Below, piece by piece: positions 1 to 64,000 of a DNA stretch of 64,000 nt. The translations under genes were made by a program, and so were the position numbers. Positions within the stretch are counted from its first letter, which is position 1, and every line of letters starts with the position of its first letter. This stretch comes from Halovivax asiaticus JCM 14624. GTDB taxonomy: Archaea; Halobacteriota; Halobacteria; Halobacteriales; Natrialbaceae. The stretch lies in contig NZ_AOIQ01000021.1 in NCBI RefSeq assembly GCF_000337515.1, forward strand, positions 1-64,000, read 5' to 3'. The notes beneath the pieces are model-generated. The model saw only the letters and a list, made by a program, of their open reading frames with translations, was not told the DNA's origin and did no database searches.

Positions 1-30
1 AGCCCGCTCAGAGATGTGTATAAGAGACAG
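1..30. other. Sequencing-adapter remnant (Tn5 mosaic end)
   Basis: Bases 12-30 read AGATGTGTATAAGAGACAG, which is exactly the 19-bp Tn5 mosaic end present in Nextera library adapters. Genomic sequence therefore starts at about base 31. Forward reading frames entering here give nonsense peptides starting MYKRQ or MCIRDR, a known sign of untrimmed adapter. This is not a genomic transposon end: there is no target duplication, and it lies at the extreme edge of the contig. Confidence 0.96.
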
Positions 31-648
31 GGCCGGCAGTGCTGCGTCGACGGCGACCGTGATGGCACCCACGGCCAGGATCGAGAACACGAACGGACTA
101 CCGAGCGAGCGCGGCGTGGCATTCTGCGTGAACTGGGATCCGAACCCGTCGTGGCTCGCCGTCCCGAGGCCGGCGACGGTGGCCATGCCGAGTTTGGCAC
201 CGATCTCGGCCGTGATCGCGACCGTGACAGCGAGCCCGATCGGGAGGGCCGTCAGTGCGAGGCCAGCGAGGGCGAGTCCGGCGACGACGAGACAGACGGC
301 GAGGATGGCCCCGACGCCGGTCGTCGTATCTTTCAGGACCTCGCGGCGACGCCCTCGATCGCCGTGGACGACCGCGGCGTCACCGAGGTCGGCGACGCCG
401 TCCAGGTGATTGATTCCCGTCACCAGGTAGATTGCGAGGAGGTAACCCAGCACGACGGTCGGCGCCGGGGCGCGGTCGATAGCGAGCAGCGGGAGCGCGG
501 CGAGCACGCCGATACAGACGCCGACGACCGGAAACGCGGCGGGCGTTCGCGCGAACGTATCCCAGTCCGAAGCCGTGCTTCCGCCGGTCGGAATTCGCGT
601 CAGGAAGGCGACCCCGGCCCGCAGCGCACGAACCCACGTCCAGTTCAC
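31..648 (-). CDS. cobS: Cobalamin synthase CobS (adenosylcobinamide-GDP ribazoletransferase), 3' end missing
   Basis: Membrane enzyme that joins adenosylcobinamide-GDP to alpha-ribazole (phosphate), closing the lower loop of cobalamin. Reading from a GTG at 648-646 gives an N-terminus with the family pattern ALRAGVAFLTRIP, then the Asp-rich metal-binding motif NHLDGVADLGDA at residues 80-91, followed by alternating hydrophobic helices. About 206 residues are present out of the usual 250 or so; the C-terminus is lost at the contig end. The GTG start overlaps the stop codon of cbiB by 4 bases (GTGA), so the two are probably translationally coupled, and both act in the late cobamide pathway. The GTG is favoured because no ATG occurs in a sensible place and the overlap is typical of coupled genes. 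Confidence 0.9.
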
Positions 649-1658
649 GGTGGTCCCTCCGGGGTGAGCGAATGCTGCTGGTCCGTGATCGCCGCGACGT
701 CTGCGACACCCGGGACGCCCGTAGCACCAACGACGCCCGCGTCGAGCGCGATCGTCGCGACGACGAGTACCAAGAGCGCGACGATCGCTCCGACGCCGAC
801 CAGCCTGACAGCTCGGTCGCCGTCGGTGCCTGTCGGTTCCCGTCCGGCCGGATTCAGCGCGTACACGTCCGGCTTTTCGAGGCGAACGGACAGGACGACG
901 GCTGCCACGGCCATCGGCCAGCCCGAGTTCGGCGACGGCGGCGTTCGAACCCACTGACGGGCAGTGGCGAGCGCTCGCGGTCGTCCGGCGGCGAGTGCGA
1001 GGGAGCCGGCGGTCAGGCGCGCAGGGAGCCACATAACGACGTCGTCGAGTCTGGCGCTCGCGGTGCCGATGGGCTTGTCGGGATAGCCGAGCATCGAGTC
1101 GAGCGTGTTCACGGCCTTGACCCAGGTCGCGGCGGCGGCCGCGGCTGGGAGCGAGACCGGGGCCAGGAGGACGAACGGGGCGAGCGTCGCGACGAACCCG
1201 TCAGCCAGGTTCTCAGCGGCGCTCTCGATCGCGGCGCTGCGAAGCTGTGCCGGCGAGAGCGAACTCGCGTCGCGGCCGGCGAGCCCGCGGACGGTCTGCC
1301 GGGCCGTTTCCGGGTCCGATTTGCTCTCCTCGACGACGGCTTCGGTCAGTTCCAGCAGGGACCGAAGACTCGTCGTCAGGAAGAGGACGACGCCGGCGAG
1401 CAGCGCCGCGACGGTGGGGTGAACGAAGCCGGCGAGGCCGACCAGTCCACCGACGAGCCCCGCTGCGGCCGCCGGGAACACGAGAGCGACCACCAGTCCG
1501 AGCCAGCGCTCGTTACCCGTGTCGAGATCCCAGTCTCGATCGACGAGGCCGACGATCGTGCCGAACCAGGCAACCGGGTGCCAGCGCGTGCGTGGCTCGC
1601 CGACGAGCAGATCGAAGCTGACGGCGAACGCGACGAGGGCGACGGTGGTCGTGGTCAC
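645..1658 (-). CDS. cbiB: Adenosylcobinamide-phosphate synthase CbiB
   Basis: Integral membrane enzyme that attaches aminopropanol (phosphate) to adenosylcobyric acid. The N-terminus has a hydrophobic helix followed by the family motif LLVGEPRTRWHPVAWFG. Later, AIESAAENLADGFVATL and MLGYPDKPIGTASARLDD match conserved CbiB blocks, and several more hydrophobic helices follow. The start is uncertain: in-frame GTG codons occur at 1667, 1664 and 1658, and I chose the last because the hydrophobic helix begins directly after it. An open frame extends upstream into the HAD gene but its translation there is Arg-rich and not protein-like. It is followed by cobS with a 4-base overlap. Confidence 0.9.
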   Translation of the reverse strand: MTTTTVALVAFAVSFDLLVGEPRTRWHPVAWFGTIVGLVDRDWDLDTGNERWLGLVVALVFPAAAAGLVGGLVGLAGFVHPTVAALLAGVVLFLTTSLRSLLELTEAVVEESKSDPETARQTVRGLAGRDASSLSPAQLRSAAIESAAENLADGFVATLAPFVLLAPVSLPAAAAAATWVKAVNTLDSMLGYPDKPIGTASARLDDVVMWLPARLTAGSLALAAGRPRALATARQWVRTPPSPNSGWPMAVAAVVLSVRLEKPDVYALNPAGREPTGTDGDRAVRLVGVGAIVALLVLVVATIALDAGVVGATGVPGVADVAAITDQQHSLTPEGPP

Positions 1659-1692
1659 GGACACCACCGGTGTAGCGGCTGCAGGCGAGTAC

Positions 1693-2319
1693 TCACGCGT
1701 CCACCTCGTCGAGTCGATCCGGAACGGCCGAGAGCGGCGTCTCCCCCAACAGGATGGCCGTGCCACCGACGTCGGTGACGCCACCGTCGGTCGCCGGATC
1801 GTCGCCGACGTGAACCAGTGTGGCCGCGTCGACGGCCAGCGCGTCGGCCGTCGCCGTGAATATCTCCGGTGCCGGCTTGCGAAAGCCACAGCCGGTGCTG
1901 GTCACGATCGCGTCGAAGACCGATCGATCGATCTCGGAGCGCAGCAGCGTCTTCGAGACGAGTTCCGGGACGGCGCAGTTCGAGCAGATCGCGACCGGGC
2001 CGCGCTCGGCGGCAGCGTCGACCGCTTCGACGGCACCGCGTCTCGTCTCGACGGTGGGGTCGAACGCGGCGACGACGGCCCGCCTGACGGCGTTTCCGTC
2101 CCACTCGACGTCGCGACTCGCCAGTGCGGCCCCGACGTGGGCCGGGAGGGGGACTTCTGCGTGTTCGGGTGCCGGAACGTGGTGCTCGCGGTAGGCCTCC
2201 GCCCAGTCGGTCGGAACGGCCACTCCTCTCGCCGCGAGCTCGGTCGCGACGGCTGCGGCCGGGTCGGTCGGCCGGTCGGCGGTCACGAGTGTGCCGAAGC
2301 AGTCGAAGGAGACTGCCAT
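1693..2319 (-). CDS. HAD-superfamily hydrolase next to cobalamin genes
   Basis: 208-residue HAD-fold protein. Motif I is FDCFGTL (nucleophile Asp6), with Phe at the +2 position where phosphatases usually have a second Asp, as in haloacid-dehalogenase-like members. Motif II is ICSN, motif III Lys is in GFRKPAPEIF, and motif IV is VGDDPATD. The helical cap lies between motifs I and II. It is the first gene of a same-strand run with cbiB and cobS, with a gap of about 35 bases before cbiB. That context suggests a job in cobamide assembly, for example removing a phosphate from an intermediate, but the missing second Asp makes a phosphatase role uncertain. The ATG at 2319 gives a normal HAD N-terminus. 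Confidence 0.8.
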   Translation of the reverse strand: MAVSFDCFGTLVTADRPTDPAAAVATELAARGVAVPTDWAEAYREHHVPAPEHAEVPLPAHVGAALASRDVEWDGNAVRRAVVAAFDPTVETRRGAVEAVDAAAERGPVAICSNCAVPELVSKTLLRSEIDRSVFDAIVTSTGCGFRKPAPEIFTATADALAVDAATLVHVGDDPATDGGVTDVGGTAILLGETPLSAVPDRLDEVDA

Positions 2320-2445
2320 GTCAGTGTGGGTAATCCAAATTCACTTGAATCGATCGGTCCGGTTGCCGGGAAGTGCTGCCGGGATCGCCTGGTGTTCACC
2401 GTCAGCGAGTCGCCGGTCGGTGACCAGAAGTCGGGCCCTGTCACC

Positions 2446-3651
2446 TCACGCGATCGGAATGACGTTCCCCTCGAGGTCGCGGGGGAAGTAGGTGAGCCAC
2501 TCGATGCCGTCTTCGGTGATGGCGATGGTGTCCGAGTGGCGGTAGCCGTACTCGTCGGTGTAGAGACCGGGTTCGATCGTCCAGACGTGGCCAGGTTGCA
2601 TGATGGCGTCTTCGTCGTCGTAACTCGTGGCGTCGGTCTCGCAGTGATCGCCCCACCCCTGATCGACGTACGGCGGCTCGTGGCCGCCCATGCCGATGTT
2701 GTGGCCGACGTGGTGCTGGTACAGGTCGGCGACGCCCTGTTCGTCGACGTAGTCGCGGACCGCCTCGTCGACGTCGGCGATGGGGACGCCCGGACCGAGC
2801 GCGTCGATCGCGACGTCCTGCATCTCGACCATGAGTTCGAAGTAGTGGCGCTGCTCGTCGGTGGGTTCACCGAGGAACATCGTTCGCTCGAGTTCGGAGT
2901 GGTAACCGTCGACGTTCGCCGCCGCGCCGGTGACGAGCACGTCGCCCGCCTGCAGTCGACGGTTGGCAGTGTGGCCGTGGGGCAATCGGGTCTGCGGGCC
3001 GGTGATGTAGCCCGCGAAGGCCGGACCGGAGCCGCGCGTCCGGGCGACGTACTCGTCGCCGAGGGTGTCGAGCATCGCTCGCGAGGCCTCCATCGAGGCG
3101 CGCTGGCTCACGGTGACCGGGTGGACGCCGACCTCCGTGTAGTCGGCGAGGTAGCGGTGGGCCAGGTTCCCCCAGCGAGCCGACTCGCGGATCAGGTCGA
3201 GTTCGGCGTCGGACTTCTCCCAGCGCATGCGGGACACCCACGCCTGGTCGTCGACCTCGACGAACGCTGAGAGGGCGGGCCCCTCATAGCCCATCGTCCC
3301 GGGTGCGCCGTCGCTATCTGCCACGACGGTCTCGACCCCGAGTCCGGCGAGCATCTCCGCCGCGATGGCGATCGGGCGACCGCCCGGGTAGTCGTGGTAG
3401 TGGTGGACGGCGTCGATCCGGGGGTTGGGTTCGACGCGTTCGACCTCCAGCCGCGGGACGGTGATCTCGGCGGTCTCGGGCGTGACGGCGAGACAGACGG
3501 GACGTTCGGTCTGGATGTGGTCGAAGCCGGTTAGGTACTCGATGCTCGTCGCGCCGAACCAGACGCCGGCATCGGTGTGTGACGCCGCAATCCGGTCGCG
3601 AACCCGTGCGAGCCGGTCGTCGTACTCGACCTCCGGGAGACGTGTTGCCAT
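2446..3651 (-). CDS. M24 (creatinase/aminopeptidase P) fold protein lacking peptidase metal ligands
   Basis: 401 residues: an N-terminal creatinase-like domain (about 1-155) and a C-terminal pita-bread domain (about 160-400). The segments VTGAAANVDGYHSELERT, VGHNIGMGGHEPPY, TIEPGLY and YRHSDTIAITEDG align with the M24 metal-site blocks. Only His317 and Glu360 of the five usual ligands (Asp, Asp, His, Glu, Glu) are kept; the other positions are Thr241, Glu253 and Ser373. This points to a non-peptidase, creatinase-like or lyase-like enzyme rather than a classic Xaa-Pro peptidase, though it would be annotated as one automatically. I used the ATG at 3651 because the nine codons before it do not look like family sequence. 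It stands alone between the HAD and citrate synthase genes. Confidence 0.83.
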   Translation of the reverse strand: MATRLPEVEYDDRLARVRDRIAASHTDAGVWFGATSIEYLTGFDHIQTERPVCLAVTPETAEITVPRLEVERVEPNPRIDAVHHYHDYPGGRPIAIAAEMLAGLGVETVVADSDGAPGTMGYEGPALSAFVEVDDQAWVSRMRWEKSDAELDLIRESARWGNLAHRYLADYTEVGVHPVTVSQRASMEASRAMLDTLGDEYVARTRGSGPAFAGYITGPQTRLPHGHTANRRLQAGDVLVTGAAANVDGYHSELERTMFLGEPTDEQRHYFELMVEMQDVAIDALGPGVPIADVDEAVRDYVDEQGVADLYQHHVGHNIGMGGHEPPYVDQGWGDHCETDATSYDDEDAIMQPGHVWTIEPGLYTDEYGYRHSDTIAITEDGIEWLTYFPRDLEGNVIPIA

Positions 3652-3732
3652 GTGTGGGCAGATAGCGTAGACGGGCAAAAGGGTTCAGGAGGCGGCGATC
3701 CACGAATCCGACGACTGGACCCGGCCGACCGT

Positions 3733-4905
3733 TCAGCGCTCGTCGATCGGCGTCCACGTTCGGTCGTACTCGCCGATGTAGGCGGAGCGGGGGCGGACGA
3801 TACGGTTGTCGGCCAGCTGTTCGAGTGCGTGGGCGGTCCAGCCGCCGACACGGGCGACGGCGAACGTCGCGCTAAAGAGCGGCTGCGGGATGCCGACGCC
3901 GCGCAGGATGATCGCGGTGTAGAACTCGACGTTCGTCTCCAGATCGAGGTCGGGCCGGCGGTCGGCGAGCAGGTCGCGCGCGACGCTTTCGGTCTCGACG
4001 GCCGACTCGTAGAACGCCTCGTCGCCGCCATCCTCGGCCCGGTAGAACGCTTCGGCGCCCTCCGAGAGCACCGCCGCACGCGGATCGCGGACGTTGTACA
4101 CCCGGTGACCGAAGCCCATCAGCCGCTCGCCGTCGTCGAGTTTAGTTGCCAATACGGAGCGGACGTCGTCGGCCGCGTGGGTCTCCTCCAGCATGTCGAG
4201 GACGGGTCCGGGCGCGCCGCCGTGGAGCGGCCCCTTCAGCGCGCCGACGGCACCGGTAACCGCCGAGATTACGTCCGATTCGGTGGACGCGATCGTGCGT
4301 CCCGTGAACGTCGAGGCGTTGAACCCGTGGTCGACGACCGCGTTGAGGTAGGTCTCCAGTCCCCGGACCTCGCTGTCGGTCGGTTCCTCGCCGGTGAGCA
4401 TGTAGAGGTAGTTGCCCGCGTGCGAGAGGTCGTCGCTGGGATCGATGAGCTCCTCGTCCTCACGTGCGCGCCAGTAGGTAGCGACGATCGTCGGCAACTG
4501 TGCAACGGCGATCAGCGCGTCTCGATCCGAGTCTTCCGCCGCCGTTTCGCCGTTCACGTCGTCTGCCGCCGACGCTGGCCGGGCGAGCGACGCGCTCGCG
4601 AGTCCCATCCGGGCAGCGTCCATGGCGGACTGGCCGCGCTCGGCCGCCGCCTCGACGACCGATCTCGTCGCCGGGGCGAGCGCCCGATACTCGGCGAGTT
4701 CGGCGCTGAAATTCTCGAGTTCGTCAGCCGTCGGAAGTCGATCCTCGTACAGCACAAAGAGGGTCTCCTCGAACGTGGCGTTGCCCGCTAGTTCGTCGAG
4801 GGCGAAGCCGCCGATCGTCAGCTGACCGGCGTCACCGTCGATCGCGCTCAGTCGCGTCTCGTCTGCGACCACGCCGTCGAGGCCCGTGCGCACTGTCTCG
4901 TCCAT
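3733..4905 (-). CDS. citZ: Citrate synthase
   Basis: Condenses oxaloacetate with acetyl-CoA to start the citric acid cycle. It has 390 residues, the short archaeal/Gram-positive length. Active-site histidines are His228 in GPLHGGAP and His267 in GFGHRVYNVRDPR. The third catalytic block, usually NVDFYSG, reads NVEFYTA, so the catalytic base is Glu327 instead of Asp. The CoA-binding arginines in the C-terminal part (RVGGWTAHALEQ and the following basic segment) are present. A 30-residue region around 105-130 is Ala/Asp-rich and probably a surface loop. It is a single gene, with a gap of about 80 bases to the M24 gene and 119 bases to the aIF2 beta gene. Confidence 0.95.
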   Translation of the reverse strand: MDETVRTGLDGVVADETRLSAIDGDAGQLTIGGFALDELAGNATFEETLFVLYEDRLPTADELENFSAELAEYRALAPATRSVVEAAAERGQSAMDAARMGLASASLARPASAADDVNGETAAEDSDRDALIAVAQLPTIVATYWRAREDEELIDPSDDLSHAGNYLYMLTGEEPTDSEVRGLETYLNAVVDHGFNASTFTGRTIASTESDVISAVTGAVGALKGPLHGGAPGPVLDMLEETHAADDVRSVLATKLDDGERLMGFGHRVYNVRDPRAAVLSEGAEAFYRAEDGGDEAFYESAVETESVARDLLADRRPDLDLETNVEFYTAIILRGVGIPQPLFSATFAVARVGGWTAHALEQLADNRIVRPRSAYIGEYDRTWTPIDER

Positions 4906-5024
4906 GAGCTAGCCAACGCGGGAGGTGCCCTTGATAGTGCTGATTCAGGAAACCCGGACGGTCGGAACTGGTTGTCGTTCGTCGAAAAGTCTACGCCCGT
5001 TTCCCGGGGGAACTGGACGCGCGT

Positions 5025-5636
5025 TCAGGCCTTCCGGGAGAAGGCGAGGTTGCCCGAGATGTTCTCGATGTAGATCTCGACGACGTCGCCCTCGTCGGCG
5101 CCGGGGACGAAGATCGTGTAGTTGCCCTTCTCGGCCACACCGTCGCCCTTTCGGCCGGTGCCGGTGATCTCGACGGTGTAGGTCTGGCCCTCTTCGACCT
5201 CGTCGCGATCTTGCTGCTGGGACTGGCTCTGGGAGCGTTTGGTGACCGGTCGGAAGGCCCCACAGGCGTCACAGCGAAGCATGGGTGTGCGATCCTCGCG
5301 AACCAGGCGGGTGTCGGGCAGGCCACACTCCGAACAGAGGACGTACTCGTCGACGTAGGCGTCGACGACCGCGTCCAGGTCCGTCTGCGAGAAGTTACCG
5401 TTGTACCGGCCGCGGCCGTCTTCAAACTTGCCGCTGGTTCCGAGTTCGCGCTGGATGAACCGGTGGAGGTGCTCCGGTTCCCGGCTGAGCACGTCGGCGA
5501 TCTCGCTCATGTTCGTAAACCGCGTGAATGCACCGTCCTTCTGGGGCTCGGCGTCCGGAATGTCGAGACGTTCGTCGTCGCCGCCGATGTCGGGAACGTT
5601 CTCCATCGCACGGTCGAGACTCGATTCGTAATCCAT
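5025..5636 (-). CDS. eif2b: Translation initiation factor aIF2 subunit beta with TRAM domain
   Basis: Beta subunit of the heterotrimeric GTPase that brings initiator tRNA to the small ribosomal subunit. It has 203 residues from MDYESSLDRAMENVPD. The central aIF2 beta/aIF5 domain holds RFTNMSEIADVLSREPEHL and the QRELGTSGKFE block. A C4 zinc ribbon follows (CSEC and CDAC at about residues 100-125), and a TRAM RNA-binding domain (GDVVEIYIENISGNLAFSRK) closes the protein. The TRAM fusion is usual in haloarchaea. A Gln/Ser-rich linker separates ribbon and TRAM. The ATG at 5636 starts right at family sequence; the 37 upstream in-frame codons are not conserved in character. Confidence 0.96.
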   Translation of the reverse strand: MDYESSLDRAMENVPDIGGDDERLDIPDAEPQKDGAFTRFTNMSEIADVLSREPEHLHRFIQRELGTSGKFEDGRGRYNGNFSQTDLDAVVDAYVDEYVLCSECGLPDTRLVREDRTPMLRCDACGAFRPVTKRSQSQSQQQDRDEVEEGQTYTVEITGTGRKGDGVAEKGNYTIFVPGADEGDVVEIYIENISGNLAFSRKA

Positions 5637-5822
5637 GGGCGAAACGAGTAGACCGCGACGTAAAGCCGTTCTGCTATCACTCCTGCCGGTTCCGGCGCCT
5701 CGGCCGTCCACGCCGATAGCCTCCTCGTCGGCCGGCCGGACACCCACGACTGTGCCGGCCGTCGCCGTCCGATCCCCGGCACCGACGCTGACACTTAAGG
5801 GGTCTCCGTTCGAGTGTGAGGT

Positions 5823-8381
5823 GTGAGCGAAAACACCACACGACGGGCGCTGCTCGCGACCGTGCTCGGGGCCGGCACGGTGGGCCTGGCAGCCTCGGAC
5901 GTGGGGTCACTACTCGAGAAGTTTGCCCCACTGTCGGGCGACACCTGGGACGCCGTCGATCGCGACGTCTCGGGCGAGGCCACGAACCCGTACGGATCGG
6001 CGACGATCAAACGAGACGACGTTGGGATTCCCCACGTCGAGGCCGAAGACGAACGGGCGGCCTACTTCGCGGTCGGCTACGTCCAGGGGTTCGACCGGCT
6101 CTTCCAGCTCGACATCCAGCGACGCCAGCTGCGCGGCCAGCTCTCCGAAATCGCCGGCGAGGCGACCGTCGAGAGCGACGAGTTCCACGTCAAGATGGAC
6201 TTCGTCGGTGCGGCCGAGGCGACCTGGGACCGCATGGCGGAGACGAGCCACGCACCACTCGTCCGGGCGTTCGCCGACGGGGTGAACGCCGCAATCGAGA
6301 ACGAGGAACTCCTGATCGAGTTCCAGGTGCTCGGTCACGAGCCGGCCCCCTGGACGCCGGTGGACACGATCCTCCTGGAGAAGCAGATCGCCTGGACCCT
6401 GACGGGGAACTTCGACGCGCTCCGGCGCGAGCGCCTCACCGACGCCCTCGGCGCGGAGATCGTGAGCGACCTCTTCCCGACCACGTACGACCACGACGTC
6501 CCCGTGCTCCGTCCCGGAGACGACGCCCTCGGTGACGTCGGTGGGGTTGGTGGCACCACTGCGAGACAGTCCGAACCGGCCTCGCGTCGACTCCGGACGG
6601 GCTCTGCAGCCCAGCCGAACGCCGATCAGACGAGCGGGACGGGCCCGTCGGATGGCGACAGTTCGACGGGCGAGACGGGCCAGTCTGATCGTCCCGGTTC
6701 GACGAGCGAGACGAGTTCCTCGGCCAGCGACGATTCGACGAACGGGTCGGACGAACTCGTCGACTGGCTCGCACAGTTCGAATCGCCGCCCGGCGTGGGA
6801 TCGAACAGCTGGGTCGTCTCCGGTGAGTACACCGACTCCGGGACGCCCATCGTCGCCAACGATCCGCACCTCTCGCTGATGACGCCGCCGATCTGGTACG
6901 AACAGCACGTCGTCACGTCGGAGACGAACGTCCGCGGCGTGACGTTCCCGGGCGTCCCGTTCGTGATCATCGGCGCGAACGAGGACGGTGCCTGGGGGTT
7001 CACCAACGTCGGCGCGGACGTCCTCGACTGCTACCGGTACGAACTCGACGAGGACGGCAGTCGCTACCGCTATCAGGGCGAGTGGCGCGAGTTCGATACC
7101 GAAGAACACGAGATCGCCGTCGCGGACGGCGAGAATCGCACCGTCACCGTCCGCAAGACCGTCCACGGTCCCTTCCTCGAACGCGAGGGCGAACACGTCG
7201 GCGTCGCCTGGACCGGCCTCACCGCCACCCGAACCTCCCAGTCGATCTACGAAATCGGCCGGAGCGAGGGTCTCGACGACGTCCTCGACTCACTCGAGAC
7301 GTTCGACGAGCCGACGCAGAACGTCGTCTACGCGGACGCCGACGGGCGGACCTGCTACTACACGACCGGGCAACTGCCCCAGCGAACGATCGACGGCGAA
7401 CCCGTCCGCGGCGACCGAATCTTCGACGGCTCGGCGGGCGAAGCGGAGTGGGCGGGCTACGAACCCTACGGCGAGGCGACCTGGGAGGGGTTCGTCCCGT
7501 TCGACGAGAAGCCACACGCGATCGATCCCGACCGTCTCGCCACGGCGAACCAGCGCGTCGCCGACGATCCGACCCACTACGTCGGCACGGCCTACGCCGC
7601 ACCCTACCGCGGCGGCCGTATCTACGACCGCCTCGACGAGCTGACGGCGGAGGGTGCGACGACGCTCGACGATCACGCGGCCGTCCAGACCGATCGCGTC
7701 GATCCCCGCGCCGCCCAGCTGGTTCCAGCACTCGTTGCCGCCGTCGATCGAGTCGCGGAGGAGGGCGATCGACGTATCGTCGAGGCGAGCGACCTGCTCG
7801 ACGACTGGGACTACGAGATGGCTCCGGACTCGGAGGCGGCACTCGTCTTCGCCCGATGGGTCGACAACCTCGTCGAGACCGTCTGCGAACCGCGCTTCGA
7901 AGACGCCGGACTCGACGACTCCGACTACCCGTCGGACTGGGCCGTCGCCACGCTGCCGGCCGACAGCCAGTTGTTCGAGTCGATGTCACGGACAGCCACA
8001 CTGATCGGAGCGCTGGAGGCGACGCTCTCGGAACTCGACGGGGCCGAGTGGGAGACCTACGGCGACTACAACACCACGGCCCCGATCGAACACCCGTTCG
8101 GCGGCCAGGCGGCGTTTCTGAACTACGACGTGCACCCGATCGGCGGCTCGCGCGCGACGATTAACAACTATCGAGTGGACTCTGCCGTCGGATCGAGTAC
8201 ACGTCTCCTGGCACACCCCGGCGGCGAGGCCCGGACGATCTTGCCGGGGGGCAATTCGGGCGATTACTCCTCCGACCACTACGACGACCAGTTTGAGGAG
8301 TGGATCGCTGGCGAGTACCGGCTGCTCACGCTCGACATCGTGGGTGAGACGATCGTGTCCTTCGAGGGTGAGTCCTCATGA
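5823..8381 (+). CDS. Tat-exported penicillin acylase family Ntn-hydrolase
   Basis: 852-residue precursor of the penicillin amidase family, which cleaves amide bonds in penicillins, N-acyl-homoserine lactones or other N-acyl compounds. The N-terminus TTRRALLATVLGAGTVGLA is a twin-arginine signal. The alpha-subunit region has YFAVGYVQGFDRLFQLDIQRR. The processing site is GVG-SNSW, with Ser329 inside the GSNSW motif and Ser327 the expected nucleophile that becomes the beta-chain N-terminus. Between the two lies a Ser/Thr/Asp/Gly-rich stretch (about 245-310) that fits the spacer removed on maturation. The beta region has PIVANDPHLSL and FGFTNVG-like sequence (GAWGFTNVGAD). Start is GTG at 5823. 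The stop overlaps the next gene by 4 bases. The natural substrate cannot be told from sequence. Confidence 0.92.
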   Translation: MSENTTRRALLATVLGAGTVGLAASDVGSLLEKFAPLSGDTWDAVDRDVSGEATNPYGSATIKRDDVGIPHVEAEDERAAYFAVGYVQGFDRLFQLDIQRRQLRGQLSEIAGEATVESDEFHVKMDFVGAAEATWDRMAETSHAPLVRAFADGVNAAIENEELLIEFQVLGHEPAPWTPVDTILLEKQIAWTLTGNFDALRRERLTDALGAEIVSDLFPTTYDHDVPVLRPGDDALGDVGGVGGTTARQSEPASRRLRTGSAAQPNADQTSGTGPSDGDSSTGETGQSDRPGSTSETSSSASDDSTNGSDELVDWLAQFESPPGVGSNSWVVSGEYTDSGTPIVANDPHLSLMTPPIWYEQHVVTSETNVRGVTFPGVPFVIIGANEDGAWGFTNVGADVLDCYRYELDEDGSRYRYQGEWREFDTEEHEIAVADGENRTVTVRKTVHGPFLEREGEHVGVAWTGLTATRTSQSIYEIGRSEGLDDVLDSLETFDEPTQNVVYADADGRTCYYTTGQLPQRTIDGEPVRGDRIFDGSAGEAEWAGYEPYGEATWEGFVPFDEKPHAIDPDRLATANQRVADDPTHYVGTAYAAPYRGGRIYDRLDELTAEGATTLDDHAAVQTDRVDPRAAQLVPALVAAVDRVAEEGDRRIVEASDLLDDWDYEMAPDSEAALVFARWVDNLVETVCEPRFEDAGLDDSDYPSDWAVATLPADSQLFESMSRTATLIGALEATLSELDGAEWETYGDYNTTAPIEHPFGGQAAFLNYDVHPIGGSRATINNYRVDSAVGSSTRLLAHPGGEARTILPGGNSGDYSSDHYDDQFEEWIAGEYRLLTLDIVGETIVSFEGESS

Positions 8382-8830
8382 CGAGCGAGGAACTCGGCCC
8401 CACCAATTCGTCGGAGAACGACGGTGATCGGCGCCCGGACGACGAATTCGAGTCCCGGGCGGGTGGCGAATCGCCCGCTGACCGGCGTGACGCTGTCGAC
8501 CAGGTTCGTGGTGCTGTCTCTCGCATCCGGACCCAGCCCGGCCCACATCGCGTCGCTGTCGTCGTCGCGGTCGTCGTCGGCCTCGGCCTGGCCTGGTTTC
8601 ACTGGCTCGGATTGCTTCTCGGCGGTATGCTGGTCGGATTCGTCGCTCGAACGCTCCGTCGGGCCCTCCTCGCGGGCCTCGGTTTCGGTGTCGTCCTCCT
8701 CGCCGTCTTCGCCGTGACGGTCGCCGGGTCGCTCGGCCAGACACTCGCGATGACGCCGCCGATCTACCTCACGATTGGTGCGGCGCTCGGGCTGCCCACG
8801 TTCGGCGCACTCGTCAGGGGCGTGGTCTGA
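8378..8830 (+). CDS. Small membrane protein coupled to the acylase gene
   Basis: 150 residues. The first 50 are hydrophilic and acidic. From about residue 57 there are three or four hydrophobic helices (VAVVVAVVVGLGLAWFHWLG, LLLGGMLVGFVA, LLAGLGFGVVLLAVFAVTVAG, and a weaker last one). No family recognised. The ATG overlaps the stop of the acylase gene (ATGA), so the pair is almost certainly co-translated; the protein could anchor or help fold the exported enzyme, but that is inference from position only. Confidence 0.75.
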   Translation: MTSEELGPTNSSENDGDRRPDDEFESRAGGESPADRRDAVDQVRGAVSRIRTQPGPHRVAVVVAVVVGLGLAWFHWLGLLLGGMLVGFVARTLRRALLAGLGFGVVLLAVFAVTVAGSLGQTLAMTPPIYLTIGAALGLPTFGALVRGVV

Positions 8831-8885
8831 CGGAGAGCGCGGGCACCGGGCGAAGTGACAACAGGGTGGTAGCCGTACGTCGTGT

Positions 8886-9671
8886 ATGGTCGTCGCCACG
8901 CCGATCGGCAGTGATCTCGCCGTCGTCGCCACGTCGATCGCTTCCGAACCTGTCCTCATCTCCCTGTTCGTCCTGTTCGTGATGCTGGCACATCTGCTTC
9001 CCCACCGGTTACCCGCGGCGATCGAGCGACGGCGACACGGCCTCCTCTCGCTGGCTGGTGGCGTCTCGATCGTCTACGCGTTCGTTCACCTCTTTCCCGA
9101 GATCGATCACCGACGGGAGACGATCGAGGGACTCGATCTGCTGGGGGTCACGCTCGTCTCGGAGCACATCTACCTGGTCGCGTTCGTCGGCCTCACGCTC
9201 TTCTACGGGCTGGAACGACTCGCGTCGACGGCCGGGGCTACCTCGCGTGACCGTGACGATTCACCGTCGGGGACGGCCGTCTTCGCCGCTCACGTCGGCG
9301 GCTTCTCGCTCTACAACGCGGTCATCGGCTACGCCATCGTCCGCGGGGAAACCGGTGCGGAGAGCGTGTTCCTCTTTACGATCGCGATGGCGTTGCACCT
9401 CTTCGGCAACGACCAGGCCATGCACGAACATCACCCGCACCTGTACGCCCGCTACGGCCGATTCGTCCTGGCGGCCGCCGTCGCGCTGGGCGCGCTGGTC
9501 GGGGCAGTGGTCGCCTTCGATCCTGGCGTCTATACGGTCGCGCTCTCGTTGTTGACGGGCGGGATCGTCTTCAACGCGATCAAGAATGAACTGCCGCAGA
9601 CGCGAGACGGCCGGTTCTGGGCGTTCGCCGTCGGCGCCGGGATATACGGCACTCTCCTCGTGAGTCTCTGA
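8886..9671 (+). CDS. Polytopic membrane protein, His-rich, ZIP-like in character
   Basis: 261 residues with about seven or eight hydrophobic helices. The features HVGGFSLYNAVIGY in one helix and a His-rich stretch ALHLFGNDQAMHEHHPHLY recall the metal-binding helices of ZIP-type transporters, but I do not see a full ZIP signature. An Asp/Ser-rich loop at about 115-130 separates two helical halves. Same strand as the acylase pair, 55 bases downstream, so it may share their transcript. A metal or small-solute role is a guess. Confidence 0.7.
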   Translation: MVVATPIGSDLAVVATSIASEPVLISLFVLFVMLAHLLPHRLPAAIERRRHGLLSLAGGVSIVYAFVHLFPEIDHRRETIEGLDLLGVTLVSEHIYLVAFVGLTLFYGLERLASTAGATSRDRDDSPSGTAVFAAHVGGFSLYNAVIGYAIVRGETGAESVFLFTIAMALHLFGNDQAMHEHHPHLYARYGRFVLAAAVALGALVGAVVAFDPGVYTVALSLLTGGIVFNAIKNELPQTRDGRFWAFAVGAGIYGTLLVSL

Positions 9672-9682
9672 TCGGCCGCGAC

Positions 9683-10066
9683 TCAGCGCTGATCAGTCCC
9701 CTCGGTGACCGACCCGCCTGCCTGTTCGTCGAGTCGCTCGAGATCACGCCCGGCGTTCGCCTCGTCGCGATTTCCCGCGTCGCCCGTTATCTCCCCGTAG
9801 ATCGCTTCACGAGCTTCGCCGGCGGACGAGAACTCCTCGTTCACCAGCCTGTCGAGCGCGCTCCCGAGCGACTCGGTCTCGTTCGGTAGATCCATCTCGC
9901 CCAGCGCGTACTCCTGTGAGAGTTCTTCACCCGTGACCGGGTACTCGACCTCTCCTAGCCGTCGTTCGACGTCCGCGAGGATCGATTCCGTCGTCTCGGC
10001 CCGCTCCGCTTTCCGTTCGCTGATCCGGTCCTGTGCTCGGTCGACGTCGGGCTCTTCCGGCGCCAT
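9683..10066 (-). CDS. Small acidic haloarchaeal protein (DUF5789-like)
   Basis: 127 residues, strongly acidic and probably all-helical at the N-terminus ([25 protein letters not shown]), then a segment [36 protein letters not shown] typical of a haloarchaeal family catalogued as DUF5789. No signal peptide or membrane helix. Its 3' end converges on the membrane-protein gene with an 11-base gap. Function unknown. Confidence 0.72.
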
Positions 10067-10211
10067 GGTCCGACTCCGTCGGTCCGACGGGAAGGACGTG
10101 GGCTTGCACCGGCCGGGATCGTCGCTGCCCGTCGGGTGGGTGCCGGTACCACACCACTCGCTAACGATCGGATCGGAACTACGAAACCCTCGGAGACGAA
10201 ACGGCTACTCA

Positions 10212-11507
10212 ATGTCCGCAAATGTTGCCGAGGAGGCGGGCGACGCTTCCGACAAAGACGAGCCGGAATCGGCTCTCGAGAACGCGAAACACCAGCTCGC
10301 TCGCGCGACGAAACACGTCGACATCGACCCGAACGTCGTCGAGCGCCTCAAGCGGCCGCGCAAGATCCACGAGGTCTCGCTCCCGCTGCGGCGCGACGAC
10401 GGCAGCGTCGAGGTTCTGACCGGCTTCCGCGCCCAGCACGACAGCGTCCGCGGGCCGTACAAGGGCGGCCTGCGCTACCACCCGGAGGTCAGCCGCGACG
10501 AGTGTGCCGGCCTCGCGATGTGGATGACCTGGAAGTGCGCCGTCATGGACCTGCCCTTCGGCGGCGCCAAAGGCGGCGTCGTCGTCGATCCCAAGGACCT
10601 GAGTAGCAAGGAGAAGGAACGTCTGACCCGCCGGTTCACCCAGGAAATCCGCTCGGCGATCGGCCCGACGAAGGACATCCCGGCGCCCGACATGGGCACC
10701 GACCCGCAGACGATGGCCTGGCTGATGGACGCCTACAGCATGCAGGAAGACGAGACGATCCCGGGTGTCGTCACCGGCAAGCCGCCCGCGATCGGCGGCA
10801 GCGAGGGCCGCGAGGAGGCACCCGGCCGCAGCGTCGCCATCATCACCCGCGAGGCCTGCGAGTACTACGACTACGATCTCTCCGAGACGACCGTCGCTGT
10901 GCAAGGGTTCGGCAGCGTCGGCGCGAACGCCGCCCGCCTACTCTACGAGTGGGACGCCAACATCGTCGCCGTCAGCGACGTCAACGGCGCCCGCTACGAC
11001 GCCGACGGTATCGACGTCGACAAGATCCCCTCTCACGACGAAGAGCCAGAGGCCGTCACCGCCGCGACCGGCGTCGGCGAGAAGATCCCGAACGAGGAAC
11101 TGCTCGAACTCGACGTCGACGTTCTCATCCCCGCCGCCATCGGCAACGTCCTCACCGAGGAGAACGCGGACGACGTCAGCGCGGACATGATCGTCGAAGG
11201 CGCGAACGGTCCGACCACATTCGCGGCCGGCGCCATCTTCGACGACCGCGACATCCCCGTCATCCCCGACATCCTCGCAAACGCCGGCGGCGTCACCGTC
11301 AGCTACTTCGAGTGGCTCCAGGACATCAACCGCCGCGCCTGGTCGCTCGAACGCGTCAACGAAGAACTCGAAACCGAGATGCTCTCGGCCTGGGCCGACG
11401 TCAAAGACGAGGTCGAGGACAAGGACCTCACCTGGCGCGACGCCGCCTACGTCGTCGCGCTCAAGCGCATCGCCGCTGCCCACGAGTTCCGCGGCGTGTG
11501 GCCCTAA
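10212..11507 (+). CDS. gdhB: Glutamate dehydrogenase
   Basis: Hexameric NAD(P)-dependent enzyme interconverting glutamate and 2-oxoglutarate plus ammonia. It has 431 residues. Catalytic-domain motifs include [24 protein letters not shown] and PFGGAKGG with its reactive Lys, then [10 protein letters not shown]. The Rossmann domain has [14 protein letters not shown], and [19 protein letters not shown] is the C-terminal signature. An acidic extension (about 25 residues) precedes the family start, as is usual for halophiles. The ATG at 10212 is chosen because upstream in-frame sequence runs into the promoter and is not family-like. A T-run and two strong hairpins follow the stop codon. Confidence 0.95.
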
Positions 11508-11513
11508 AACCGA

Positions 11514-11594
11514 ACTTTTTCTTCGTCGGGGTCGCCGAAGGCGACCCGCTCCTCGAAAAACTTCGATGAAAAAGGCCGGCGGCTCCGCCGCCGG
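11514..11594 (+). terminator. T-run and two perfect three-base-loop hairpins downstream of gdhB
   Basis: Just after the gdhB stop come CTTTTTCTT (archaeal termination is T-run driven), then GGGTCGCC/GGCGACCC with loop GAA at 11529-11547 and CCGGCGGC/GCCGCCGG with loop TCC at 11576-11594. Both stems are 8 bp and perfect. The rest of the 217-base gap to the phosphoribosyltransferase gene holds no convincing gene. Confidence 0.6.
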
Positions 11595-11724
11595 TTAACC
11601 GCGCTCACTACGTTCGCTCGGATGCTGTTCGTCCGTGACCGCCTTCGCAGTTACCGCAGGTTGGTGGCTCCTTTACCGACGTCGAAAAATATAGAATCTC
11701 TGTCCGCTGGGCCCGATATTCCGT

Positions 11725-12369
11725 CTACTGCTCCAGATACGCCATCGCCTCCTCGTCGCTCACCTGGCCGAACTGCCGGTAGAACTGGCCGACGGCGCGG
11801 AACGTGGCGGGCGTCTGCAGGGCGATCACCTCGCCGGCCTCGGCGCGAAGGTCGGCGGCGGAATCCGGTGAGGAGACGGGGACGGCGAGGGTGAGGGAGG
11901 CGGGATCGTTTTCGCGGACCTGTCTGAGGCAGGCGCGGGCGGTCGCACCCGTCGCGACGCCGTCGTCGACGACCACGACGCGTTTACCCTCGATTTCGGG
12001 GAGCTCGCTCGTGCCGCGGTAGCGTTCGAGTTTGGTGCGGGCAGCTTCGATCTCGCGGTCGCGTTCGCGCTCGATGTGGTCCTGTGGGACGCCGATCCGG
12101 TCGATGAGCCCTTCGTTGCGCCAGACGGCGCCGTCGCTCGCCGCGGCGCCGATGGCCAGTTCCGGATTTCCGGGTGCCCCGATCTTCGAGGCGACGACGA
12201 CGTCCAGGTCCGCGTCGAGTGCGTCGGCGACCGGGCGGGCGACGGGAAGCGCTCCACGGGGGATGCCGAGGACGAGGTCGGCCTCGACGTCGCGGCGGTC
12301 GAGTTCGGCCGCGAGGAGCTCACCCGCATCCCTGCGATCGTCGAACATGGCTAGGCGACTTTTCGTCAT
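11725..12369 (-). CDS. Phosphoribosyltransferase family protein
   Basis: 214 residues, type I PRTase fold. The PRPP-binding loop is VVVVDDGVATGATARA. An early block LVLGIPRGALPVARPVADALDADLDVVVASKIGAPGNPELAIGA matches the large family of stand-alone PRTases found in archaea and actinobacteria whose substrate is not settled. ATG at 12369 is preceded by GGTGA on the coding strand, which supports it; a second ATG seven codons in (MFDDRRDAG) is also plausible and begins exactly at the conserved part. Monocistronic, divergent from the methyltransferase gene. Confidence 0.88.
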   Translation of the reverse strand: MTKSRLAMFDDRRDAGELLAAELDRRDVEADLVLGIPRGALPVARPVADALDADLDVVVASKIGAPGNPELAIGAAASDGAVWRNEGLIDRIGVPQDHIERERDREIEAARTKLERYRGTSELPEIEGKRVVVVDDGVATGATARACLRQVRENDPASLTLAVPVSSPDSAADLRAEAGEVIALQTPATFRAVGQFYRQFGQVSDEEAMAYLEQ

Positions 12370-12461
12370 CGTTCACCTTGGCCCTTGGCCCGTCGCTCGA
12401 CGAACCCCGCCACCGGGGACCACCCCAACACACTCGGGGCGGGACCGCGTAACGACACGGG

Positions 12462-13172
12462 ATGGCCAGCGACCGCACCGAGACGGACGAACTGGATCAC
12501 CCGCTTTTCTCGCGGCTCTACCGGGTGTTCGATCCGATCGACCGACGGACGCTCGGCGCCCAGCGCCGAGAGCTCGCCCGGGAACTCATGGGCCGGGTCG
12601 TCGACGTCGGGGCGGGTGACGGCGCGATGTTTCCCTTCGTGGTCGAGGCGGTCGGTGCGGGGCAGGCGGGACCCGCACGGGAATCCGTCACCGGGGCGGA
12701 CGCTCCCGCCGCCCCGGTCGAGTATCACGCGGTCGAACCCGATCGGACGATGCGCCGTCGCGCTCGCTCGCGCGCTACGGAGCTGGGGCTTCCCGTCGAG
12801 TTCCACGACGCCAGGGCCGAGACGCTTCCCTTCGCGGACGATAGCGTGGACGTCGTCATCTCGTCGCTCGTGTTCTGTTCGATCGCCGAGCCGGGTGTGG
12901 CGCTCGACGAGGTCGCCCGCGTCCTCCGGCCGGACGGCGAGTTCCGGTTTCTGGAACACGTCGGCGGGACGGGGTACTATCGGCGTCTTCAGGAGGTCCT
13001 GACGCCGGTGTGGAAACGCGTCGCCGGCGGTTGTCACCTCGATCGTGACACGGTCGATCGGTTCGACGCCGACGATCGCTTCGAACTGACCGAGTTCGTC
13101 CGGACGGACGCTCGGCTCTATCCGGCCGCGCCGATCGTTCGAGGGACGTTGCGCCGCGTCGACGGCGGGTGA
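12462..13172 (+). CDS. Class I SAM-dependent methyltransferase
   Basis: 236 residues. The SAM-binding motif I is VVDVGAGDGAMFPF, followed after a Gly/Ala/Pro-rich insert by HAVEPDRTMRRRA, then DARAETLPFADDSVDVVISSLVFCSI and VLRPDGEFRFLEHV. This is the UbiE/Methyltransf_11 pattern. The N-terminal FSRLYRVFDPIDRRT and the LEHV..TGYYRRLQEVLTPVWKRVAGGCHLDRD stretch resemble the METTL7-like/phosphatidylethanolamine methyltransferase type. The true acceptor is unknown. No signal peptide. The next gene on the same strand begins about 57 bases later. Confidence 0.85.
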   Translation: MASDRTETDELDHPLFSRLYRVFDPIDRRTLGAQRRELARELMGRVVDVGAGDGAMFPFVVEAVGAGQAGPARESVTGADAPAAPVEYHAVEPDRTMRRRARSRATELGLPVEFHDARAETLPFADDSVDVVISSLVFCSIAEPGVALDEVARVLRPDGEFRFLEHVGGTGYYRRLQEVLTPVWKRVAGGCHLDRDTVDRFDADDRFELTEFVRTDARLYPAAPIVRGTLRRVDGG

Positions 13173-13229
13173 CCGGGAAGCGACGCGACCGCTTCCGCAT
13201 CCCGAACCCTTTTCTCCCGACGTTGCGCC

Positions 13230-14510
13230 GTGATGATCATGGTCCGCGACGTGGCGGTGGTGAAATACTACTTCTACAAAGCGACCGAGGCGGTCGAGTT
13301 CTATCGGCCGATCATGTACCTGTACTTCCTCTCGCTGGGGCTCTCGTTCACTCACATCGTGATCTTCGAGGCGTTGTACAACGTGGCGACGGTGGTCGGG
13401 GAAATTCCGACGGGGTACGTCGGCGATCGGATCGGCCGGCGAAACAGTTTGCTGGTCGGGAGCGCAACGATCACCGCGACGCTGGTCGCCATCGCGCTCG
13501 CGAGTTCGGCTATCGCCTTCGCCGTCCTCTTTATCGTCTGGTCGACGGGCTACAACTTCCGGTCGGGGACGGAGGACGCGTGGGTCTACGAAACGCTGGC
13601 CGATAGCGACGACACCGACGCGTTCACGCGCGTCCGCGGCCGCGGTCAGTCGATCGCGCTGGCCGCGGGCGTCGGTGCGTCGCTGGTCGGCGGCTATCTC
13701 GGCGGGATCGACCTCGCGTACCCGTTCCTCGCTGCAGCCCTGTTCACCGGCATCGGCACGCTCGTCATCCTTACGTTAGACGAACCGGAGACCTACGAGG
13801 AGAGCGGGTCGAGCGAGCTCGGGTTTCGAGAGGCCTGGGACGTCGTCCGCGAGGCGCTCGGGCAACGCCGACTGCGGTCGTTCATCGTCTACTACTACGT
13901 GCTCTTCTCGGCTGTCACGTACCTCGTGTTCATCTTCCTCCAGCCGGCGTTCGAATCGACCATGGCCGATCTCGGAATCGACGTCGTCCTGTCGGTCCCA
14001 ATCCCCGGATCCGGAGCGTACGAGCTCGCCGTCGCGCCCGACAACGTCGAGACGCTGCTCGGCGGGTTCTACGCCGCGATGAACCTCGCCTCGGCGGCCG
14101 TGAGCTACCGGATCGGATTTCTCCGGGAACGCATCGGCCTGCACCGCTGGTTCGTCGGGGCCCCGCTGGTGGTGGGGACGCTCCTCGTTGCGATGGCGTT
14201 CGTCCCGGCGCTCGCGTTCGTCGCCCTGTTCGTCGGCTGGGGAATCGTCGAACCGACGCGCGTCCTCGCCGGGCAGTACGTCAACGACCGAGTCGAGACG
14301 CTCGGTCGAGCGACCGTCCTGAGCGCGATGGCGATGGTCAGCGCGCTCACGGTGATTCCGTTCCAGCTCGGCAGCGGCGTCCTCTCTGACAGCGTTTCGC
14401 CCGTCTACGCCCTCTCGCTCGCCGGGGGTGTGCTCGTCGTCGGCTCGCTGGCGATCTTGCTCTGGGAGTCGCCTGTCGAGAACGCGATGGTCGGCGCGGG
14501 TGCCGAGTGA
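13230..14510 (+). CDS. MFS transporter
   Basis: 426 residues with about 12 hydrophobic helices in two halves separated by a charged central region (about 190-215). The A-like motif between helices 2 and 3 reads GYVGDRIGRRNSLLVGS, which matches the MFS GxLaDRxGrr pattern. The substrate is not evident; members of this type are generally exporters. Possible starts are the ATGs at 13230, 13233 and 13239; all precede the first helix. Same strand as the methyltransferase gene. Confidence 0.88.
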   Translation: MMIMVRDVAVVKYYFYKATEAVEFYRPIMYLYFLSLGLSFTHIVIFEALYNVATVVGEIPTGYVGDRIGRRNSLLVGSATITATLVAIALASSAIAFAVLFIVWSTGYNFRSGTEDAWVYETLADSDDTDAFTRVRGRGQSIALAAGVGASLVGGYLGGIDLAYPFLAAALFTGIGTLVILTLDEPETYEESGSSELGFREAWDVVREALGQRRLRSFIVYYYVLFSAVTYLVFIFLQPAFESTMADLGIDVVLSVPIPGSGAYELAVAPDNVETLLGGFYAAMNLASAAVSYRIGFLRERIGLHRWFVGAPLVVGTLLVAMAFVPALAFVALFVGWGIVEPTRVLAGQYVNDRVETLGRATVLSAMAMVSALTVIPFQLGSGVLSDSVSPVYALSLAGGVLVVGSLAILLWESPVENAMVGAGAE

Positions 14511-14550
14511 GCCGGCTGGCCGCGGTGAGAATAGCGGTCCGCGGTGACGG

Positions 14551-15090
14551 TTACTCGCGCTCGGTCGGATCGTCGATCCAGTTGTAACAGCGGTAGGTCC
14601 GCGGCCCCCGGTCCTCGACCAGCATGTCGAGCGGGATGAAACCCTCGCCGCCACGCGATCCAGCGACGCGGACGTCGGAATCGTCCGAACACGTCATCAG
14701 CTTCGCGTCGATGGAGAAGGTAAACTCGAGGCGGCCGCGGTGGGACTCGTCCGGGTCGAACGAGACGGAGACGTCGCCGCCGCCGACGCCGAAGATCGCC
14801 CGCCCCTCCGAAGCCGAGACGCCGATGTCGTGGCTGGCGAGTCCACCTCGGAGCTCCGCGAGCCACTCGCGCATCTCTTCGCGGTCGAGCGCGGTTTCCA
14901 GGTCGAAGTGGCCGTCAGCATCGACGGCTCCGTCCTCGAACGTGAAGTCGGGATAGGCGAGCTTCTCGTCGGGGAGGACGTGCGACGTCTCGGCCGGGTC
15001 CGGCGGCTCGTCTGGAACGTCGAGTTCGTCGCTGACGGCGGACCGATCTGGCGTCGACTGGTCGGGATCTGACGGTTCGTCGGCGGTCAT
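14551..15090 (-). CDS. Acidic protein with an amphi-Trp-like domain
   Basis: 179 residues, soluble, very acidic, with a disordered first 40. The segment DREEMREWLAELRGGLASHD followed by alternating strands (DVSVSFDPDESHRGRLEFTFSIDAK) looks like the short haloarchaeal amphi-Trp domain: one helix then a beta ladder. The C-terminus ends with RTYRCYNWIDD. Lies 54 bases after the last gene of the ABC importer operon on the same strand and may be read through from it. Function unknown; domain assignment is tentative. Confidence 0.6.
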   Translation of the reverse strand: MTADEPSDPDQSTPDRSAVSDELDVPDEPPDPAETSHVLPDEKLAYPDFTFEDGAVDADGHFDLETALDREEMREWLAELRGGLASHDIGVSASEGRAIFGVGGGDVSVSFDPDESHRGRLEFTFSIDAKLMTCSDDSDVRVAGSRGGEGFIPLDMLVEDRGPRTYRCYNWIDDPTERE

Positions 15091-15144
15091 CGGTTCTCCT
15101 CGTCACCGCTCGGTCGGAGAGGCCTTTCGGATTCGATCGGCGAG

Positions 15145-16251
15145 TCACTGCCACGCATCGGTGACCTCCTCGTCGTCCGCGACCGATTCGGCGAAGTGAC
15201 ACCGCGACCACCCGTCCCCGACCTCGATCTGGTCGGGGACGGTCGTGCGACACGTTTCTTCCGCCATCGGACAGCGGGTGTGGAAGACACAGCCCGACGG
15301 CGGGTCGACCGGGCTCGGGACCTCGCCCTCGAGGACGAACGTCTCCTCGATGGTCGAGGACGGATCCACGTTCGGAATCGCCGCGAGCAAGGCCTCCGTG
15401 TAGGGGTGAGCGGGTCGGTCGAACAGCTCCTCGGCCGGCCCGACCTCCATCAACTCGCCGACGTACATGACGGCGATGCGGTCGGCGACGTGCTTGACGG
15501 CGCTCAGGTCGTGACTGATGAGGAGGTAGGTGAGGTCGAGTTCGTCCTGGATCCGCATGAGGAGGTTGAGGATGCTCCCCTTGACGGAGACGTCCAGCGC
15601 GGAGACCGGCTCGTCGAGGACGAGGACGCTCGGCTCGGTGGCGATCGCCCGTGCGATGGAGACGCGCTGGGCCTGGCCACCCGAGAGCTCGTGCGTGTAT
15701 CGATCGAGATGGTGCTCGGAGAGTTCGACGAGCTCTAGCAGTTCGGCGATTCGCTCCTCGCAGTCGTCGGCCGACCACCCCTGCGTGATGAGCGGTTCGG
15801 CGATGGCGTCGCCGACCGTCATTCGGGGATTGATGCTCGAACTCGCGTTCTGGAAGACGACGCCCACGTCAGCGAGCAGGTCTGCTGGGCGGTCGGTCGC
15901 CCCGCCGACGGGGGTCCCGTCGAGCGAGATGACGCCCTCGGTCGGCGTGTACAGTCCGGTGACGAGGTTCGCGAGCGTCGACTTGCCGCTGCCGCTCTCG
16001 CCGACGACGCCCAGCGTCTCGCCGCGATGAACCGAGAGCGAGACGTTCGAGACGGCGTCGAGGCTGGTCGTGTTGCCGAGCAGTCGGTCGAGCAGCGAGT
16101 CGTTCATCGCGAACGATTTCGAGACGTTATCGAGTTCGATGACGGCTTCCCGGGTGGCCGAACCGGCATCGTTCAGTTGTGCGTCGGTCGCGTCTCCAGC
16201 TTCGGCGCCACCGCCACTAGCCGTTGCGTTTTCGGAGCGATCGACGCTCAT
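15145..16251 (-). CDS. Peptide/solute ABC transporter ATPase (DppF/OppF type)
   Basis: 368 residues; second ATPase of the importer. Walker A is GESGSGKS, the signature motif is LSGGQAQRVSIARA and Walker B is SVLVLDEPVSALD, followed by the H-loop ISHDLS. The C-terminal oligopeptide/dipeptide module has PVDPPSGCVFHTRCPMAEETC with Cys pairs, as in OppD/OppF. The ATG at 16251 overlaps the stop of the partner ATPase gene by 4 bases. A 35-residue acidic/Ala-rich leader precedes the nucleotide-binding domain. Last gene of the five-gene operon. Confidence 0.92.
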   Translation of the reverse strand: MSVDRSENATASGGGAEAGDATDAQLNDAGSATREAVIELDNVSKSFAMNDSLLDRLLGNTTSLDAVSNVSLSVHRGETLGVVGESGSGKSTLANLVTGLYTPTEGVISLDGTPVGGATDRPADLLADVGVVFQNASSSINPRMTVGDAIAEPLITQGWSADDCEERIAELLELVELSEHHLDRYTHELSGGQAQRVSIARAIATEPSVLVLDEPVSALDVSVKGSILNLLMRIQDELDLTYLLISHDLSAVKHVADRIAVMYVGELMEVGPAEELFDRPAHPYTEALLAAIPNVDPSSTIEETFVLEGEVPSPVDPPSGCVFHTRCPMAEETCRTTVPDQIEVGDGWSRCHFAESVADDEEVTDAWQ

Positions 16252-17312
16252 CGCGATCCCTCCACGCCGACCGCTTCCCGGGTCGGGTCCGGAACGCGGT
16301 CGAGTGCGCAGCACGCCGCCTCTTGCCCGTCGCCGCAGTCACAGACCGGCATCGAGGCCGACGTGCACGCGGCGTCGGCGTACGCACAGCGCGAGGCGAA
16401 AGGACAGCCCTCGATATCGCCGAGCTGATTCGGCACCTGTCCCTCGATCGTCGCCAACTGCTCCTTGCGTTCCGTTTGTTGGGGCATACAATCGAGCAGC
16501 GCCTGCGTGTACGGATGGCGGGGCTGGGTCAGGATCTGCTCGGTCGTCCCGGTCTCCATCACCTGGCCGCCGTACATCACGATGACGCGGTCGCAGACTT
16601 CGGAGACGACGCCGATGTCGTGCGTGATCAACATCACGGACATGTCACGGCTGGCGCGGAGGTCGGACAGGATCTGCAGGATCTGGGCCTGAATCGTGAC
16701 GTCGAGGGCGGTCGTCGGTTCGTCGGCGATCAGGAGGTCCGGCTCGCTTGCCAGTGCGATGGCGAGCATGGCTCGCTGTCGCATGCCGCCGGAGAACTCG
16801 TGTGGGTACGCGTCGAGTCGTTCTTCGGGATTCGGGATGCCCACCTCTGACATGAGTTCGACGACTCGGTCGCGTTTTTCCGCCCAGTCGGTGCGATCGT
16901 GGAGAAACGGGATTCGTAGGTACTCGCGCAACGGCTGATGATCGGGATTGTCGTGGACCTTCAGCGACTCGACGATCTGTTCGCTGACGGTGAAGACCGG
17001 GTTGAGCGTCGTCATCGGGTCCTGAAAGACCATGGACATATCCTGGCCTCGCAGGCGACGGATCGTCTCGTCTGTCGCTTCGGTCAACGCTTCGCCACGA
17101 TACCGGATCGAGCCGTCCACGATCTTCCCTGGCTCTTCGAGTCGCATGATCGAACGGGCAGTGACGGACTTGCCACTCCCGCTCTCGCCGACGATGCCGA
17201 CGACTTCCCCCGGCTCGATGTCGAACGAGACGCCGTTGACGGCGTGGACGGTTCGGTCGTGGGTCTCGAAGTGCGTGTGTAAGTTCTCGACGGAGAGTAG
17301 TGGTTCGGTCAT
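16248..17312 (-). CDS. Peptide/solute ABC transporter ATPase (DppD/OppD type)
   Basis: 354 residues. Walker [15 protein letters not shown]-loop [11 protein letters not shown], signature [15 protein letters not shown], Walker [13 protein letters not shown] and H-loop LITHDIGV are all intact. The C-terminal Opp/Dpp module has [16 protein letters not shown] and further Cys residues, in line with the Fe-S or disulphide-rich tails of this family. Two bases separate its start from the upstream permease gene, and it overlaps the second ATPase by 4 bases. Cytoplasmic, membrane-associated. Confidence 0.93.
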
Positions 17313-17314
17313 GG

Positions 17315-18286
17315 TTAGAGTCCCTTGTTCTGGACGGATTCTTCCTCGCGCGGGTCGAGCACGTCTCGCAGGCCGTCACCGAGCAGGTTGAACCCGAGGA
17401 CGGCGAACATGATGGCGAGCCCGGGGAAGTTGACGACCCACCAGGCAGACCGGAGGTAGTAGCGTCCCTCGGAGATCATCGTCCCCCACTCGGGGGTCGG
17501 CGGTTGTGCGCCGAGTCCCAGGAACGAGAGGCCGGCAGTCGAGAGGATGACTGTGGCCATATCCAGCGTCGCGAGGACGACGACCGGTCCCATCACGTTC
17601 GGGAGGACGTGACGACCCACGATCCGGAGTCGGCCCGTCCCCATGAGCTGGCTCGCTTTCACGTACTCCTCTTCTTTGACGGACAACACGCTGCCGCGGA
17701 CGACGCGCGCGTAACTCGTCCAGCCGACGATCGCCAGCGCGATCATGATGTTCGTCAGACTCGGCCCCAGTATCCCCGCGATGACGAGCGCGAGGAGGAG
17801 GCCGGGAAACGCCAGTAAGACGTCGACCAGGCGCATGAGCCCTTCGTCGACGTACCCGCCGGCGTACCCCGCAGTCACCCCGACAGCCGTCCCGATGGCG
17901 AGCGAGATCCCGACGACGGCCACGCCGATCTTCAGGGAGACGCGTGCGCCGAAGATGAGTCGCGAGAGGACGTCCTGGCCGAGCTGGTCGGTGCCGAGCG
18001 GATGCTCTGCGGACGGCCCTTCCAGTCGATCCCGGAGGTGTTGTTCCTCGGGATCGTGTGGAGCGAGCATCGGCGCGAAGATCGCGGTCAGGATCAGCGT
18101 CAGTACGATCACCAGGCCGATCACGTTGAGCGTGTTCGACCGGAACTGTCGGACTGGACGCGAGTGGTAGGCGGCGACGAGTCGTGACCGGGCCTCTCCA
18201 AGTTTCGATCTGGCCTGAACGCCGACGGATCGGAGCCGGTCGCCGATCGATTTGAGCCGATCGCTGACGGTGGGTTCGTCGGTCAT
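17315..18286 (-). CDS. Peptide/solute ABC transporter permease (DppC type)
   Basis: 323 residues. A long hydrophilic N-terminus of about 55 residues precedes the first helix; the OppC/DppC leader sequence LIFAPMLAPHDPEEQHLRDRLEGPSAEHPLGTDQLGQDVLSRL has the typical HPLGTDxLGxDvlSR motif. The EAA loop facing the ATPase is about WTSYARVVRGSVLSVKEEEYVKAS. Six helices are visible. Overlaps the dppB-type gene by 4 bases (ATGA). Confidence 0.93.
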   Translation of the reverse strand: MTDEPTVSDRLKSIGDRLRSVGVQARSKLGEARSRLVAAYHSRPVRQFRSNTLNVIGLVIVLTLILTAIFAPMLAPHDPEEQHLRDRLEGPSAEHPLGTDQLGQDVLSRLIFGARVSLKIGVAVVGISLAIGTAVGVTAGYAGGYVDEGLMRLVDVLLAFPGLLLALVIAGILGPSLTNIMIALAIVGWTSYARVVRGSVLSVKEEEYVKASQLMGTGRLRIVGRHVLPNVMGPVVVLATLDMATVILSTAGLSFLGLGAQPPTPEWGTMISEGRYYLRSAWWVVNFPGLAIMFAVLGFNLLGDGLRDVLDPREEESVQNKGL

Positions 18287-19230
18287 TCACCGCCACCTCC
18301 GAGCGAGATGCGCGGATCGACGTATCGGTAGGTGATGTCGACGAGCAGGTTCGTCACGACGAAGACGACGGCGACGATCAGGACGAGACCCTGGACGACG
18401 GGGTAGTTCCTGGCGAAGATGGCGTCGATCAGGAGACTCCCCAGCCCCGGTCGCTGAAAGACCATCTCGATGATCACGGCGCCGTTCAGCAGGTAGCCGA
18501 ATTGGAGCCCGACGATCGTGATGACCGGGATCAGCGCGTTTCTGAGCGTGTGCTTGTAGACGACGATGCGCTCTTTGAGCCCCTTCGACCGCGCGGTCTG
18601 GATGTACTCCTCGTCTAACACCTCCAGCATCGACGAGCGAAGCAGTCTGGTGATGACGGCGGCCATCCCCGTTCCGAGGGTGACGGCCGGCAGGACCAGG
18701 TGACCGAACGTTCCGAACCCGTGGGTCGGCAGGACGCCCAGCTGAACCGCGAAGACGAGCATGAGCAGGTAGCCCAACCAGAAGTTCGGCATCGAGAGGC
18801 CGAGGAGGGCGAGCACCTGACTCCCGTAGTCGAGGCGACCGCCCTTGTGAACGGCGCTGATGACGCCGGTCGGGATCGCCACGACGAGCGCGACGGCTAA
18901 TCCCGCGACGGCGAGTTCGACCGTCGGCATGAGGTTTTGCCCGATCAACGTCGTCACGGCCGTCTCCGAGTGGTACGACGCGCCGAGATCCCCCTGCATC
19001 ACGTCGGTAACCCAGTTTACGTACTGTACGGGGATCGAGTCGTTCAGTCCGTTCGCTTCTCTGAACCGCTCGATCGCCGCCTGCGATGGCGATCGGCCGC
19101 CCATCTGTTTGCGCAGGATCGTCCGCGCCGGATCGCCCGGCGTGAAGAAGGTTAGCGAAAACGTCAGGACCGAGACGCCGAGCAGGACGGCCAGTCCCGA
19201 AATAATCCGTCGAACGATGTATTTCCACAT
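18283..19230 (-). CDS. Peptide/solute ABC transporter permease (DppB type)
   Basis: 315 residues. N-terminal MWKYIVRRIISGLAVLLGVSVLTFSLTFFTPGDPA is the usual DppB start. The EAA-like loop is RSSMLEVLDEEYIQTARSKGLKERIVVYKHTLRNALIPV, a very conserved family block. Six transmembrane helices. Lies 30 bases after the binding-protein gene in the same operon. Confidence 0.94.
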   Translation of the reverse strand: MWKYIVRRIISGLAVLLGVSVLTFSLTFFTPGDPARTILRKQMGGRSPSQAAIERFREANGLNDSIPVQYVNWVTDVMQGDLGASYHSETAVTTLIGQNLMPTVELAVAGLAVALVVAIPTGVISAVHKGGRLDYGSQVLALLGLSMPNFWLGYLLMLVFAVQLGVLPTHGFGTFGHLVLPAVTLGTGMAAVITRLLRSSMLEVLDEEYIQTARSKGLKERIVVYKHTLRNALIPVITIVGLQFGYLLNGAVIIEMVFQRPGLGSLLIDAIFARNYPVVQGLVLIVAVVFVVTNLLVDITYRYVDPRISLGGGGE

Positions 19231-19260
19231 AGATTGTGTGCGGTGTCGAATCGGTCGTGG

Positions 19261-20796
19261 TCACTTTTCCAGCGACGTCCAGCTCGTAAACTCCGGAATC
19301 GGGGAGAACGAGACGCCTTCGAGCCCTGACTGGTACGCCGCGACGAACTCGTCGTAGTAGACCGGTAGGGTCACGGCCTGTGCTTTCATCCGTTCTTGGG
19401 CCTGGACGTACTTCTCTTCCTTTACCGCGCTTTCCGTGGCTTGCAGGCCGTCTTCGATCAGCGTGTCCACCTCGCCGCCGAGGTTCTGGACGCCGGTCTC
19501 CTCGTTCCGGTACCGGCGCTGGTTGACGTCGCCGTCGGAGTGGAACGAGTCGTAGATGACGTAGTCGGCAGCCCCGGAGTTCGACCCGCTGGTATCGAGG
19601 AACAGGTGGCCGTTGCCGTTTCGCACCAGGTCGGAGTACTGGGCCCGTTCGGCCATCTGAATCTCCGCTTCGACGCCGACGCTCGTGAAGTCGTCCAGCA
19701 AGACCTGGGCGATGTCACGACCGTTGACGAGGTCGTTGGGGACGACGATGGTGATCATTTCGCCGCCGTAGGCCGATTCTTCGACGAGCGAACTCGCCGT
19801 GTCCTCGTCGTACTCGTAGGGATCGACCTGGTCGTGAGCCGACCAGTAGATGGTTGGCGAGATCGGGACGCGAGCGGGAGACCCGACGTTTTCCAGGATC
19901 GTGTCGACGATCAGCTGCTGGTCGACGGCGTGGTTCAACGCCCGACGGAGCACCGGATCGTCGGTCGGGGCGTCGTAGAGATTGAACCCGCCGTAACAGG
20001 ACCCGGCCGTCTCCTGTCGAGCGACCTCGACGCCGTCGTTACTCTCGAGCGAGTCGATCTGGCTTCGCGGCGGCGACATGCCGATGTCGATCTCGTCGTT
20101 CTCGAGCGAGAGCGATCGCGTGTTGGGGTCTTCGATGACCTCGAAGACCAGTTCGTCGACCTGCCCGGCGTCGTTCCAGTAGTCGTCGAACGACGACGTG
20201 ACGACTTCCTGTTGTACGACGACTTCGTCGACCTGATACGGTCCAGTACCGATAACCCGGTTTTCGTCGGGATTTCGATCCGGATGCTGGATGCACACCA
20301 TGTTGTGGGCGATGTTTCCGGGGAACACCGAGAACGGCTCGGTGGTGGTGAACTCGACCGTGTACTCGTCGAGAGCGACGATGCTCTCTGGCCCTTCTAG
20401 ACGGAGCCAGCCGGGTGCGTAGGCGAGCTCCGACAGTAACGTCTCGAACGAGTACACGACGTGGTCGGCGGTCAACTTGTCGCCATTGTGGAACGAGACG
20501 CCTTCGCGGATGGCAAACTCCCACGTCGTTTCGCTCGTCTGTTCCCAGTCCGTCGCGAGCCACGGCTCGGTGTCCATCTCCTGGTTCACCCAGACCAGCG
20601 GCTCCATGACGTTCGTCCAGTAGGGCGTGATACCGCCGTGGGTGTTCCAGACTTCGGCGGTCGGATCGGTGTTGAGAGCGATCCTCACGCCCGAACTGTT
20701 CCCGCTCGTGTTTTCGGCACAGCCGGCGATCGACAGTGCGCCGACGGCTGCGGCCGACTTCAACACAGTGCGACGGTTTAGTTTGTTACCTGCCAT
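19261..20796 (-). CDS. Peptide/solute ABC transporter substrate-binding lipoprotein
   Basis: 511 residues, SBP family 5. The leader NRRTVLKSAAAVGALSIAGCAEN combines a twin-arginine motif (Arg8-Arg9) with a lipobox ending in Cys26, so it is exported folded and lipid-anchored, as common in haloarchaea. The mature part has family-5 blocks: WEFAIREGVSFHNGDKLTADHVVYSFE and GTGPYQVDEVV. First gene of the operon binding protein, permease, permease, ATPase, ATPase. The ligand (peptide, nickel, sugar or other) cannot be told from sequence. Confidence 0.93.
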   Translation of the reverse strand: MAGNKLNRRTVLKSAAAVGALSIAGCAENTSGNSSGVRIALNTDPTAEVWNTHGGITPYWTNVMEPLVWVNQEMDTEPWLATDWEQTSETTWEFAIREGVSFHNGDKLTADHVVYSFETLLSELAYAPGWLRLEGPESIVALDEYTVEFTTTEPFSVFPGNIAHNMVCIQHPDRNPDENRVIGTGPYQVDEVVVQQEVVTSSFDDYWNDAGQVDELVFEVIEDPNTRSLSLENDEIDIGMSPPRSQIDSLESNDGVEVARQETAGSCYGGFNLYDAPTDDPVLRRALNHAVDQQLIVDTILENVGSPARVPISPTIYWSAHDQVDPYEYDEDTASSLVEESAYGGEMITIVVPNDLVNGRDIAQVLLDDFTSVGVEAEIQMAERAQYSDLVRNGNGHLFLDTSGSNSGAADYVIYDSFHSDGDVNQRRYRNEETGVQNLGGEVDTLIEDGLQATESAVKEEKYVQAQERMKAQAVTLPVYYDEFVAAYQSGLEGVSFSPIPEFTSWTSLEK

Positions 20797-20854
20797 CAGG
20801 GATCACTTTGGTGATGAAGGTCCGTATCGAGCAACCCTTCATAAACGTTACCCT

Positions 20855-20866
20855 GTTTTTATAATG
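20855..20866 (-). promoter_or_regulatory. TATA box for the peptide ABC operon
   Basis: On the minus strand the sequence ATTATAAAAAC lies about 60 bases before the ATG of the binding-protein gene, in a locally AT-rich stretch. It would give a start of transcription about 25 bases downstream and a 5' leader of roughly 35 bases. An interrupted palindrome ATCAC-TTTG-GTGAT (20802-20815) lies directly before the start codon and might serve as an operator or affect initiation. Confidence 0.5.
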
Positions 20867-21298
20867 TGCGGTTAAGATTCCCAAGTCACCGTTCGGCACG
20901 TACACGGCGAGTACCGACCGAGACGTTCTCGGATCCCGCCTGGTGTGTGGTAATCTGGCATGTTCCTCCACAGTGTCGAAACGAGACGGGTACGAATGCA
21001 TTCGATAACAAGGGCTGTGTTCCCGACGTCGATTAATACGGGAATGAATTGTCGGAAACAGGCGCCTAGCGCCCGTGTGACTGAGTAACTTATCACTGAT
21101 CCCGTTCGCATCGATGAATCGATGATAGATTCTGATTTTCGAGTATAAATTTTATAAATATCCAAAAACCGTTCAATACAATAGGCGATTGATGCCACGG
21201 CGTCAGTGCTGGGGCGCTCGCCGGCTCGTCGAATCAGTCCCCCATTCGAACGGAAACGAGGATCCATCGAACCGTCACCCCGTCCGAACGGGAAACAC
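20867..21298. other. Long non-coding gap between the ABC operon and egsA
   Basis: About 430 bases with no convincing gene; the one open frame (minus strand) has no haloarchaeal protein character. The right half is AT-rich, with TTTATAAATAT at about 21149-21159 and a tandem ATCGATGA pair at about 21111-21126. These look like promoter or regulator-binding DNA, or remains of lost sequence. Nothing else is recognisable. Confidence 0.4.
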
Positions 21299-21306
21299 GT
21301 ATACTC
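21299..21306 (+). promoter_or_regulatory. TATA-like element for egsA, near-leaderless
   Basis: CGTATACT is centred about 26 bases before the egsA ATG, so transcription would begin at or next to the start codon. There is no purine-rich ribosome-binding site upstream, in line with leaderless translation. Confidence 0.45.
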
Positions 21307-21327
21307 CGTCAGTTACTCTGTGGCGGT

Positions 21328-22389
21328 ATGTTCGAGAAGTCGTCGTGGATCCGCCTGCCGCGTAACGTCGTGGTGGGCCACGGAGTGCTCGACGAGGTCG
21401 TCCCCGTCGTCGCTGATCTCCACCTCGACGGGACGCCGTTGCTGATTACGAGTCCGACGCCGCGCGAAGTCGCGGCCGATCCGATCGTCGCCGACTTCCG
21501 GGATTCTGGCGTCGAGCCCGCGATGGTGACCGTCGACACGGCTTCGTTCGACGCGGTCGAGCGGGTGATCGACGCCGTCGAAGCCGAGGAAGCGGACTAC
21601 CTGATCGGCGTCGGCGGCGGGAAGGCCATCGACATCGCGAAGATGGCGAGTCACCACTGCCAGATCGGGTTTGTATCGGTGCCGACCGCGGCGAGTCACG
21701 ACGGGATCGTCTCCAATCGTGGTTCGGTTCCCGACGGTGACACCCGCCACAGCGTCGCCGCGGAGCCGCCGCTGGCCGTCGTCGCCGACACGGCGATCTT
21801 GGCGGAGGCGCCGTGGCGACTCACGACCGCCGGCTGTGCCGACATCATCTCGAACTACACCGCGGTGATGGACTGGCGCCTGGCCCACCGATTGAAGAAC
21901 GTCGAGTACTCGGGCTTCGCCGGCGCACTCTCGGAGATGACCGCCGAAATTCTCGTCGAGAACGCCGACTCCGTTCGACCCGGTCTCGAGGAGGCGTCCT
22001 GGATCGTCACGAAAGCGCTCGTCTCCTCCGGCGTCGCGATGTCCATCGCCGACTCCTCGCGTCCCGCGAGCGGTGCCGAGCACCTCTTCTCCCATCAGCT
22101 CGACCGCCTGGCGCCCGGCGCGGCGCTGCACGGGCACCAGGTCGGCGTCGGTTCGATCATGACCGCCTACCTTCACGGCGGCGAGAAGGGCTTCTGGCTC
22201 GACATCCGGAACGCTCTAGAGAGCATCGACGCGCCCACCACCGCCGACGAACTGGGCGTCGACGACGAGACGGTCATCGAGTCGCTCACGACGTGCCACG
22301 AGATTCGCGATCGCTACACCATCCTCGGCGACGGGATGGACGAGGGTGCCGCCCGAGAGGTCGCCAAAGAGACCGGCGTCATCGGGTAG
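21328..22389 (+). CDS. egsA: sn-Glycerol-1-phosphate dehydrogenase EgsA
   Basis: Makes sn-glycerol-1-phosphate from dihydroxyacetone phosphate, fixing the archaeal stereochemistry of membrane lipids. It has 353 residues. The nucleotide-binding block is GVGGGKAIDIAKM. The substrate/metal region is VPTAASHDGIVSNRGSV, and the later metal-site segments are SRPASGAEHLFSHQLD and LHGHQVGVGSI, with the expected His residues. Cytosolic, Zn-dependent, related to glycerol dehydrogenases. Single gene; the next gene converges on it with a 29-base gap. Confidence 0.96.
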   Translation: MFEKSSWIRLPRNVVVGHGVLDEVVPVVADLHLDGTPLLITSPTPREVAADPIVADFRDSGVEPAMVTVDTASFDAVERVIDAVEAEEADYLIGVGGGKAIDIAKMASHHCQIGFVSVPTAASHDGIVSNRGSVPDGDTRHSVAAEPPLAVVADTAILAEAPWRLTTAGCADIISNYTAVMDWRLAHRLKNVEYSGFAGALSEMTAEILVENADSVRPGLEEASWIVTKALVSSGVAMSIADSSRPASGAEHLFSHQLDRLAPGAALHGHQVGVGSIMTAYLHGGEKGFWLDIRNALESIDAPTTADELGVDDETVIESLTTCHEIRDRYTILGDGMDEGAAREVAKETGVIG

Positions 22390-22418
22390 CGTTTCGAATC
22401 GAGAACCGGCCAGTTTGG

Positions 22419-23270
22419 TTACCCCAGATCTGCCCGTTCGAAGCGCCAGACGCCCAGCGCCAGCGGGACGACCGTCCAGGCGAGCAGGATGACGAGGGCG
22501 GCTTCGGGTTCGACGTACCACGCGGTAGCCGTCGTCTGACCGCCGAGCATGGCTTCCTCGAAGCCGTCGGGGAAGGCGAGTAGGGTCGTGTTGAGGTACG
22601 TGTGGGTCGGGCTGACGAGCATGCCGACCAGCTGGATCGGATCGTCGCCCACGCCGAGTCCGAGGAGTTCGTTCAACACGTACTCAAGGGCGCCGAGGAT
22701 CGAGAGCTGACCGAACAGTATCAACAGGTTCGTCACGAAGTAAAAGCCGAGTACGCCGCCCATCGCCCGCGAGCGGGTCGCCGTCGCCGCAGATATGGTG
22801 ATCGCGACTGCGACGTAGGCGAGCGCGAAGGCGATCGTGAGCAGTGCGAGACCGACAAAGACGCCGGCCGGGAACTCGCTGAACCAGACCAGCGAGAGGA
22901 TGGCGGCGACGACGAACGCGACGACGAGCGAAGCGGCGACGACTGTGGCGCGCGAGACATATTTCCCGAGGACGACATCGCGCCGCTGGATCGGCGTCGA
23001 GAGGAGATACTTGATACTGCCCGACTCGCGCTCGCCCGCGATGGCGAGGTAGGCGCCGACGAGAGCGATGGCGGGAACGAACATCGCCCCGACGAACACG
23101 AAGTTCCACAGCGCCATGTAGACGCCCGACCAGCCCTCGGGCGGCCGGGCTTGCGTCCCCCAGTAGACGAAGACCGCGGTAACGAGCGTGTAGAGGCCGG
23201 CGACGGCCCAGATGATCTTCGCCCGGCGGACGTCGAGGATGTCCTTGGACACGACGTCGGCGACGCTCAT
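22419..23270 (-). CDS. ABC-2 type transporter permease
   Basis: 283 residues with six hydrophobic helices. The loop YLAIAGERESGSIKYLLSTPIQRRDVVLGKYVSRA is the typical ABC-2/NosY pattern (ERExGslkyLLs.PvsR.evvlGK). It pairs with the ATPase encoded immediately upstream, with a 4-base overlap (ATGA). Substrate unknown; such pairs export drugs, lipids or peptides, or assemble enzymes. Confidence 0.88.
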   Translation of the reverse strand: MSVADVVSKDILDVRRAKIIWAVAGLYTLVTAVFVYWGTQARPPEGWSGVYMALWNFVFVGAMFVPAIALVGAYLAIAGERESGSIKYLLSTPIQRRDVVLGKYVSRATVVAASLVVAFVVAAILSLVWFSEFPAGVFVGLALLTIAFALAYVAVAITISAATATRSRAMGGVLGFYFVTNLLILFGQLSILGALEYVLNELLGLGVGDDPIQLVGMLVSPTHTYLNTTLLAFPDGFEEAMLGGQTTATAWYVEPEAALVILLAWTVVPLALGVWRFERADLG

Positions 23271-24259
23271 CGGCCCACCTCCGCCGCCGTCTCGGCAGTC
23301 TCGTCGCCAGCGAATCCGGCCGCCGACGGCTCCGGTTCCCCCTCACCGTTGCCGGTGTAGGTGTTGAACAGCTGTTCGAGTGAGGTGTCCGTCGAGCGGA
23401 CGTCGAGGACGGTGGCACGCTCGTCGACGCGGCGAATCGCGTCGATCTTTCGCGTCGGATTGGCGACCGAGATCGTGAGCGTCGTCCCGTCGGTTTCGAC
23501 TGCGTGGACACCCTCGTTCGATTCGATGTCGGCCGCGAGGCCGTCCGGGACCGCATCGACCTCGATCGAGACCGAGGCGTCGAGGTCGAGTTCGTCGCGC
23601 AGGGCGTCGATCGTCCCCGTCGTCACGAGACGGCCCTCGTTCATGATCCCGAGCCGGTCGCAGACGGACTCGACCTCGCCGAGGATGTGACTCGAGAAGA
23701 AGACGGTCGCACCGCGGTCGGCTTCCTCGCGGATGATCGTCCGCATCTCCTGCATGCCGGTCGGATCGAGCCCGGAGGATGGTTCGTCGAGGAGCAGCAG
23801 GTCCGGCTCGCCGAGGATCGCCATCCCGAACGCGAGTCGCTGGGCCATTCCCTTCGAGTAGCCGCCGACCGGACGGGCGGCTTCTTCGGCGGTGAGCCCG
23901 ACCCGGTCGAGCGTCGCCTCGTAGTCGACCGACTCCTGGAGGTCGTTCGTTCGGGCGATCCACTCCAGGTGCTCTCGGCCGGTCAGCCGATCGTACAACT
24001 CGCCACCTTCGGGGAGGACGCCGATCCGCTCGCGAATCGCGGCGGCGTCAGCCTGCGCGTCCAGTCCGAGGACCCGAGCGCTACCCGCCGTCGGGCGCAC
24101 GAAGTCCAGCAGGACGTTGATGGTCGTCGACTTCCCGGCCCCGTTCGGTCCCAGAAAGCCGAAGACTTCGCCCTCTTCGACGGTGAGGTCGAGGTCGTCG
24201 ACGGCGAGGACGTCCGCACCGAATCGCTTGGTGAGTCCGTCCGTTTCGATCGCTGGCAT
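23267..24259 (-). CDS. ABC-2 type transporter ATPase
   Basis: 330 residues. Walker A is GPNGAGKST, Q-loop GVLPEGGELYDRLTGREHL, signature YSKGMAQRLAFGMAIL, Walker B LLLLDEPSSGLDP, and the H-loop has FFSSHILGEVESVCDR. The C-terminal 80 residues form the extra domain seen in ABC-2 exporters. Start ATG at 24259 (MPAIETDGLTKRFG) is the family start; the nine upstream codons look like leader. Precedes its permease in the same operon. Confidence 0.92.
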   Translation of the reverse strand: MPAIETDGLTKRFGADVLAVDDLDLTVEEGEVFGFLGPNGAGKSTTINVLLDFVRPTAGSARVLGLDAQADAAAIRERIGVLPEGGELYDRLTGREHLEWIARTNDLQESVDYEATLDRVGLTAEEAARPVGGYSKGMAQRLAFGMAILGEPDLLLLDEPSSGLDPTGMQEMRTIIREEADRGATVFFSSHILGEVESVCDRLGIMNEGRLVTTGTIDALRDELDLDASVSIEVDAVPDGLAADIESNEGVHAVETDGTTLTISVANPTRKIDAIRRVDERATVLDVRSTDTSLEQLFNTYTGNGEGEPEPSAAGFAGDETAETAAEVGR

Positions 24260-24350
24260 GCTCGTGACTACGACGAGCCCAATCATTAAAACCCAAACAT
24301 TTAGTCGCGGTCCGAACCGACTGTCGTCCGAATCCAGCTGTTTGCGCTCG

Positions 24351-26255
24351 CTACACGTGCTCGTCGAGGAACGCGGCGATCTCGGCGTAGGCTTCGATGC
24401 GGTTTTCGAGTTTGCTGAAGCCGTGGCCCTCGTCGGGGAAGATCAGTTTGCGCGTGGGCACGCCGTGGTCGCGGGCCTCGTCGACGATCTGTTCGGCCTC
24501 GCCGACGGGGACGCGCGGGTCGTTCTCGCCGTGGAGGACGAACAGCGGCGCCTCGATCTCGTCGACGTGATTGAGCGGGGAGATCGATTCGAGGAACTCG
24601 CGATCGTCTTCGAGCGAGCCGTACTCAGCCTCGCGGAGCGACCGTCGCCAGTCGCCGGTGTTCTCGAGGAAGGTGACGAAGCTGGCGATGCCGACGATGT
24701 CCACGCCGGCAGCCCACAGGTCGGGATACTCGGTGAGCGACGCGAGGACCATGAACCCGCCGTAGGAGCCGCCCATGCACGCGATTCGATCCTCGTCGAT
24801 CGCAGGGTGGTCGGCGAGCCAGTCGACGCACACCGCAACGTCGTCGACCGAGTCCATGCGCTTCTCGACGTCGTCCAGACTGGCGTATTCGGTGCCGTAG
24901 CCCGACGACCCGCGGACGTTCGGCTCGAAGTAGGCGTAGCCGCGATCCAGGAAGTACTGCTTGGTCCCGGAGAACGAGGGTCGACGCTGTCCCTCGGGCC
25001 CACCGTGGATGTCGACGATGACCGGCGCGCCGTTCGCCGTCTCGGTGCCGCTCGATTCGCGGGTCCCGGTTCCGGTTTCGCTGTCAGCCGCCCCGGAATC
25101 CGGAAGCGTGAGGAAGCCAGGAACATCGAGCCCGTCGAAGCTCTCGACATGGACCAGGGCCGACTCGTCGAACGTCTCGCGGGGAATCCCGGCAGTCGGG
25201 GCGTCGGTCCAGCGCTCCGCCTCGCCGCTCTCGACGTCGACGACCCAGACGTTCGCGTTGGTGGTGTCGCCGGTCGCCGTGATGGCGAAGCGCTCGGCGT
25301 CGGGGTCGAAGGAGACGCCGCCGGAAATGCCGCCCGGCAGGTCGGGATCTGGGAACGTCTCGAACGCGGTCGGGTCCGTCTCGTCGACCGCGCCGACGGT
25401 GAGTTCCGTGTAGCCGTCGACGTTGCGGGAGGTGACGAACCGGCCGGACTCGTCGTCGAGTGCGATCCCGTCGACGTTCCAGCCGTCGCCGTCGTCGACG
25501 ACGGTGAGCGGCGTCGTCCGCTCACCTCTCTCGCCGTCGTCCGCGGCGGCCTCGATCGCCGCTTCGAGATCCAGATACGCGAGCGAGAGCGTGTCGGTCT
25601 CCTGGTCGGTTACGAGGTAGATCCCCTCGCCGTTGGGGGCCCAGCTGGGCGACTGGTAGCGGACGTCGCCCTCGTGGGGCGTGAAGTGGTAGAAATCGCC
25701 CGTTTCGAGGTCGAGCACGGACAGATCCTGGTCGTAGCTAGATTGGGCTTCCGAGACGAGTAGCCGCGAGTCGTCTGGGCTCCAGCCGGCAAGCGAGAGC
25801 CACCCGTCGCCTTCGTAGACCATCGTCGCTTCGTCGCCCGTCTCCGCGCGCCCCTGCACGTAGAGGTCGAAGACGGCCTCGTCGCGGCGGTTGGAAGCGA
25901 AGGCGAATCGTTCGCCATCGTGGCTCCAGCCGCCCCAGCGGTGTTTGGCGTCCGGACGGGCCGTCAGGTTCTCGATCCGGCCACTCTCCGCGTCGAGGCG
26001 GTAGAGCTGTGCGCGTTCGTTGCCGCCCTCGTCCATGCCGAAAATGAGCTCGGGGCGCTCCGGCGACCACGAGGCGAACGTGACCCGCTCGTCGTAGAAC
26101 GTCCGTTGCTCGGGCCAGCGACCCGGCCCGTCGAGCGTCCAGACCTGGCTCGTCCCCGTCGTGTCCATCAAGAAGGAGAGTCGGTCGCCGTCGGGGCCGA
26201 ACGACGCCCCGCCGGCCGACCGGATGTTGAGGTAGCGTTCGATGTCGTAGCTCAT
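24351..26255 (-). CDS. S9 family (prolyl oligopeptidase-like) serine peptidase
   Basis: 634 residues, cytosolic. The first 370 or so form a beta-propeller with repeated blade sequences (for example SWSPERPELIFGMDEGGNERAQLYRLD). The alpha/beta-hydrolase domain follows: IVDIHGGPEGQRRPSF gives the oxyanion region, ACMGGSYGGFM has the nucleophile Ser near residue 500, LHGENDPRVPVGEAEQ the Asp near 578, and FPDEGHGFSKLENR the His near 611. The triad is complete. An insert of Thr/Ser/Gly residues links the two domains. Start ATG 26255 (MSYDIERYLNI) is at the conserved start. Acylaminoacyl peptidase or oligopeptidase activity is expected. Confidence 0.93.
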   Translation of the reverse strand: MSYDIERYLNIRSAGGASFGPDGDRLSFLMDTTGTSQVWTLDGPGRWPEQRTFYDERVTFASWSPERPELIFGMDEGGNERAQLYRLDAESGRIENLTARPDAKHRWGGWSHDGERFAFASNRRDEAVFDLYVQGRAETGDEATMVYEGDGWLSLAGWSPDDSRLLVSEAQSSYDQDLSVLDLETGDFYHFTPHEGDVRYQSPSWAPNGEGIYLVTDQETDTLSLAYLDLEAAIEAAADDGERGERTTPLTVVDDGDGWNVDGIALDDESGRFVTSRNVDGYTELTVGAVDETDPTAFETFPDPDLPGGISGGVSFDPDAERFAITATGDTTNANVWVVDVESGEAERWTDAPTAGIPRETFDESALVHVESFDGLDVPGFLTLPDSGAADSETGTGTRESSGTETANGAPVIVDIHGGPEGQRRPSFSGTKQYFLDRGYAYFEPNVRGSSGYGTEYASLDDVEKRMDSVDDVAVCVDWLADHPAIDEDRIACMGGSYGGFMVLASLTEYPDLWAAGVDIVGIASFVTFLENTGDWRRSLREAEYGSLEDDREFLESISPLNHVDEIEAPLFVLHGENDPRVPVGEAEQIVDEARDHGVPTRKLIFPDEGHGFSKLENRIEAYAEIAAFLDEHV

Positions 26256-26369
26256 GGCCGTGGGTTGCGGCGACGAGCCGTATGCCTTCGGGTTGCGGCG
26301 GTCGCGAACATCGTCGCGAACGGTGGCGCGCACTCGCGACGGTCCCCGAGTCGGGTGGATGCCGTGTCA

Positions 26370-26377
26370 TTTATACC
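26370..26377 (+). promoter_or_regulatory. TATA box giving a leaderless glycosyltransferase mRNA
   Basis: TTTATACC lies 24-31 bases before the ATG at 26401, so transcription should begin essentially at the start codon. No ribosome-binding site is visible, which fits a leaderless haloarchaeal transcript and supports this ATG over the longer upstream frame. Confidence 0.6.
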
Positions 26378-26400
26378 CCATCTCTACGTGGCCGGGCATA

Positions 26401-27465
26401 ATGCGCGTCGGCGTCGTCTCGTTTCGGACCGTCCACCATCGCCGTAGCGAGACGACCGAACGGATCCAGACGCTGGTCGAACTCCTGCGAGACGACGGCC
26501 ACGACGTCCACGTCTTCTGTGCACGCTGGTGGCCCGACGACCGCGATATCGTCGCCGAGGAGGGAATCACCTACCACGGCGTCGCCCCCGACCGCGACTC
26601 CGGGCGAGCCTTCCTCGTCCGACTGCCGGTCGCGATCCGGAAACTCGGCGCCGACGTGATCCACGTCGGGGCGAACCCGCCGAAGCAGGTCGGCGCGGCG
26701 AGTCTCGGGACGAAACTCTCACGCACGCCGGTGGTCCTGGAGTGGGACGGCTCCATCGGCGACGGCGCCGAGAAGGACTACAAACGCGCCCTCGGGGCCG
26801 CAGACGCCGTCGTCACTCCTTCACAACTGGTTCGCACCTGGGCGCGCGAACGCGGGGCCGACGGCGACGACGTCACCGTGGTTCCAAACCCCATCGATAT
26901 TGATCGAATTCGTGAGGTCGACCCCGGCGAGCCCGCGGAGGTCGTCTACGCTCGCCGACTCGACGAGGGGGCCAATCTGGAGAGCGTCATGCTCGCGCTC
27001 GCGGAACTGCGCGACCGTGACTGGACGGCGACGGTGATCGGCGACGGCCCGTGGCGCGAGGAGTACGAGTCGATGGCTGGCGACCTCCGGATCGCGGATC
27101 GGATCCGCTTCGTCGGCGAGGCCGACCGCGACGAGCGCATCGCCATCTACCGCGCGGCGCACGTCTTCGCCCAGACCGCCGAGTACTGTCGCTTCCCCAC
27201 CGAACTGGCCTGGGCGCTTGCCTGTGGCTGCGTCGGCGTCGTCGAGTACCACGTCGACTCGGCCGGCCACGAACTCGTCGAGGGCCGCGAACGCGGCTTT
27301 CGCACCACGAGCGAGTCGGAACTCGCCGACGCAATCGTCGACGCCGGCGAGCTGGAATCGCTCGACTTCGACGACTCGTTCGCCGAGTTCGACCGTGAGA
27401 ACGTTCTCCGGCAGTACATAGAGTGCTACGAACGAGTGCAGGACCAGCGTGGGTTGTTCGGGTAA
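26401..27465 (+). CDS. Glycosyltransferase family 4-like
   Basis: 354 residues, GT-B fold. The N-domain begins MRVGVVSFRTVHHRRSETTERI, and the linker includes ADAVVTPSQLVRTWARERG and VVPNPIDIDRI. In the C-domain the nucleotide-sugar region has ATVIGDGPWREEYESMA, FVGEADRDERIAIYRAAHVFAQTAEYCRFPTELAWALACGC, where the usual EgxGlvllEAlacG block is replaced by CRFPTELAWALACGC. It may act on protein or lipid glycans. The leaderless promoter fixes the start. It is alone, followed by a structured intergenic segment. Confidence 0.87.
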   Translation: MRVGVVSFRTVHHRRSETTERIQTLVELLRDDGHDVHVFCARWWPDDRDIVAEEGITYHGVAPDRDSGRAFLVRLPVAIRKLGADVIHVGANPPKQVGAASLGTKLSRTPVVLEWDGSIGDGAEKDYKRALGAADAVVTPSQLVRTWARERGADGDDVTVVPNPIDIDRIREVDPGEPAEVVYARRLDEGANLESVMLALAELRDRDWTATVIGDGPWREEYESMAGDLRIADRIRFVGEADRDERIAIYRAAHVFAQTAEYCRFPTELAWALACGCVGVVEYHVDSAGHELVEGRERGFRTTSESELADAIVDAGELESLDFDDSFAEFDRENVLRQYIECYERVQDQRGLFG

Positions 27466-27505
27466 CGGTGCGGTTTTCCTCGCGTTTTTGAACGGTGACA
27501 CTCTA

Positions 27506-27597
27506 TCGGGGGATTCGTCGGCTCGCTCGATCCGACGCGACACGAGCCGTCGACGGACCGGACGCTGGTGTCGGCCACCACTGAACGAATCCCCCGA
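27506..27597. other. 92-base inverted-repeat element with two inner hairpins
   Basis: Outer arms TCGGGGGATTCGT (27506-27518) and ACGAATCCCCCGA (27585-27597) are perfectly complementary over 13 bp. Inside are CGGCTCG/CGAGCCG (27519-27525 with 27543-27549) and TGGTG/CACCA (27566-27570 with 27576-27580). The whole can fold as a three-way junction. It lies in a 196-base gap between the glycosyltransferase and Bat genes, behind a T-run (27484-27489). It may be a terminator, a structured RNA or a small mobile repeat; sequence alone does not decide. Confidence 0.55.
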
Positions 27598-27661
27598 GCG
27601 GACCGTCGGGTGTTCTGACGTCTCCTAACGGCTACGGTTCTGGCGATCCTGAAGGCACCCC

Positions 27662-28321
27662 ATGAGCGTCTTTCTCGAGTTCACCATCGCCAAAACGGCG
27701 TTCACGCTCGGCAGCGTCCTGGCTGGATCACCACCGATGTCCGTCGAACTGGAACGGATCGTCCCGACGGGGGACTCGGCGATGCCCTTCCTGTGGGTGA
27801 CCGGCGACGACTTCGACGCGTTCGAGCGAAAAGTGCGCGGCCACGAGTACGTCGACGACGTCATCGCGCTCGATCGGGTCGGCGACAGCACGCTCTACCG
27901 CGTGATCTGGTACGAGACCCACAACGACCTCATCCGCGGTATCACGGAAGCCGACGGCACTATCCTCGAGGGTCGCGCGCAGGGGCGCTGGCACTTTCGC
28001 GTTCGGTTCCCGGACCACGACTCGCTCTCGCAATTTAGCGACTTTTGCACGGATCGCGACTTACCCATCGAGATCGTTCGCACCTACACGGAGCTCGAAG
28101 ACGCCGAGGGCCTCGTCCAGTACGGACTCTCGGATGAACAGCGAGACGCGCTCCTCCTCGGGCTGCGCCGGGGCTACTTCGACACCCCCAGTCGGACGAG
28201 CCTGGACGACCTCGCCGACGAACTGGAGATCTCCCAGCAGGCCACCTCGGATCGAATCCGTCGGGGAACGGAACAGGTTCTGACCGAAGCGCTTCTGCTA
28301 ACCGAGGAACACGAGGAGTGA
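27662..28321 (+). CDS. Bat-family helix-turn-helix transcription regulator
   Basis: 219 residues with the layout of haloarchaeal bacterio-opsin-activator-like regulators. The N-terminal domain starts with the typical MSVFLEFTI, and the C-terminal HTH_10 domain is YGLSDEQRDALLLGLRRGYFDTPSRTSLDDLADELEISQQATSDRIRRGTEQVL, with the helix-turn-helix near residues 177-205. There is no PAS or GAF sensor in front, so the input is probably through the N-terminal beta domain. The target is not known; neighbours offer only a second small HTH gene 158 bases downstream. Confidence 0.93.
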   Translation: MSVFLEFTIAKTAFTLGSVLAGSPPMSVELERIVPTGDSAMPFLWVTGDDFDAFERKVRGHEYVDDVIALDRVGDSTLYRVIWYETHNDLIRGITEADGTILEGRAQGRWHFRVRFPDHDSLSQFSDFCTDRDLPIEIVRTYTELEDAEGLVQYGLSDEQRDALLLGLRRGYFDTPSRTSLDDLADELEISQQATSDRIRRGTEQVLTEALLLTEEHEE

Positions 28322-28345
28322 CGATCGATGTCACGCCGGCCGACG

Positions 28346-28382
28346 GGGTGTCTTAAACGAATAGTAGCTACTACGGACACCC
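28346..28382. promoter_or_regulatory. Nested inverted repeats upstream of the small HTH gene
   Basis: Arms GGGTGTC (28346-28352) and GACACCC (28376-28382) flank a perfect 12-bp palindrome TAGTAGCTACTA (28362-28373), with CTTAAAC between them resembling a TATA element. The site lies after the Bat gene and about 100 bases before the small HTH gene. It could be an operator for either regulator, or a terminator hairpin. Confidence 0.4.
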
Positions 28383-28479
28383 TCTCGGTCGACGACCCGG
28401 TGTGTTCGAACACGATCATGCCCACAGTCACCTGCGACGCACGATCCGGCGACCAGTACCGCACGTCGGGTGAGACACG

Positions 28480-28869
28480 ATGACCGCTTCGGGCGAGCGA
28501 TCGTCGGCCAGCTACGACGCGATCATCGAGGTGTGTTCCCACCCTGTCCGTCGCGTCGCGCTCGCGACACTGCTGGAGCAACGCGGGTCGATCACGCTCA
28601 CCGAGTTGGCGGCGTCGATCGAGGCGAACGCCGCGAGTGTCACTGGCGACCAGCCGAACGGGCTATCGGACGCCGACGATCGCACTTCGTCGACGCTTCA
28701 TCTCACGCTTCATCACACTCACCTCCCGAAACTGGCGGAGGCGTGCCTCGTCGAGTACGATGCAGAGCGACGTGTGGTCGAACCGACGGCCGAATTCGAC
28801 CGCGTCCGGCCCCTGATGTCGACGATCGTCGCCGCGGATCCCGCCCTCGAAACGCCGACCGTCGGCTAA
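28480..28869 (+). CDS. Small winged-HTH-like haloarchaeal protein (DUF7344-like)
   Basis: 129 residues. VCSHPVRRVALATLLEQRGSITLTELAASIEAN is a winged-helix start, and the middle LHLTLHHTHLPKLAEACLVEYDAERRVVEPT matches the beta-wing and the haloarchaeal motif (l.H.HLPkLaeaGlvdyD). The family is usually catalogued as DUF7344. A cytosolic DNA-binding regulator is likely. Pairs in position with the Bat gene upstream on the same strand. Confidence 0.82.
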   Translation: MTASGERSSASYDAIIEVCSHPVRRVALATLLEQRGSITLTELAASIEANAASVTGDQPNGLSDADDRTSSTLHLTLHHTHLPKLAEACLVEYDAERRVVEPTAEFDRVRPLMSTIVAADPALETPTVG

Positions 28870-28912
28870 TCGCGGCCATCTCCGGTCGCCCGTTTTTGCG
28901 CTGCGGGACGGC

Positions 28913-29611
28913 TCACGCCCGCCGCGCGAGCAGGTAGCGCCACTCCCCGCCGCCGAGTTCGTCGCCGATCGTCCGCGCGTCGGCGACGGTGAATCCGACC
29001 TCGTCGAGCGTCTCGCGGGTCCACTCGTCGCCGTGGAAGCTCCAGCGCATCGCGGCGCCACCGTCGAGCCAGTCGGGGTTCTCACCTTCCCAGGCGCCAG
29101 CGCCGACGGTGAGAAGTAGCCACCCGCCGGCGGCCGTCACCCGCGCGAACTCTTCGAGAACGCTCTCGTGTTCGGTCTTCGGGACGTGGATGATCGAGTG
29201 CAGTGCACAGATCCCGCCGAATGCGTCGTCTTCGAACGGCAGGCTCGTCAGGTCGCCCTGGACGAGCGGGATGTCGTTCCCCTCGACGGTCCGTCCGACC
29301 GTCTCGCTCGCGAGCTCGAGTTGCGATCGGGAGACGTCGAGCCCGACGACAGCCGCTCCCAGCTCGGACAGCGGTTGCGACGCCGCTCGCCCATCGCCGC
29401 AGCCGGCGTCGAGAACTCGTGGACTGGCGTCGTCGATGCGTGCGTACAGCTCCTCGATCAGAGCCAGTTCCTCGGAATCTTGCTCGCGCTCGGCCGCGTA
29501 CGTCCGGGCGAGTTCGTCGTATCCCTCGCGAACCTGGTTGCGGTGAGCTGCTGGGTCGTCCGGATCGTCCTCTTCTGTCACTCCGAACCCACCTCTCCCG
29601 TCACTTCGCAT
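28913..29611 (-). CDS. Class I SAM-dependent methyltransferase
   Basis: 232 residues. Motif I is VLDAGCGDGRAASQPLSELGAAVVGLDVSRSQLELA, then LVQGDLTSLPFEDDAFGGICALHSIIHV and FARVTAAGGWLLLTVGAGAWEG. The N-terminal QVREGYDELARTYAAEREQ is the UbiE-like leader. The C-terminus GGGEWRYLLARRA is common among archaeal relatives. The ATG at 29611 overlaps the end of the folCP gene by 11 bases; a GTG at 29581 is an alternative. Co-transcribed behind folCP, but there is no clear link to folate use. Confidence 0.85.
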   Translation of the reverse strand: MRSDGRGGFGVTEEDDPDDPAAHRNQVREGYDELARTYAAEREQDSEELALIEELYARIDDASPRVLDAGCGDGRAASQPLSELGAAVVGLDVSRSQLELASETVGRTVEGNDIPLVQGDLTSLPFEDDAFGGICALHSIIHVPKTEHESVLEEFARVTAAGGWLLLTVGAGAWEGENPDWLDGGAAMRWSFHGDEWTRETLDEVGFTVADARTIGDELGGGEWRYLLARRA

Positions 29612-32264
29612 CGCCTCGATCTCGTCGCCGATGCGCGTATCCGGTCGAATCCCGCGTCGCGAGCGCCGTCTCCACGGCGGCGACGTTCTCGGGGACGTCG
29701 TGGACGCGGACGATGTCGGCACCGCGGTCGACGGCCAGCGCCGTGGCGGCGACGGTCGACTCAAGCCGATCGCCGGCGTCCTGGCCCACCCAGTCGTACA
29801 TCGACTTCTGGGAGTGCCCGATCAGAATCGGACAGCCGAGTGCGCGGAACTCGTCGGTGCGATCAAGTAACTCGAACTCCTCTCGCTTCGACTTGCCGAA
29901 CCCGAGGCCGGGGTCGACGATGATCTGCTCCCGATCGAGTCCCGCCCGTTCGGCGAGCAGAACGGTCTCTGCGAGCTCCGCGAGGACGTCACCGACGACG
30001 TCGTCGTAGGTCACCTCGCGGTCGGGGTCAACCGGCGCGTCGAGGCTGTGCATGACGATCAGCGAGGCGTCGTGCTCGGCGGCGACGAAGCGCATCTCGG
30101 GATCGGCGAGGCCGGAGACGTCGTTGACGATGTCCGCGCCGGCGTCGAGGGCGGCCTCGGCGACGGCGGCCTTGCGCGTGTCGATCGAGACGGCCGCATC
30201 GAGGTCGCGGATGCGCTCGATGACGGGAACGACGCGGTCGATCTCCTCGTCGACGGGGACCGGCTCCGCGCCGGGGCGGGTGGATTCCCCGCCGACGTCG
30301 AGTATCGTCGCGCCGGCGTCGACCATCGACTCGGCCCGTGCGACTGCGGACTCGACGTCGTCGTACTCGCCGCCGTCGTGGAAACTGTCCGGCGTGACGT
30401 TCAGGATTCCCATCACGGCCGGCGCCTCGCCCCAGGGGTACTCGGTCCCCGTGACGTCGGGGCCGTGCGGACTGGGGCTGCCGGCACCGGTGTCGCCCGA
30501 TTTGCCGATCCCGAGCGTCTCCCGGAGTTCTGCCCCGATCGCGGCGAGGCCGTAGGGCTGGGCGTCGAGCTTCTCGACGAGCCGTTTGAACTGCGACAGT
30601 GTGCCCATACAGACCGCCTCGACGAGTTGCTCCTCCCGTTGGAGGCCAGACAGGGCGCACTCGCCGCCAAGGCTCAGCAGCTCCTGTTTGAGATAGGTTG
30701 CCTGCCGTTCCTGCAGTCTAAGGTGGACCGTCCGATGGACAGCCTTCCCGCGCATCCGCCAGAGGCCCTTCTCGGTCACGTTCGCCCGTTCCAGGGTCCG
30801 CCGGGCGTCATTGAGGTCCCGTACGTCGGTCTCGACACCCGTGAGGGTGTAGTGCGTCCGGGCCTCGGCGATGGCGTACAGCGAGCCGGCGACGACGACC
30901 GCGTCACCCGGCTCGGCCTGGGCGAGCGCGTGTTCGAACCCATCCCGGACCGCGGAGATCGTCCGCACGTCTTCGACGCCCTCGCGCTCGAAGAGCCGGG
31001 CGAGGACGGCTGGATCGACGGATCGATCGGTCGTGGGCCGACAGGCGACCACGGAGTCCGGGGTCGGCAGCGCCGCGACCATTTCGCCGTAGTCCTTGTC
31101 GTGCATGACGCCGACGACGAGGTGGAGGTCGTCGTACTCGAACGTCGAGAGCGTGTCGGTGAATCGCTCGCAGCCGGCGGGGTTGTGCGCACCGTCAAGG
31201 ACGACGAGCGGCGCGTCGTCCATCACCTCGAACCGACCCGGCCAGTGGGCGCGGCGCAGGCCCGTTTGGAGCTCGTCGACCGAGACGTCGACCAGCTGTC
31301 GAGCCAGCGCGACGGCCACGCCGGCGTTCTCTGCCTGGTGGGCGCCGATCGCGGCCATCCGGCTACAGACGGCGTCCGCGCGCGGTCGCGTCGGGTGCCC
31401 AGACAGGTCGATCGTCACCGCCGCTTCGGCGTGGGAGACGCGCCCCTCGTAGGTGACGTGGACGTCCGGGCGGTCGCTAGCCGCGGTGGATGGATCGACG
31501 CCGTCGCCGACCGTCACTACCTCGGGCGCCACCTCGCGGATCGCGGACAGTGCCTCGCTGTCCGCGGCCGTCACGAGCGGGGTCGGGCCATCCTCGGTCG
31601 GTCCGCCGCCGGTCGTCCCGTTCCCCGCCGACCCGTCGCCGGCCATCGACTCGCCGCCCCCCTGGGACGCCCCGCCACCCGACGCCGATCCGTTCACTGC
31701 GGGGGCGACGTGGGCCATGTCGCGGGCGATCTCCGCCAGCATGTCGCCGAGGACGGTGGTGTGTTCGAGCGCGACGCTCGTCACCGCGCTCGCGACGGGC
31801 TCGACGACGCTCGTCGCGTCTTCCTTCCCCCCGATGCCGACCTCCATCACGGCGTAATCGACGTCTTCGCGGGCGAAGTGCCACAGGGCCATCGCGGTCG
31901 TCGTCTCGAAGAAGGTGGGCGAAGCGCCGTCGGCTCCCCGTTCGGTGAGGTACTCGTCGCAGGCCGCGACGAACTCGCTCACCGCCGCTTTCGGAATCGG
32001 CCGCCCGTCGACCCGGATCCGCTCGCGCATGTCCTCCAGATGCGGCGACGTGTACAGTCCGACCGTGTGGCCCGCCGCTCGCAGAATCGATTCCAGCATC
32101 CGGGCCGTCGACCCCTTCCCGTTCGAGCCCGCGAGCTGGATCGCGTCGACCGACTCGTGGGGATCGTCGAGGTGGGCGAGTACGTCCGCCGTCGACGCCG
32201 TCCCCGGGCGAATGCCGAACCGGCCGAGATCGTAGAGCCGATCGGCCGCCTCGTGATACTCCAT
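29601..32264 (-). CDS. folCP: Folylpolyglutamate synthase / dihydropteroate synthase fusion (FolC-FolP)
   Basis: 887 residues joining two folate enzymes. FolC part (about 1-480): P-loop GSNGKGSTARM, EVGIGGKEDATSVVEP, and LDGAHNPAGCERF. A Gly/Ser/Thr-rich insert of about 40 residues (about 190-230) interrupts the FolC ligase domain. A middle segment has AVHRTVHLRLQERQATYLKQELLSLGGECALS, the N-terminal extension found in archaeal-type DHPS. FolP part (about 610-870): MGILNVTPDSFHDGG, GGESTRPGAEPV, SIDTRKA, VNDVSGL and DPGLGFGKS. Such a FolC-FolP fusion is described in Haloferax volcanii. It makes dihydropteroate, then adds glutamate. Upstream of the methyltransferase gene in one operon. Confidence 0.95.
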   Translation of the reverse strand: MEYHEAADRLYDLGRFGIRPGTASTADVLAHLDDPHESVDAIQLAGSNGKGSTARMLESILRAAGHTVGLYTSPHLEDMRERIRVDGRPIPKAAVSEFVAACDEYLTERGADGASPTFFETTTAMALWHFAREDVDYAVMEVGIGGKEDATSVVEPVASAVTSVALEHTTVLGDMLAEIARDMAHVAPAVNGSASGGGASQGGGESMAGDGSAGNGTTGGGPTEDGPTPLVTAADSEALSAIREVAPEVVTVGDGVDPSTAASDRPDVHVTYEGRVSHAEAAVTIDLSGHPTRPRADAVCSRMAAIGAHQAENAGVAVALARQLVDVSVDELQTGLRRAHWPGRFEVMDDAPLVVLDGAHNPAGCERFTDTLSTFEYDDLHLVVGVMHDKDYGEMVAALPTPDSVVACRPTTDRSVDPAVLARLFEREGVEDVRTISAVRDGFEHALAQAEPGDAVVVAGSLYAIAEARTHYTLTGVETDVRDLNDARRTLERANVTEKGLWRMRGKAVHRTVHLRLQERQATYLKQELLSLGGECALSGLQREEQLVEAVCMGTLSQFKRLVEKLDAQPYGLAAIGAELRETLGIGKSGDTGAGSPSPHGPDVTGTEYPWGEAPAVMGILNVTPDSFHDGGEYDDVESAVARAESMVDAGATILDVGGESTRPGAEPVPVDEEIDRVVPVIERIRDLDAAVSIDTRKAAVAEAALDAGADIVNDVSGLADPEMRFVAAEHDASLIVMHSLDAPVDPDREVTYDDVVGDVLAELAETVLLAERAGLDREQIIVDPGLGFGKSKREEFELLDRTDEFRALGCPILIGHSQKSMYDWVGQDAGDRLESTVAATALAVDRGADIVRVHDVPENVAAVETALATRDSTGYAHRRRDRGDAK

Positions 32265-32345
32265 ACGTGATTCTCAGCGTACGGTCGCTTTAGGGTGTTG
32301 GAGTCCGATCGAGGGAACCACCAACGTGACGCAGTGATTCGGTAC

Positions 32346-32585
32346 TCACGCCCCCTGCAATCCGTTCGGCGGGCGCAGGAACAGGCCGTCGACGAGGGCG
32401 AGCGCGCCGACGACGCCCGCGAGGGCCAGTCCCGCTTCGAGCGGCAGTCCCAGCGCGCGCATCGCCGTCGCCGCGCCGGCGAACGCCATCGGGATGATCG
32501 CGAGCAACAGGTCCCATCTGGTGACCGTCGAGACGAGTCGTCGGAGTCGCGCGAAGCCAGGAAGGGCACGGATGATTCTCTGCAT
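32346..32585 (-). CDS. Small membrane protein
   Basis: 79 residues from MQRIIRALPGFARLRRLVS. A basic amphipathic N-terminus is followed by two hydrophobic helices (WDLLLAIIPMAFAGAATAMRA and GLALAGVVGALALVDGLFL). No family recognised beyond being of a type common in haloarchaea. Sits between folCP and carB, same strand as both. An ATG six codons upstream is also possible. Confidence 0.6.
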   Translation of the reverse strand: MQRIIRALPGFARLRRLVSTVTRWDLLLAIIPMAFAGAATAMRALGLPLEAGLALAGVVGALALVDGLFLRPPNGLQGA

Positions 32586-32697
32586 GTCGATACGCACCTC
32601 CACGTGGGCGTACGGGAGCGACGATTAAAAAAACAGTGGAAACGGCCCGAGTGGGTCCGAGAGGGTGTATTGGTCCTTTAGGGCCGGTCGTTCTCTC

Positions 32698-35600
32698 TCA
32701 CTCGGTCTTCGGCTGGCCCCAGTACTCGTCGCGCTGCGGGCGGTCGCCGATGGCCTCGACGTCGATCGGTTCGTCTCGCAGCTCGCGTGCCTCAAGTGCG
32801 GCCGACGCCGCTTCTTCCGTCGAGAAGTACGGAATCTCCTCCTCGACGGCGACGGTGAGCAGGTCACGCTTGCCGGAGACGATCATGTCGATCTCGCCGC
32901 GTCTGGTCGCCTCGACCAGATCGACGGCGTCGGAGAGGTCGTAGTACTCGGTGAAGCCGTCGACGAGCGCCTCGCCGGCCTCGCTGTCGGGGTCGGGGAA
33001 GGCGTCGTCGGCCAGGTCGAGGACGATCGTGCCCGACTCGGGGATCTCGTTTCCGGCCGCCGATTGAGCCTTCTCGTAGGCCTTGCCGACGGTGTCGGCG
33101 GTGCCCATGACTTCGCCCGTCGACTTCATCTCGGGGCCCAGGCGCGGGTCGGAGTCGGGCAGGCGGTCGAACGGTAGGACGACCTCCTTGATCGAGGTCT
33201 GCTCGGGTACCTGCTCGGTGACGTCGAGTTCGTCGAGCGAGTTACCGGCCATGACCTGCGCGGCGATCTTCGCGATCGGAACGCCCGTGGCTTTCGAGAT
33301 GAACGGCACCGTGCGCGAGGAGCGCGGATTGGCTTCCAGAACGTACACGTCCTCGTCCTTGACCGCCAGCTGGACGTTGAGCAGGCCCACGGTGTCCAGG
33401 CCGCGGGCGATCTCCTCGGCGACCTCGCGCACCCGGCGGTTGACGTCGCGTCCCAGCGAGCGCGGCGGGATCATACACGCCGAGTCGCCGGAGTGGACCC
33501 CTGCGCTCTCGACGTGTTCCATGATGCCGCCGATGAGGACGTCCTCGCCGTCTGCCACGGCGTCGACGTCCAGCTCGACGGCGTCTTCTAAGAACTCGTC
33601 GACGAGGATCGGCTTGTCCGGGCTCACGCGGACGGCCTCTTCGATGTACTCTTCCAGTTCGGCGTCGTCGTAGACGATCTCCATCGCGCGCCCGCCGAGG
33701 ACGTAGGATGGACGCACCAGGACGGGGTAGCCGATCTCGTGGGCGAGTTCCAGCGCCTCCTCGCGGGAGGTCGCGGAGCCGCCTTCGGGCTGGGCGATAC
33801 CCAGCTCGTCCATCAGGGCGTTGAAGCGGTCGCGGTCCTCCGCCAGGTCCATCGCCCCGACGCCGGTCCCCATAATCTCGCAGTCGAGACCCCGACGTGC
33901 GAGTTCGTCTTCGAGCGGTTCGCCGATGTTCACCGAGGTCTGGCCGCCGAACTGGACCATCACGCCGTCGGCGCCGGTCGTCTCGGCCACGTCGGCGACC
34001 TCCTCGGCCGTGATCGGCTCGAAGAACAGCCCGTCGGAGGTGTCGTAGTCTGTCGAGACCGTCTCGGGATTGTTGTTCACGACGTGGGCGTCGATGCCGA
34101 GTTCGCGAAGTGCCTGGACGGCGTGGACCGCACAGTAGTCGAACTCCACGCCCTGTCCGATCCGGATTGGGCCGCCGCCGACGACGACCACGCTCTCGAC
34201 GTCCGGATCGATTTCGAGTTCGCTCGCCATCCGGGAGACGCGCTCGGCGTCATCCGGGGACTCGGTCCCAGCGCTTCCTGCACGTCCGGCCCCCGGCACG
34301 GCCGCCTCCGCGAACGCCGACTGGCGTGCGGAGTAGTAGTACGGCGTCTCGGCCTCGAATTCGCCCGCACAGGTGTCGACCTGTTTGTACGAGCGACCTG
34401 GAACCGCGGACTCGACCGATCCGACGTCGACGTCGGCGAGCGCGGCGATCTCGTCGTTCGTCCGGCCGGCGACGGCGGCGTCGGTGAACTCCCCGTCGCG
34501 GGCGAGGGCGTCTGCCTCGGCGATCCGGGCGAAGCGCTCGACGTACCACTCGTAGATACCGGTCAGCTCGCAGACTTCCTCGACCGAGAAGCCACGATCG
34601 AACGCCTCCAGCATCGCGTAGGGACGGTCGGGGGATGGTCGTTCGAGATACTCGGTCGAGAGCGTCGCGTCGTCGACCTCGTCCCAGTCGACGCTGGGGT
34701 CGTACTCCGACGAACGGAGGGCTTTCAGCAGGCTCTCCTCGAAGGTCCGGCCGATGGCCATCGCTTCACCGGTGGACTTCATCGCGGTCGTCAGCTCGAA
34801 GTCGACGTCGTCGAACTTGTCGATGGGCCAGCGCGGCACCTTCGTGACGACGTAGTCGATGGCGGGCTCGAACGCGGCGGTCGTCTCGCCGGTGATCTCG
34901 TTATCGATCTCGTGGAGACGCTTGCCCAGTGCGACCTTCGCGGTGACGCGGGCAATCGGGTAGCCGGTCGCCTTCGAGGCCAGTGCGGAGGAGCGCGAGA
35001 CGCGGGGGTTGACCTCGACGACGCGGTACTCGCCGCCCGGCGTGCCGTCGTCGTGCCAGGCGAACTGGATGTTACAGCCGCCCTGGATGCCGAGATCGCG
35101 GATGACGTCGAGCGCCGCGGTGCGCATCTCCTGGTGGCCGTCGTCGGGGATGACCTGCGAGGGGGTGACGACTGTCGACTCGCCCGTGTGGATTCCCATC
35201 GGGTCGAGGTTTTCCATGTTGCAGATGATGATACAGGAGTCGTCGGCGTCGCGCATCACCTCGTACTCGAGTTCGACCCAGCCGGCGATCGATTCGGTGA
35301 TGAGGACCTCGCTGTTTCGCGAGAGGCGCAGGCCCGTGCGGACGCGCTCGATCAACTCGTCCATCTCGGCGACGACGCCGGAGCCCGAGCCGCCGAGCGT
35401 GTAGGTCGTCCGCGCGATGACGGGGAGGCCGCCGACCTCGTCGACGGCGTCTTCGACGCGTTCTTCGAGGTCGGCTTCGGTGAGTTCGGCGACGGACTCG
35501 TCCTCGTCTAACGTGATCGTCGTCGAGGCGGGCACTGGCTGTCCGATCGACTCCATCCGTTGGCGGAAGAGGTCGCGGTCCTCGGTCGCGTAGATGGTGT

Positions 35601-35982
35601 CGAGCGGCGTGCCCATGATTTCGACGTCGTACTCCTCAAGGACGCCTTCCTCGGCCAGCTCGGCGGTGACGTTGAGGCCGGTCTGGCCGCCGAGGCCGGC
35701 GATGACGCCGTCTGGCTCTTCCTCACGGATGATCTCGGCGATCGCCTCGGTCGTGATCGGTTCGATGTAGACCCGGTCTGCCATCTCCGGGTCGGTCATG
35801 ATCGTCGCTGGGTTCGAGTTCACGAGGACGACGCGTGCACCCTCTTCCTGCAGGGCCCGGCAGGCCTGTGCGCCGGAGTAGTCGAACTCCGCCGCCTGGC
35901 CGATCTGGATCGGTCCGCTGCCGATGAGCAAGATGGTGCGCTCGTCCGGCTCGTCCCCGGCTCGATGATGCGCGGAAGCCAT
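32698..35982 (-). CDS. carB: Carbamoyl-phosphate synthase large subunit
   Basis: 1,094 residues. It makes carbamoyl phosphate for pyrimidine and arginine synthesis from bicarbonate, ammonia and two ATP. Two tandem halves are visible, each with a pre-ATP-grasp domain ([27 protein letters not shown], and [26 protein letters not shown]) and an ATP-grasp domain. A Ser/Gly/Pro linker sits before the second half, and a C-terminal MGS-like allosteric domain is present ([26 protein letters not shown]). Start ATG at 35982 ([22 protein letters not shown]); the long open frame upstream is not coding. carA is not in this window. Confidence 0.96.
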   Translation of the reverse strand: [1094 protein letters not shown]

Positions 35983-36058
35983 TGGTCGTCCGATTCGAGT
36001 TCGCACATCGTAATAAGCCCCACGATACGCTACGAAACCCGTAACGGATTTTCGAAAT

Positions 36059-36070
36059 TCGAACGTTCGA
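36059..36070. promoter_or_regulatory. Perfect 12-bp palindrome upstream of carB
   Basis: TCGAACGTTCGA lies about 75 bases before the carB start, between carB and the divergent histidine kinase gene, and upstream of a TATA-like CTTATTAC for carB (minus strand, about 36010-36017). A regulator site is possible. Nothing else convincing is seen in the 298-base divergent gap. Confidence 0.35.
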
Positions 36071-36280
36071 TCGTCGTCCCGTCTTCCCCGTCGTCCGGTC
36101 GGCGTTACTCGGCCGGCTGCGTGTGGCTGGGCGGTGTGGGCTGGGTGTCGAGGTGGTAACTTGTCGATTACGGGTGGATGTCTGTGGACCGAAAACCGCC
36201 ACACCATCCGATATGGTCGCTGATATCGGCGAATTTGGCCAATTTCCTTAAGAGCGTTGGACCGGTTTCTCATTGTATTG

Positions 36281-39043
36281 ATGACAACGGAGGACCCCCA
36301 CAGCCCACCTACGTCACGGGTGGTCGTCTACCTCCATCCCGACCCCGACGTCGGTGACGCCGTCGCCGCCGCGCTTGAGAGCGGTTTCTTCGACGTCCTT
36401 CCGGTCTCCCGTCCGGAGCGAGCGCGACAACTCGTCGAAGAGCGGGCCATCGACTGTCTGGTGACAGTCTTCGATCTCCCATCGACCGACGGGCTCTCGT
36501 TCGTCCGATCGCTCCGCTCGGCCGGGATCGTGACGCCCACGGTCATTCACGCCGTGAGCGGGAACGAATCCGTCGCTGCAGCGGCGATCGACACCGACGT
36601 CGCCGGGTACGTTCCCGTCCCGGAGACGCCGGTCGAATCGGTTTCGGCGCTAGCGGACACGGTCGATCGAGCGATCGAGGACTCGACGTCCTCGACGGCG
36701 GCGTTACGACGGCGCTGGCAGACCGTCGAATCGCTCCACGATGTTGCCCTCCAGTTCGAAACCTGCGCGACGCCCGAGGAGACGTATCAATTTGCGGTCG
36801 AAGCACTCGCACAGGTATTGGACGTGTATACGTGCGTACTCTACGTTGCCGAAGACGGCTCGCTCGTCCCGAAGGCGACCGTCGGCTCGTTACCTGGGGG
36901 GTGGCAACCGTACGGACTCGAGGAAGGCGTCGCCGGTCGGACGTTTCAGACTGGCGAATCGAGTCGGTCCGATCACATCCAGTCACACTCGGGTGCCTCA
37001 CCGGCCGAAGATGTGTTACAGTCGGGAATCAGCGTTTCAGTCGGCGATTTCGGGGTGATGCAGGCGGTGTCGGAGCGGCCGGGCGCGTACACGGAGCACG
37101 ACCGGAAACTGGCGGAACTACTTGCTGCACACGTCTCCGCGGCAGTGTCACGAATCCGCTCGAATCGAGAGCTCCGCGCCGAACGGGACCGGTTCGCCAT
37201 GCTCTTCGAGAACGTCCCGGACGCGATTGCAATCACGTACGGGCCGGACCGTTGCGTCGCCGACGTCAATCCGGCGTTCGAACGGGCGTTCGGATTCGAG
37301 CGCGACGAGCTCGTCGACGAGCCAATCGACGACTATCTGCTCCCCGACGCCAGCGACGCGATACACGTCGTCGAGGAAGTCGGAACCGACGAAGTCTTGA
37401 GAGACGAGATCACGCGACAGGGGACCGACGAGCGGCGTGAATACAGTTTCAAGGGGTTCGCGATCGAGGGCGAAGAGACGTTCCAGGAGTACGGTATCTA
37501 TACGGATATTACGGCACAAAAGCGCCGCGAGCGCGAACTCAGGCAGTACAAAACGCTCGTCGAGGCCGTCGGCGATCCGATGTACGTACTCGATGTGGAT
37601 GGCCGCGTCGAGATGGTCAACGAAGCGATGGCATCCGTCCTCGGGAAACCTGCGTCGACGGTGGTCGGGAGCGATCCGAAGACGTTCATGCCGGCCGAAC
37701 ACGTCGATCGTGGCACCGAACTCCTCGTGAGCTTGCTTACGGACCCCGAGCGGCAGTGGGACACGTTCGAGATGGACGTCGAATCGGCCGATGGCGGACC
37801 CTTCATCGCAGAGACGAAGATCTCTCCGCTCCTCGACGATGACGGCGAGTTTGCCGGTAGCGTCGGGGTGATCCGCGACATTACCAGGCGCAAAGAACGG
37901 GAACGGCAGATTCGGGACTTACACGAGGGAACGCGCGATCTCATGGCGGCAGCCGGCACCCAGGCAGTAGCCGAGATGGCGACCGAAGTCGCGGCGGATG
38001 CCCTCGATTTCCCGATCAACGGGGTGTACCTGTACGACGAATCGCTCGCCGCACTCGTCCCCGTGGCCAACTCAGAACGCGCACAGGAACTGCTCGGTTC
38101 GCCGCCCGTCGTCGAAGCGGGCGACGGACTCATGTGGGACGCGTTCGAGACGGGTGAGCCGGTCAGTTATCAGGACGTTCGGGCTGATCCCGAGGTGATG
38201 AATCCGGACACCTTCGTCCGAAGTGAAGCCTTCGTCCCACTCGGCGAACACGGGTTACTCCTCTTTTCGTCTCCGAACGTCGACGACTTCGACGACGAAG
38301 CGCTTGCGCTGGCGAAAATTCTGGGGTCGAACATCGAAGCAGCGCTCGATCGGGCCGAGCGGGAGACGGAACTGGCCGCCCGAACCGACGAACTCGAACG
38401 ACAGAACGAGCGGCTAGACGAGTTTGCGGGGATGGTCAGCCACGACCTGCGAAATCCCCTGACGCTAGCGAACGGCCGCCTCGAACTTGCACGCGACCGC
38501 CTGCACGAAGCGTCCGGACCGCACACCGACGATATCGAAGCACACCTCTCGGAGATCGAGTGGGCCGTCGACCGGATGGAGACGCTCATCGAAGACATGC
38601 TCGAACTGGCGCGAACCGGCCAGCCGATCGACGGGACGACGGCGGTCGACCTTCCGTCGGTCGCGGCGGCGGCACAGCGAACCGTCGATGCCGACCTCGC
38701 GGTCACCGTCGACGACTCGCTCGGCGAGGTCGAAGCGAGCGAGCAACGCGTCCGTGCGATCTTCGAGAACAGCTTTCGGAATGCGATCGATCACGTCGGT
38801 CCGAACGTCACGGTGACCGTCCGTCGGACGCCCGACGGCTTCGCCATCGACGACGACGGACCAGGTATCCCGCCCAAACACCGCGATTCCGTTCTCGAGA
38901 CCGGCTACACCACCGCGAGCGATGGGACCGGGTTCGGCCTCGCGATCGTCGCCGACGTGGCCGAGGCCCACGGCTGGGAGCTCTCGGTCGAGGAGAGTCC
39001 GGATGGTGGTGCCAGAATTCGCGTCGTGACTGACTCATCGTAG
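36281..39043 (+). CDS. Multi-sensor histidine kinase (REC-like, GAF, PAS, PAS, GAF, HisKA, HATPase)
   Basis: 920 residues, soluble. Residues 15-130 form a receiver-like domain with Asp65 in VFDLPSTDG, but the acidic pair at its start and the usual Lys near its end are absent, so it may not be a working receiver. Residues 150-290 form a GAF domain, 300-415 a PAS, 425-540 a second PAS, and 545-690 a second GAF. The HisKA box is VSHDLRNPL with His721. The ATPase has FENSFRNAIDH, DDGPGIPP and GTGFGLAIV. No transmembrane segments, so it senses a cytoplasmic signal. No response regulator gene is adjacent. The ATG at 36281 opens the conserved part; upstream codons are leader. Confidence 0.9.
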   Translation: MTTEDPHSPPTSRVVVYLHPDPDVGDAVAAALESGFFDVLPVSRPERARQLVEERAIDCLVTVFDLPSTDGLSFVRSLRSAGIVTPTVIHAVSGNESVAAAAIDTDVAGYVPVPETPVESVSALADTVDRAIEDSTSSTAALRRRWQTVESLHDVALQFETCATPEETYQFAVEALAQVLDVYTCVLYVAEDGSLVPKATVGSLPGGWQPYGLEEGVAGRTFQTGESSRSDHIQSHSGASPAEDVLQSGISVSVGDFGVMQAVSERPGAYTEHDRKLAELLAAHVSAAVSRIRSNRELRAERDRFAMLFENVPDAIAITYGPDRCVADVNPAFERAFGFERDELVDEPIDDYLLPDASDAIHVVEEVGTDEVLRDEITRQGTDERREYSFKGFAIEGEETFQEYGIYTDITAQKRRERELRQYKTLVEAVGDPMYVLDVDGRVEMVNEAMASVLGKPASTVVGSDPKTFMPAEHVDRGTELLVSLLTDPERQWDTFEMDVESADGGPFIAETKISPLLDDDGEFAGSVGVIRDITRRKERERQIRDLHEGTRDLMAAAGTQAVAEMATEVAADALDFPINGVYLYDESLAALVPVANSERAQELLGSPPVVEAGDGLMWDAFETGEPVSYQDVRADPEVMNPDTFVRSEAFVPLGEHGLLLFSSPNVDDFDDEALALAKILGSNIEAALDRAERETELAARTDELERQNERLDEFAGMVSHDLRNPLTLANGRLELARDRLHEASGPHTDDIEAHLSEIEWAVDRMETLIEDMLELARTGQPIDGTTAVDLPSVAAAAQRTVDADLAVTVDDSLGEVEASEQRVRAIFENSFRNAIDHVGPNVTVTVRRTPDGFAIDDDGPGIPPKHRDSVLETGYTTASDGTGFGLAIVADVAEAHGWELSVEESPDGGARIRVVTDSS

Positions 39044-39129
39044 TCACCGTCGAGGTCCTTCCGTCGTCGCAGTCGGGGTAGAATCGGCTCCTCTCCGGCC
39101 GTCGTAACGCTGCAGACAGACAGTTCGCG

Positions 39130-39654
39130 TCAGTGGGGTGAGTCGACGTTGCGCTCGGCGCGATAGGCGTCGACGAAGGTCTCCACGTCGAACTCGGCGA
39201 GCTGGGACTCGAACTCGGCGATGACCGTGTCGTCGTCGGCGTGGCTGACGGCGTGGTCCATGAGTTCGACGACGAGTTCGACGATGATCTCGTGCAACCG
39301 GCGGGCGTCGAACGTGCTCACCCACAGCAGGGAGTAGCCCACTGCGCCGTCCTCCTCGGCGTCGTGGACGACGATCGACTCCGGAAACTCTTCCATCGTG
39401 ATGCCAAGCAGGTGCGGCGTCCCGAACGCCTCGAAGTCGTCGTCCGTCCCGATCGTCTCGCGCAGGACGTCGACGAAGGGCTCGGGGAAGAAGCGAGACG
39501 GCGGGTGGACGTCGAGGACGACTGCGTGGCGCTCGCCACAGGGGCACGTGTGCTCGCGTAGCCCGAGATCGACCGCCCGGTGATCGAGCGTCTCGCCACA
39601 GGGAAGCTCGAGCGATTCTCGCCCGTCGTCACCGGGAACGCGGGGTGTCGTCAT
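39130..39654 (-). CDS. Conserved haloarchaeal protein of unknown function (DUF5815-like)
   Basis: 174 residues. The N-terminal part has HTCPCGERHAVVLDVHPPSRFFPEPFVDVL with Cys residues near CGETLDH, CPCG that may bind zinc. The middle is a compact alpha/beta stretch (LLGITMEEFPESIVVHDAEEDGAVGYSLLWVSTF), and the end is helical. I recognise it as a family seen across haloarchaea, probably DUF5815, without known function. It converges on the kinase gene. Confidence 0.68.
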   Translation of the reverse strand: MTTPRVPGDDGRESLELPCGETLDHRAVDLGLREHTCPCGERHAVVLDVHPPSRFFPEPFVDVLRETIGTDDDFEAFGTPHLLGITMEEFPESIVVHDAEEDGAVGYSLLWVSTFDARRLHEIIVELVVELMDHAVSHADDDTVIAEFESQLAEFDVETFVDAYRAERNVDSPH

Positions 39655-39724
39655 TACTCGCCGTTCGGTCGGCGAGCCAATAAGGGCGGCGCATCAGTTG
39701 CCCACCGTCCCCGTCGCCGGCTGA

Positions 39725-40144
39725 TCAGGGCCAGTCGTCGCGCTTCTCGCCGGCTTCGGTCTCGTCGACCTCGTCGTCTTCGACGTCGGCGGCGATGGTC
39801 CACTCGGCCGCCTCAGCGGCGTCCTCGACCGAGAGGTACTCCCAGTCCAGTTCGTCGGCCATGGCCTCGTCCTCGTCGGTCGTGCCGATGAAGACTTGCC
39901 GTTCGGTGTCGAACTGGTCTTTGACACTTTCTAGGCTCTCTGCTTTCCCGCGCGGTCCGGAGAAGAAGTCCTGCCGAATGCGGTTCTTTCGGGTGAAGTT
40001 CGTCACCACGTAGGTGGGTTTCTCGGAGACGACGCCCACGTACGTGCTCCAGGAGCGGGCGTCCTCGAAGACGCGCTCCGGGTACGCCAGTTCCTCGAGT
40101 GCGGCCAGCTCGATCGCGAGGGTCATGTCGGTGCCGCCGTTCAT
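39725..40144 (-). CDS. Conserved small haloarchaeal protein (DUF7124-like)
   Basis: 139 residues. LELAALEELAYPE-type start (MTLAIELAALEELAYPERVFEDARSWSTYVGVVSEKPTY is visible here in shortened quote as ELAALEELAYPERVFEDA), then FTRKNRIRQDFFSGPRGKAES, a highly conserved basic block, followed by an acidic helical tail. Looks like a soluble single-domain protein. It probably belongs to the haloarchaeal family DUF7124; role unknown. Same strand as its neighbours on both sides. Confidence 0.68.
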   Translation of the reverse strand: MNGGTDMTLAIELAALEELAYPERVFEDARSWSTYVGVVSEKPTYVVTNFTRKNRIRQDFFSGPRGKAESLESVKDQFDTERQVFIGTTDEDEAMADELDWEYLSVEDAAEAAEWTIAADVEDDEVDETEAGEKRDDWP

Positions 40145-40222
40145 ACTCGGACCTGGCCCGGACGACGCAAAACCGTGTCGATACGCGAAACGCCACCCAC
40201 CTGGAGACGTCCCGGTCCTGGC

Positions 40223-41458
40223 TCAGTCCTGTGCGGGCGCCAGCTCGTCCAGGTCGATCTGCTCGTCGAGCAGCCGGTCCGTCTGACCGCGCAGATCGCG
40301 CTGGTCGCGCATGAGCTGTTTCAGCGGGCGCTGCTGGGAGAGGTCGCCGATGAGGACGCCACCGACGACGCGACCGTCCTGCAGCGCGACGCGGCGCCAC
40401 TCGGTGTCGCTGTAGCGCTGCTCGACGTACTCGTCGCCGATCGTCGGGTGGCCGAACGAGAGGAACGGGAAGTCGAAGTGCGTGATCGAGTACGACGAGA
40501 CCCACTCGAAGCCCTCGGCCTCGTCGTCGGCGGCCATGTTGACCGCGGCGACGCGTCCCTGCTCTTTCGCCGAGCCCCAGGAGCCGTTCTGGGCCTCCTG
40601 GCCGATGAGCGTGTCGTAAAAGCGCGTGATGTCGCCCGCCGCGTAGACGTCGTCGACGCCGGTCTGCATGTACTCGTCGACGGCGATGCCGCCGTCGCGC
40701 TCGATACCAGTTCCGCGGAGGAACTCGGTGTTGAACGTGAGGCCGATGGCGACGCCGGCGAAGTCGCAGGGGTAGCGATCGCCGTTCGGATCCACGGCGG
40801 CCGTGACGTGGCCGTCGTCGTCCACCTCGAAGTGGTCGACGCCGCTGTCGAAGACGGGTTCGACCCCCATCTCGCGCAGGCCGTCGTGGATGATCTCGGC
40901 GCCGTCGGCCGAGAGCGCGTAGCGCCACCAGCGGTCGCCGCGCATGAGGTACTTGCCTTCGACGTCCTGGGCACCCATGACTGCCGCGAAGTCGATACCG
41001 AGCAGCCCGGCTCCGACGGCGACGCCCGCCTCGGCCGCTTCGGCGGCCTCCTTGATCCCGCGGGCGTCCTGGAACGTCCAGAAGTGATAGACGCCGTCGG
41101 CGTCGCTTTGCTCGACCGGCAACTGTGTCGGGGTTCCGCCGGTCGCGACGAGCAGCTTGTCGTAGGAGATGTCCTCGCCCTCGTGCGTGTGGATCGTCTT
41201 TCCGTCGACGTCGATCGAGGTGACGTGCGTGTCGAGCGAGAGGGTAACGCCGCGCTCGTCGTACCAGGACTCGTCGTGGATCGAGATCGGCGCTTCCGGG
41301 AGTTTCCCCTTGGCGTGTTCCTTGATCAGGATCCGGTTGTACAGGGGCTCCCCTTCGTCCGTGATCACCGTGATGGAGGCGTCGGGCTCCTCCTCACGAA
41401 GGGTTTCGGCGGCGGAACTGCCCGCGATCCCGTCGCCGATGATAACGTACTCACTCAT
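40223..41458 (-). CDS. FAD/NAD(P)-dependent oxidoreductase
   Basis: 411 residues, pyridine nucleotide-disulphide reductase type. The FAD-binding motif is YVIIGDGIAGSSAAETLREEEP, the NAD(P)-binding motif AVGAGLLGIDFA (residues about 150), and the second FAD motif is VDDVYAAGDITRFYD. There is no redox-active CxxxxC, so it resembles ferredoxin/rubredoxin reductases or nitrite reductase (NirB-like) FAD subunits rather than thioredoxin reductase. The C-terminal domain has a Trp-rich segment (GDRWWRYALS). The partner is unknown; no ferredoxin gene is adjacent. ATG at 41458 begins at the FAD motif. Confidence 0.88.
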   Translation of the reverse strand: MSEYVIIGDGIAGSSAAETLREEEPDASITVITDEGEPLYNRILIKEHAKGKLPEAPISIHDESWYDERGVTLSLDTHVTSIDVDGKTIHTHEGEDISYDKLLVATGGTPTQLPVEQSDADGVYHFWTFQDARGIKEAAEAAEAGVAVGAGLLGIDFAAVMGAQDVEGKYLMRGDRWWRYALSADGAEIIHDGLREMGVEPVFDSGVDHFEVDDDGHVTAAVDPNGDRYPCDFAGVAIGLTFNTEFLRGTGIERDGGIAVDEYMQTGVDDVYAAGDITRFYDTLIGQEAQNGSWGSAKEQGRVAAVNMAADDEAEGFEWVSSYSITHFDFPFLSFGHPTIGDEYVEQRYSDTEWRRVALQDGRVVGGVLIGDLSQQRPLKQLMRDQRDLRGQTDRLLDEQIDLDELAPAQD

Positions 41459-41620
41459 GTCAGGGGCTTCGGAAGCGGGGTTAAAGTGGGTTGCTATCTC
41501 GCTATCACCGCCCACTGCACATGTACAGGTGACCGTCCTGCTAGCCGATTTTCGATCCGGCTGTCACTGCCCCGCGACCGCGTCGAATCCCTGATGTGGC
41601 TCGCGACCGAACTGTCGCGT

Positions 41621-42259
41621 ATGAAACTCCGGCAGAACGCGCGCCACTTCGCCTCGCGCAAGGCCCTCGAGACGCCAGTCGTCCGCGAGGTCGCCAGACG
41701 AGGCCTGATTCGCCTCCACACACGGGTGTTCCTCGGGAAGGCCGACCCCGATCACGCCGAAGCCCGACGCGATCGGCTGGATGCGCTGTTCGACGCGACG
41801 GTCGACACGTATCTCGCGGCGCTCCAGAACGGATTCAGTGAGGCCGAAGCCCGCGAAATCACTCACTTGCAGGCGAACTTCGACTTCTACAACCACGGCT
41901 GGACGGAGATGATGGAGATCCCCGTCGACGAACTCGACGTCCACTACGACCGGTACGCGGACGCATTCGAGTCCTGGGGAATCTCGATCGACGATCCGCT
42001 CGGCGAGTTCGCTACGAAGCCGCTGCCCGACGCACCCTCGACGCCGGAGCGCCTCGACGATCCGGAGCATCCGCACGCGGCGGACGGATTCGCGGACGAC
42101 GTCTACGTCGAGGGTGACGACGGCGAACTGACCGTCGGTGGCCGAACGCCGTCGGAACCGGTCTCGGTCACGGACGCCGTCGGCGTCGACGAGCGCGCGA
42201 CGTCGACCGATGGAACCGTCGACCAGGTGCCGTCAGGGGACGAGCCTTCAACTAATTGA
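41621..42259 (+). CDS. Conserved haloarchaeal protein (DUF6149-like)
   Basis: 212 residues. The first 140 are mostly helical: MKLRQNARHFASRKALETPVVREV, then ITHLQANFDFYNHGWTEMMEIPVDEL with a His/Asn/Tyr-rich conserved block. The tail (about 145-212) is acidic, Pro-rich and disordered. Looks like the haloarchaeal family DUF6149; function unknown. Two ATGs (41593 and 41621) exist; the latter starts at the conserved part. Confidence 0.72.
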   Translation: MKLRQNARHFASRKALETPVVREVARRGLIRLHTRVFLGKADPDHAEARRDRLDALFDATVDTYLAALQNGFSEAEAREITHLQANFDFYNHGWTEMMEIPVDELDVHYDRYADAFESWGISIDDPLGEFATKPLPDAPSTPERLDDPEHPHAADGFADDVYVEGDDGELTVGGRTPSEPVSVTDAVGVDERATSTDGTVDQVPSGDEPSTN

Positions 42260-42381
42260 GTTCGTCGCACGCGACAGAACTGACACGTCGATTGAACTGG
42301 ATCTTCGACGGAGCTAAACCGGTACACGGGCACCTGCACACGCATCCCGCTGCTGGTCGGCGACGGGATTCGATGCCTGCC

Positions 42382-42618
42382 TTACTCGAGATCGACCTTC
42401 CAAGTCGTACTGGAGGAGTAACCCCACTTCTCGATGTCGACGTCGTAATCACCGTCCTGCAGACTCGTGATGTTCGAACCCACTTCTTTCGCCGTCATTC
42501 CGAGCTCTTGCCCGATGAGGCGCGATTTGAAGTAGGTCTTCGTCCCTGCGTGCTCGCGGAGGTAGGTGAGGATCCGGTGTTGCTTCGTCGAGAGGTCGGG
42601 GGCCATCGTGGCACTCAT
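42382..42618 (-). CDS. Small winged-helix haloarchaeal protein (DUF7123-like)
   Basis: 78 residues: LSTKQHRILTYLREHAGTKTYFKSRLIGQELGMTAKEVGSNITSL is a winged helix-turn-helix, and EKWGYSSSTTWKVDLE is the wing. A family of small regulators conserved across haloarchaea (DUF7123). Single gene. A strong Shine-Dalgarno sequence precedes the ATG, unusual here since most neighbours look leaderless, so the start is well supported. Confidence 0.82.
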   Translation of the reverse strand: MSATMAPDLSTKQHRILTYLREHAGTKTYFKSRLIGQELGMTAKEVGSNITSLQDGDYDVDIEKWGYSSSTTWKVDLE

Positions 42619-42622
42619 ACAC

Positions 42623-42630
42623 TCACCTCC
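42623..42630 (-). promoter_or_regulatory. Strong ribosome-binding site for the DUF7123-like gene
   Basis: On the minus strand GGAGGTGA lies 4 bases before the ATG at 42618, a full match to the anti-Shine-Dalgarno end of 16S rRNA. It decides the start codon and implies a leadered mRNA. Confidence 0.7.
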
Positions 42631-43134
42631 GACGAGGACGCCCTTGAGGGGTTTGGTACGTGTGGTTAATCCGGTGCCGTCTTGCGATTTTCACTCTCCA
42701 GTAGCGAGTTATTACCGGCCGATTGCGGTCGGTTGGTACAGGGAGGCAACCGTGGCTGGAGCGCGGTTGCAAGCTGGCGGGTGAGCAACAGCCGACCCGA
42801 CTGCCAGCCGGTCGTCTGGGAGACCGGAACTGGACAGGCGTCGGCCGATGATACCCCTTAGGACGATACGTCTCTCGCAAACGGGGTGTGCGCGATATGG
42901 TCCACAACGGAATTCCGGGGCGGAAGAACGGTTCCGTGACTCAAGACGAAGCGACGGGGTGAGCGTGTGAGGCGGCTGTCGAGGGTGGGCGGGCTTGATC
43001 CGGTACGGATACCGGGATCGGTGGTGGTAAAACCGGGTTGGCGCGCCGAATCAGTGTATATCCTAAAAAAGAAATCCCGGTTCGTTCGTGGTCCGGGCGA
43101 ATCTCTTCGAATTCGGGCCGTTTTGTGTTCGATA
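42631..43134. other. Long non-coding gap between the DUF7123-like gene and tfb
   Basis: About 500 bases with no supported gene; short open frames here are Arg/Pro/Ser-rich and lack family character. TTAACC at about 42667-42672 on the minus side may be the TATA element of the DUF7123-like gene. The remainder, including a CCTAAAAAAG run at about 43064-43072, may be leader or regulatory DNA of tfb. No strong repeats are seen. Confidence 0.4.
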
Positions 43135-43147
43135 CCGAAATACTTAA
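43135..43147 (+). promoter_or_regulatory. BRE and TATA box of tfb
   Basis: CCGAAA (BRE-like) followed by TACTTAA, a clear haloarchaeal core promoter, about 80 bases before the tfb ATG. It predicts a leader of about 55 bases. Confidence 0.6.
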
Positions 43148-43226
43148 CCGCCGCGTATCTGAACAAGGGTAGCAACGACTCTGGCCGCGCGCACCACTGT
43201 TCACCCGGTCAGCGCACACATCTCGC

Positions 43227-44207
43227 ATGACGAACGCCTCCCAGACCACACGAGTACGACGTAGCGAACAGGAAACGACCGAACAAGAGGACGAGTCGAC
43301 TCACGACCGCGTCAGCTGCCCCGAGTGCAGCGGACAGCTTGTCGCCGACGACGAACACGGTGAGACCGTCTGTGCCGACTGTGGCCTCGTCGTCGCCGAG
43401 GACTCCGTCGACCGCGGACCGGAGTGGCGCGCCTTCGACGCCAGCGAGAAGAACGAGAAATCTCGCGTCGGCGCCCCGACGACGAACACGATGCACGACA
43501 AGGGCCTGTCGACCAACATCGACTGGCGCAACAAGGACGCCTACGGCAACTCGCTGGGGTCGCGCCAGCGAGAGAAGATGCAGCGCCTGCGCAAGTGGAA
43601 CGAGCGCTTCCGCACCCGTGACTCCAAAGAGCGCAACTTAAAGCAGGCCCTCGGCGAGATCGACCGCATGGCGAGTGCGGTCGGCCTCCCGACGAACGTC
43701 CGCGAGACCGCGTCGGTCATCTACCGCCGCGCCCTGGAGGAGGACCTGCTCCCCGGCCGATCCATCGAAGGTGTCTCGACGGCCTGCGTCTACGCCGCCG
43801 CGCGCCAGGCCGGCGTCCCCCGCAGCCTGGACGAGATCGCCGATGTGTCCCGCGTCGAGAAGAACGAGATCGCCCGGACCTACCGCTACGTGGTTCGCGA
43901 ACTCGGCCTCGAGGTCCAGCCGGCAGACCCCGAGAGCTACGTCCCGCGCTTCGCCTCGGGCCTCGACCTCTCCGACGAGTCCGAACACCGCGCTCGCTCG
44001 CTGCTGAAGAACGCGAAGGAGAAGGGCGTCCACTCAGGCAAGTCGCCGGTCGGGCTCGCCGCGGCCGCGGTCTACGCCGCCGCCCTGCTCACAAACGAGA
44101 AGACCACCCAGGCCGCTGTGAGCGAGGTCGCCGACATCTCCGAAGTGACGATCCGCAACCGCTACCACGAACTGCTCGAAGCCGAGGACTCGATCGGGCT
44201 GGCCTGA
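43227..44207 (+). CDS. tfb: Transcription initiation factor IIB (TFB)
   Basis: 326 residues. The N-terminal zinc ribbon uses Cys31, Cys34, Cys49 and Cys52 (CPEC and CADC). The B-finger/reader region is EWRAFDASEKNEKSRVGAP, with DKGLSTNIDWRNKDAYG following. Two cyclin repeats then cover about residues 125-220 and 225-320, with the BRE-binding helix-turn-helix in EVADISEVTIRNRYHELLE near the C-terminus. Haloarchaea carry several TFBs; this one has an acidic N-terminal leader. Monocistronic, strong promoter. Confidence 0.96.
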   Translation: MTNASQTTRVRRSEQETTEQEDESTHDRVSCPECSGQLVADDEHGETVCADCGLVVAEDSVDRGPEWRAFDASEKNEKSRVGAPTTNTMHDKGLSTNIDWRNKDAYGNSLGSRQREKMQRLRKWNERFRTRDSKERNLKQALGEIDRMASAVGLPTNVRETASVIYRRALEEDLLPGRSIEGVSTACVYAAARQAGVPRSLDEIADVSRVEKNEIARTYRYVVRELGLEVQPADPESYVPRFASGLDLSDESEHRARSLLKNAKEKGVHSGKSPVGLAAAAVYAAALLTNEKTTQAAVSEVADISEVTIRNRYHELLEAEDSIGLA

Positions 44208-44260
44208 TCGCTCCGACGAGTCAGATTGGGACCCGCACGACCGATCTTTTCCACGAACCA

Positions 44261-44962
44261 ATGAACTTCGAGTCGTTCGTCCTCGCCGCGTCGACGGCCA
44301 CGCTCGCCGACGAGCCGCGAGCCCGCGCCCACGCCGACGCGATCGAGTTCCGACTCGATCTGGCCGACGAGCCGCTCGCCCAGCTCGCACGCTACGACGG
44401 CGAGTTGCCGATTCTCGCGACGAACCGCCCCACGTGGGAGGGTGGCGCGCGGTCAGGGGACGAACGATCGCGACTCGACACCCTCGCCGAGGCGACGACG
44501 GTCGACGCCGTCGCAGCGATCGACGTCGAACTCGCCGCGATCAGGGCGGGAACGGCCGGCCGACTCCTCGACGCGGCTCGTGAGAACGACGTGGCGGTCG
44601 TCGTCTCCGTCCACGACTTCGACGGGACGTCGTCGCTCTCGACGCTGCTCGCATTATTGGAGGCCGCCGGGGCCCACGGGGCAGTGGCCAAGCTCGCCGT
44701 GACGGCCGAGTCACCGGCTGATACACTCACGCTGTTACGTGCGACCCACGAGGCGACGGCGGCCGGACAGCCGGTGGCGACGATGGCCATGGGCGAACTC
44801 GGGTCGCACACGCGTGCGGTGGCGCCGGTCTACGGCTCGCGAATCGGCTACGCACCGCTCGATCCGGCTGCGACGACGGCGCCCGGACAGCTCGACCTGG
44901 CCACGCTCGCGACGACGATCGAGTCAGTGGTCGCGCCCCATCGATCAAAACGAGAGAATTAA
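44261..44962 (+). CDS. aroD: 3-Dehydroquinate dehydratase, type I
   Basis: 233 residues, class I DHQase, third step of aromatic amino-acid synthesis. The catalytic His118 is in VVSVHDFDGT and Schiff-base Lys144 in AVAKLAVTA. AIEFRLDLADEPL opens the barrel (the EfRlD motif), and ATMAMGELGSHTRAVAPVYGSRIGYAP closes it. Cytosolic. The window also holds DHQ synthase II, which makes its substrate, about 550 bases downstream on the other strand. Confidence 0.94.
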   Translation: MNFESFVLAASTATLADEPRARAHADAIEFRLDLADEPLAQLARYDGELPILATNRPTWEGGARSGDERSRLDTLAEATTVDAVAAIDVELAAIRAGTAGRLLDAARENDVAVVVSVHDFDGTSSLSTLLALLEAAGAHGAVAKLAVTAESPADTLTLLRATHEATAAGQPVATMAMGELGSHTRAVAPVYGSRIGYAPLDPAATTAPGQLDLATLATTIESVVAPHRSKREN

Positions 44963-44994
44963 CCGCGCGCAGACGCAATCGGTGGACACTCTCG

Positions 44995-45441
44995 ATGTCG
45001 TGGATTCGAGCGATCGTCGCGGTGGGGCTGTCGCTGCTCGTCCCGGGTGCCGGTCACGTCGTGATCCGGGACTGGGGCCGAGCCGTGCTATTCGGCGCGC
45101 TCTTTGTCATCTCAGTCGTCCTGTTGCTCCCCGTCGAGCAGTTGTGGGCCATCGCCGGCGACGGGTCGATGACGAGTGCCGGCTCGATGGGGGAGACGAT
45201 GACGGAACTGTCGGAAACCGTCGACAGTGAAACGGACACGATCGATCGATTTACCCTGCTCTTCCTCTCGCTGTTTGCAGCGATTCACGCCGGTACCCAG
45301 GCGTTCGGGCTGACCGACACGCCCGGCGCCGACGAGGACGTCGCGGCCTGTCCCACTTGTGGGAAGCCGCTCGACGAGGAACTGTCGTTCTGTCACTGGT
45401 GTACGACGAGACTCGACGACGGCGACCAGGTCTCTTCCTGA
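44995..45441 (+). CDS. Membrane protein with C-terminal zinc ribbon (DUF7575-like)
   Basis: 148 residues. Two helices near the N-terminus (IVAVGLSLLVPGAGHVVIRDWGRAVLFGALFVISVVLLLP), a Met/Ser/Thr-rich loop, a third helix (LLFLSLFAAIHAGTQAFG) and a C-terminal zinc ribbon with CPTCGKPL and CHWC. Resembles a haloarchaeal family of small membrane-anchored zinc-ribbon proteins (DUF7575). Function unknown. Begins 32 bases after aroD. Confidence 0.72.
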   Translation: MSWIRAIVAVGLSLLVPGAGHVVIRDWGRAVLFGALFVISVVLLLPVEQLWAIAGDGSMTSAGSMGETMTELSETVDSETDTIDRFTLLFLSLFAAIHAGTQAFGLTDTPGADEDVAACPTCGKPLDEELSFCHWCTTRLDDGDQVSS

Positions 45442-45515
45442 AAATAGCGGCCGACCCGCTTCCGAGTGCGACGGACACCCAACTGTCCGAATCGCTCAGG
45501 TTCCCGCTCGTCGAC

Positions 45516-46694
45516 TTACTTCTCGATAACCTGTTCGTCGACGGCCTCGCCGAAGTGTCGCGCCGTATCCTCGTAGTAGAGGCCGACCTCGTCGCCCGCC
45601 TCGAGTTCGGTGACCGCCGTCTTCCCATCGGGCGTCGCGACGGACACCGTCTCCGCGTTCTGCAGGAGCGTCTCGACGGTGTCGCCGTCAGCCGTCTCCA
45701 GTGCCAGGCGGAACATCGGTCGCTGTTCGATCTTCACGCGGCCGACGACGGCCTCGCGCGTGTGGCCGTCGCGGTCGACCACCTGGACCTCGTCCCCGCT
45801 CTGGAGCTCGGAGAGGTACTTCGTTCCGCCGCCGGGCGTTCTGACGTAGGCGTGGACGGCGCCGGCGTTGACCCGGAAGGGGCGGGCCGCGACGTACGGC
45901 GAGTCGGCCGTCTCGGCGTGGACGAAGACGAGGCCGCGGGCCAGCGAGCCGACGAGCATGCCCTCGTCGTCGTCCAGGAGTCGGCCGGTGTCCACGCAGA
46001 CGCGATCGGCCGAGCCGATCGGCTCGATAGAGGTGACCGTCCCCCACGTGAGGTCGAGGCGTTCTCGATCGCCCGCGTCGCGAATGCCGACCGTCTTGCT
46101 GATCTCGCCCGGATCGTCGGTATCGAGCAACACGGCATCGGCACCGATCTCGAGCGTTTCGAAGGCCGTCCGTGCCTCTTCGGCGCTCGCCACGCCGGCG
46201 ATCAGTGTCGTCTCTTCACCGATGCGAGCGATGAGGTTCTCGAGCGGGATGATCGTCCAGTCCTCGCCGACGACAATCGTGTAGGCCGACTCGGTGGCCG
46301 CCTCCTCGGCGAACGTCTCGTACTCCTCGTCGAGGATGCGGACGTAGGACCCGCCGGGAACCTCCCCGTCGCGTCGGAGCGTCGAAAGGTCGGCGGAGCC
46401 GGAGTAGTCCGTCGGGAGGGAGACGGTGCCGTCCCCCTCTCCGTCCTTGCCCACGATTCGGGCGTCCGGCAGGGATTCGTCGTCGTCGGATTCAGCATCG
46501 TCGATCAGGGAGACGTCGCCGTCAGTTCGGAACGCGGCGACGTTGATGTCGCCGAGTTCGCGCACTCGTTCGACGTCGGCTTCGTCGACCAGGACCCAGT
46601 CCGCGCCGGCTTCGAGCGCGGCCGTGATCCGATCGCGGCGGGCCTCCCAGTCGCCGACGCTGTCGTCGGCTTTCACCCAGACTGCGTTCGTCAT
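45516..46694 (-). CDS. aroB': 3-Dehydroquinate synthase II (archaeal AroB')
   Basis: 392 residues. In archaea lacking the DAHP route, this NAD-dependent enzyme deaminates and cyclises ADH to 3-dehydroquinate. The start MTNAVWVKADDSVGDWEARRDRITAALEAG is the usual one. Conserved blocks: WTIIPLENLIARI, DAVLLDTDDPGEI, LTWGTVTSIEPIGSADRVCVDTGRLL, GMLVGSLARGLVFVHAET, PFRVNAGAVHAYVRTPGGGTKYLSEL. A Glu/Asp/Ser-rich loop at about 63-80 is a haloarchaeal insert. ATG 46694; the longer upstream frame is not family-like. The partner ADH synthase is encoded at 51.5 kb. Confidence 0.95.
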   Translation of the reverse strand: MTNAVWVKADDSVGDWEARRDRITAALEAGADWVLVDEADVERVRELGDINVAAFRTDGDVSLIDDAESDDDESLPDARIVGKDGEGDGTVSLPTDYSGSADLSTLRRDGEVPGGSYVRILDEEYETFAEEAATESAYTIVVGEDWTIIPLENLIARIGEETTLIAGVASAEEARTAFETLEIGADAVLLDTDDPGEISKTVGIRDAGDRERLDLTWGTVTSIEPIGSADRVCVDTGRLLDDDEGMLVGSLARGLVFVHAETADSPYVAARPFRVNAGAVHAYVRTPGGGTKYLSELQSGDEVQVVDRDGHTREAVVGRVKIEQRPMFRLALETADGDTVETLLQNAETVSVATPDGKTAVTELEAGDEVGLYYEDTARHFGEAVDEQVIEK

Positions 46695-46864
46695 GATTCG
46701 ACGGTCGGGCGGAACCGGCTTGAACGTGGCGGAAGGGAGGACGTTCGCCTCGCGTGATGCGGTGGTCGACGATCCTCCTCGCCTGCTGTTCACACTATCG
46801 CCGTTATTCCCCGTCACACAGTCTCACGCAACGGTTAGGAGGCGGGCGTGCGAACTCCACATCG

Positions 46865-47551
46865 ATGTCTGCGTACGAAGCGGTCTGTTTCGATCTCGAT
46901 CGAACCCTGTGCGTCTCGACGCAGGATTCGGCGGCCGTCCTCGAACGAGCGTTCGACCAAGTTGGCTGTGAACCCTTCTGTACGCACACGGAGCTCGAGG
47001 CACTGGTCCCGCGCGTTCCGTCGGCGTATACGGATCAGACGTTCCACGAGAACCTCTTCGGACTCGCCGCCGCCGAGGCGGGCCGGGACGAGTCGGTCGC
47101 GACCGACCTGACCGAGGCGTACCTGGACGCGTACGACCCGACCGCGGTCCGCTTTCGGGACGGTGCGAAGCGTATCATCGCCCACGCGCGTGAGGCGACC
47201 GACGCAGTCGGGCTGATCACGAACGGCAGTCCGTCGACGCAGCGCCCGAAGCTCGAAACGCTCGGCATCGCCGACGCGTTCGACGTCTCCGTGTTCGTCG
47301 ATCCCGACGCTGGGGTTCCGCCGAAACCGGATCCCACGCCGTTCGAGCGGGCGCTCGACGGACTCGGAACGCAACCCGAGCGGACTGTCCACGTCGGCGA
47401 CGCCGCCTACGCCGACGTCGCGGGTGCGAACGCCGTCGGGATGGACTCGGCCTGGCTCCCCGGTGATGCCACCGATCGCGGATCGCGAGACCCGACGCAC
47501 GAACCCACCTACGAACTCTCGTCGCTCGCCTCGCTCGCGGACGTGCTCTGA
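46865..47551 (+). CDS. HAD-superfamily hydrolase (phosphatase type)
   Basis: 228 residues. Motif I is CFDLDRTLC with both Asp residues (nucleophile and acid/base), motif II GLITNGSP, motif III Lys in PPKPDPTPFE and motif IV HVGDAAYADVAGANAVGM. Helical cap between I and II. A haloarchaeal HAD phosphatase with unknown substrate. The 3' end runs 43 bases into the convergent gene. Confidence 0.88.
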   Translation: MSAYEAVCFDLDRTLCVSTQDSAAVLERAFDQVGCEPFCTHTELEALVPRVPSAYTDQTFHENLFGLAAAEAGRDESVATDLTEAYLDAYDPTAVRFRDGAKRIIAHAREATDAVGLITNGSPSTQRPKLETLGIADAFDVSVFVDPDAGVPPKPDPTPFERALDGLGTQPERTVHVGDAAYADVAGANAVGMDSAWLPGDATDRGSRDPTHEPTYELSSLASLADVL

Positions 47552-48168
47552 GCTGCCTCGTCGCTCTCCGCGTCCGCGGCCGTGGCCTGTGCTTCATCGT
47601 CGCTCGGCGGGTTCTCGGACGCGCGCTGGGCCGCCTCGACGGTCGGCACTCGGTCGCGGTGGACGACGATCCTGTTTTCCGGCCGATCGGTCGCCTCCTT
47701 GATTCGGACGAGCAACGATGCCGCCCGATCGAACGTATTGGGGAGCGTGAACGAATCGTCGTCGTTGTCGTCGCGCTCGCGACAGGTGGCGACGAACGCG
47801 GCGAGTTCGCCGATCATCCCGACCGGCAGGTAGGCGACGTCGGGGTCGTCCGCGAGTAGTTCGTCCCAGGACGTTGTGACGGCGTCCGCGACGCGGCGCG
47901 GCCTGCGGATCCGGTCGACGATGACGTCGGTGTCGGCGTCTTCGCCGTCGAGTGCGGCCGAGAGGGCCGTCGACAGCGTTTCTTCGTGGTCCGGTGCCTC
48001 GTCGTCGGCCCGGACGAGATCGGCGAGCGCCTCGTGTTCCGCCCTCGAGACGGCGATCGCGTACGCGACCGTGTGGCTCCGCGGCGAGACCGTGTAGGTG
48101 ACGTCCTCCTCGATGCGGTCGAACTTGGCCGTGTCCGGGTCGCTGCGCAACCTGTCGAGTAGTCCCAT
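47509..48168 (-). CDS. Uncharacterised acidic haloarchaeal protein
   Basis: 219 residues from MGLLDRLRSDPDTAKFDRIEEDVTYTVSPRSHTVAYAIAVS. A soluble alpha/beta core is followed by a disordered Ser/Glu/Ala/Asp-rich tail from about 180. I do not recognise a characterised family; the MGLLDRLRSD start recalls several haloarchaeal small proteins. Overlaps the HAD gene tail to tail by 43 bases. An ATG seven codons upstream is possible. Confidence 0.65.
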   Translation of the reverse strand: MGLLDRLRSDPDTAKFDRIEEDVTYTVSPRSHTVAYAIAVSRAEHEALADLVRADDEAPDHEETLSTALSAALDGEDADTDVIVDRIRRPRRVADAVTTSWDELLADDPDVAYLPVGMIGELAAFVATCRERDDNDDDSFTLPNTFDRAASLLVRIKEATDRPENRIVVHRDRVPTVEAAQRASENPPSDDEAQATAADAESDEAAQSTSASEASDESS

Positions 48169-48251
48169 ACCACGACGTTCTTCCGGCACCGAATAAAGGC
48201 TCCCGCCTCGGCGTCGTCCCGTTTTCGACTGTGACGAACGGCTCCTCCGTG

Positions 48252-48824
48252 CTACCAGTCGTCGCCGAGGGCTGTTCTGGCACCACCGTAGCCGCTCGCC
48301 GACTCCCAGGTGCGCCCGCTTTCGACGTGTTCGACGCGGAGCGAGGCGCCGCAGTCGCCGCAGTGATAGCGCCCGGGGGCTTTGACCGGTTTCGACGCCC
48401 GGTGCCGGTCCAGCGTCCAGTCGCAGTCACTTCGCGTACACTGGAGTCGATACCGCGGTTCAGTGAATGACTCGCAGTGGACGGGCACGTCGAACTCTCG
48501 GGCGCGTTCACGAAAGCGCGCTCCGTGATCGGAGTCGCCGAATCGCTGGTACTCCCAGGCGTGGATGAGTTCGTGGCGGACGATCGACTCGAAAGCCGCA
48601 CGGTCGAAGGCGTCGTAGGCGCGTCGCGAGAGGACGATCGTCGCCTCCTCGCTCGTCGCGTCCCAGCGACACGCGCCGGCGCGTCGTTTCGCCCGCGCGG
48701 AGATCGCCCAGGAGAGCGCGTCGAGATCGACGCCGATATCGTCGGCGACCGATCGGGCGTGGACGCGAGCGTGGGCGAGGATCTCCTCGTCGGTTGGCGC
48801 GGTCCGCGACACGGATTGGTCCAC
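48252..48824 (-). CDS. SprT-like zinc metalloprotease domain protein
   Basis: 190 residues. The SprT/Spartan zinc motif is HELIH at residues 84-88, followed by GDSDHGARFRERAREFDVPVHC, where the third ligand is expected. The C-terminal zinc ribbon (LQCTRSDCDWTL and YHCGDCGASLRVEH) matches SprT-like proteins. Members cleave DNA-protein crosslinks in eukaryotes; the archaeal role is untested. Monocistronic, divergent from the nup-like pseudogene. Confidence 0.85.
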   Translation of the reverse strand: MDQSVSRTAPTDEEILAHARVHARSVADDIGVDLDALSWAISARAKRRAGACRWDATSEEATIVLSRRAYDAFDRAAFESIVRHELIHAWEYQRFGDSDHGARFRERAREFDVPVHCESFTEPRYRLQCTRSDCDWTLDRHRASKPVKAPGRYHCGDCGASLRVEHVESGRTWESASGYGGARTALGDDW

Positions 48825-48945
48825 GAAACCGCCCCTCGTGATGGTTTCGATCCGGGTCGCCCGCTCGCCTGCGCGGTGGCGGTCTCCGTCCGTATGCGAC
48901 CGATCGGCACGCTTTCGGGGCCTGGCGGCGTCGTCGCAGTCAGCA

Positions 48946-49865
48946 ATGGGTCCTGAGTTCCCGACACCGCAGCCGTTAGACGGCGCCGAGCCGATCGCAC
49001 CGGCCGTGGTCGTCCTCCCCGCCGTCGCGTTCGAGCCGCCGTTCGACGAACGCGAGCTGTGGCTCGAGCGCCTCCCGATCGAGGCGGCCTACGAGATTCC
49101 CAGGGCCGACGGCCCGCTGTACGTGACCGCCGACGGCCGCGTCGCCGTCACCACGACCGGCCTGGGCAAGGCGCCCGCGGCGACCGTCGTCGCCGCGGTC
49201 TGGGGTGCAGCCGGACTCGATCTCTCGGAGACGTACTGGCTCTCGGCCGGGATCGCCGGCGCCGCCCCGGCCAGGGCTGCGCTTGGCTCGGTGGTCGTCG
49301 CCGACGCCATCCTCGACTGGGATCGTAAGCATCGCTGGGATCCGACGGAGCTAGGCCCGCCGACCCAGGAGGACGATGCGGGTGACCCCTCACCCGATCG
49401 CGACGCCGATCGGTCCGCCGTCGAGCAACTCGCGTACCTGCCCGAGGGCGCGCTGTTCGACGTCGATTCGGCGCTCGTCGAACTGGCTCGCGACGCCGCG
49501 CCCGACGTCGAGCTCACGACCGACCGCGCCGTCCGCGACTATCAGGAGACGTACTCCGACGCCCCGTCCAGCGGTCCGGCGGCCGATGTCGGACCGACCG
49601 TGACGAGGACGAGTTCTGGCACGGCACCGGCGTGGCTCGCGAGGTCGACTCGCTCGCGGCGGCCTACGGAATCGAGCCCTACGTCACGACGCAGATGGAA
49701 GACGCGGCCACGGCGACCGCGCTCGGCCGCTTCGACGCCGCCGATCGCTATCTGAGTCTGCGTGCTGTCGCGAACTACGATCGGCCGGCTCCGGGTGAGA
49801 CGGTTCACGACAGTTTCGAGGGAACGACCGACTCGGTCGCACTCGCGAGGGAGAACATGCAGGTT
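48946..49865 (+). pseudogene. Purine nucleoside permease (NUP) family gene, frameshifted and 3'-truncated
   Basis: The first 220 residues have NUP-family character: APAVVVLPAVAFEPPFDERELWLE, VTTTGLGKAPAATVVAAVW and SAGIAGAAPARAALGSVVVADA. At about 49600 the frame must change: after GPTVT the next recognisable stretch, FWHGTGVAREVDSLAAAYGI and YVTTQMEDAATATALGRFD, is in another frame, so a deletion not divisible by three has occurred. At about 49860 family sequence stops abruptly (after SVALAREN) and AT-rich DNA follows, so the C-terminal residues are lost. The ATG at 48946 opens the family region. Either two decay events or one plus a sequencing error. Confidence 0.82.
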
Positions 49866-50060
49866 CCATTTCCGCATATTGAGATCCTTTTATCGACGAT
49901 TTTGTATAACAAGTTTATAGTCATTTGTCAATGTCTGGACTAAGTATGTACTGACATTGGATATATTGATAATTTAAATACTATCTACATTGATGGTCTA
50001 TGTAGGAATTTTCATATGAAGAAGACGCTAATTTTCATATGATTAGAAGGTACGGTAGTT

Positions 50061-50068
50061 TTAAATAA
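50061..50068 (+). promoter_or_regulatory. TATA box of the islet A gene, leaderless
   Basis: TTAAATAA is centred 27 bases before the ATG at 50092, so the mRNA would start at the ATG. The islet gene thus has its own haloarchaeal-type promoter. Confidence 0.55.
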
Positions 50069-50091
50069 AACCCTTCCTAATTATCGATTGC

Positions 50092-50979
50092 ATGCCTGAT
50101 AACAATAACAGGGGAGAAAAGAGGGGAAGTAATGATGGTTCGAATTGCCCTACGAGATCAACTGGCACTAATAACAGGCGTCATTTCCTTAAATCTAGTA
50201 TTGCAGCATCTATTAGTGCTATTGGTGTTATGGGGATAACTAGTGCGGAGTCACGGGACAAAGAACCCAATGCAATTCCCTTAGGTGATGAGGATACCGC
50301 AACTTCGGCCAACGTTTCATGTCATGGCCTTTTACTAGAGGGCTTAGAAGATGATAGTGACTTTTATATTTCATTTAATCAGGAAATGGACAAATACGAT
50401 AGTTTAGAAATAGGGAGGTATATGTCTTCTTCTATAGATAATAATATTGATGAAGATAATCGGCTGATATCGGGGACTGCTGACGAAGGTGAAGTACACG
50501 GGTTTCATGCAACCTCCAGTTGGGTTCTAGATTCCATTTCTATAGAAGGGGATGTTGCACTTGAAATAGTGTACAATCCAACCGATGAATCCCATTGTGA
50601 AGATCTAATTGCACCAGTTCCAGAAAGCATAAACAACCTTGATATTATAGCCCAAGGTACCGGTGAGTATACTTTCGGATTTTGGGGACTAGATGATACT
50701 ATTGAAGAGATTAGTGTCCCATCGGATGGCCAATTCGAAACGTGTATTCCTGCGGGCAGTAATATTATTTGCTACTGGACAGACCATGGGGTACACACTA
50801 AAGAATTAGATCTTGGTCATCCTGATGGACCTATGGACTATGAGTATGCAGCAGCTTCTCCAGAATCATATGACAATTGGCATGAATATACGGTTAATGG
50901 GTCCGAACTTGATATACTTGCTCAACCCTATAGCTATCATTTGAAAAATTGCCAGGTGACCCTGAACTGGGACTGGTAA
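50092..50979 (+). CDS. Tat-exported protein of unknown function (islet A)
   Basis: 295 residues. The N-terminal 28 are Asn/Gly/Arg-rich, then NNRRHFLKSSIAASISAIGVMGITSAE is a twin-arginine signal. The mature part (about 240 residues) is acidic and beta-rich, with six or so Cys residues (VSCHG, SHCEDL, FETCIPAGSNIICYW, LKNCQV) that may form disulphides outside the cell. The segment NNLDIIAQGTGEYTFGFWG resembles strands common in secreted haloarchaeal beta-domains. No transmembrane anchor at the C-terminus, so it is probably released. No family recognised. Codon use is AT-rich, unlike all neighbours except the gene at 60144. Confidence 0.82.
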   Translation: MPDNNNRGEKRGSNDGSNCPTRSTGTNNRRHFLKSSIAASISAIGVMGITSAESRDKEPNAIPLGDEDTATSANVSCHGLLLEGLEDDSDFYISFNQEMDKYDSLEIGRYMSSSIDNNIDEDNRLISGTADEGEVHGFHATSSWVLDSISIEGDVALEIVYNPTDESHCEDLIAPVPESINNLDIIAQGTGEYTFGFWGLDDTIEEISVPSDGQFETCIPAGSNIICYWTDHGVHTKELDLGHPDGPMDYEYAAASPESYDNWHEYTVNGSELDILAQPYSYHLKNCQVTLNWDW

Positions 50980-51457
50980 TAATATCACTAACTCTGTAGG
51001 TCTCAATATTTAAACCATCATCAAACACATTCATAATGGATATGTTGAACTATGAGCGAATATTGTATTACGAATTCTTAATTCAGGCCGTATAAAAGCG
51101 GGTATAATTTATAGTTTGTGACCATTCGGGGAAAATTATTTTATTCGTAACTACCCTGGCTGTTTTTAGCTTTGTTTTATATGGGGTCAGTGATTATCCG
51201 CGAGTTCCTGTCTCAATATCCAAGATCATGTGCCTGAGGAGGCGGTGGAAAACTCGCTAATGATGTCTAATAGTAGTATTGTTCTGAATATGATGTGTCG
51301 ATTGGGCTTCTTAGTTTATGGATCTCCAACACAGAATACGGTGCGTAGATGGTCTCTCATCTAACACCGTCCGAGAAACCACCAAAAATAAATCTATAGT
51401 TTTATCGTCTGTATGTTATATTCTCTAAACAATCCTAATGATGTCTTAAGAAATACT
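50980..51457. other. AT-rich non-coding part of islet A
   Basis: About 480 bases. No open frame longer than a few tens of codons has protein character on either strand. Contains TATA-like stretches (for example GTATAAAAG at about 51090). A short GC-richer patch at about 51190-51260 could be remains of a lost gene. No tRNA, repeat array or transposon ends recognised. Confidence 0.4.
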
Positions 51458-52237
51458 TCAAACAGTGATTTCTAATGCCTCTCTAATATCTAATTTGTCG
51501 TGGACGACGGCGGCAACGGCCCGCGTGATCGCTTCCGGCTCCTCGTGCTGGAAGATCGATCGCCCCATCGAGACGCCGGCGGCCCCCGCGTCCATTGCGC
51601 CACGAACCTGCTCGAGCGTCTTCCGGTCGCTGCCGGGCGTCCCACCGGCGATGAGCACCGGCAGCCGGGTCGATTCGACGACGTGTTCGAAGCTGTCGGC
51701 GTCGCCGCTGTAGCCCGTCTTGACGAGGTCGGCGCCGACCTCCTCGGCGAGGCGAACCGCGTGGCCGAGCGCGTCGGGTTCGTCGCCGTCGAGGCCGGGC
51801 CCACGGGCGTAGGCCATCGCGAGGACCGGAATCCCCAGTCGTTCCGCGTCGGCGGTAACCTCGGCGAGCTGGGCGAGCTGGTCGGGTTCGTGGTCAGAGC
51901 CGACGTTGATGTGGAAGGAGACGGCGTCGGCGCCCGCGCGGACGGCTTCCTCGACCGTGCCGGTGAGTCGCTTGTCGTTCTCGTCCGGGCCGAGCGTCGT
52001 CGAGGCGTTCAGGTGGACGACGTAGCCGGCGTCGTTCTTATTTGGGTGGACGCGGGGGGCGATCCCCTTCTGCGTGAGGACGGCGTCGGCACCGCCTCGG
52101 GTCACCGCGTCGATCGTCGATTCGATCTCTTTCAGTCCGCGGACGGCACCGAGTGTGATGCCGTGGTCCATCGGGACCATCAGGTATCGGTCCCCCGTTC
52201 GAATTCGGTCCAATCGGGCGTCGAGTCCTGCAGTCAT
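51458..52237 (-). CDS. aroA': 2-Amino-3,7-dideoxy-D-threo-hept-6-ulosonate (ADH) synthase
   Basis: 259 residues, fructose-bisphosphate aldolase-like barrel that makes ADH, the first step of the archaeal route to dehydroquinate. Motifs: YLMVPMDHGITLGAVRGL (Asp24-His-Gly), LTQKGI, VSFHINVGSD, and ADLVKTGYSGD with the Schiff-base Lys173, then VLIAGGTPGSDRKTLEQVRGAMDAGAAGVSMGRSIFQH. Last gene of the trpC-trpB-trpA-ADH synthase operon, 23 bases after trpA. The last 13 or so codons (for KLDIREALEITV) are AT-rich (AAA, TTA, GAT, ATT, AGA) unlike the rest, since the islet boundary lies at about 51499. ATG at 52237 starts at family sequence. Confidence 0.94.
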   Translation of the reverse strand: MTAGLDARLDRIRTGDRYLMVPMDHGITLGAVRGLKEIESTIDAVTRGGADAVLTQKGIAPRVHPNKNDAGYVVHLNASTTLGPDENDKRLTGTVEEAVRAGADAVSFHINVGSDHEPDQLAQLAEVTADAERLGIPVLAMAYARGPGLDGDEPDALGHAVRLAEEVGADLVKTGYSGDADSFEHVVESTRLPVLIAGGTPGSDRKTLEQVRGAMDAGAAGVSMGRSIFQHEEPEAITRAVAAVVHDKLDIREALEITV

Positions 52238-52260
52238 GTGAGTTAGTAGCAATCTCGCGA

Positions 52261-53169
52261 TTATGACCGTTCTGGTTCGGGCGAGGCTGGCAGCTCTCGA
52301 TCGGCGAGTCCGTCCGCCGCGCCCCGTTTCAGTTCACGTGCTTTCGCTTCCAGATCGCGTTCCGGGTCGTCGCTCGTCGCAGCCAGGTCGACGAGCGCGC
52401 TGCCGACGATCACGCCGTCGGCGCCGCCCGCGACGATCTCCGCCGCGTGCTCGGGTTCGCTGACGCCGAAGCCGACCGCGGTCGGCACGTCGTACCCATC
52501 GAGCCTGGCGAGGCTCTCGTGGGTCGCCCCGGAGACGTTCGTCCGCGCGCCGGTCGTCCCTAGCCGGGCCTGCACGTAGGCGAAGCCGCTCGTCGTCGAC
52601 ATGAGCGTTTCGAGGCGCTCGTCCGCGGTCGTCGGAGCGACGATCGAGATCAGGTCCAGTCCGACCGAGTCGCAGGCCTCCCGGAGCGGGCGGGCCTCGG
52701 CCGCCGGCAGATCCGGCACGATGAGCCCGTCGAGTCCCGCCTCGGCCGCCCGCTCGACGAACGGCTCGACATCGGTTCCCGAGTCGGCGGGGCCGTACTG
52801 CATGAGCAGGTTGGTGTAGGTCATACAGACGAGCGGTGCCTCCGTGTCGAGCGCGTCGACCAGGTCGAAGAATCCCTCGGGCGTCGTGCCGGCCTCGAGG
52901 GCGCGCGTGATCGCCGCCTGGATCGTCGGCCCCTCGGCGACGGGTTCGGAAAACGGCAGGCCAAGTTCGATCACGTCGGCGCCGCCGCGATCCAGCGCCT
53001 CGACGTATCGTCTCGTCTCGTCAAGCCCGGGATCTCCGGCGGTGAGGTACGTGATCAGCGCGGGATGATTGTCCCGGATCGCTGTCTCGATCCGACTGTC
53101 GCTCGGTTCGTCGTCCCCCGACCCGCCGGTCGCCGAATCGTCGGTCGATGACCCGTCGGTGGTCGTCAT
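52261..53169 (-). CDS. trpA: Tryptophan synthase alpha chain
   Basis: 302 residues; cleaves indole-3-glycerol phosphate to indole. The catalytic Glu is Glu68 in [11 protein letters not shown]. The second acidic residue, Asp in the common ADGPTIQ, is Glu79 in [17 protein letters not shown] and [15 protein letters not shown] form the phosphate-binding region, and [10 protein letters not shown] and VIVGSALV close the barrel. A 30-residue acidic, Ser/Gly-rich leader precedes the barrel. Overlaps trpB by 4 bases. Confidence 0.94.
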
Positions 53170-54536
53170 CCGTCGAACACCTCCACGTCCGGGGCCGCTT
53201 CGAGGTCTCGCCGCTCGGTCTCCTCCAGAACGGTCTCCAGGTCCTTGTCGCCCCGCCCGGAGACGGTCACGATGATGACCTCACCGAGGTCGTCATCGGC
53301 GCCAGCGCTCGATGTCCCGCTGTTAGCGCCGAGACACTCTTCTATGTAGCCCAGTGCGTGACTGGATTCGAGCGCCGGGATGATCCCTTCGAGTCGGGAG
53401 AGGCGGTGAAAGGCTTCCAGTGCGGCCCTGTCGTCGACGGTCGCCGGCGTCACGCGCCCCCGCTCGACCAGGTTCGCCAGTTCGGGGCCGACCCCGGCGT
53501 AGTCGAGCCCGGCGCTGACGCTGTGGGACTCGACGACTTGGCCGTTCGCCGTCTGGAGGAGCTTCGTCAGGGCGCCGTGGAGGACACCGTCGGTGCCCGT
53601 CGAGAGTGACGCCGAATTGGGTGCGACGCCGGTCTCCTCGTCGACCCCGAGTCGCGACCCGCCGGCCTCGACGGCGTGGAGTGCGACGCCCTCGGTGCCT
53701 TCCTGCGGGCTTCGTCCGCGTGAATCGTCCGCGGCCCGTCGTTCCGCGAGATCGACGAAGGCGTCGAAGGTTCCCATCGTGTTCGAGCCACCGCCCGCGC
53801 AGGCGACGACGCTGTCGGGCAGGCGACCGATCTCGTCGCGGATCTGGGCCCGGAGCTCCTCGCCGATGACGGCCTGGAAGTCACGGACCATCGCCGGGAA
53901 CGGGTGCGGGCCGACGACGGACCCCACGGCGTAGTGGGTCGTCTCCACGCTGCCAGCCCAGTCGCGCATCGTCTCGTTGATGGCCTCCTTGAGCGTCGCA
54001 CTGCCGGCGTCGACCGGTGTCACCTCGGCGCCGCTCATCCGCATGCGGTAGACGTTGGGCCGCTGGCGGTTGACATCGGTTCGACCCATGTAGATCTCGC
54101 AGGGGACGTCGAGGTGGGCGGCGGCCATCGCCGTCGCGGTGCCGTGCTGGCCGGCACCGGTCTCGGCGATGACGCGCTCTTTGCCCATGTATTTCGCGAG
54201 CAGTACCTGCCCGAGCGCGTTGTTCAGTTTGTGCGCGCCGCCGTGGACGAGGTCTTCGCGCTTGAGGTAGATCTCCCGGTTGTAGCGCTCGCTGAGGCGG
54301 TCCGCCCGTTGCAGCGGTGTCGGCCGGCCGGCGAACGTCCGCAGGTGCTCGCGCAACTCGTCGCGGAAGCCGTCCTCGTTGTCGATGACGTAGCGCTGGT
54401 AAGCGTCGGCGAGTTCCGAAAGCGCCGGAACGAGCGCTTCCGGCACGTACTGGCCGCCGTACCCGCCGAACCGACCGTCACTCGTCGTCACTTCGTCGTC
54501 CGCTCCCGATGTGCCTGAGTGGACACTGTCGGTCAC
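53166..54536 (-). CDS. trpB: Tryptophan synthase beta chain
   Basis: 456 residues, longer than the usual 400 or so because of an acidic leader (about 20) and inserts near 280-300 and at [17 protein letters not shown] near the C-terminus. PLP-binding Lys is in [14 protein letters not shown], the active-site loop is [13 protein letters not shown], and [13 protein letters not shown] binds the PLP phosphate. [14 protein letters not shown] and [13 protein letters not shown] are conserved. This is the canonical TrpB1 type that pairs with TrpA. Overlaps trpC and trpA by 4 bases each. Confidence 0.95.
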
Positions 54537-55360
54537 GATGCGTCCACCTCCGACGCGGTGTCGGCGTCGTCCGTTTCTACAGCGCGCTCCGCGTGCACGA
54601 GCGCTCGGGTGTTCGCCGCCACGTCGCCGTCCATGATGGCACTCCCGACGAGTAGGGCGTCGGCTCCGGCCTCGCGCATCCGGCGAACGTCTGCCGGCGT
54701 CGAGACGCCGCTCTCGGCGACTAGGGTCACGTCGTCGAGCGCCTGGCGGAGTGACGGATCCTCGACGGCCGCGACGCGTTCGACGGTCGTCAGATCGACC
54801 TGGAGCGACGCGAGGTCGCGATTGTTGATGCCGACGACGGCCGTCTCCGTTGCCAGTGCGCGGCGTAGTTCCGCTCGATCGTGGACTTCGACGATCGGCT
54901 GGAGGCCGCGATCGAGTGCGGCCGAAACGAGTTCGTCGAGTTCGTCGACGAACCGTGCGATGAGCAAGACGAGGTCTGCCTCGACGGCGTCGAGCTGTTC
55001 CTCGCGGACGACGAAGTCCTTCCGGAGGACGGGGACCGAGACGGCCTCGCGAACGCGCGCGAGCGCTTCGGTCGACCCGTCGAAGTGATCGGGTTCGGTC
55101 AACACCGAGATGGCGGTCGCGCCGCCGTCGACCATCTGCTGTGCGAGATCGACAGGGTCGTCCGTCCGAACCCCGTCGGTCGTCGGGCTCGTCGGTTTCA
55201 CCTCCGCGACGATCGGAACCCGCCCGTCCGACTCGGCCCGCTCGATCGCCGCCTCCAGTGACCGAGCGTGTATCGACAGTCGCTCGTCGCCCCGCCCCGA
55301 TCGATCCCGTGCCGCTTCGAGGATCGACCGAACGGTCGGATCGAGTCCTTTATCGTTCAT
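54533..55360 (-). CDS. trpC: Indole-3-glycerol-phosphate synthase
   Basis: 275 residues. Conserved barrel blocks: [37 protein letters not shown] with the catalytic Lys, [44 protein letters not shown] and ALLVGSAIM. First gene of the operon; ATG 55360 is favoured because a TATA box and a palindrome lie immediately upstream, giving a leaderless mRNA. The ten codons upstream of it are in the promoter. Confidence 0.95.
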
Positions 55361-55368
55361 TATAGTAC

Positions 55369-55382
55369 ACCAATGCACTGGT
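55369..55382. promoter_or_regulatory. Operator-like palindrome between the trpC TATA box and start
   Basis: ACCAATGCACTGGT (12 of 14 positions symmetric; a further TA pairs on each side). It occupies about -9 to -22 relative to the trpC start. The TATA-like TATGTATATA lies just upstream on the minus strand (about 55382-55390). A repressor bound here would block preinitiation or elongation. Operon control by tryptophan is plausible but no regulator gene is adjacent. Confidence 0.5.
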
Positions 55383-55642
55383 ATATACATAACACTTGTG
55401 CGTCTCGATCCATCGCGTTATCGAACCGATCGCTGTCGGGCGGTACGATCGCTGTGACGGCACCTGGCGGTGACGGTGAGATACCACACCGCTGGGCGTG
55501 CATCGAACCGAGCCTTCGAACTGTGTGCACGCCTGTCGGTATCGACGACTGGACATCGAACGAGCCGGTGACGCGGCGAAGTGAGGCGACGACTCTCACG
55601 GCGAGCCGAATCTTCAAGGGACTCGCTCCCCTCCGATCCGAC
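55383..55642. other. Divergent gap between trpC and the MGMT-like gene
   Basis: About 260 bases. Besides the trpC TATA element there is no clear gene; an open frame entering from the left is continuous with the MGMT-like gene but its upstream translation is not conserved in character. No repeats noted. Confidence 0.35.
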
Positions 55643-56104
55643 ATGGAAGTTGCTGGCATCTACGCACGGGAGGCCGCGTATTTAGAGCGGGCCGTTCAGA
55701 TCGGCGTCGCGAGCGGTCGCGTCATCTCCGTCTCGTTCCCCACCCAGCCCGACGACGATGCCACTGCGGACCACCCGCTTCTCGATCGAGTCTTCGAGTA
55801 TCTCGACGGGGTTTCTGACATCGCGTTCGACGACGTCGCCGTCGCGTTGACGGTGCCGACCGATCAGCGAGCCGTCCTCGAACAGGTTCGGACGATTCCC
55901 TACGGCGAGAGCATCGACGTCGCCGGACTCGCCGCGATGACGCCCGACGTCGATCCCGAGGATGACGACGACCTCATCCTCGTCCGGACCGCCCTGGAGG
56001 CCAATCCGGCACCGCTGCTTATCCCCGACCATCGGGTTCGCGACGGGCCGAGTGCGGCCCCGCCAGCCGTCGAACAGCGACTCCGGTCCCTCGAAGGGCT
56101 CTAG
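55643..56104 (+). CDS. MGMT-fold protein with Asp in place of the active-site Cys
   Basis: 153 residues. The C-terminal half is the DNA-binding domain of O6-alkylguanine-DNA alkyltransferases: VRTIPYGESIDVAGLAAM (the recognition helix region), then ALEANPAPLLIPDHRV, where the usual PCHRV is PDHRV, so Asp129 replaces the alkyl-accepting Cys. The short N-terminal half resembles alkyltransferase domain remains. It cannot repair alkylated guanine by the usual mechanism. It might act like ATL proteins, which bind alkylated DNA and recruit excision repair. ATL proteins usually have Trp at this site. Its stop overlaps the convergent membrane gene by 4 bases. Confidence 0.85.
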   Translation: MEVAGIYAREAAYLERAVQIGVASGRVISVSFPTQPDDDATADHPLLDRVFEYLDGVSDIAFDDVAVALTVPTDQRAVLEQVRTIPYGESIDVAGLAAMTPDVDPEDDDDLILVRTALEANPAPLLIPDHRVRDGPSAAPPAVEQRLRSLEGL

Positions 56105-56502
56105 GACGCCGACCAGATCGCGTAACCGTACCCCAGAATCCCGAGGAAGATGAGTAGCGATGTGACCTGACTCGCGACGGGAATCGCGTTGCCGACCAGG
56201 ACGCTGGCGATCCAGCCGAGTTCGAGGCCGCCACCGAGGACCAGTACGACGCCCGAGAGCCCGAGTACGCTTCCCGTCGTCCTCGCGTTCGTCGCCAACA
56301 CGACGCCGATACCGATGGCGATGAGTCCGAAAAGCGCGTTGCTCGTGAGCGCCAGTATCGGCGAGGAGAGCACTATCGACCCGAGCCACAGCACGAAGTA
56401 GGCGACGATCGCACCGACCAAGAGCCGCTGTACACGTGCCGGTGCAGCCTTGAGGTGGCGCATCGACGAGTCGCGTTGCATAGTCGAGTCTCGCTCGCTC
56501 AC
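56101..56502 (-). CDS. Small four-helix membrane protein
   Basis: 133 residues, with an initial 25-residue basic region and then four hydrophobic helices (LLVGAIVAYFVLWLGSIVL, NALFGLIAIGIGVVLATNA, GSVLGLSGVVLVLGGGLELGWI and VTSLLIFLGILGYGYAIW). No family recognised. An internal ATG (MQRDSS at codon 8) is an alternative start. Same strand as the CPBP gene, 33 bases after it. Confidence 0.68.
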   Translation of the reverse strand: MSERDSTMQRDSSMRHLKAAPARVQRLLVGAIVAYFVLWLGSIVLSSPILALTSNALFGLIAIGIGVVLATNARTTGSVLGLSGVVLVLGGGLELGWIASVLVGNAIPVASQVTSLLIFLGILGYGYAIWSAS

Positions 56503-56535
56503 ACTAAAGGTTCGCCGGATCCGAACGCCGGACGC

Positions 56536-57558
56536 CTACGTACGTGTCGAACCGAGCTCGAAGTACTCGTAGATGGCGAATTCACAGCCGTTCAGTACGT
56601 AGTGGGCGACGACGACCGCGAGGAGGTTCCCCGTGACGACGAACGTCGCCGCGAGAACGAAGCCGATCACGCCCGTGACGACCACGCCGGCTCGCCCCTG
56701 GATCCCGTGACCGACCGCGAACAGAATCGAGGAAGCGACGGCCAGGAGCCACGGCGACAGCCCGAACCCGACACTCAGCGCGCCGACGAGGACGGCTCGG
56801 AAAAGCAACTCCTCGAAGACGGCGATCACTGGTAGGACGACGGCGAACAGGACGATCCAGCCGCGTCGTCGCGACGGCGCCAGGCTCTCGCGGAGCCACT
56901 CGTCGTGCGTCATGCCGAATCGTCGCCCGACTGCACCCGCGAGTTCGCTCGCCGCGTATAGTCCGAAACCGGCACCGAGACCGACCCCGAGTCCCGTTAC
57001 CAGCGCCTGCCGGGTGATCGAGATCCCGAGCACGCCCGGCGGGACGCCCGTCAGGACGATCGTTCCCGCGACGACGGCAAGAAACAGCAGTTGTGTAGCC
57101 AGGACGTTCCACCGGAGCGCGTGACTGGTGATCGACTGGTCGCCGATGCGAGCGACGATCCGCCCGGATCGCGTTCCGCTCGCTGAACCGGTCCCATCGT
57201 GGACGCGTTCGGATGTGGCTTCCGACGGATCGACGGCACCATCGCCCCACTCAGATCGAGTCGTCGCTGGATCGACCGCGTCGTTCGCCGGGTTCGGCTG
57301 CTCGGCCCGCTGGTGGTCCGCTGACGAGGATAGTACCGCACTGTCTGCCTCGGTTATTGCTGTCGCGTCTCGGTGGGTAGCTGTTTCGCTCCGTGTCGTT
57401 CGGTCACCCTCGGGCGCACTGGCAGGGGCCGGCGTTTCGAGATTTGTCGACTGGCCGGCTTCGACGGGCGTGAGCGATCGCTGTGTCTGACGTGTGAGAA
57501 CGACCATTGCGGCCGTGAGAAGCGTGACGACCGTCGCGAACGCCACCCACTGGGTCAT
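56536..57558 (-). CDS. CPBP-family intramembrane metalloprotease
   Basis: 340 residues. An N-terminal helix is followed by a long hydrophilic, Ser/Thr/Asp/Ala-rich stretch (about 25-135), then a membrane core. CPBP/Abi motifs are complete: FEELLFRAVL (EExxxR), ILFAVGHG (FxxxH) and VVVAHYVLNG (HxxxN). Three bases separate its start from the lonB stop, so they form an operon of two membrane proteases. The soluble linker is unusually long for the family. Confidence 0.88.
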   Translation of the reverse strand: MTQWVAFATVVTLLTAAMVVLTRQTQRSLTPVEAGQSTNLETPAPASAPEGDRTTRSETATHRDATAITEADSAVLSSSADHQRAEQPNPANDAVDPATTRSEWGDGAVDPSEATSERVHDGTGSASGTRSGRIVARIGDQSITSHALRWNVLATQLLFLAVVAGTIVLTGVPPGVLGISITRQALVTGLGVGLGAGFGLYAASELAGAVGRRFGMTHDEWLRESLAPSRRRGWIVLFAVVLPVIAVFEELLFRAVLVGALSVGFGLSPWLLAVASSILFAVGHGIQGRAGVVVTGVIGFVLAATFVVTGNLLAVVVAHYVLNGCEFAIYEYFELGSTRT

Positions 57559-57561
57559 CGC

Positions 57562-59940
57562 TTACTGCGGGCTCGGGTTCGACGACGGTCCGGTGACGCT
57601 CTGCTGGTCGAGTGTTGCGCTGGTGATGGACTTGAGGCGGTCGAGCAGCGAGTCCTTCTCGGGCTCGCCGATCAGCGCCACGTCCAGGACCTCGCTGATG
57701 TTCGAGACGGGGACGATGTCGACCATCTCCTCGTACTCGTCTTCGATCATGACGTCCTGCTCGTTGGCCTTCGGGATGATGACCGTCTTGCAGCCCGTCT
57801 TCGCGGCGGCCTCGATTTTGTGCGTCACACCGCCGACTGGGAGGACGTCGCCGCGGACAGACAGCGAGCCGGTCATGGCGACCGATTGATCAACCGGGAT
57901 GTCCTCCAGCGCGGAGATGACGGCGGTCGCGACCGTGATGGAGGCCGATGGGCCGTCGACGCCCTGCTGGCCTGCCTGGATGAACTGGATGTGGACGTCC
58001 TTACCGGCGAGTGAGGACTGGGGATACTCGCTGTCTTCGTAGCGATCTTCGTCCCAGCCGGGGACGTTCGTCGAGAGCTCCTCGCCGGAGAACTTCTTGA
58101 TGATCGCCGAAACGTTCTGGACGGATTCCTGGGCCATCTCCTTTAGCTGGCCGGTCGCGATGACGCGGCCGGGGCCCTGGGCGGGCGTGACTTCGGCCAT
58201 GACGGGGAGCATGATGCCCGAGTCCTCGCCCATGACGGCGAGGCCGTTGACGCGCCCCTCGACGCCGCCGTCGATGACCTGCAGTTCGTAGTCCTTGCGC
58301 CGATCGATGTAGTCGTCGGCGAGTTGCTGTTCGATCGAGCGCGAGCGCTTCTTCGCCTGCAGGACGTCCTCGCGCGTCGTGTACTCGCGGTCCTCGGCGC
58401 GGGCGATGTCGCCGGCGACGCGAACCAGTCCGCCGAGGTTCCGGAACAGCAGCGTGAGGTGGTCCTTCCGGCCGGCGCGACGGCGGGCTTCGAGCATGAG
58501 TTCCTCGATCGCCTCACGGTCGAAGTGGGGCAGACGCCCGTCGCGTTCGACCTCCTGGGCGATGAAGCGGACGTACTTCCGGCGCATCTCGGGTGTGTCC
58601 TCGATGGTGTCGTCCATGTACACCTCGTACCCGTAGCCCTTGATCCGCGAGCGCAGCGCGGGGTGCATGTTCTCCATCGCGTCTAAGTTCCCCGCCGCGA
58701 TCATGATGAAGTCCGTCGGGACGGGCTCGGTCTGGACCATCGCGCCCGAGGAGCGCTCGGACTGGCCGGTGATCGAGAACTCGCCCTCCTGGATGGCCGT
58801 CATCAGCTTCTGCTGCGTGCGGATGTCGAGCGTGTTCATCTCGTCGACGAACAGCACGCCCTTGTTGGCCTTGTGGATGGAGCCGGGTTCGACGCGGTCG
58901 TGGCTCGGCGTCTCCATGCCGCCGGACTGGAACGGGTCGTGGCGGACGTCGCCCAGCAGCGCACCGGCGTGGGCACCCGTGGCGTCCTCGAACGGCGCGA
59001 CGCGCTGCTCGCCGTTGTTGACGATCATGTTGGGCACCATGGCGTCCATCCCGCGGGAGGTGTAGCGGAAGAACAGCCAGATGACCACCGCGGCAATGAC
59101 GCCCAGGAGGAGGGGCCCGCTGATGAACGCGTACACCACCACGATGGCGATGATGACCCACATCAGGATCGAACGCATCTGTTTGCGCTTCCTGGCTTCC
59201 TCCTTGTGGGCGTCGATGATCTGTTCGCCCTTGCCCGCCGGGACCGTCCGGACCTTCGGCTCGTTACCGTCGTCCGGGTTGTGGTAGACCAGGATGTCCT
59301 GGAGGTCTTCTTGCGGGAGGAGCTGGCTCATCGCCTTGGCGAGCATCGACTTGCCGGTCCCCGGGGAGCCGATCATCATCACGTGCCGGCGCTGTTTGGC
59401 CGCCTTGATGATGATGTCGCGTGCCTCGTCCTGGCCGATCACCTGATCGACCAGTCGGTCGGGCACCTCGATGTCCGCCGTCGAGTCGATCTGGAGGCCG
59501 CCCAGAAGATTGTCTTCCTCGTCCTCGTCGATCTCGAGTTCGGCGTCGACGCTGACCTCGCTCCCGAGGTCGTCTAGCGTCTCGACCGTCTCTGGCTCGT
59601 CGTCGGCCTCGTCGTAGACGGTGCCGTCGCCGGACTCGGCCGGCGGGCGCTCGGCCACTCCCGCCGATTCGTCGTCGATCTCCGCCCAGATGTCGTCGGG
59701 AACGGCGTCCGGATCCGTCTCTTCGGTCGACGAATCGGGTTCGTCGTCCGACGAATCCGTCTGCTCAGTGTCTGCGTCCGCCACTGTCTCGTCGTTCGCT
59801 GACTCCTCACTCGCCGACTCGTCGTCCGACGGTGCGAGGACGTCGCGTGGCGGTTGTTCCTCGACACCCTCCTCGGGCTCCGTATCGGACGCGTCGGCCC
59901 CCTCGTCAGGGGGGTCGGTGTCGTTCGTGTCGTTACTCAT
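57562..59940 (-). CDS. lonB: Membrane-bound ATP-dependent Lon protease, LonB
   Basis: 792 residues; the essential haloarchaeal Lon that regulates membrane protein and carotenoid turnover in relatives. An acidic, Ser/Thr/Glu/Asp-rich N-terminus of about 145 residues precedes the AAA module. Walker A is GSPGTGKS at 191-198. Two helices inside the AAA domain (SILMWVIIAIVVVYAF, LLLGVIAAVVIWLFF, about 265-305) anchor it. GVLFVDEMNTL is the Walker B region. The proteolytic domain has DGPSASITVATAV with the catalytic Ser near 665, and the Lys is in KIEAAAKTGCKTVIIPKAN near 708. First gene of the operon with the CPBP protease. Confidence 0.96.
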   Translation of the reverse strand: MSNDTNDTDPPDEGADASDTEPEEGVEEQPPRDVLAPSDDESASEESANDETVADADTEQTDSSDDEPDSSTEETDPDAVPDDIWAEIDDESAGVAERPPAESGDGTVYDEADDEPETVETLDDLGSEVSVDAELEIDEDEEDNLLGGLQIDSTADIEVPDRLVDQVIGQDEARDIIIKAAKQRRHVMMIGSPGTGKSMLAKAMSQLLPQEDLQDILVYHNPDDGNEPKVRTVPAGKGEQIIDAHKEEARKRKQMRSILMWVIIAIVVVYAFISGPLLLGVIAAVVIWLFFRYTSRGMDAMVPNMIVNNGEQRVAPFEDATGAHAGALLGDVRHDPFQSGGMETPSHDRVEPGSIHKANKGVLFVDEMNTLDIRTQQKLMTAIQEGEFSITGQSERSSGAMVQTEPVPTDFIMIAAGNLDAMENMHPALRSRIKGYGYEVYMDDTIEDTPEMRRKYVRFIAQEVERDGRLPHFDREAIEELMLEARRRAGRKDHLTLLFRNLGGLVRVAGDIARAEDREYTTREDVLQAKKRSRSIEQQLADDYIDRRKDYELQVIDGGVEGRVNGLAVMGEDSGIMLPVMAEVTPAQGPGRVIATGQLKEMAQESVQNVSAIIKKFSGEELSTNVPGWDEDRYEDSEYPQSSLAGKDVHIQFIQAGQQGVDGPSASITVATAVISALEDIPVDQSVAMTGSLSVRGDVLPVGGVTHKIEAAAKTGCKTVIIPKANEQDVMIEDEYEEMVDIVPVSNISEVLDVALIGEPEKDSLLDRLKSITSATLDQQSVTGPSSNPSPQ

Positions 59941-60107
59941 AAGGGGCTGGTTGCTACCTCAAACGAAGGGGCTCGCACTGATATACTTTCTCCTCCACTT
60001 CTGGCGAATATGGTCATAATGAAGCCTGTAAGTAGCCATCTCATCTCTTGCGACATCGCCACTATCCATTTTCAAAAATTATACATTTCTAATATATTTA
60101 ATATAGA

Positions 60108-60117
60108 TATATTTAAG
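60108..60117 (+). promoter_or_regulatory. TATA box of the islet B gene
   Basis: TATATTTAAG centred about 31 bases before the ATG at 60144; a nearly leaderless mRNA is expected. Confidence 0.55.
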
Positions 60118-60143
60118 TGTGTTCTCTACAAACAACATTTTGC

Positions 60144-60920
60144 ATGGTATCACGACGGAAGTTTGTGGGAGTAATCGCTGCTGCAAGTGGTCTCGGAACC
60201 GTAGGTACAGTTAACGCACGTGGATCAGGAAAAGTATCACTCGCTGAGGCCGGTCTATTGGATGTCGTGAAGGGACTGGCTCAAAAAGGGGAAACCGAAG
60301 AAATGCATAAAATAATGGATGAGAATAATGTGGAATATTATTCTGGATACGATAGTTTAGGTCCTTCAATTAATGCAACTCAATGGTCGAAAGGGGATTC
60401 TGATATGCATGCTACACTAACTCGGGCAAAAGGTGATGATGTTTATTTTGCATCAAACGAAACAACCTTATCCGGGAGTTCTGGTTTGAAAGTCCGTGAC
60501 GCTAGACGTGTAGATGATGCAATCGGGATTGATTGGGACCACGACAATTGGACTCCAACTGGTCGCACTGACTCTAACGTATATTTAAGTGCTTATGGGG
60601 AAATGGCAGATAAAGATTATCTTGAAGTTGAATACGATAATTATTCCTACTATGGAGTAGCAGCAAAGGTGAAATATGACTTTAGTTCCCCAGTAAGGAC
60701 TATGGATACTGAATTTACTGTGAATCTTATGACAGAGTTGATAAAAGAAACAGATGATCCTAGACATGGGGTCAAAAGTCATTATGAACATACATATAGT
60801 GCGACCCCAGGAGCTATAGATATATCCATAGGTGCTGGTGGGTTTTCAGTGTCAACTCCATTCGCAGCAGGAAGTTGGGAGTTAGAAAAAGATTCATTCA
60901 TAGATAATATGCGGGATTAA
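60144..60920 (+). CDS. Tat-exported protein of unknown function (islet B)
   Basis: 258 residues. MVSRRKFVGVIAAASGLGTVGTVNARG is a compact twin-arginine signal with cleavage near Ala-Arg-Gly. The mature part begins with a helical segment SLAEAGLLDVVKGLAQKGETEEMHKIMDEN, then turns into acidic beta-rich sequence (SDMHATLTRAKGDDVYFAS, NVYLSAYGEMADKDYLEVEYDNYSYYGVAAKVKYDF). No Cys and no C-terminal anchor, so it is probably secreted. No family I can name; the helix-then-beta layout recalls Tat-secreted hypothetical proteins found in many haloarchaea. Codons are AT-rich. ATG 60144 is favoured over earlier in-frame ATG at 60117 because the Tat motif follows at once. Confidence 0.84.
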   Translation: MVSRRKFVGVIAAASGLGTVGTVNARGSGKVSLAEAGLLDVVKGLAQKGETEEMHKIMDENNVEYYSGYDSLGPSINATQWSKGDSDMHATLTRAKGDDVYFASNETTLSGSSGLKVRDARRVDDAIGIDWDHDNWTPTGRTDSNVYLSAYGEMADKDYLEVEYDNYSYYGVAAKVKYDFSSPVRTMDTEFTVNLMTELIKETDDPRHGVKSHYEHTYSATPGAIDISIGAGGFSVSTPFAAGSWELEKDSFIDNMRD

Positions 60921-60997
60921 AATATCCATTCTACTATTTATTAAGGAGGATATATTCGTCCGACACACTTTAGCAGAAGTGCCGTAACCTCTTTAGT

Positions 60998-61516
60998 ATG
61001 ACGCGGGGCATCTACATCGGCCGGTTCCAGCCGTTTCACGACGGTCACTACAGCGTCGTGGAACGCATCGCCGACGACGTCGACGAACTCGTCCTGGGTA
61101 TCGGGAGTGCCGATGCTTCGCACGCGACACGAAACCCCTTCACTGCCGGCGAACGCATCATGATGATCACGAAGAGCCTCGCCGGCCTCGACCTGGTCAC
61201 CTACGCCGTCCCCATCGAGGACCTGGACCGAAACGCCGTCTGGGTGAGCCACGTCGAGAGTATGAGCCCCGACTTCGACGTCGCCTACGCCAACAACCCC
61301 CTCGTCATCCAGCTTTTCCGCGAGGCCGGCGTCGAGGTTCGCCAGTCACCCATGTATGATCGTCACGTCCTCGAGGGGAGCGAGGTGCGCGAGCGCATGA
61401 TCGACGACGGCGACTGGGAGTCACTCGTCCCCGACGCCGTCGTCGAGGTCGTCGACGAGATCGACGGGCTCGAACGCATCCAGATGGTCAGCGACACGGA
61501 CGCGAACGGCGCCTGA
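60998..61516 (+). CDS. nadM: Nicotinamide-nucleotide adenylyltransferase (archaeal NMNAT)
   Basis: 172 residues; makes NAD from NMN and ATP. The nucleotidyltransferase motif is YIGRFQPFHDGHYSVV, and the second block ATRNPFTAGERIMMI is conserved, with SGS-like EGSEVRERMIDDGDW (the ISSTxxR-equivalent) near the end. Archaeal NMNAT length. Divergent from lonB across islet B; converges on the NUDIX pseudogene. Confidence 0.95.
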   Translation: MTRGIYIGRFQPFHDGHYSVVERIADDVDELVLGIGSADASHATRNPFTAGERIMMITKSLAGLDLVTYAVPIEDLDRNAVWVSHVESMSPDFDVAYANNPLVIQLFREAGVEVRQSPMYDRHVLEGSEVRERMIDDGDWESLVPDAVVEVVDEIDGLERIQMVSDTDANGA

Positions 61517-61545
61517 CTCTTCGTTCGACTCCTTCTGCCCGACTG

Positions 61546-62086
61546 CTAGCTCGCCCCATATTCGTCGATCGCCGTGAGAACCTGCTCCGGCCCCGACGCT
61601 CGCAACCGCGGCTCCTCGCTTTCGATCGCCTCGCGTGTGAAAAATCGAGCGTCCGCTGCGTCTCCGCCTGCCGATACCTGGCCCTCGGTTGCGGCCCGCG
61701 GAACTGCGTAATTGATCGACACCAGGGAGTGGCCGTCGTCGAACTCCAGATACCCCGTCCCCAGTAGTCTGAGATCCGTCGGATCGACTGTCACTCCCGT
61801 CTCCTCTGCGAGTTCCCGTGCCGCTGCACTCGGCAGTGACTCGTTCGCGTACGTGCACGCCCGGGAGTGCCCACGCGCCGATGTCGGCGCCAGCACCTCG
61901 TTCGATCAGGAGCACGGACTCATCCGCTATTACGGCGACGCGCGCCAGCGGCACCGGATTGCGAAAAATCGGTCGTTCGAACCTCTCACAGTACGATCGT
62001 GGTTCGCCGTCGAACACGGCGTCACCGAGTTCGCCGCCACAGGTTGGACAGTACCGCGGGTGCGGGCCAGTAGTCGTCCATACCAT
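61546..62086 (-). pseudogene. NUDIX hydrolase with zinc ribbon, frameshifted
   Basis: The N-terminal zinc-ribbon half, YCPTCGGELGDAVFDGEPRSYC and IFRNPVPLARVAVIADESVLLIERG, and the sequence to GAWALPG are in one frame. The rest of the NUDIX box, ANESLPSAAARELAEETGV, and LLGTGYLEFDDGHSLVSINYAV, are in the next frame. The switch falls at about 61855-61870, inside the NUDIX box, so a single-base indel has split the gene. The expected Gly-Gly-His of the box reads GVHV. Either a recent pseudogene or an assembly error. NUDIX hydrolases of this type act on NADH or ADP-ribose and could fit beside nadM. Confidence 0.8.
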
Positions 62087-62175
62087 CGTCTCCCTATTGC
62101 TGTCACGTCAGGAAACAGTATCGGCGCGATTGCTATCGTGACGAACCGGTGCTGTCGCTCAGTCACTTGCGTCGG

Positions 62176-62221
62176 TAGGAATTGTGCGTGGGTGCAGTCC
62201 CAAGGGACTCCACCTGCATCG
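62176..62221. repeat. 46-base direct repeat, copy 1
   Basis: Identical to 62480-62525. Includes the palindrome AGTCCC-AA-GGGACT. Lies on the 3' side of the decayed tRNA copy, as copy 2 does for the intact tRNA. Confidence 0.85.
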
Positions 62222-62244
62222 TGCAGCGTTCGGCGGTTTGTCTC

Positions 62245-62329
62245 ACGGGCGCAAAGCGCCCGTTCGACCGACCGCGGAACCGGAACGGTTCCGCGCGCAC
62301 CGCCTCACGTTCCGTCGCATTCGGCGACG
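62245..62329. repeat. Three perfect hairpins with short loops
   Basis: ACGGGCGC/GCGCCCGT with loop AAA (62245-62263), CGCGGAACCG/CGGTTCCGCG with loop GAA (62273-62295), and CGTCGC/GCGACG with a five-base loop (62313-62329). Arm sequences differ between hairpins, so these share structure, not ancestry by sequence. Confidence 0.65.
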
Positions 62330-62331
62330 CG

Positions 62332-62447
62332 TGCGATGCGTGGGACCGGATTTGAACTTCCGTCACTCCGCGTTCGCTTCGTGACGACGTTCGCAGTCGC
62401 ACAGCGACTGCTCACCGGCGGACCCCGCTGGGGCAGCGCCTGCAACA
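62332..62447 (-). pseudogene. Decayed tRNA-Leu copy with hairpin insertion
   Basis: Bases 62332-62357 are identical to 62578-62603 (3' end of tRNA-Leu plus five flanking bases). Then about 56 foreign bases follow, and then 62414-62447 resume tRNA-like sequence (ACCGGCGGACCCC, GGGxCAGCGCC) with mismatches. The inserted bases hold a perfect GCAGTCGC/GCGACTGC hairpin with loop ACA (62393-62411). No full cloverleaf can form. Confidence 0.75.
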
Positions 62448-62479
62448 GTATCGATTCCTCTCCGAGACGTAATTTGCTG

Positions 62480-62525
62480 TAGGAATTGTGCGTGGGTGCA
62501 GTCCCAAGGGACTCCACCTGCATCG
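62480..62525. repeat. 46-base direct repeat, copy 2
   Basis: Identical to 62176-62221, 258 bases apart. Follows the intact tRNA-Leu at a distance of 57 bases. The internal AGTCCC-AA-GGGACT hairpin may end the tRNA transcript. Two copies only, so not a CRISPR array. Confidence 0.85.
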
Positions 62526-62531
62526 ACGTTC

Positions 62532-62575
62532 AGCGGCTTCGCCGCTTCACGTTTCGCGGTCGTTTCACGACCGCG
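62532..62575. repeat. Two perfect hairpins with TTC loops next to tRNA-Leu
   Basis: AGCGGC/GCCGCT with loop TTC (62532-62546) and CGCGGTCGT/ACGACCGCG with loop TTC (62555-62575), in the 3' flank of the tRNA gene. May serve as processing or termination structures, or be inserted palindromes. Confidence 0.6.
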
Positions 62576-62582
62576 CTTGCGA

Positions 62583-62667
<85 letters not shown>

Positions 62668-62705
62668 TCGCGTGCTCTGTCTGCATCAAATTCTACCCGC
62701 GGGTC

Positions 62706-62714
62706 GATATAAAA
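62706..62714. promoter_or_regulatory. TATA box shared by tRNA-Leu and the MBF1-like gene
   Basis: GATATAAAAG reads as a TATA box both ways (TTTTATATC on the minus strand). It is about 40 bases from the tRNA 5' end, and about 85 bases from the MBF1-like ATG. It could drive both, or just the tRNA. Confidence 0.5.
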
Positions 62715-62793
62715 GCGTGTTCTTTTGCGGCCACCGTGGGACGGGGACGCAGTGAGGCGGTCAATTGAAATGCTGCAGGGGCGAAGTCCGCCT

Positions 62794-63303
62794 ATGGCTA
62801 AGTACTCGACCGGTTCCTCGTCCGGAGGCGGCGGAACCAACTGCGAACTCTGCGGTGCGGAGAGCGATTCGCTCACGCAGCAGACGGTTGCCGGTGCGAA
62901 ACTGGAGGTCTGCTCGAGCTGTGCGTCCCACGGGGACGAGGCGAAATCGTCGGCTTCGTCGTCCGGTTCCGGGCGGGGCCAGGACGAGCCGAATCGCAAG
63001 AAGAAGGCCGCCCAGAACGTCGCGAAGGCGAACCCGGTCTGGGACGGCGACTCGGAACACTGGGAGAAAGAGGGGACGAACTACGACGACGACCCGCTTC
63101 CGTACCTCGTCTCGGACTACGGCGCGGTGCTCGAATCGAGCCGACAGGATGCCGGCCAGACGCGCGAAGAACTCGCCGAGGAACTCGGTGTTCCCGAATC
63201 GGACCTCCTCGCGATCGAGCAGGGGCGGGCGACCCAGGCCGGTATCGGCGGCGGCCTGATCGACGCACTCGAAGAACGGCTCGACGTGGAACTCGCCGAA
63301 TAA
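62794..63303 (+). CDS. MBF1-like zinc-ribbon/HTH protein
   Basis: 169 residues. N-terminal Cys pairs NCELCGAES and CSSCASHG form a zinc ribbon, a Ser/Gly/Lys-rich linker follows, and the C-terminal helix-turn-helix is LESSRQDAGQTREELAEELGVPESDLLAIEQGRATQAG, a Cro/C1 type as in archaeal multiprotein bridging factor 1. It probably binds DNA or the ribosome/TBP. ATG 62794 begins the usual MAKYSTGSS. Monocistronic. Confidence 0.9.
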   Translation: MAKYSTGSSSGGGGTNCELCGAESDSLTQQTVAGAKLEVCSSCASHGDEAKSSASSSGSGRGQDEPNRKKKAAQNVAKANPVWDGDSEHWEKEGTNYDDDPLPYLVSDYGAVLESSRQDAGQTREELAEELGVPESDLLAIEQGRATQAGIGGGLIDALEERLDVELAE

Positions 63304-63425
63304 GACGGACCGATCCCGTCGCCTCGCGAAGCGGTGTTTCTATCGTGCCATTCGGGGCCGAAGCTGGTGGAATTCGATGTAATCGGCGAGCAGATTTTTA
63401 CGTAATCCGAACTGAGTACCGGGTA

Positions 63426-64000
63426 ATGAGCGGGCAACGGGCAGCCGCCGAACCGTACGCGACGCGATTCGAGACCGAAGTGTCGGCCGTCGACGGCCGG
63501 CGCGTCTGGCTTGAATCGACGCACTTCTTCGCCGAGAGCGGCGGTCAACCCGCAGATTATGGCACGATCGGCGACGTGCCGGTCGTCGACGTCACGGTTG
63601 AGGCCAACGAACACGTCCACGTTCTCGAGTCGGAACCGCGATTCCGCGCCGGAAAACGAGTCCTGTGTTCGATCGACTGGGAGGCGCGCATGTACTGTAT
63701 GCGCGCACACACGGCCAGTCACGTTCTCTTCGGCGCCGCGCGCCGGGTGTTCGACGACGTCACCTACACCGGTCTGGAGATTGGTGACGAACGCGTTCGG
63801 CTCGACCTCGCCACAGACGAGCGCGTCGACGACGATGCACTGGTCGAACTCGACGAACTGGTCAACCGGGCCGTCTGGGAGTCACGCCCCGTCTCCTGGG
63901 ATTCGATGCCGGTTTCGGAAGCGCGTGAGACAGACGAGATTCACATCTCGGAGGCGACCGAGGACACGGCCTTCGAGAAGGGCCGCGTGCGGGTGGTCAC
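63426..64000 (+). CDS. alaX: AlaX-type alanyl-tRNA editing protein, 3' end beyond window
   Basis: 191 residues visible. Trans-editing factor that hydrolyses Ser- or Gly-mischarged tRNA-Ala. ESTHFFAESGGQPADYGTI is the AlaRS editing-domain motif, and HTASH (His95 and His99) provides two zinc ligands, with the C-terminal ligands expected beyond the window. A TTTTTACGT stretch about 30 bases upstream suits a leaderless promoter. The ATG at 63426 opens the family sequence. Confidence 0.9.
   Translation, partial: MSGQRAAAEPYATRFETEVSAVDGRRVWLESTHFFAESGGQPADYGTIGDVPVVDVTVEANEHVHVLESEPRFRAGKRVLCSIDWEARMYCMRAHTASHVLFGAARRVFDDVTYTGLEIGDERVRLDLATDERVDDDALVELDELVNRAVWESRPVSWDSMPVSEARETDEIHISEATEDTAFEKGRVRVV

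Follow-up and report, generated by a model that had tools for sequence, protein, structure and literature searches.

How does a gene for a biosynthetic enzyme come to finish its coding sequence in DNA of another composition, and where did this end come from? The question is raised by a synthase gene in the window, by which we mean the whole 64,000-nucleotide stretch of Halovivax asiaticus JCM 14624 that was analysed. The gene (51458..52237, minus strand) encodes a 259-aa ADH synthase (AroA'-type, 2-amino-3,7-dideoxy-D-threo-hept-6-ulosonate synthase), which acts in the aromatic-amino-acid pathway. The protein matches the TIGR01949 equivalog over its full length (profile 2-255 of 255; 361.8 bits, cut-off 299.45), as well as the structure of MJ0400 (PDB 2qjg; E 3.8e-66), with an alignment that extends through EAL.

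Composition and neighbourhood of the synthase end

The C-terminus of the synthase reads ...AVVHD|KLDIREALEITV*, and the last 12 codons with the stop (51458..51496, minus strand) are 28% GC, compared with 69-72% for the gene body up to codon 247 and 34% for the 200 bp downstream. The third-position GC content switches sharply at codon 248, with no gradient. A sequence-only reading of the same DNA had noticed this switch inside the gene, correctly, and had marked it as 51458-51520; the AT-rich part ends at 51496, and 51497-51520 is GC-rich. Ends of this kind are rare. Only two of 95 distinct haloarchaeal synthase tails are AT-rich, that of the window (GC 0.28) and that of the congener G004 (0.31), which ends in NVEIDTSLEKVEVNH; the next lowest value is 0.57. 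Tails below 45% GC were found in only seven of 836 GC-rich genes surveyed, and the three most extreme of these are ends flanking this type of islet in the window and in G004. Both synthases switch at codon 248, a comparison of these two genes only.

Beyond the stop codon lies an AT-rich islet (49878..51457; about 27-48% GC in 100-bp windows), delimited by synteny and by a blastn match to congener DNA that is interrupted between 49859 and 51498. The islet occupies 1.6 kb of the window and fills the gap between the synthase and a convergent gene of the nucleoside permease family (NUP). It has one recognisable ORF (50092..50979, plus strand), which would encode a 295-aa secreted protein with a probable twin-arginine (Tat) signal, judged from the NNRRHFLKSSIAASISAIG motif and a weak match to Pfam TAT_signal (E 0.033); the other islet frames that were tried have no Pfam match. 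Across 392 genomes of the order, strong matches to this ORF came only from the window's own genome, from G004, where it lies in the same place, and from G318, a genome of another genus in which the homologue sits elsewhere, in addition to two weak matches. Peptide patterns of the ORF gave no hit in a genome contig collection, which may omit records close to the window. There was likewise no match to the ORF among plasmids, or to the islet DNA in plasmid and phage collections. A single-sequence structure prediction for the ORF reached a mean pLDDT of 30.

Five genomes make up the sample of the genus. In two of these, G003 and G001, the islet is absent, and the synthase and the convergent NUP gene face each other across a short gap, with GC-rich native synthase tails. 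The islet is therefore present or absent at a syntenic site among congeners, and the AT-rich tail belongs with it, as the sequence-only reading had proposed; neither islet-free relative has the same tail. Further genera of the family have the same convergent pair, which makes the neighbourhood an old one; the gaps there range from 12 bp to 3 kb and, at 50-68% GC, lack the AT-richness of the islet. In G001, repeat units of about 25 bp, GGCCTGCTTAGCACTCGTGGGCACG, stand in tandem in the gap, immediately after the synthase stop codon (L031:9920-10110).

G004 has a 2.2-kb AT-rich islet in the same place, with an ORF about 46% identical to that of the window islet, and the gene ends on both sides of it, those of the synthase and of NUP, are AT-rich yet homologous. 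Since the flanks of the two islets share almost no DNA, their common origin is argued from position, ORF homology and the codon at which composition switches. A further, diverged ADH synthase-like gene (66% identical; L034:5175-5951) is present in G004, and other paralogues occur in related genomes.

Boundaries on the two sides of the islet

The synthase gene contains a second boundary, which composition does not reveal. G003 is the closest relative of the window here, with flanks about 92-95% identical, and the two synthases differ at 20 of 590 positions before nt 590 (3.4%) and at 29 of 150 after it (19.3%), a contrast reached by none of 2000 shuffles (permutation P<0.0005). Third positions behave in the same way, with 17 differences in 199 before nt 597 and 19 in 47 after. 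This GC-rich 3' tract (51497..51648, minus strand), recognised from difference counts, permutation and alignment, has diverged from G003 as if from another species and lies at about the same distance from G001, G003 and G004. When other pairs are compared, the tract is again a rather variable portion of the gene, though far less sharply so. A recombination breakpoint within homologous flanking DNA is seen on the synthase side only. The jump at nt 590 implies that the stretch exchanged with the islet would begin within GC-rich sequence, about 150 nt in, so that, relative to G003, the true boundary appears to lie that much further inside the gene than the composition switch. Positions 51497-51520 accordingly seem to belong to the gene body by composition and not by ancestry, because the whole stretch up to about 51648 diverged as described. 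A composition boundary within a gene need not be a recombination boundary, and here, as measured against the nearest relative, the two are about 150 nt apart.

On the other side the junction is abrupt. The NUP remnant (PF06516; 48901..49943, plus strand), defined by Pfam and by alignment with G003, has lost its native C-terminus at the islet edge, about 49877; identity to G003 reaches GAGAACATG and ends abruptly there. Relative to G003, it also carries a frameshift near 49600 (49590-49620), with one base absent near GTGACGAG, and the gene looks broken. Matches to NUP in G003 and G002 were also reported with an internal stop.

We suggest, with a probability of roughly 0.7, that the AT-rich end is the edge of an islet-bearing allele of the NUP-synthase gap, which congeners swap by homologous recombination inside the synthase gene. 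In this model, islet-bearing and islet-free alleles would be exchanged between species of the genus, and a crossover at about nt 590 of the synthase would make the islet and the final ~190 nt of the gene travel together. In the window lineage the far side would have ended abruptly within NUP, perhaps by illegitimate joining. The direction of transfer and the donor we infer, and the recombinant could instead be G003. The switch at the same codon in the window and G004 suggests a single old junction, which would have been made once, in the ancestor of both islet alleles.

Events of this kind are known, and a gene end swapped together with an islet by recombination would be a real but modest addition to them. 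Recombination between species is described in Halobacteria (PMC4500145), and a combination of homology on one side and illegitimate joining on the opposite one is known from three bacteria with natural competence and from E. coli conjugation (PMC3240628). A homologous synthase side and an abrupt, non-homologous NUP side are the expected outcome of such homology-facilitated illegitimate recombination. The cases in that report concern linear DNA becoming integrated in laboratory bacteria, whereas the event in the window is read from sequence only. The displacement of C-terminal ends in rhs genes, as described in PMC2935791, is similar in that a conserved core is kept while the end and the downstream DNA are replaced by recombination; it differs in that only the last ~190 nt are involved in the window, the new end and the one it replaced are homologous, and the gene encodes a biosynthetic enzyme. 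The locus may serve as a small example of how accessory islets can pass from one haloarchaeal species to another and leave a biosynthetic enzyme with a usable end.

Nature of the new end

A different origin for the tail would be chance: an insertion or deletion could have removed the gene end, with translation running on into unrelated AT-rich DNA, so that the 12 codons are meaningless or were adapted by selection later. An open run of 12 codons should be common in DNA of such composition, and the window's NUP gene appears to finish in plain read-through, its tail being no better than random when set against 14 native tails (P 0.61). The synthase tail does not behave in this way. KLDIREALEITV resembles native tails more closely than do 99.9% of random AT-rich peptides (P 5e-4), and the resemblance holds when peptides read from the islets themselves serve as the background (P 2e-3). 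The G004 synthase tail likewise resembles native tails (P 4e-4, versus AT-rich random peptides), as does the G004 NUP tail with the native tails of its family (P 9e-4, same 14 references). A chance of 5e-4 is small, yet selection among numerous events, or adaptation afterwards, could bring about a value as low as this; set against it, three tails resemble native ends and both synthases switch at the same codon. We therefore consider read-through a rather unlikely origin. The window tail appears to be an in-frame replacement homologous to the native end, resembling the C-terminal helix of the family at P about 5e-4, and may derive either from the gene of an AT-rich relative or from read-through later adapted by selection.

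The sequence-only reading had also expected the frame to be kept and the C-terminus to be plausible, and both expectations were borne out by a tail homologous in kind, by the full TIGR01949 coverage and by a predicted helix at residues 251-258. The structure model, built with native homologues in the alignment, has a mean pLDDT of 83.2, and about 90 in the tail block. Like other members of the TIGR01949 / MJ0400 family, the window synthase is full-length and has the conserved C-terminal EAL helix; the tail still encodes this last helix (VHxxxDIxEALE), and what is missing is only the usual haloarchaeal extension AGLALEA (AGL.LEA). Since the helix is still encoded, the enzyme probably keeps its function despite the altered tail.

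Integrative elements and other origins

The islet might, in a more specific version of exchange, bring along replacement ends of its own, AT-rich and homologous, one for each convergent neighbour (G004 shows both), and so be exchangeable without an integrase and without breaking either gene. We regard this as unlikely, at about the level of read-through. Should the pair of replacement ends in G004 turn out to be general, it would suggest how islets that have no integrase can stay exchangeable.

The sequence-only reading had likened the locus to integration at an attachment site. The synthase 3' end would then be the site at which a site-specific element inserted, supplying a replacement end and later losing its integrase and most of its genes. 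The in-frame tail homologous to the native one, the shared switch codon in two lineages and the accessory DNA in the islet would all fit such an element, as would an IS6-family transposase remnant within the G004 islet (L033:8580-8795). End-restoring integrative elements, reviewed in PMC8371274, similarly provide a usable gene end from foreign DNA. They differ in what accompanies that end. The one recognisable ORF of the islet is not an integrase, none was found with Pfam in the other frames tried, and no direct or inverted repeat marks its edges, which share no 9-mer in either the window or G004. A displaced native synthase end, which the sequence-only reading had thought might persist at the other edge of the islet or elsewhere, was absent from the islet by profile scan and from the whole of the window's own genome by DNA search. 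Identity to G003 is lost about 150 nt ahead of the composition switch, the islet matches nothing in the plasmid and phage collections, and viral contigs searched for the islet ORF or the synthase gave no match, though a short tail could be missed. Moreover, the main targets of archaeal tyrosine recombinases are described as tRNA genes (PMC8371274), and here the target is protein-coding. Attachment-site integration is thus quite improbable, though an element eroded in full might still look like this. One 29-bp match (90%) to the native tail, on another contig of the same genome, was taken as chance; the long ORFs there include no synthase.

The weakest explanation, local AT-biased mutation beside an old islet that eroded the neighbouring gene ends in place, has in its favour that the genes flanking the G004 islet on either side end in AT-rich DNA that is still homologous, and is very improbable given the abrupt third-position switch at one codon, the recombination breakpoint, and the lower AT content of the few other 3' ends beside AT-rich stretches (GC 0.47-0.67). 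The idea that, as a general rule, a gene next to an AT-rich stretch is itself AT-rich at its end was also set aside, as the few further cases, drawn from about 2 Mb, disagree with it; the numbers are tiny.

The window has a second AT-rich islet (60001-61000; about 40% GC), located between LonB and an NMN adenylyltransferase-like gene and bearing a probable secreted ORF (60117-60920). This ORF has no match in G001, G002 or G004. In G003, the ORF at its place is only 40% identical, although the flanks are about 93% identical.
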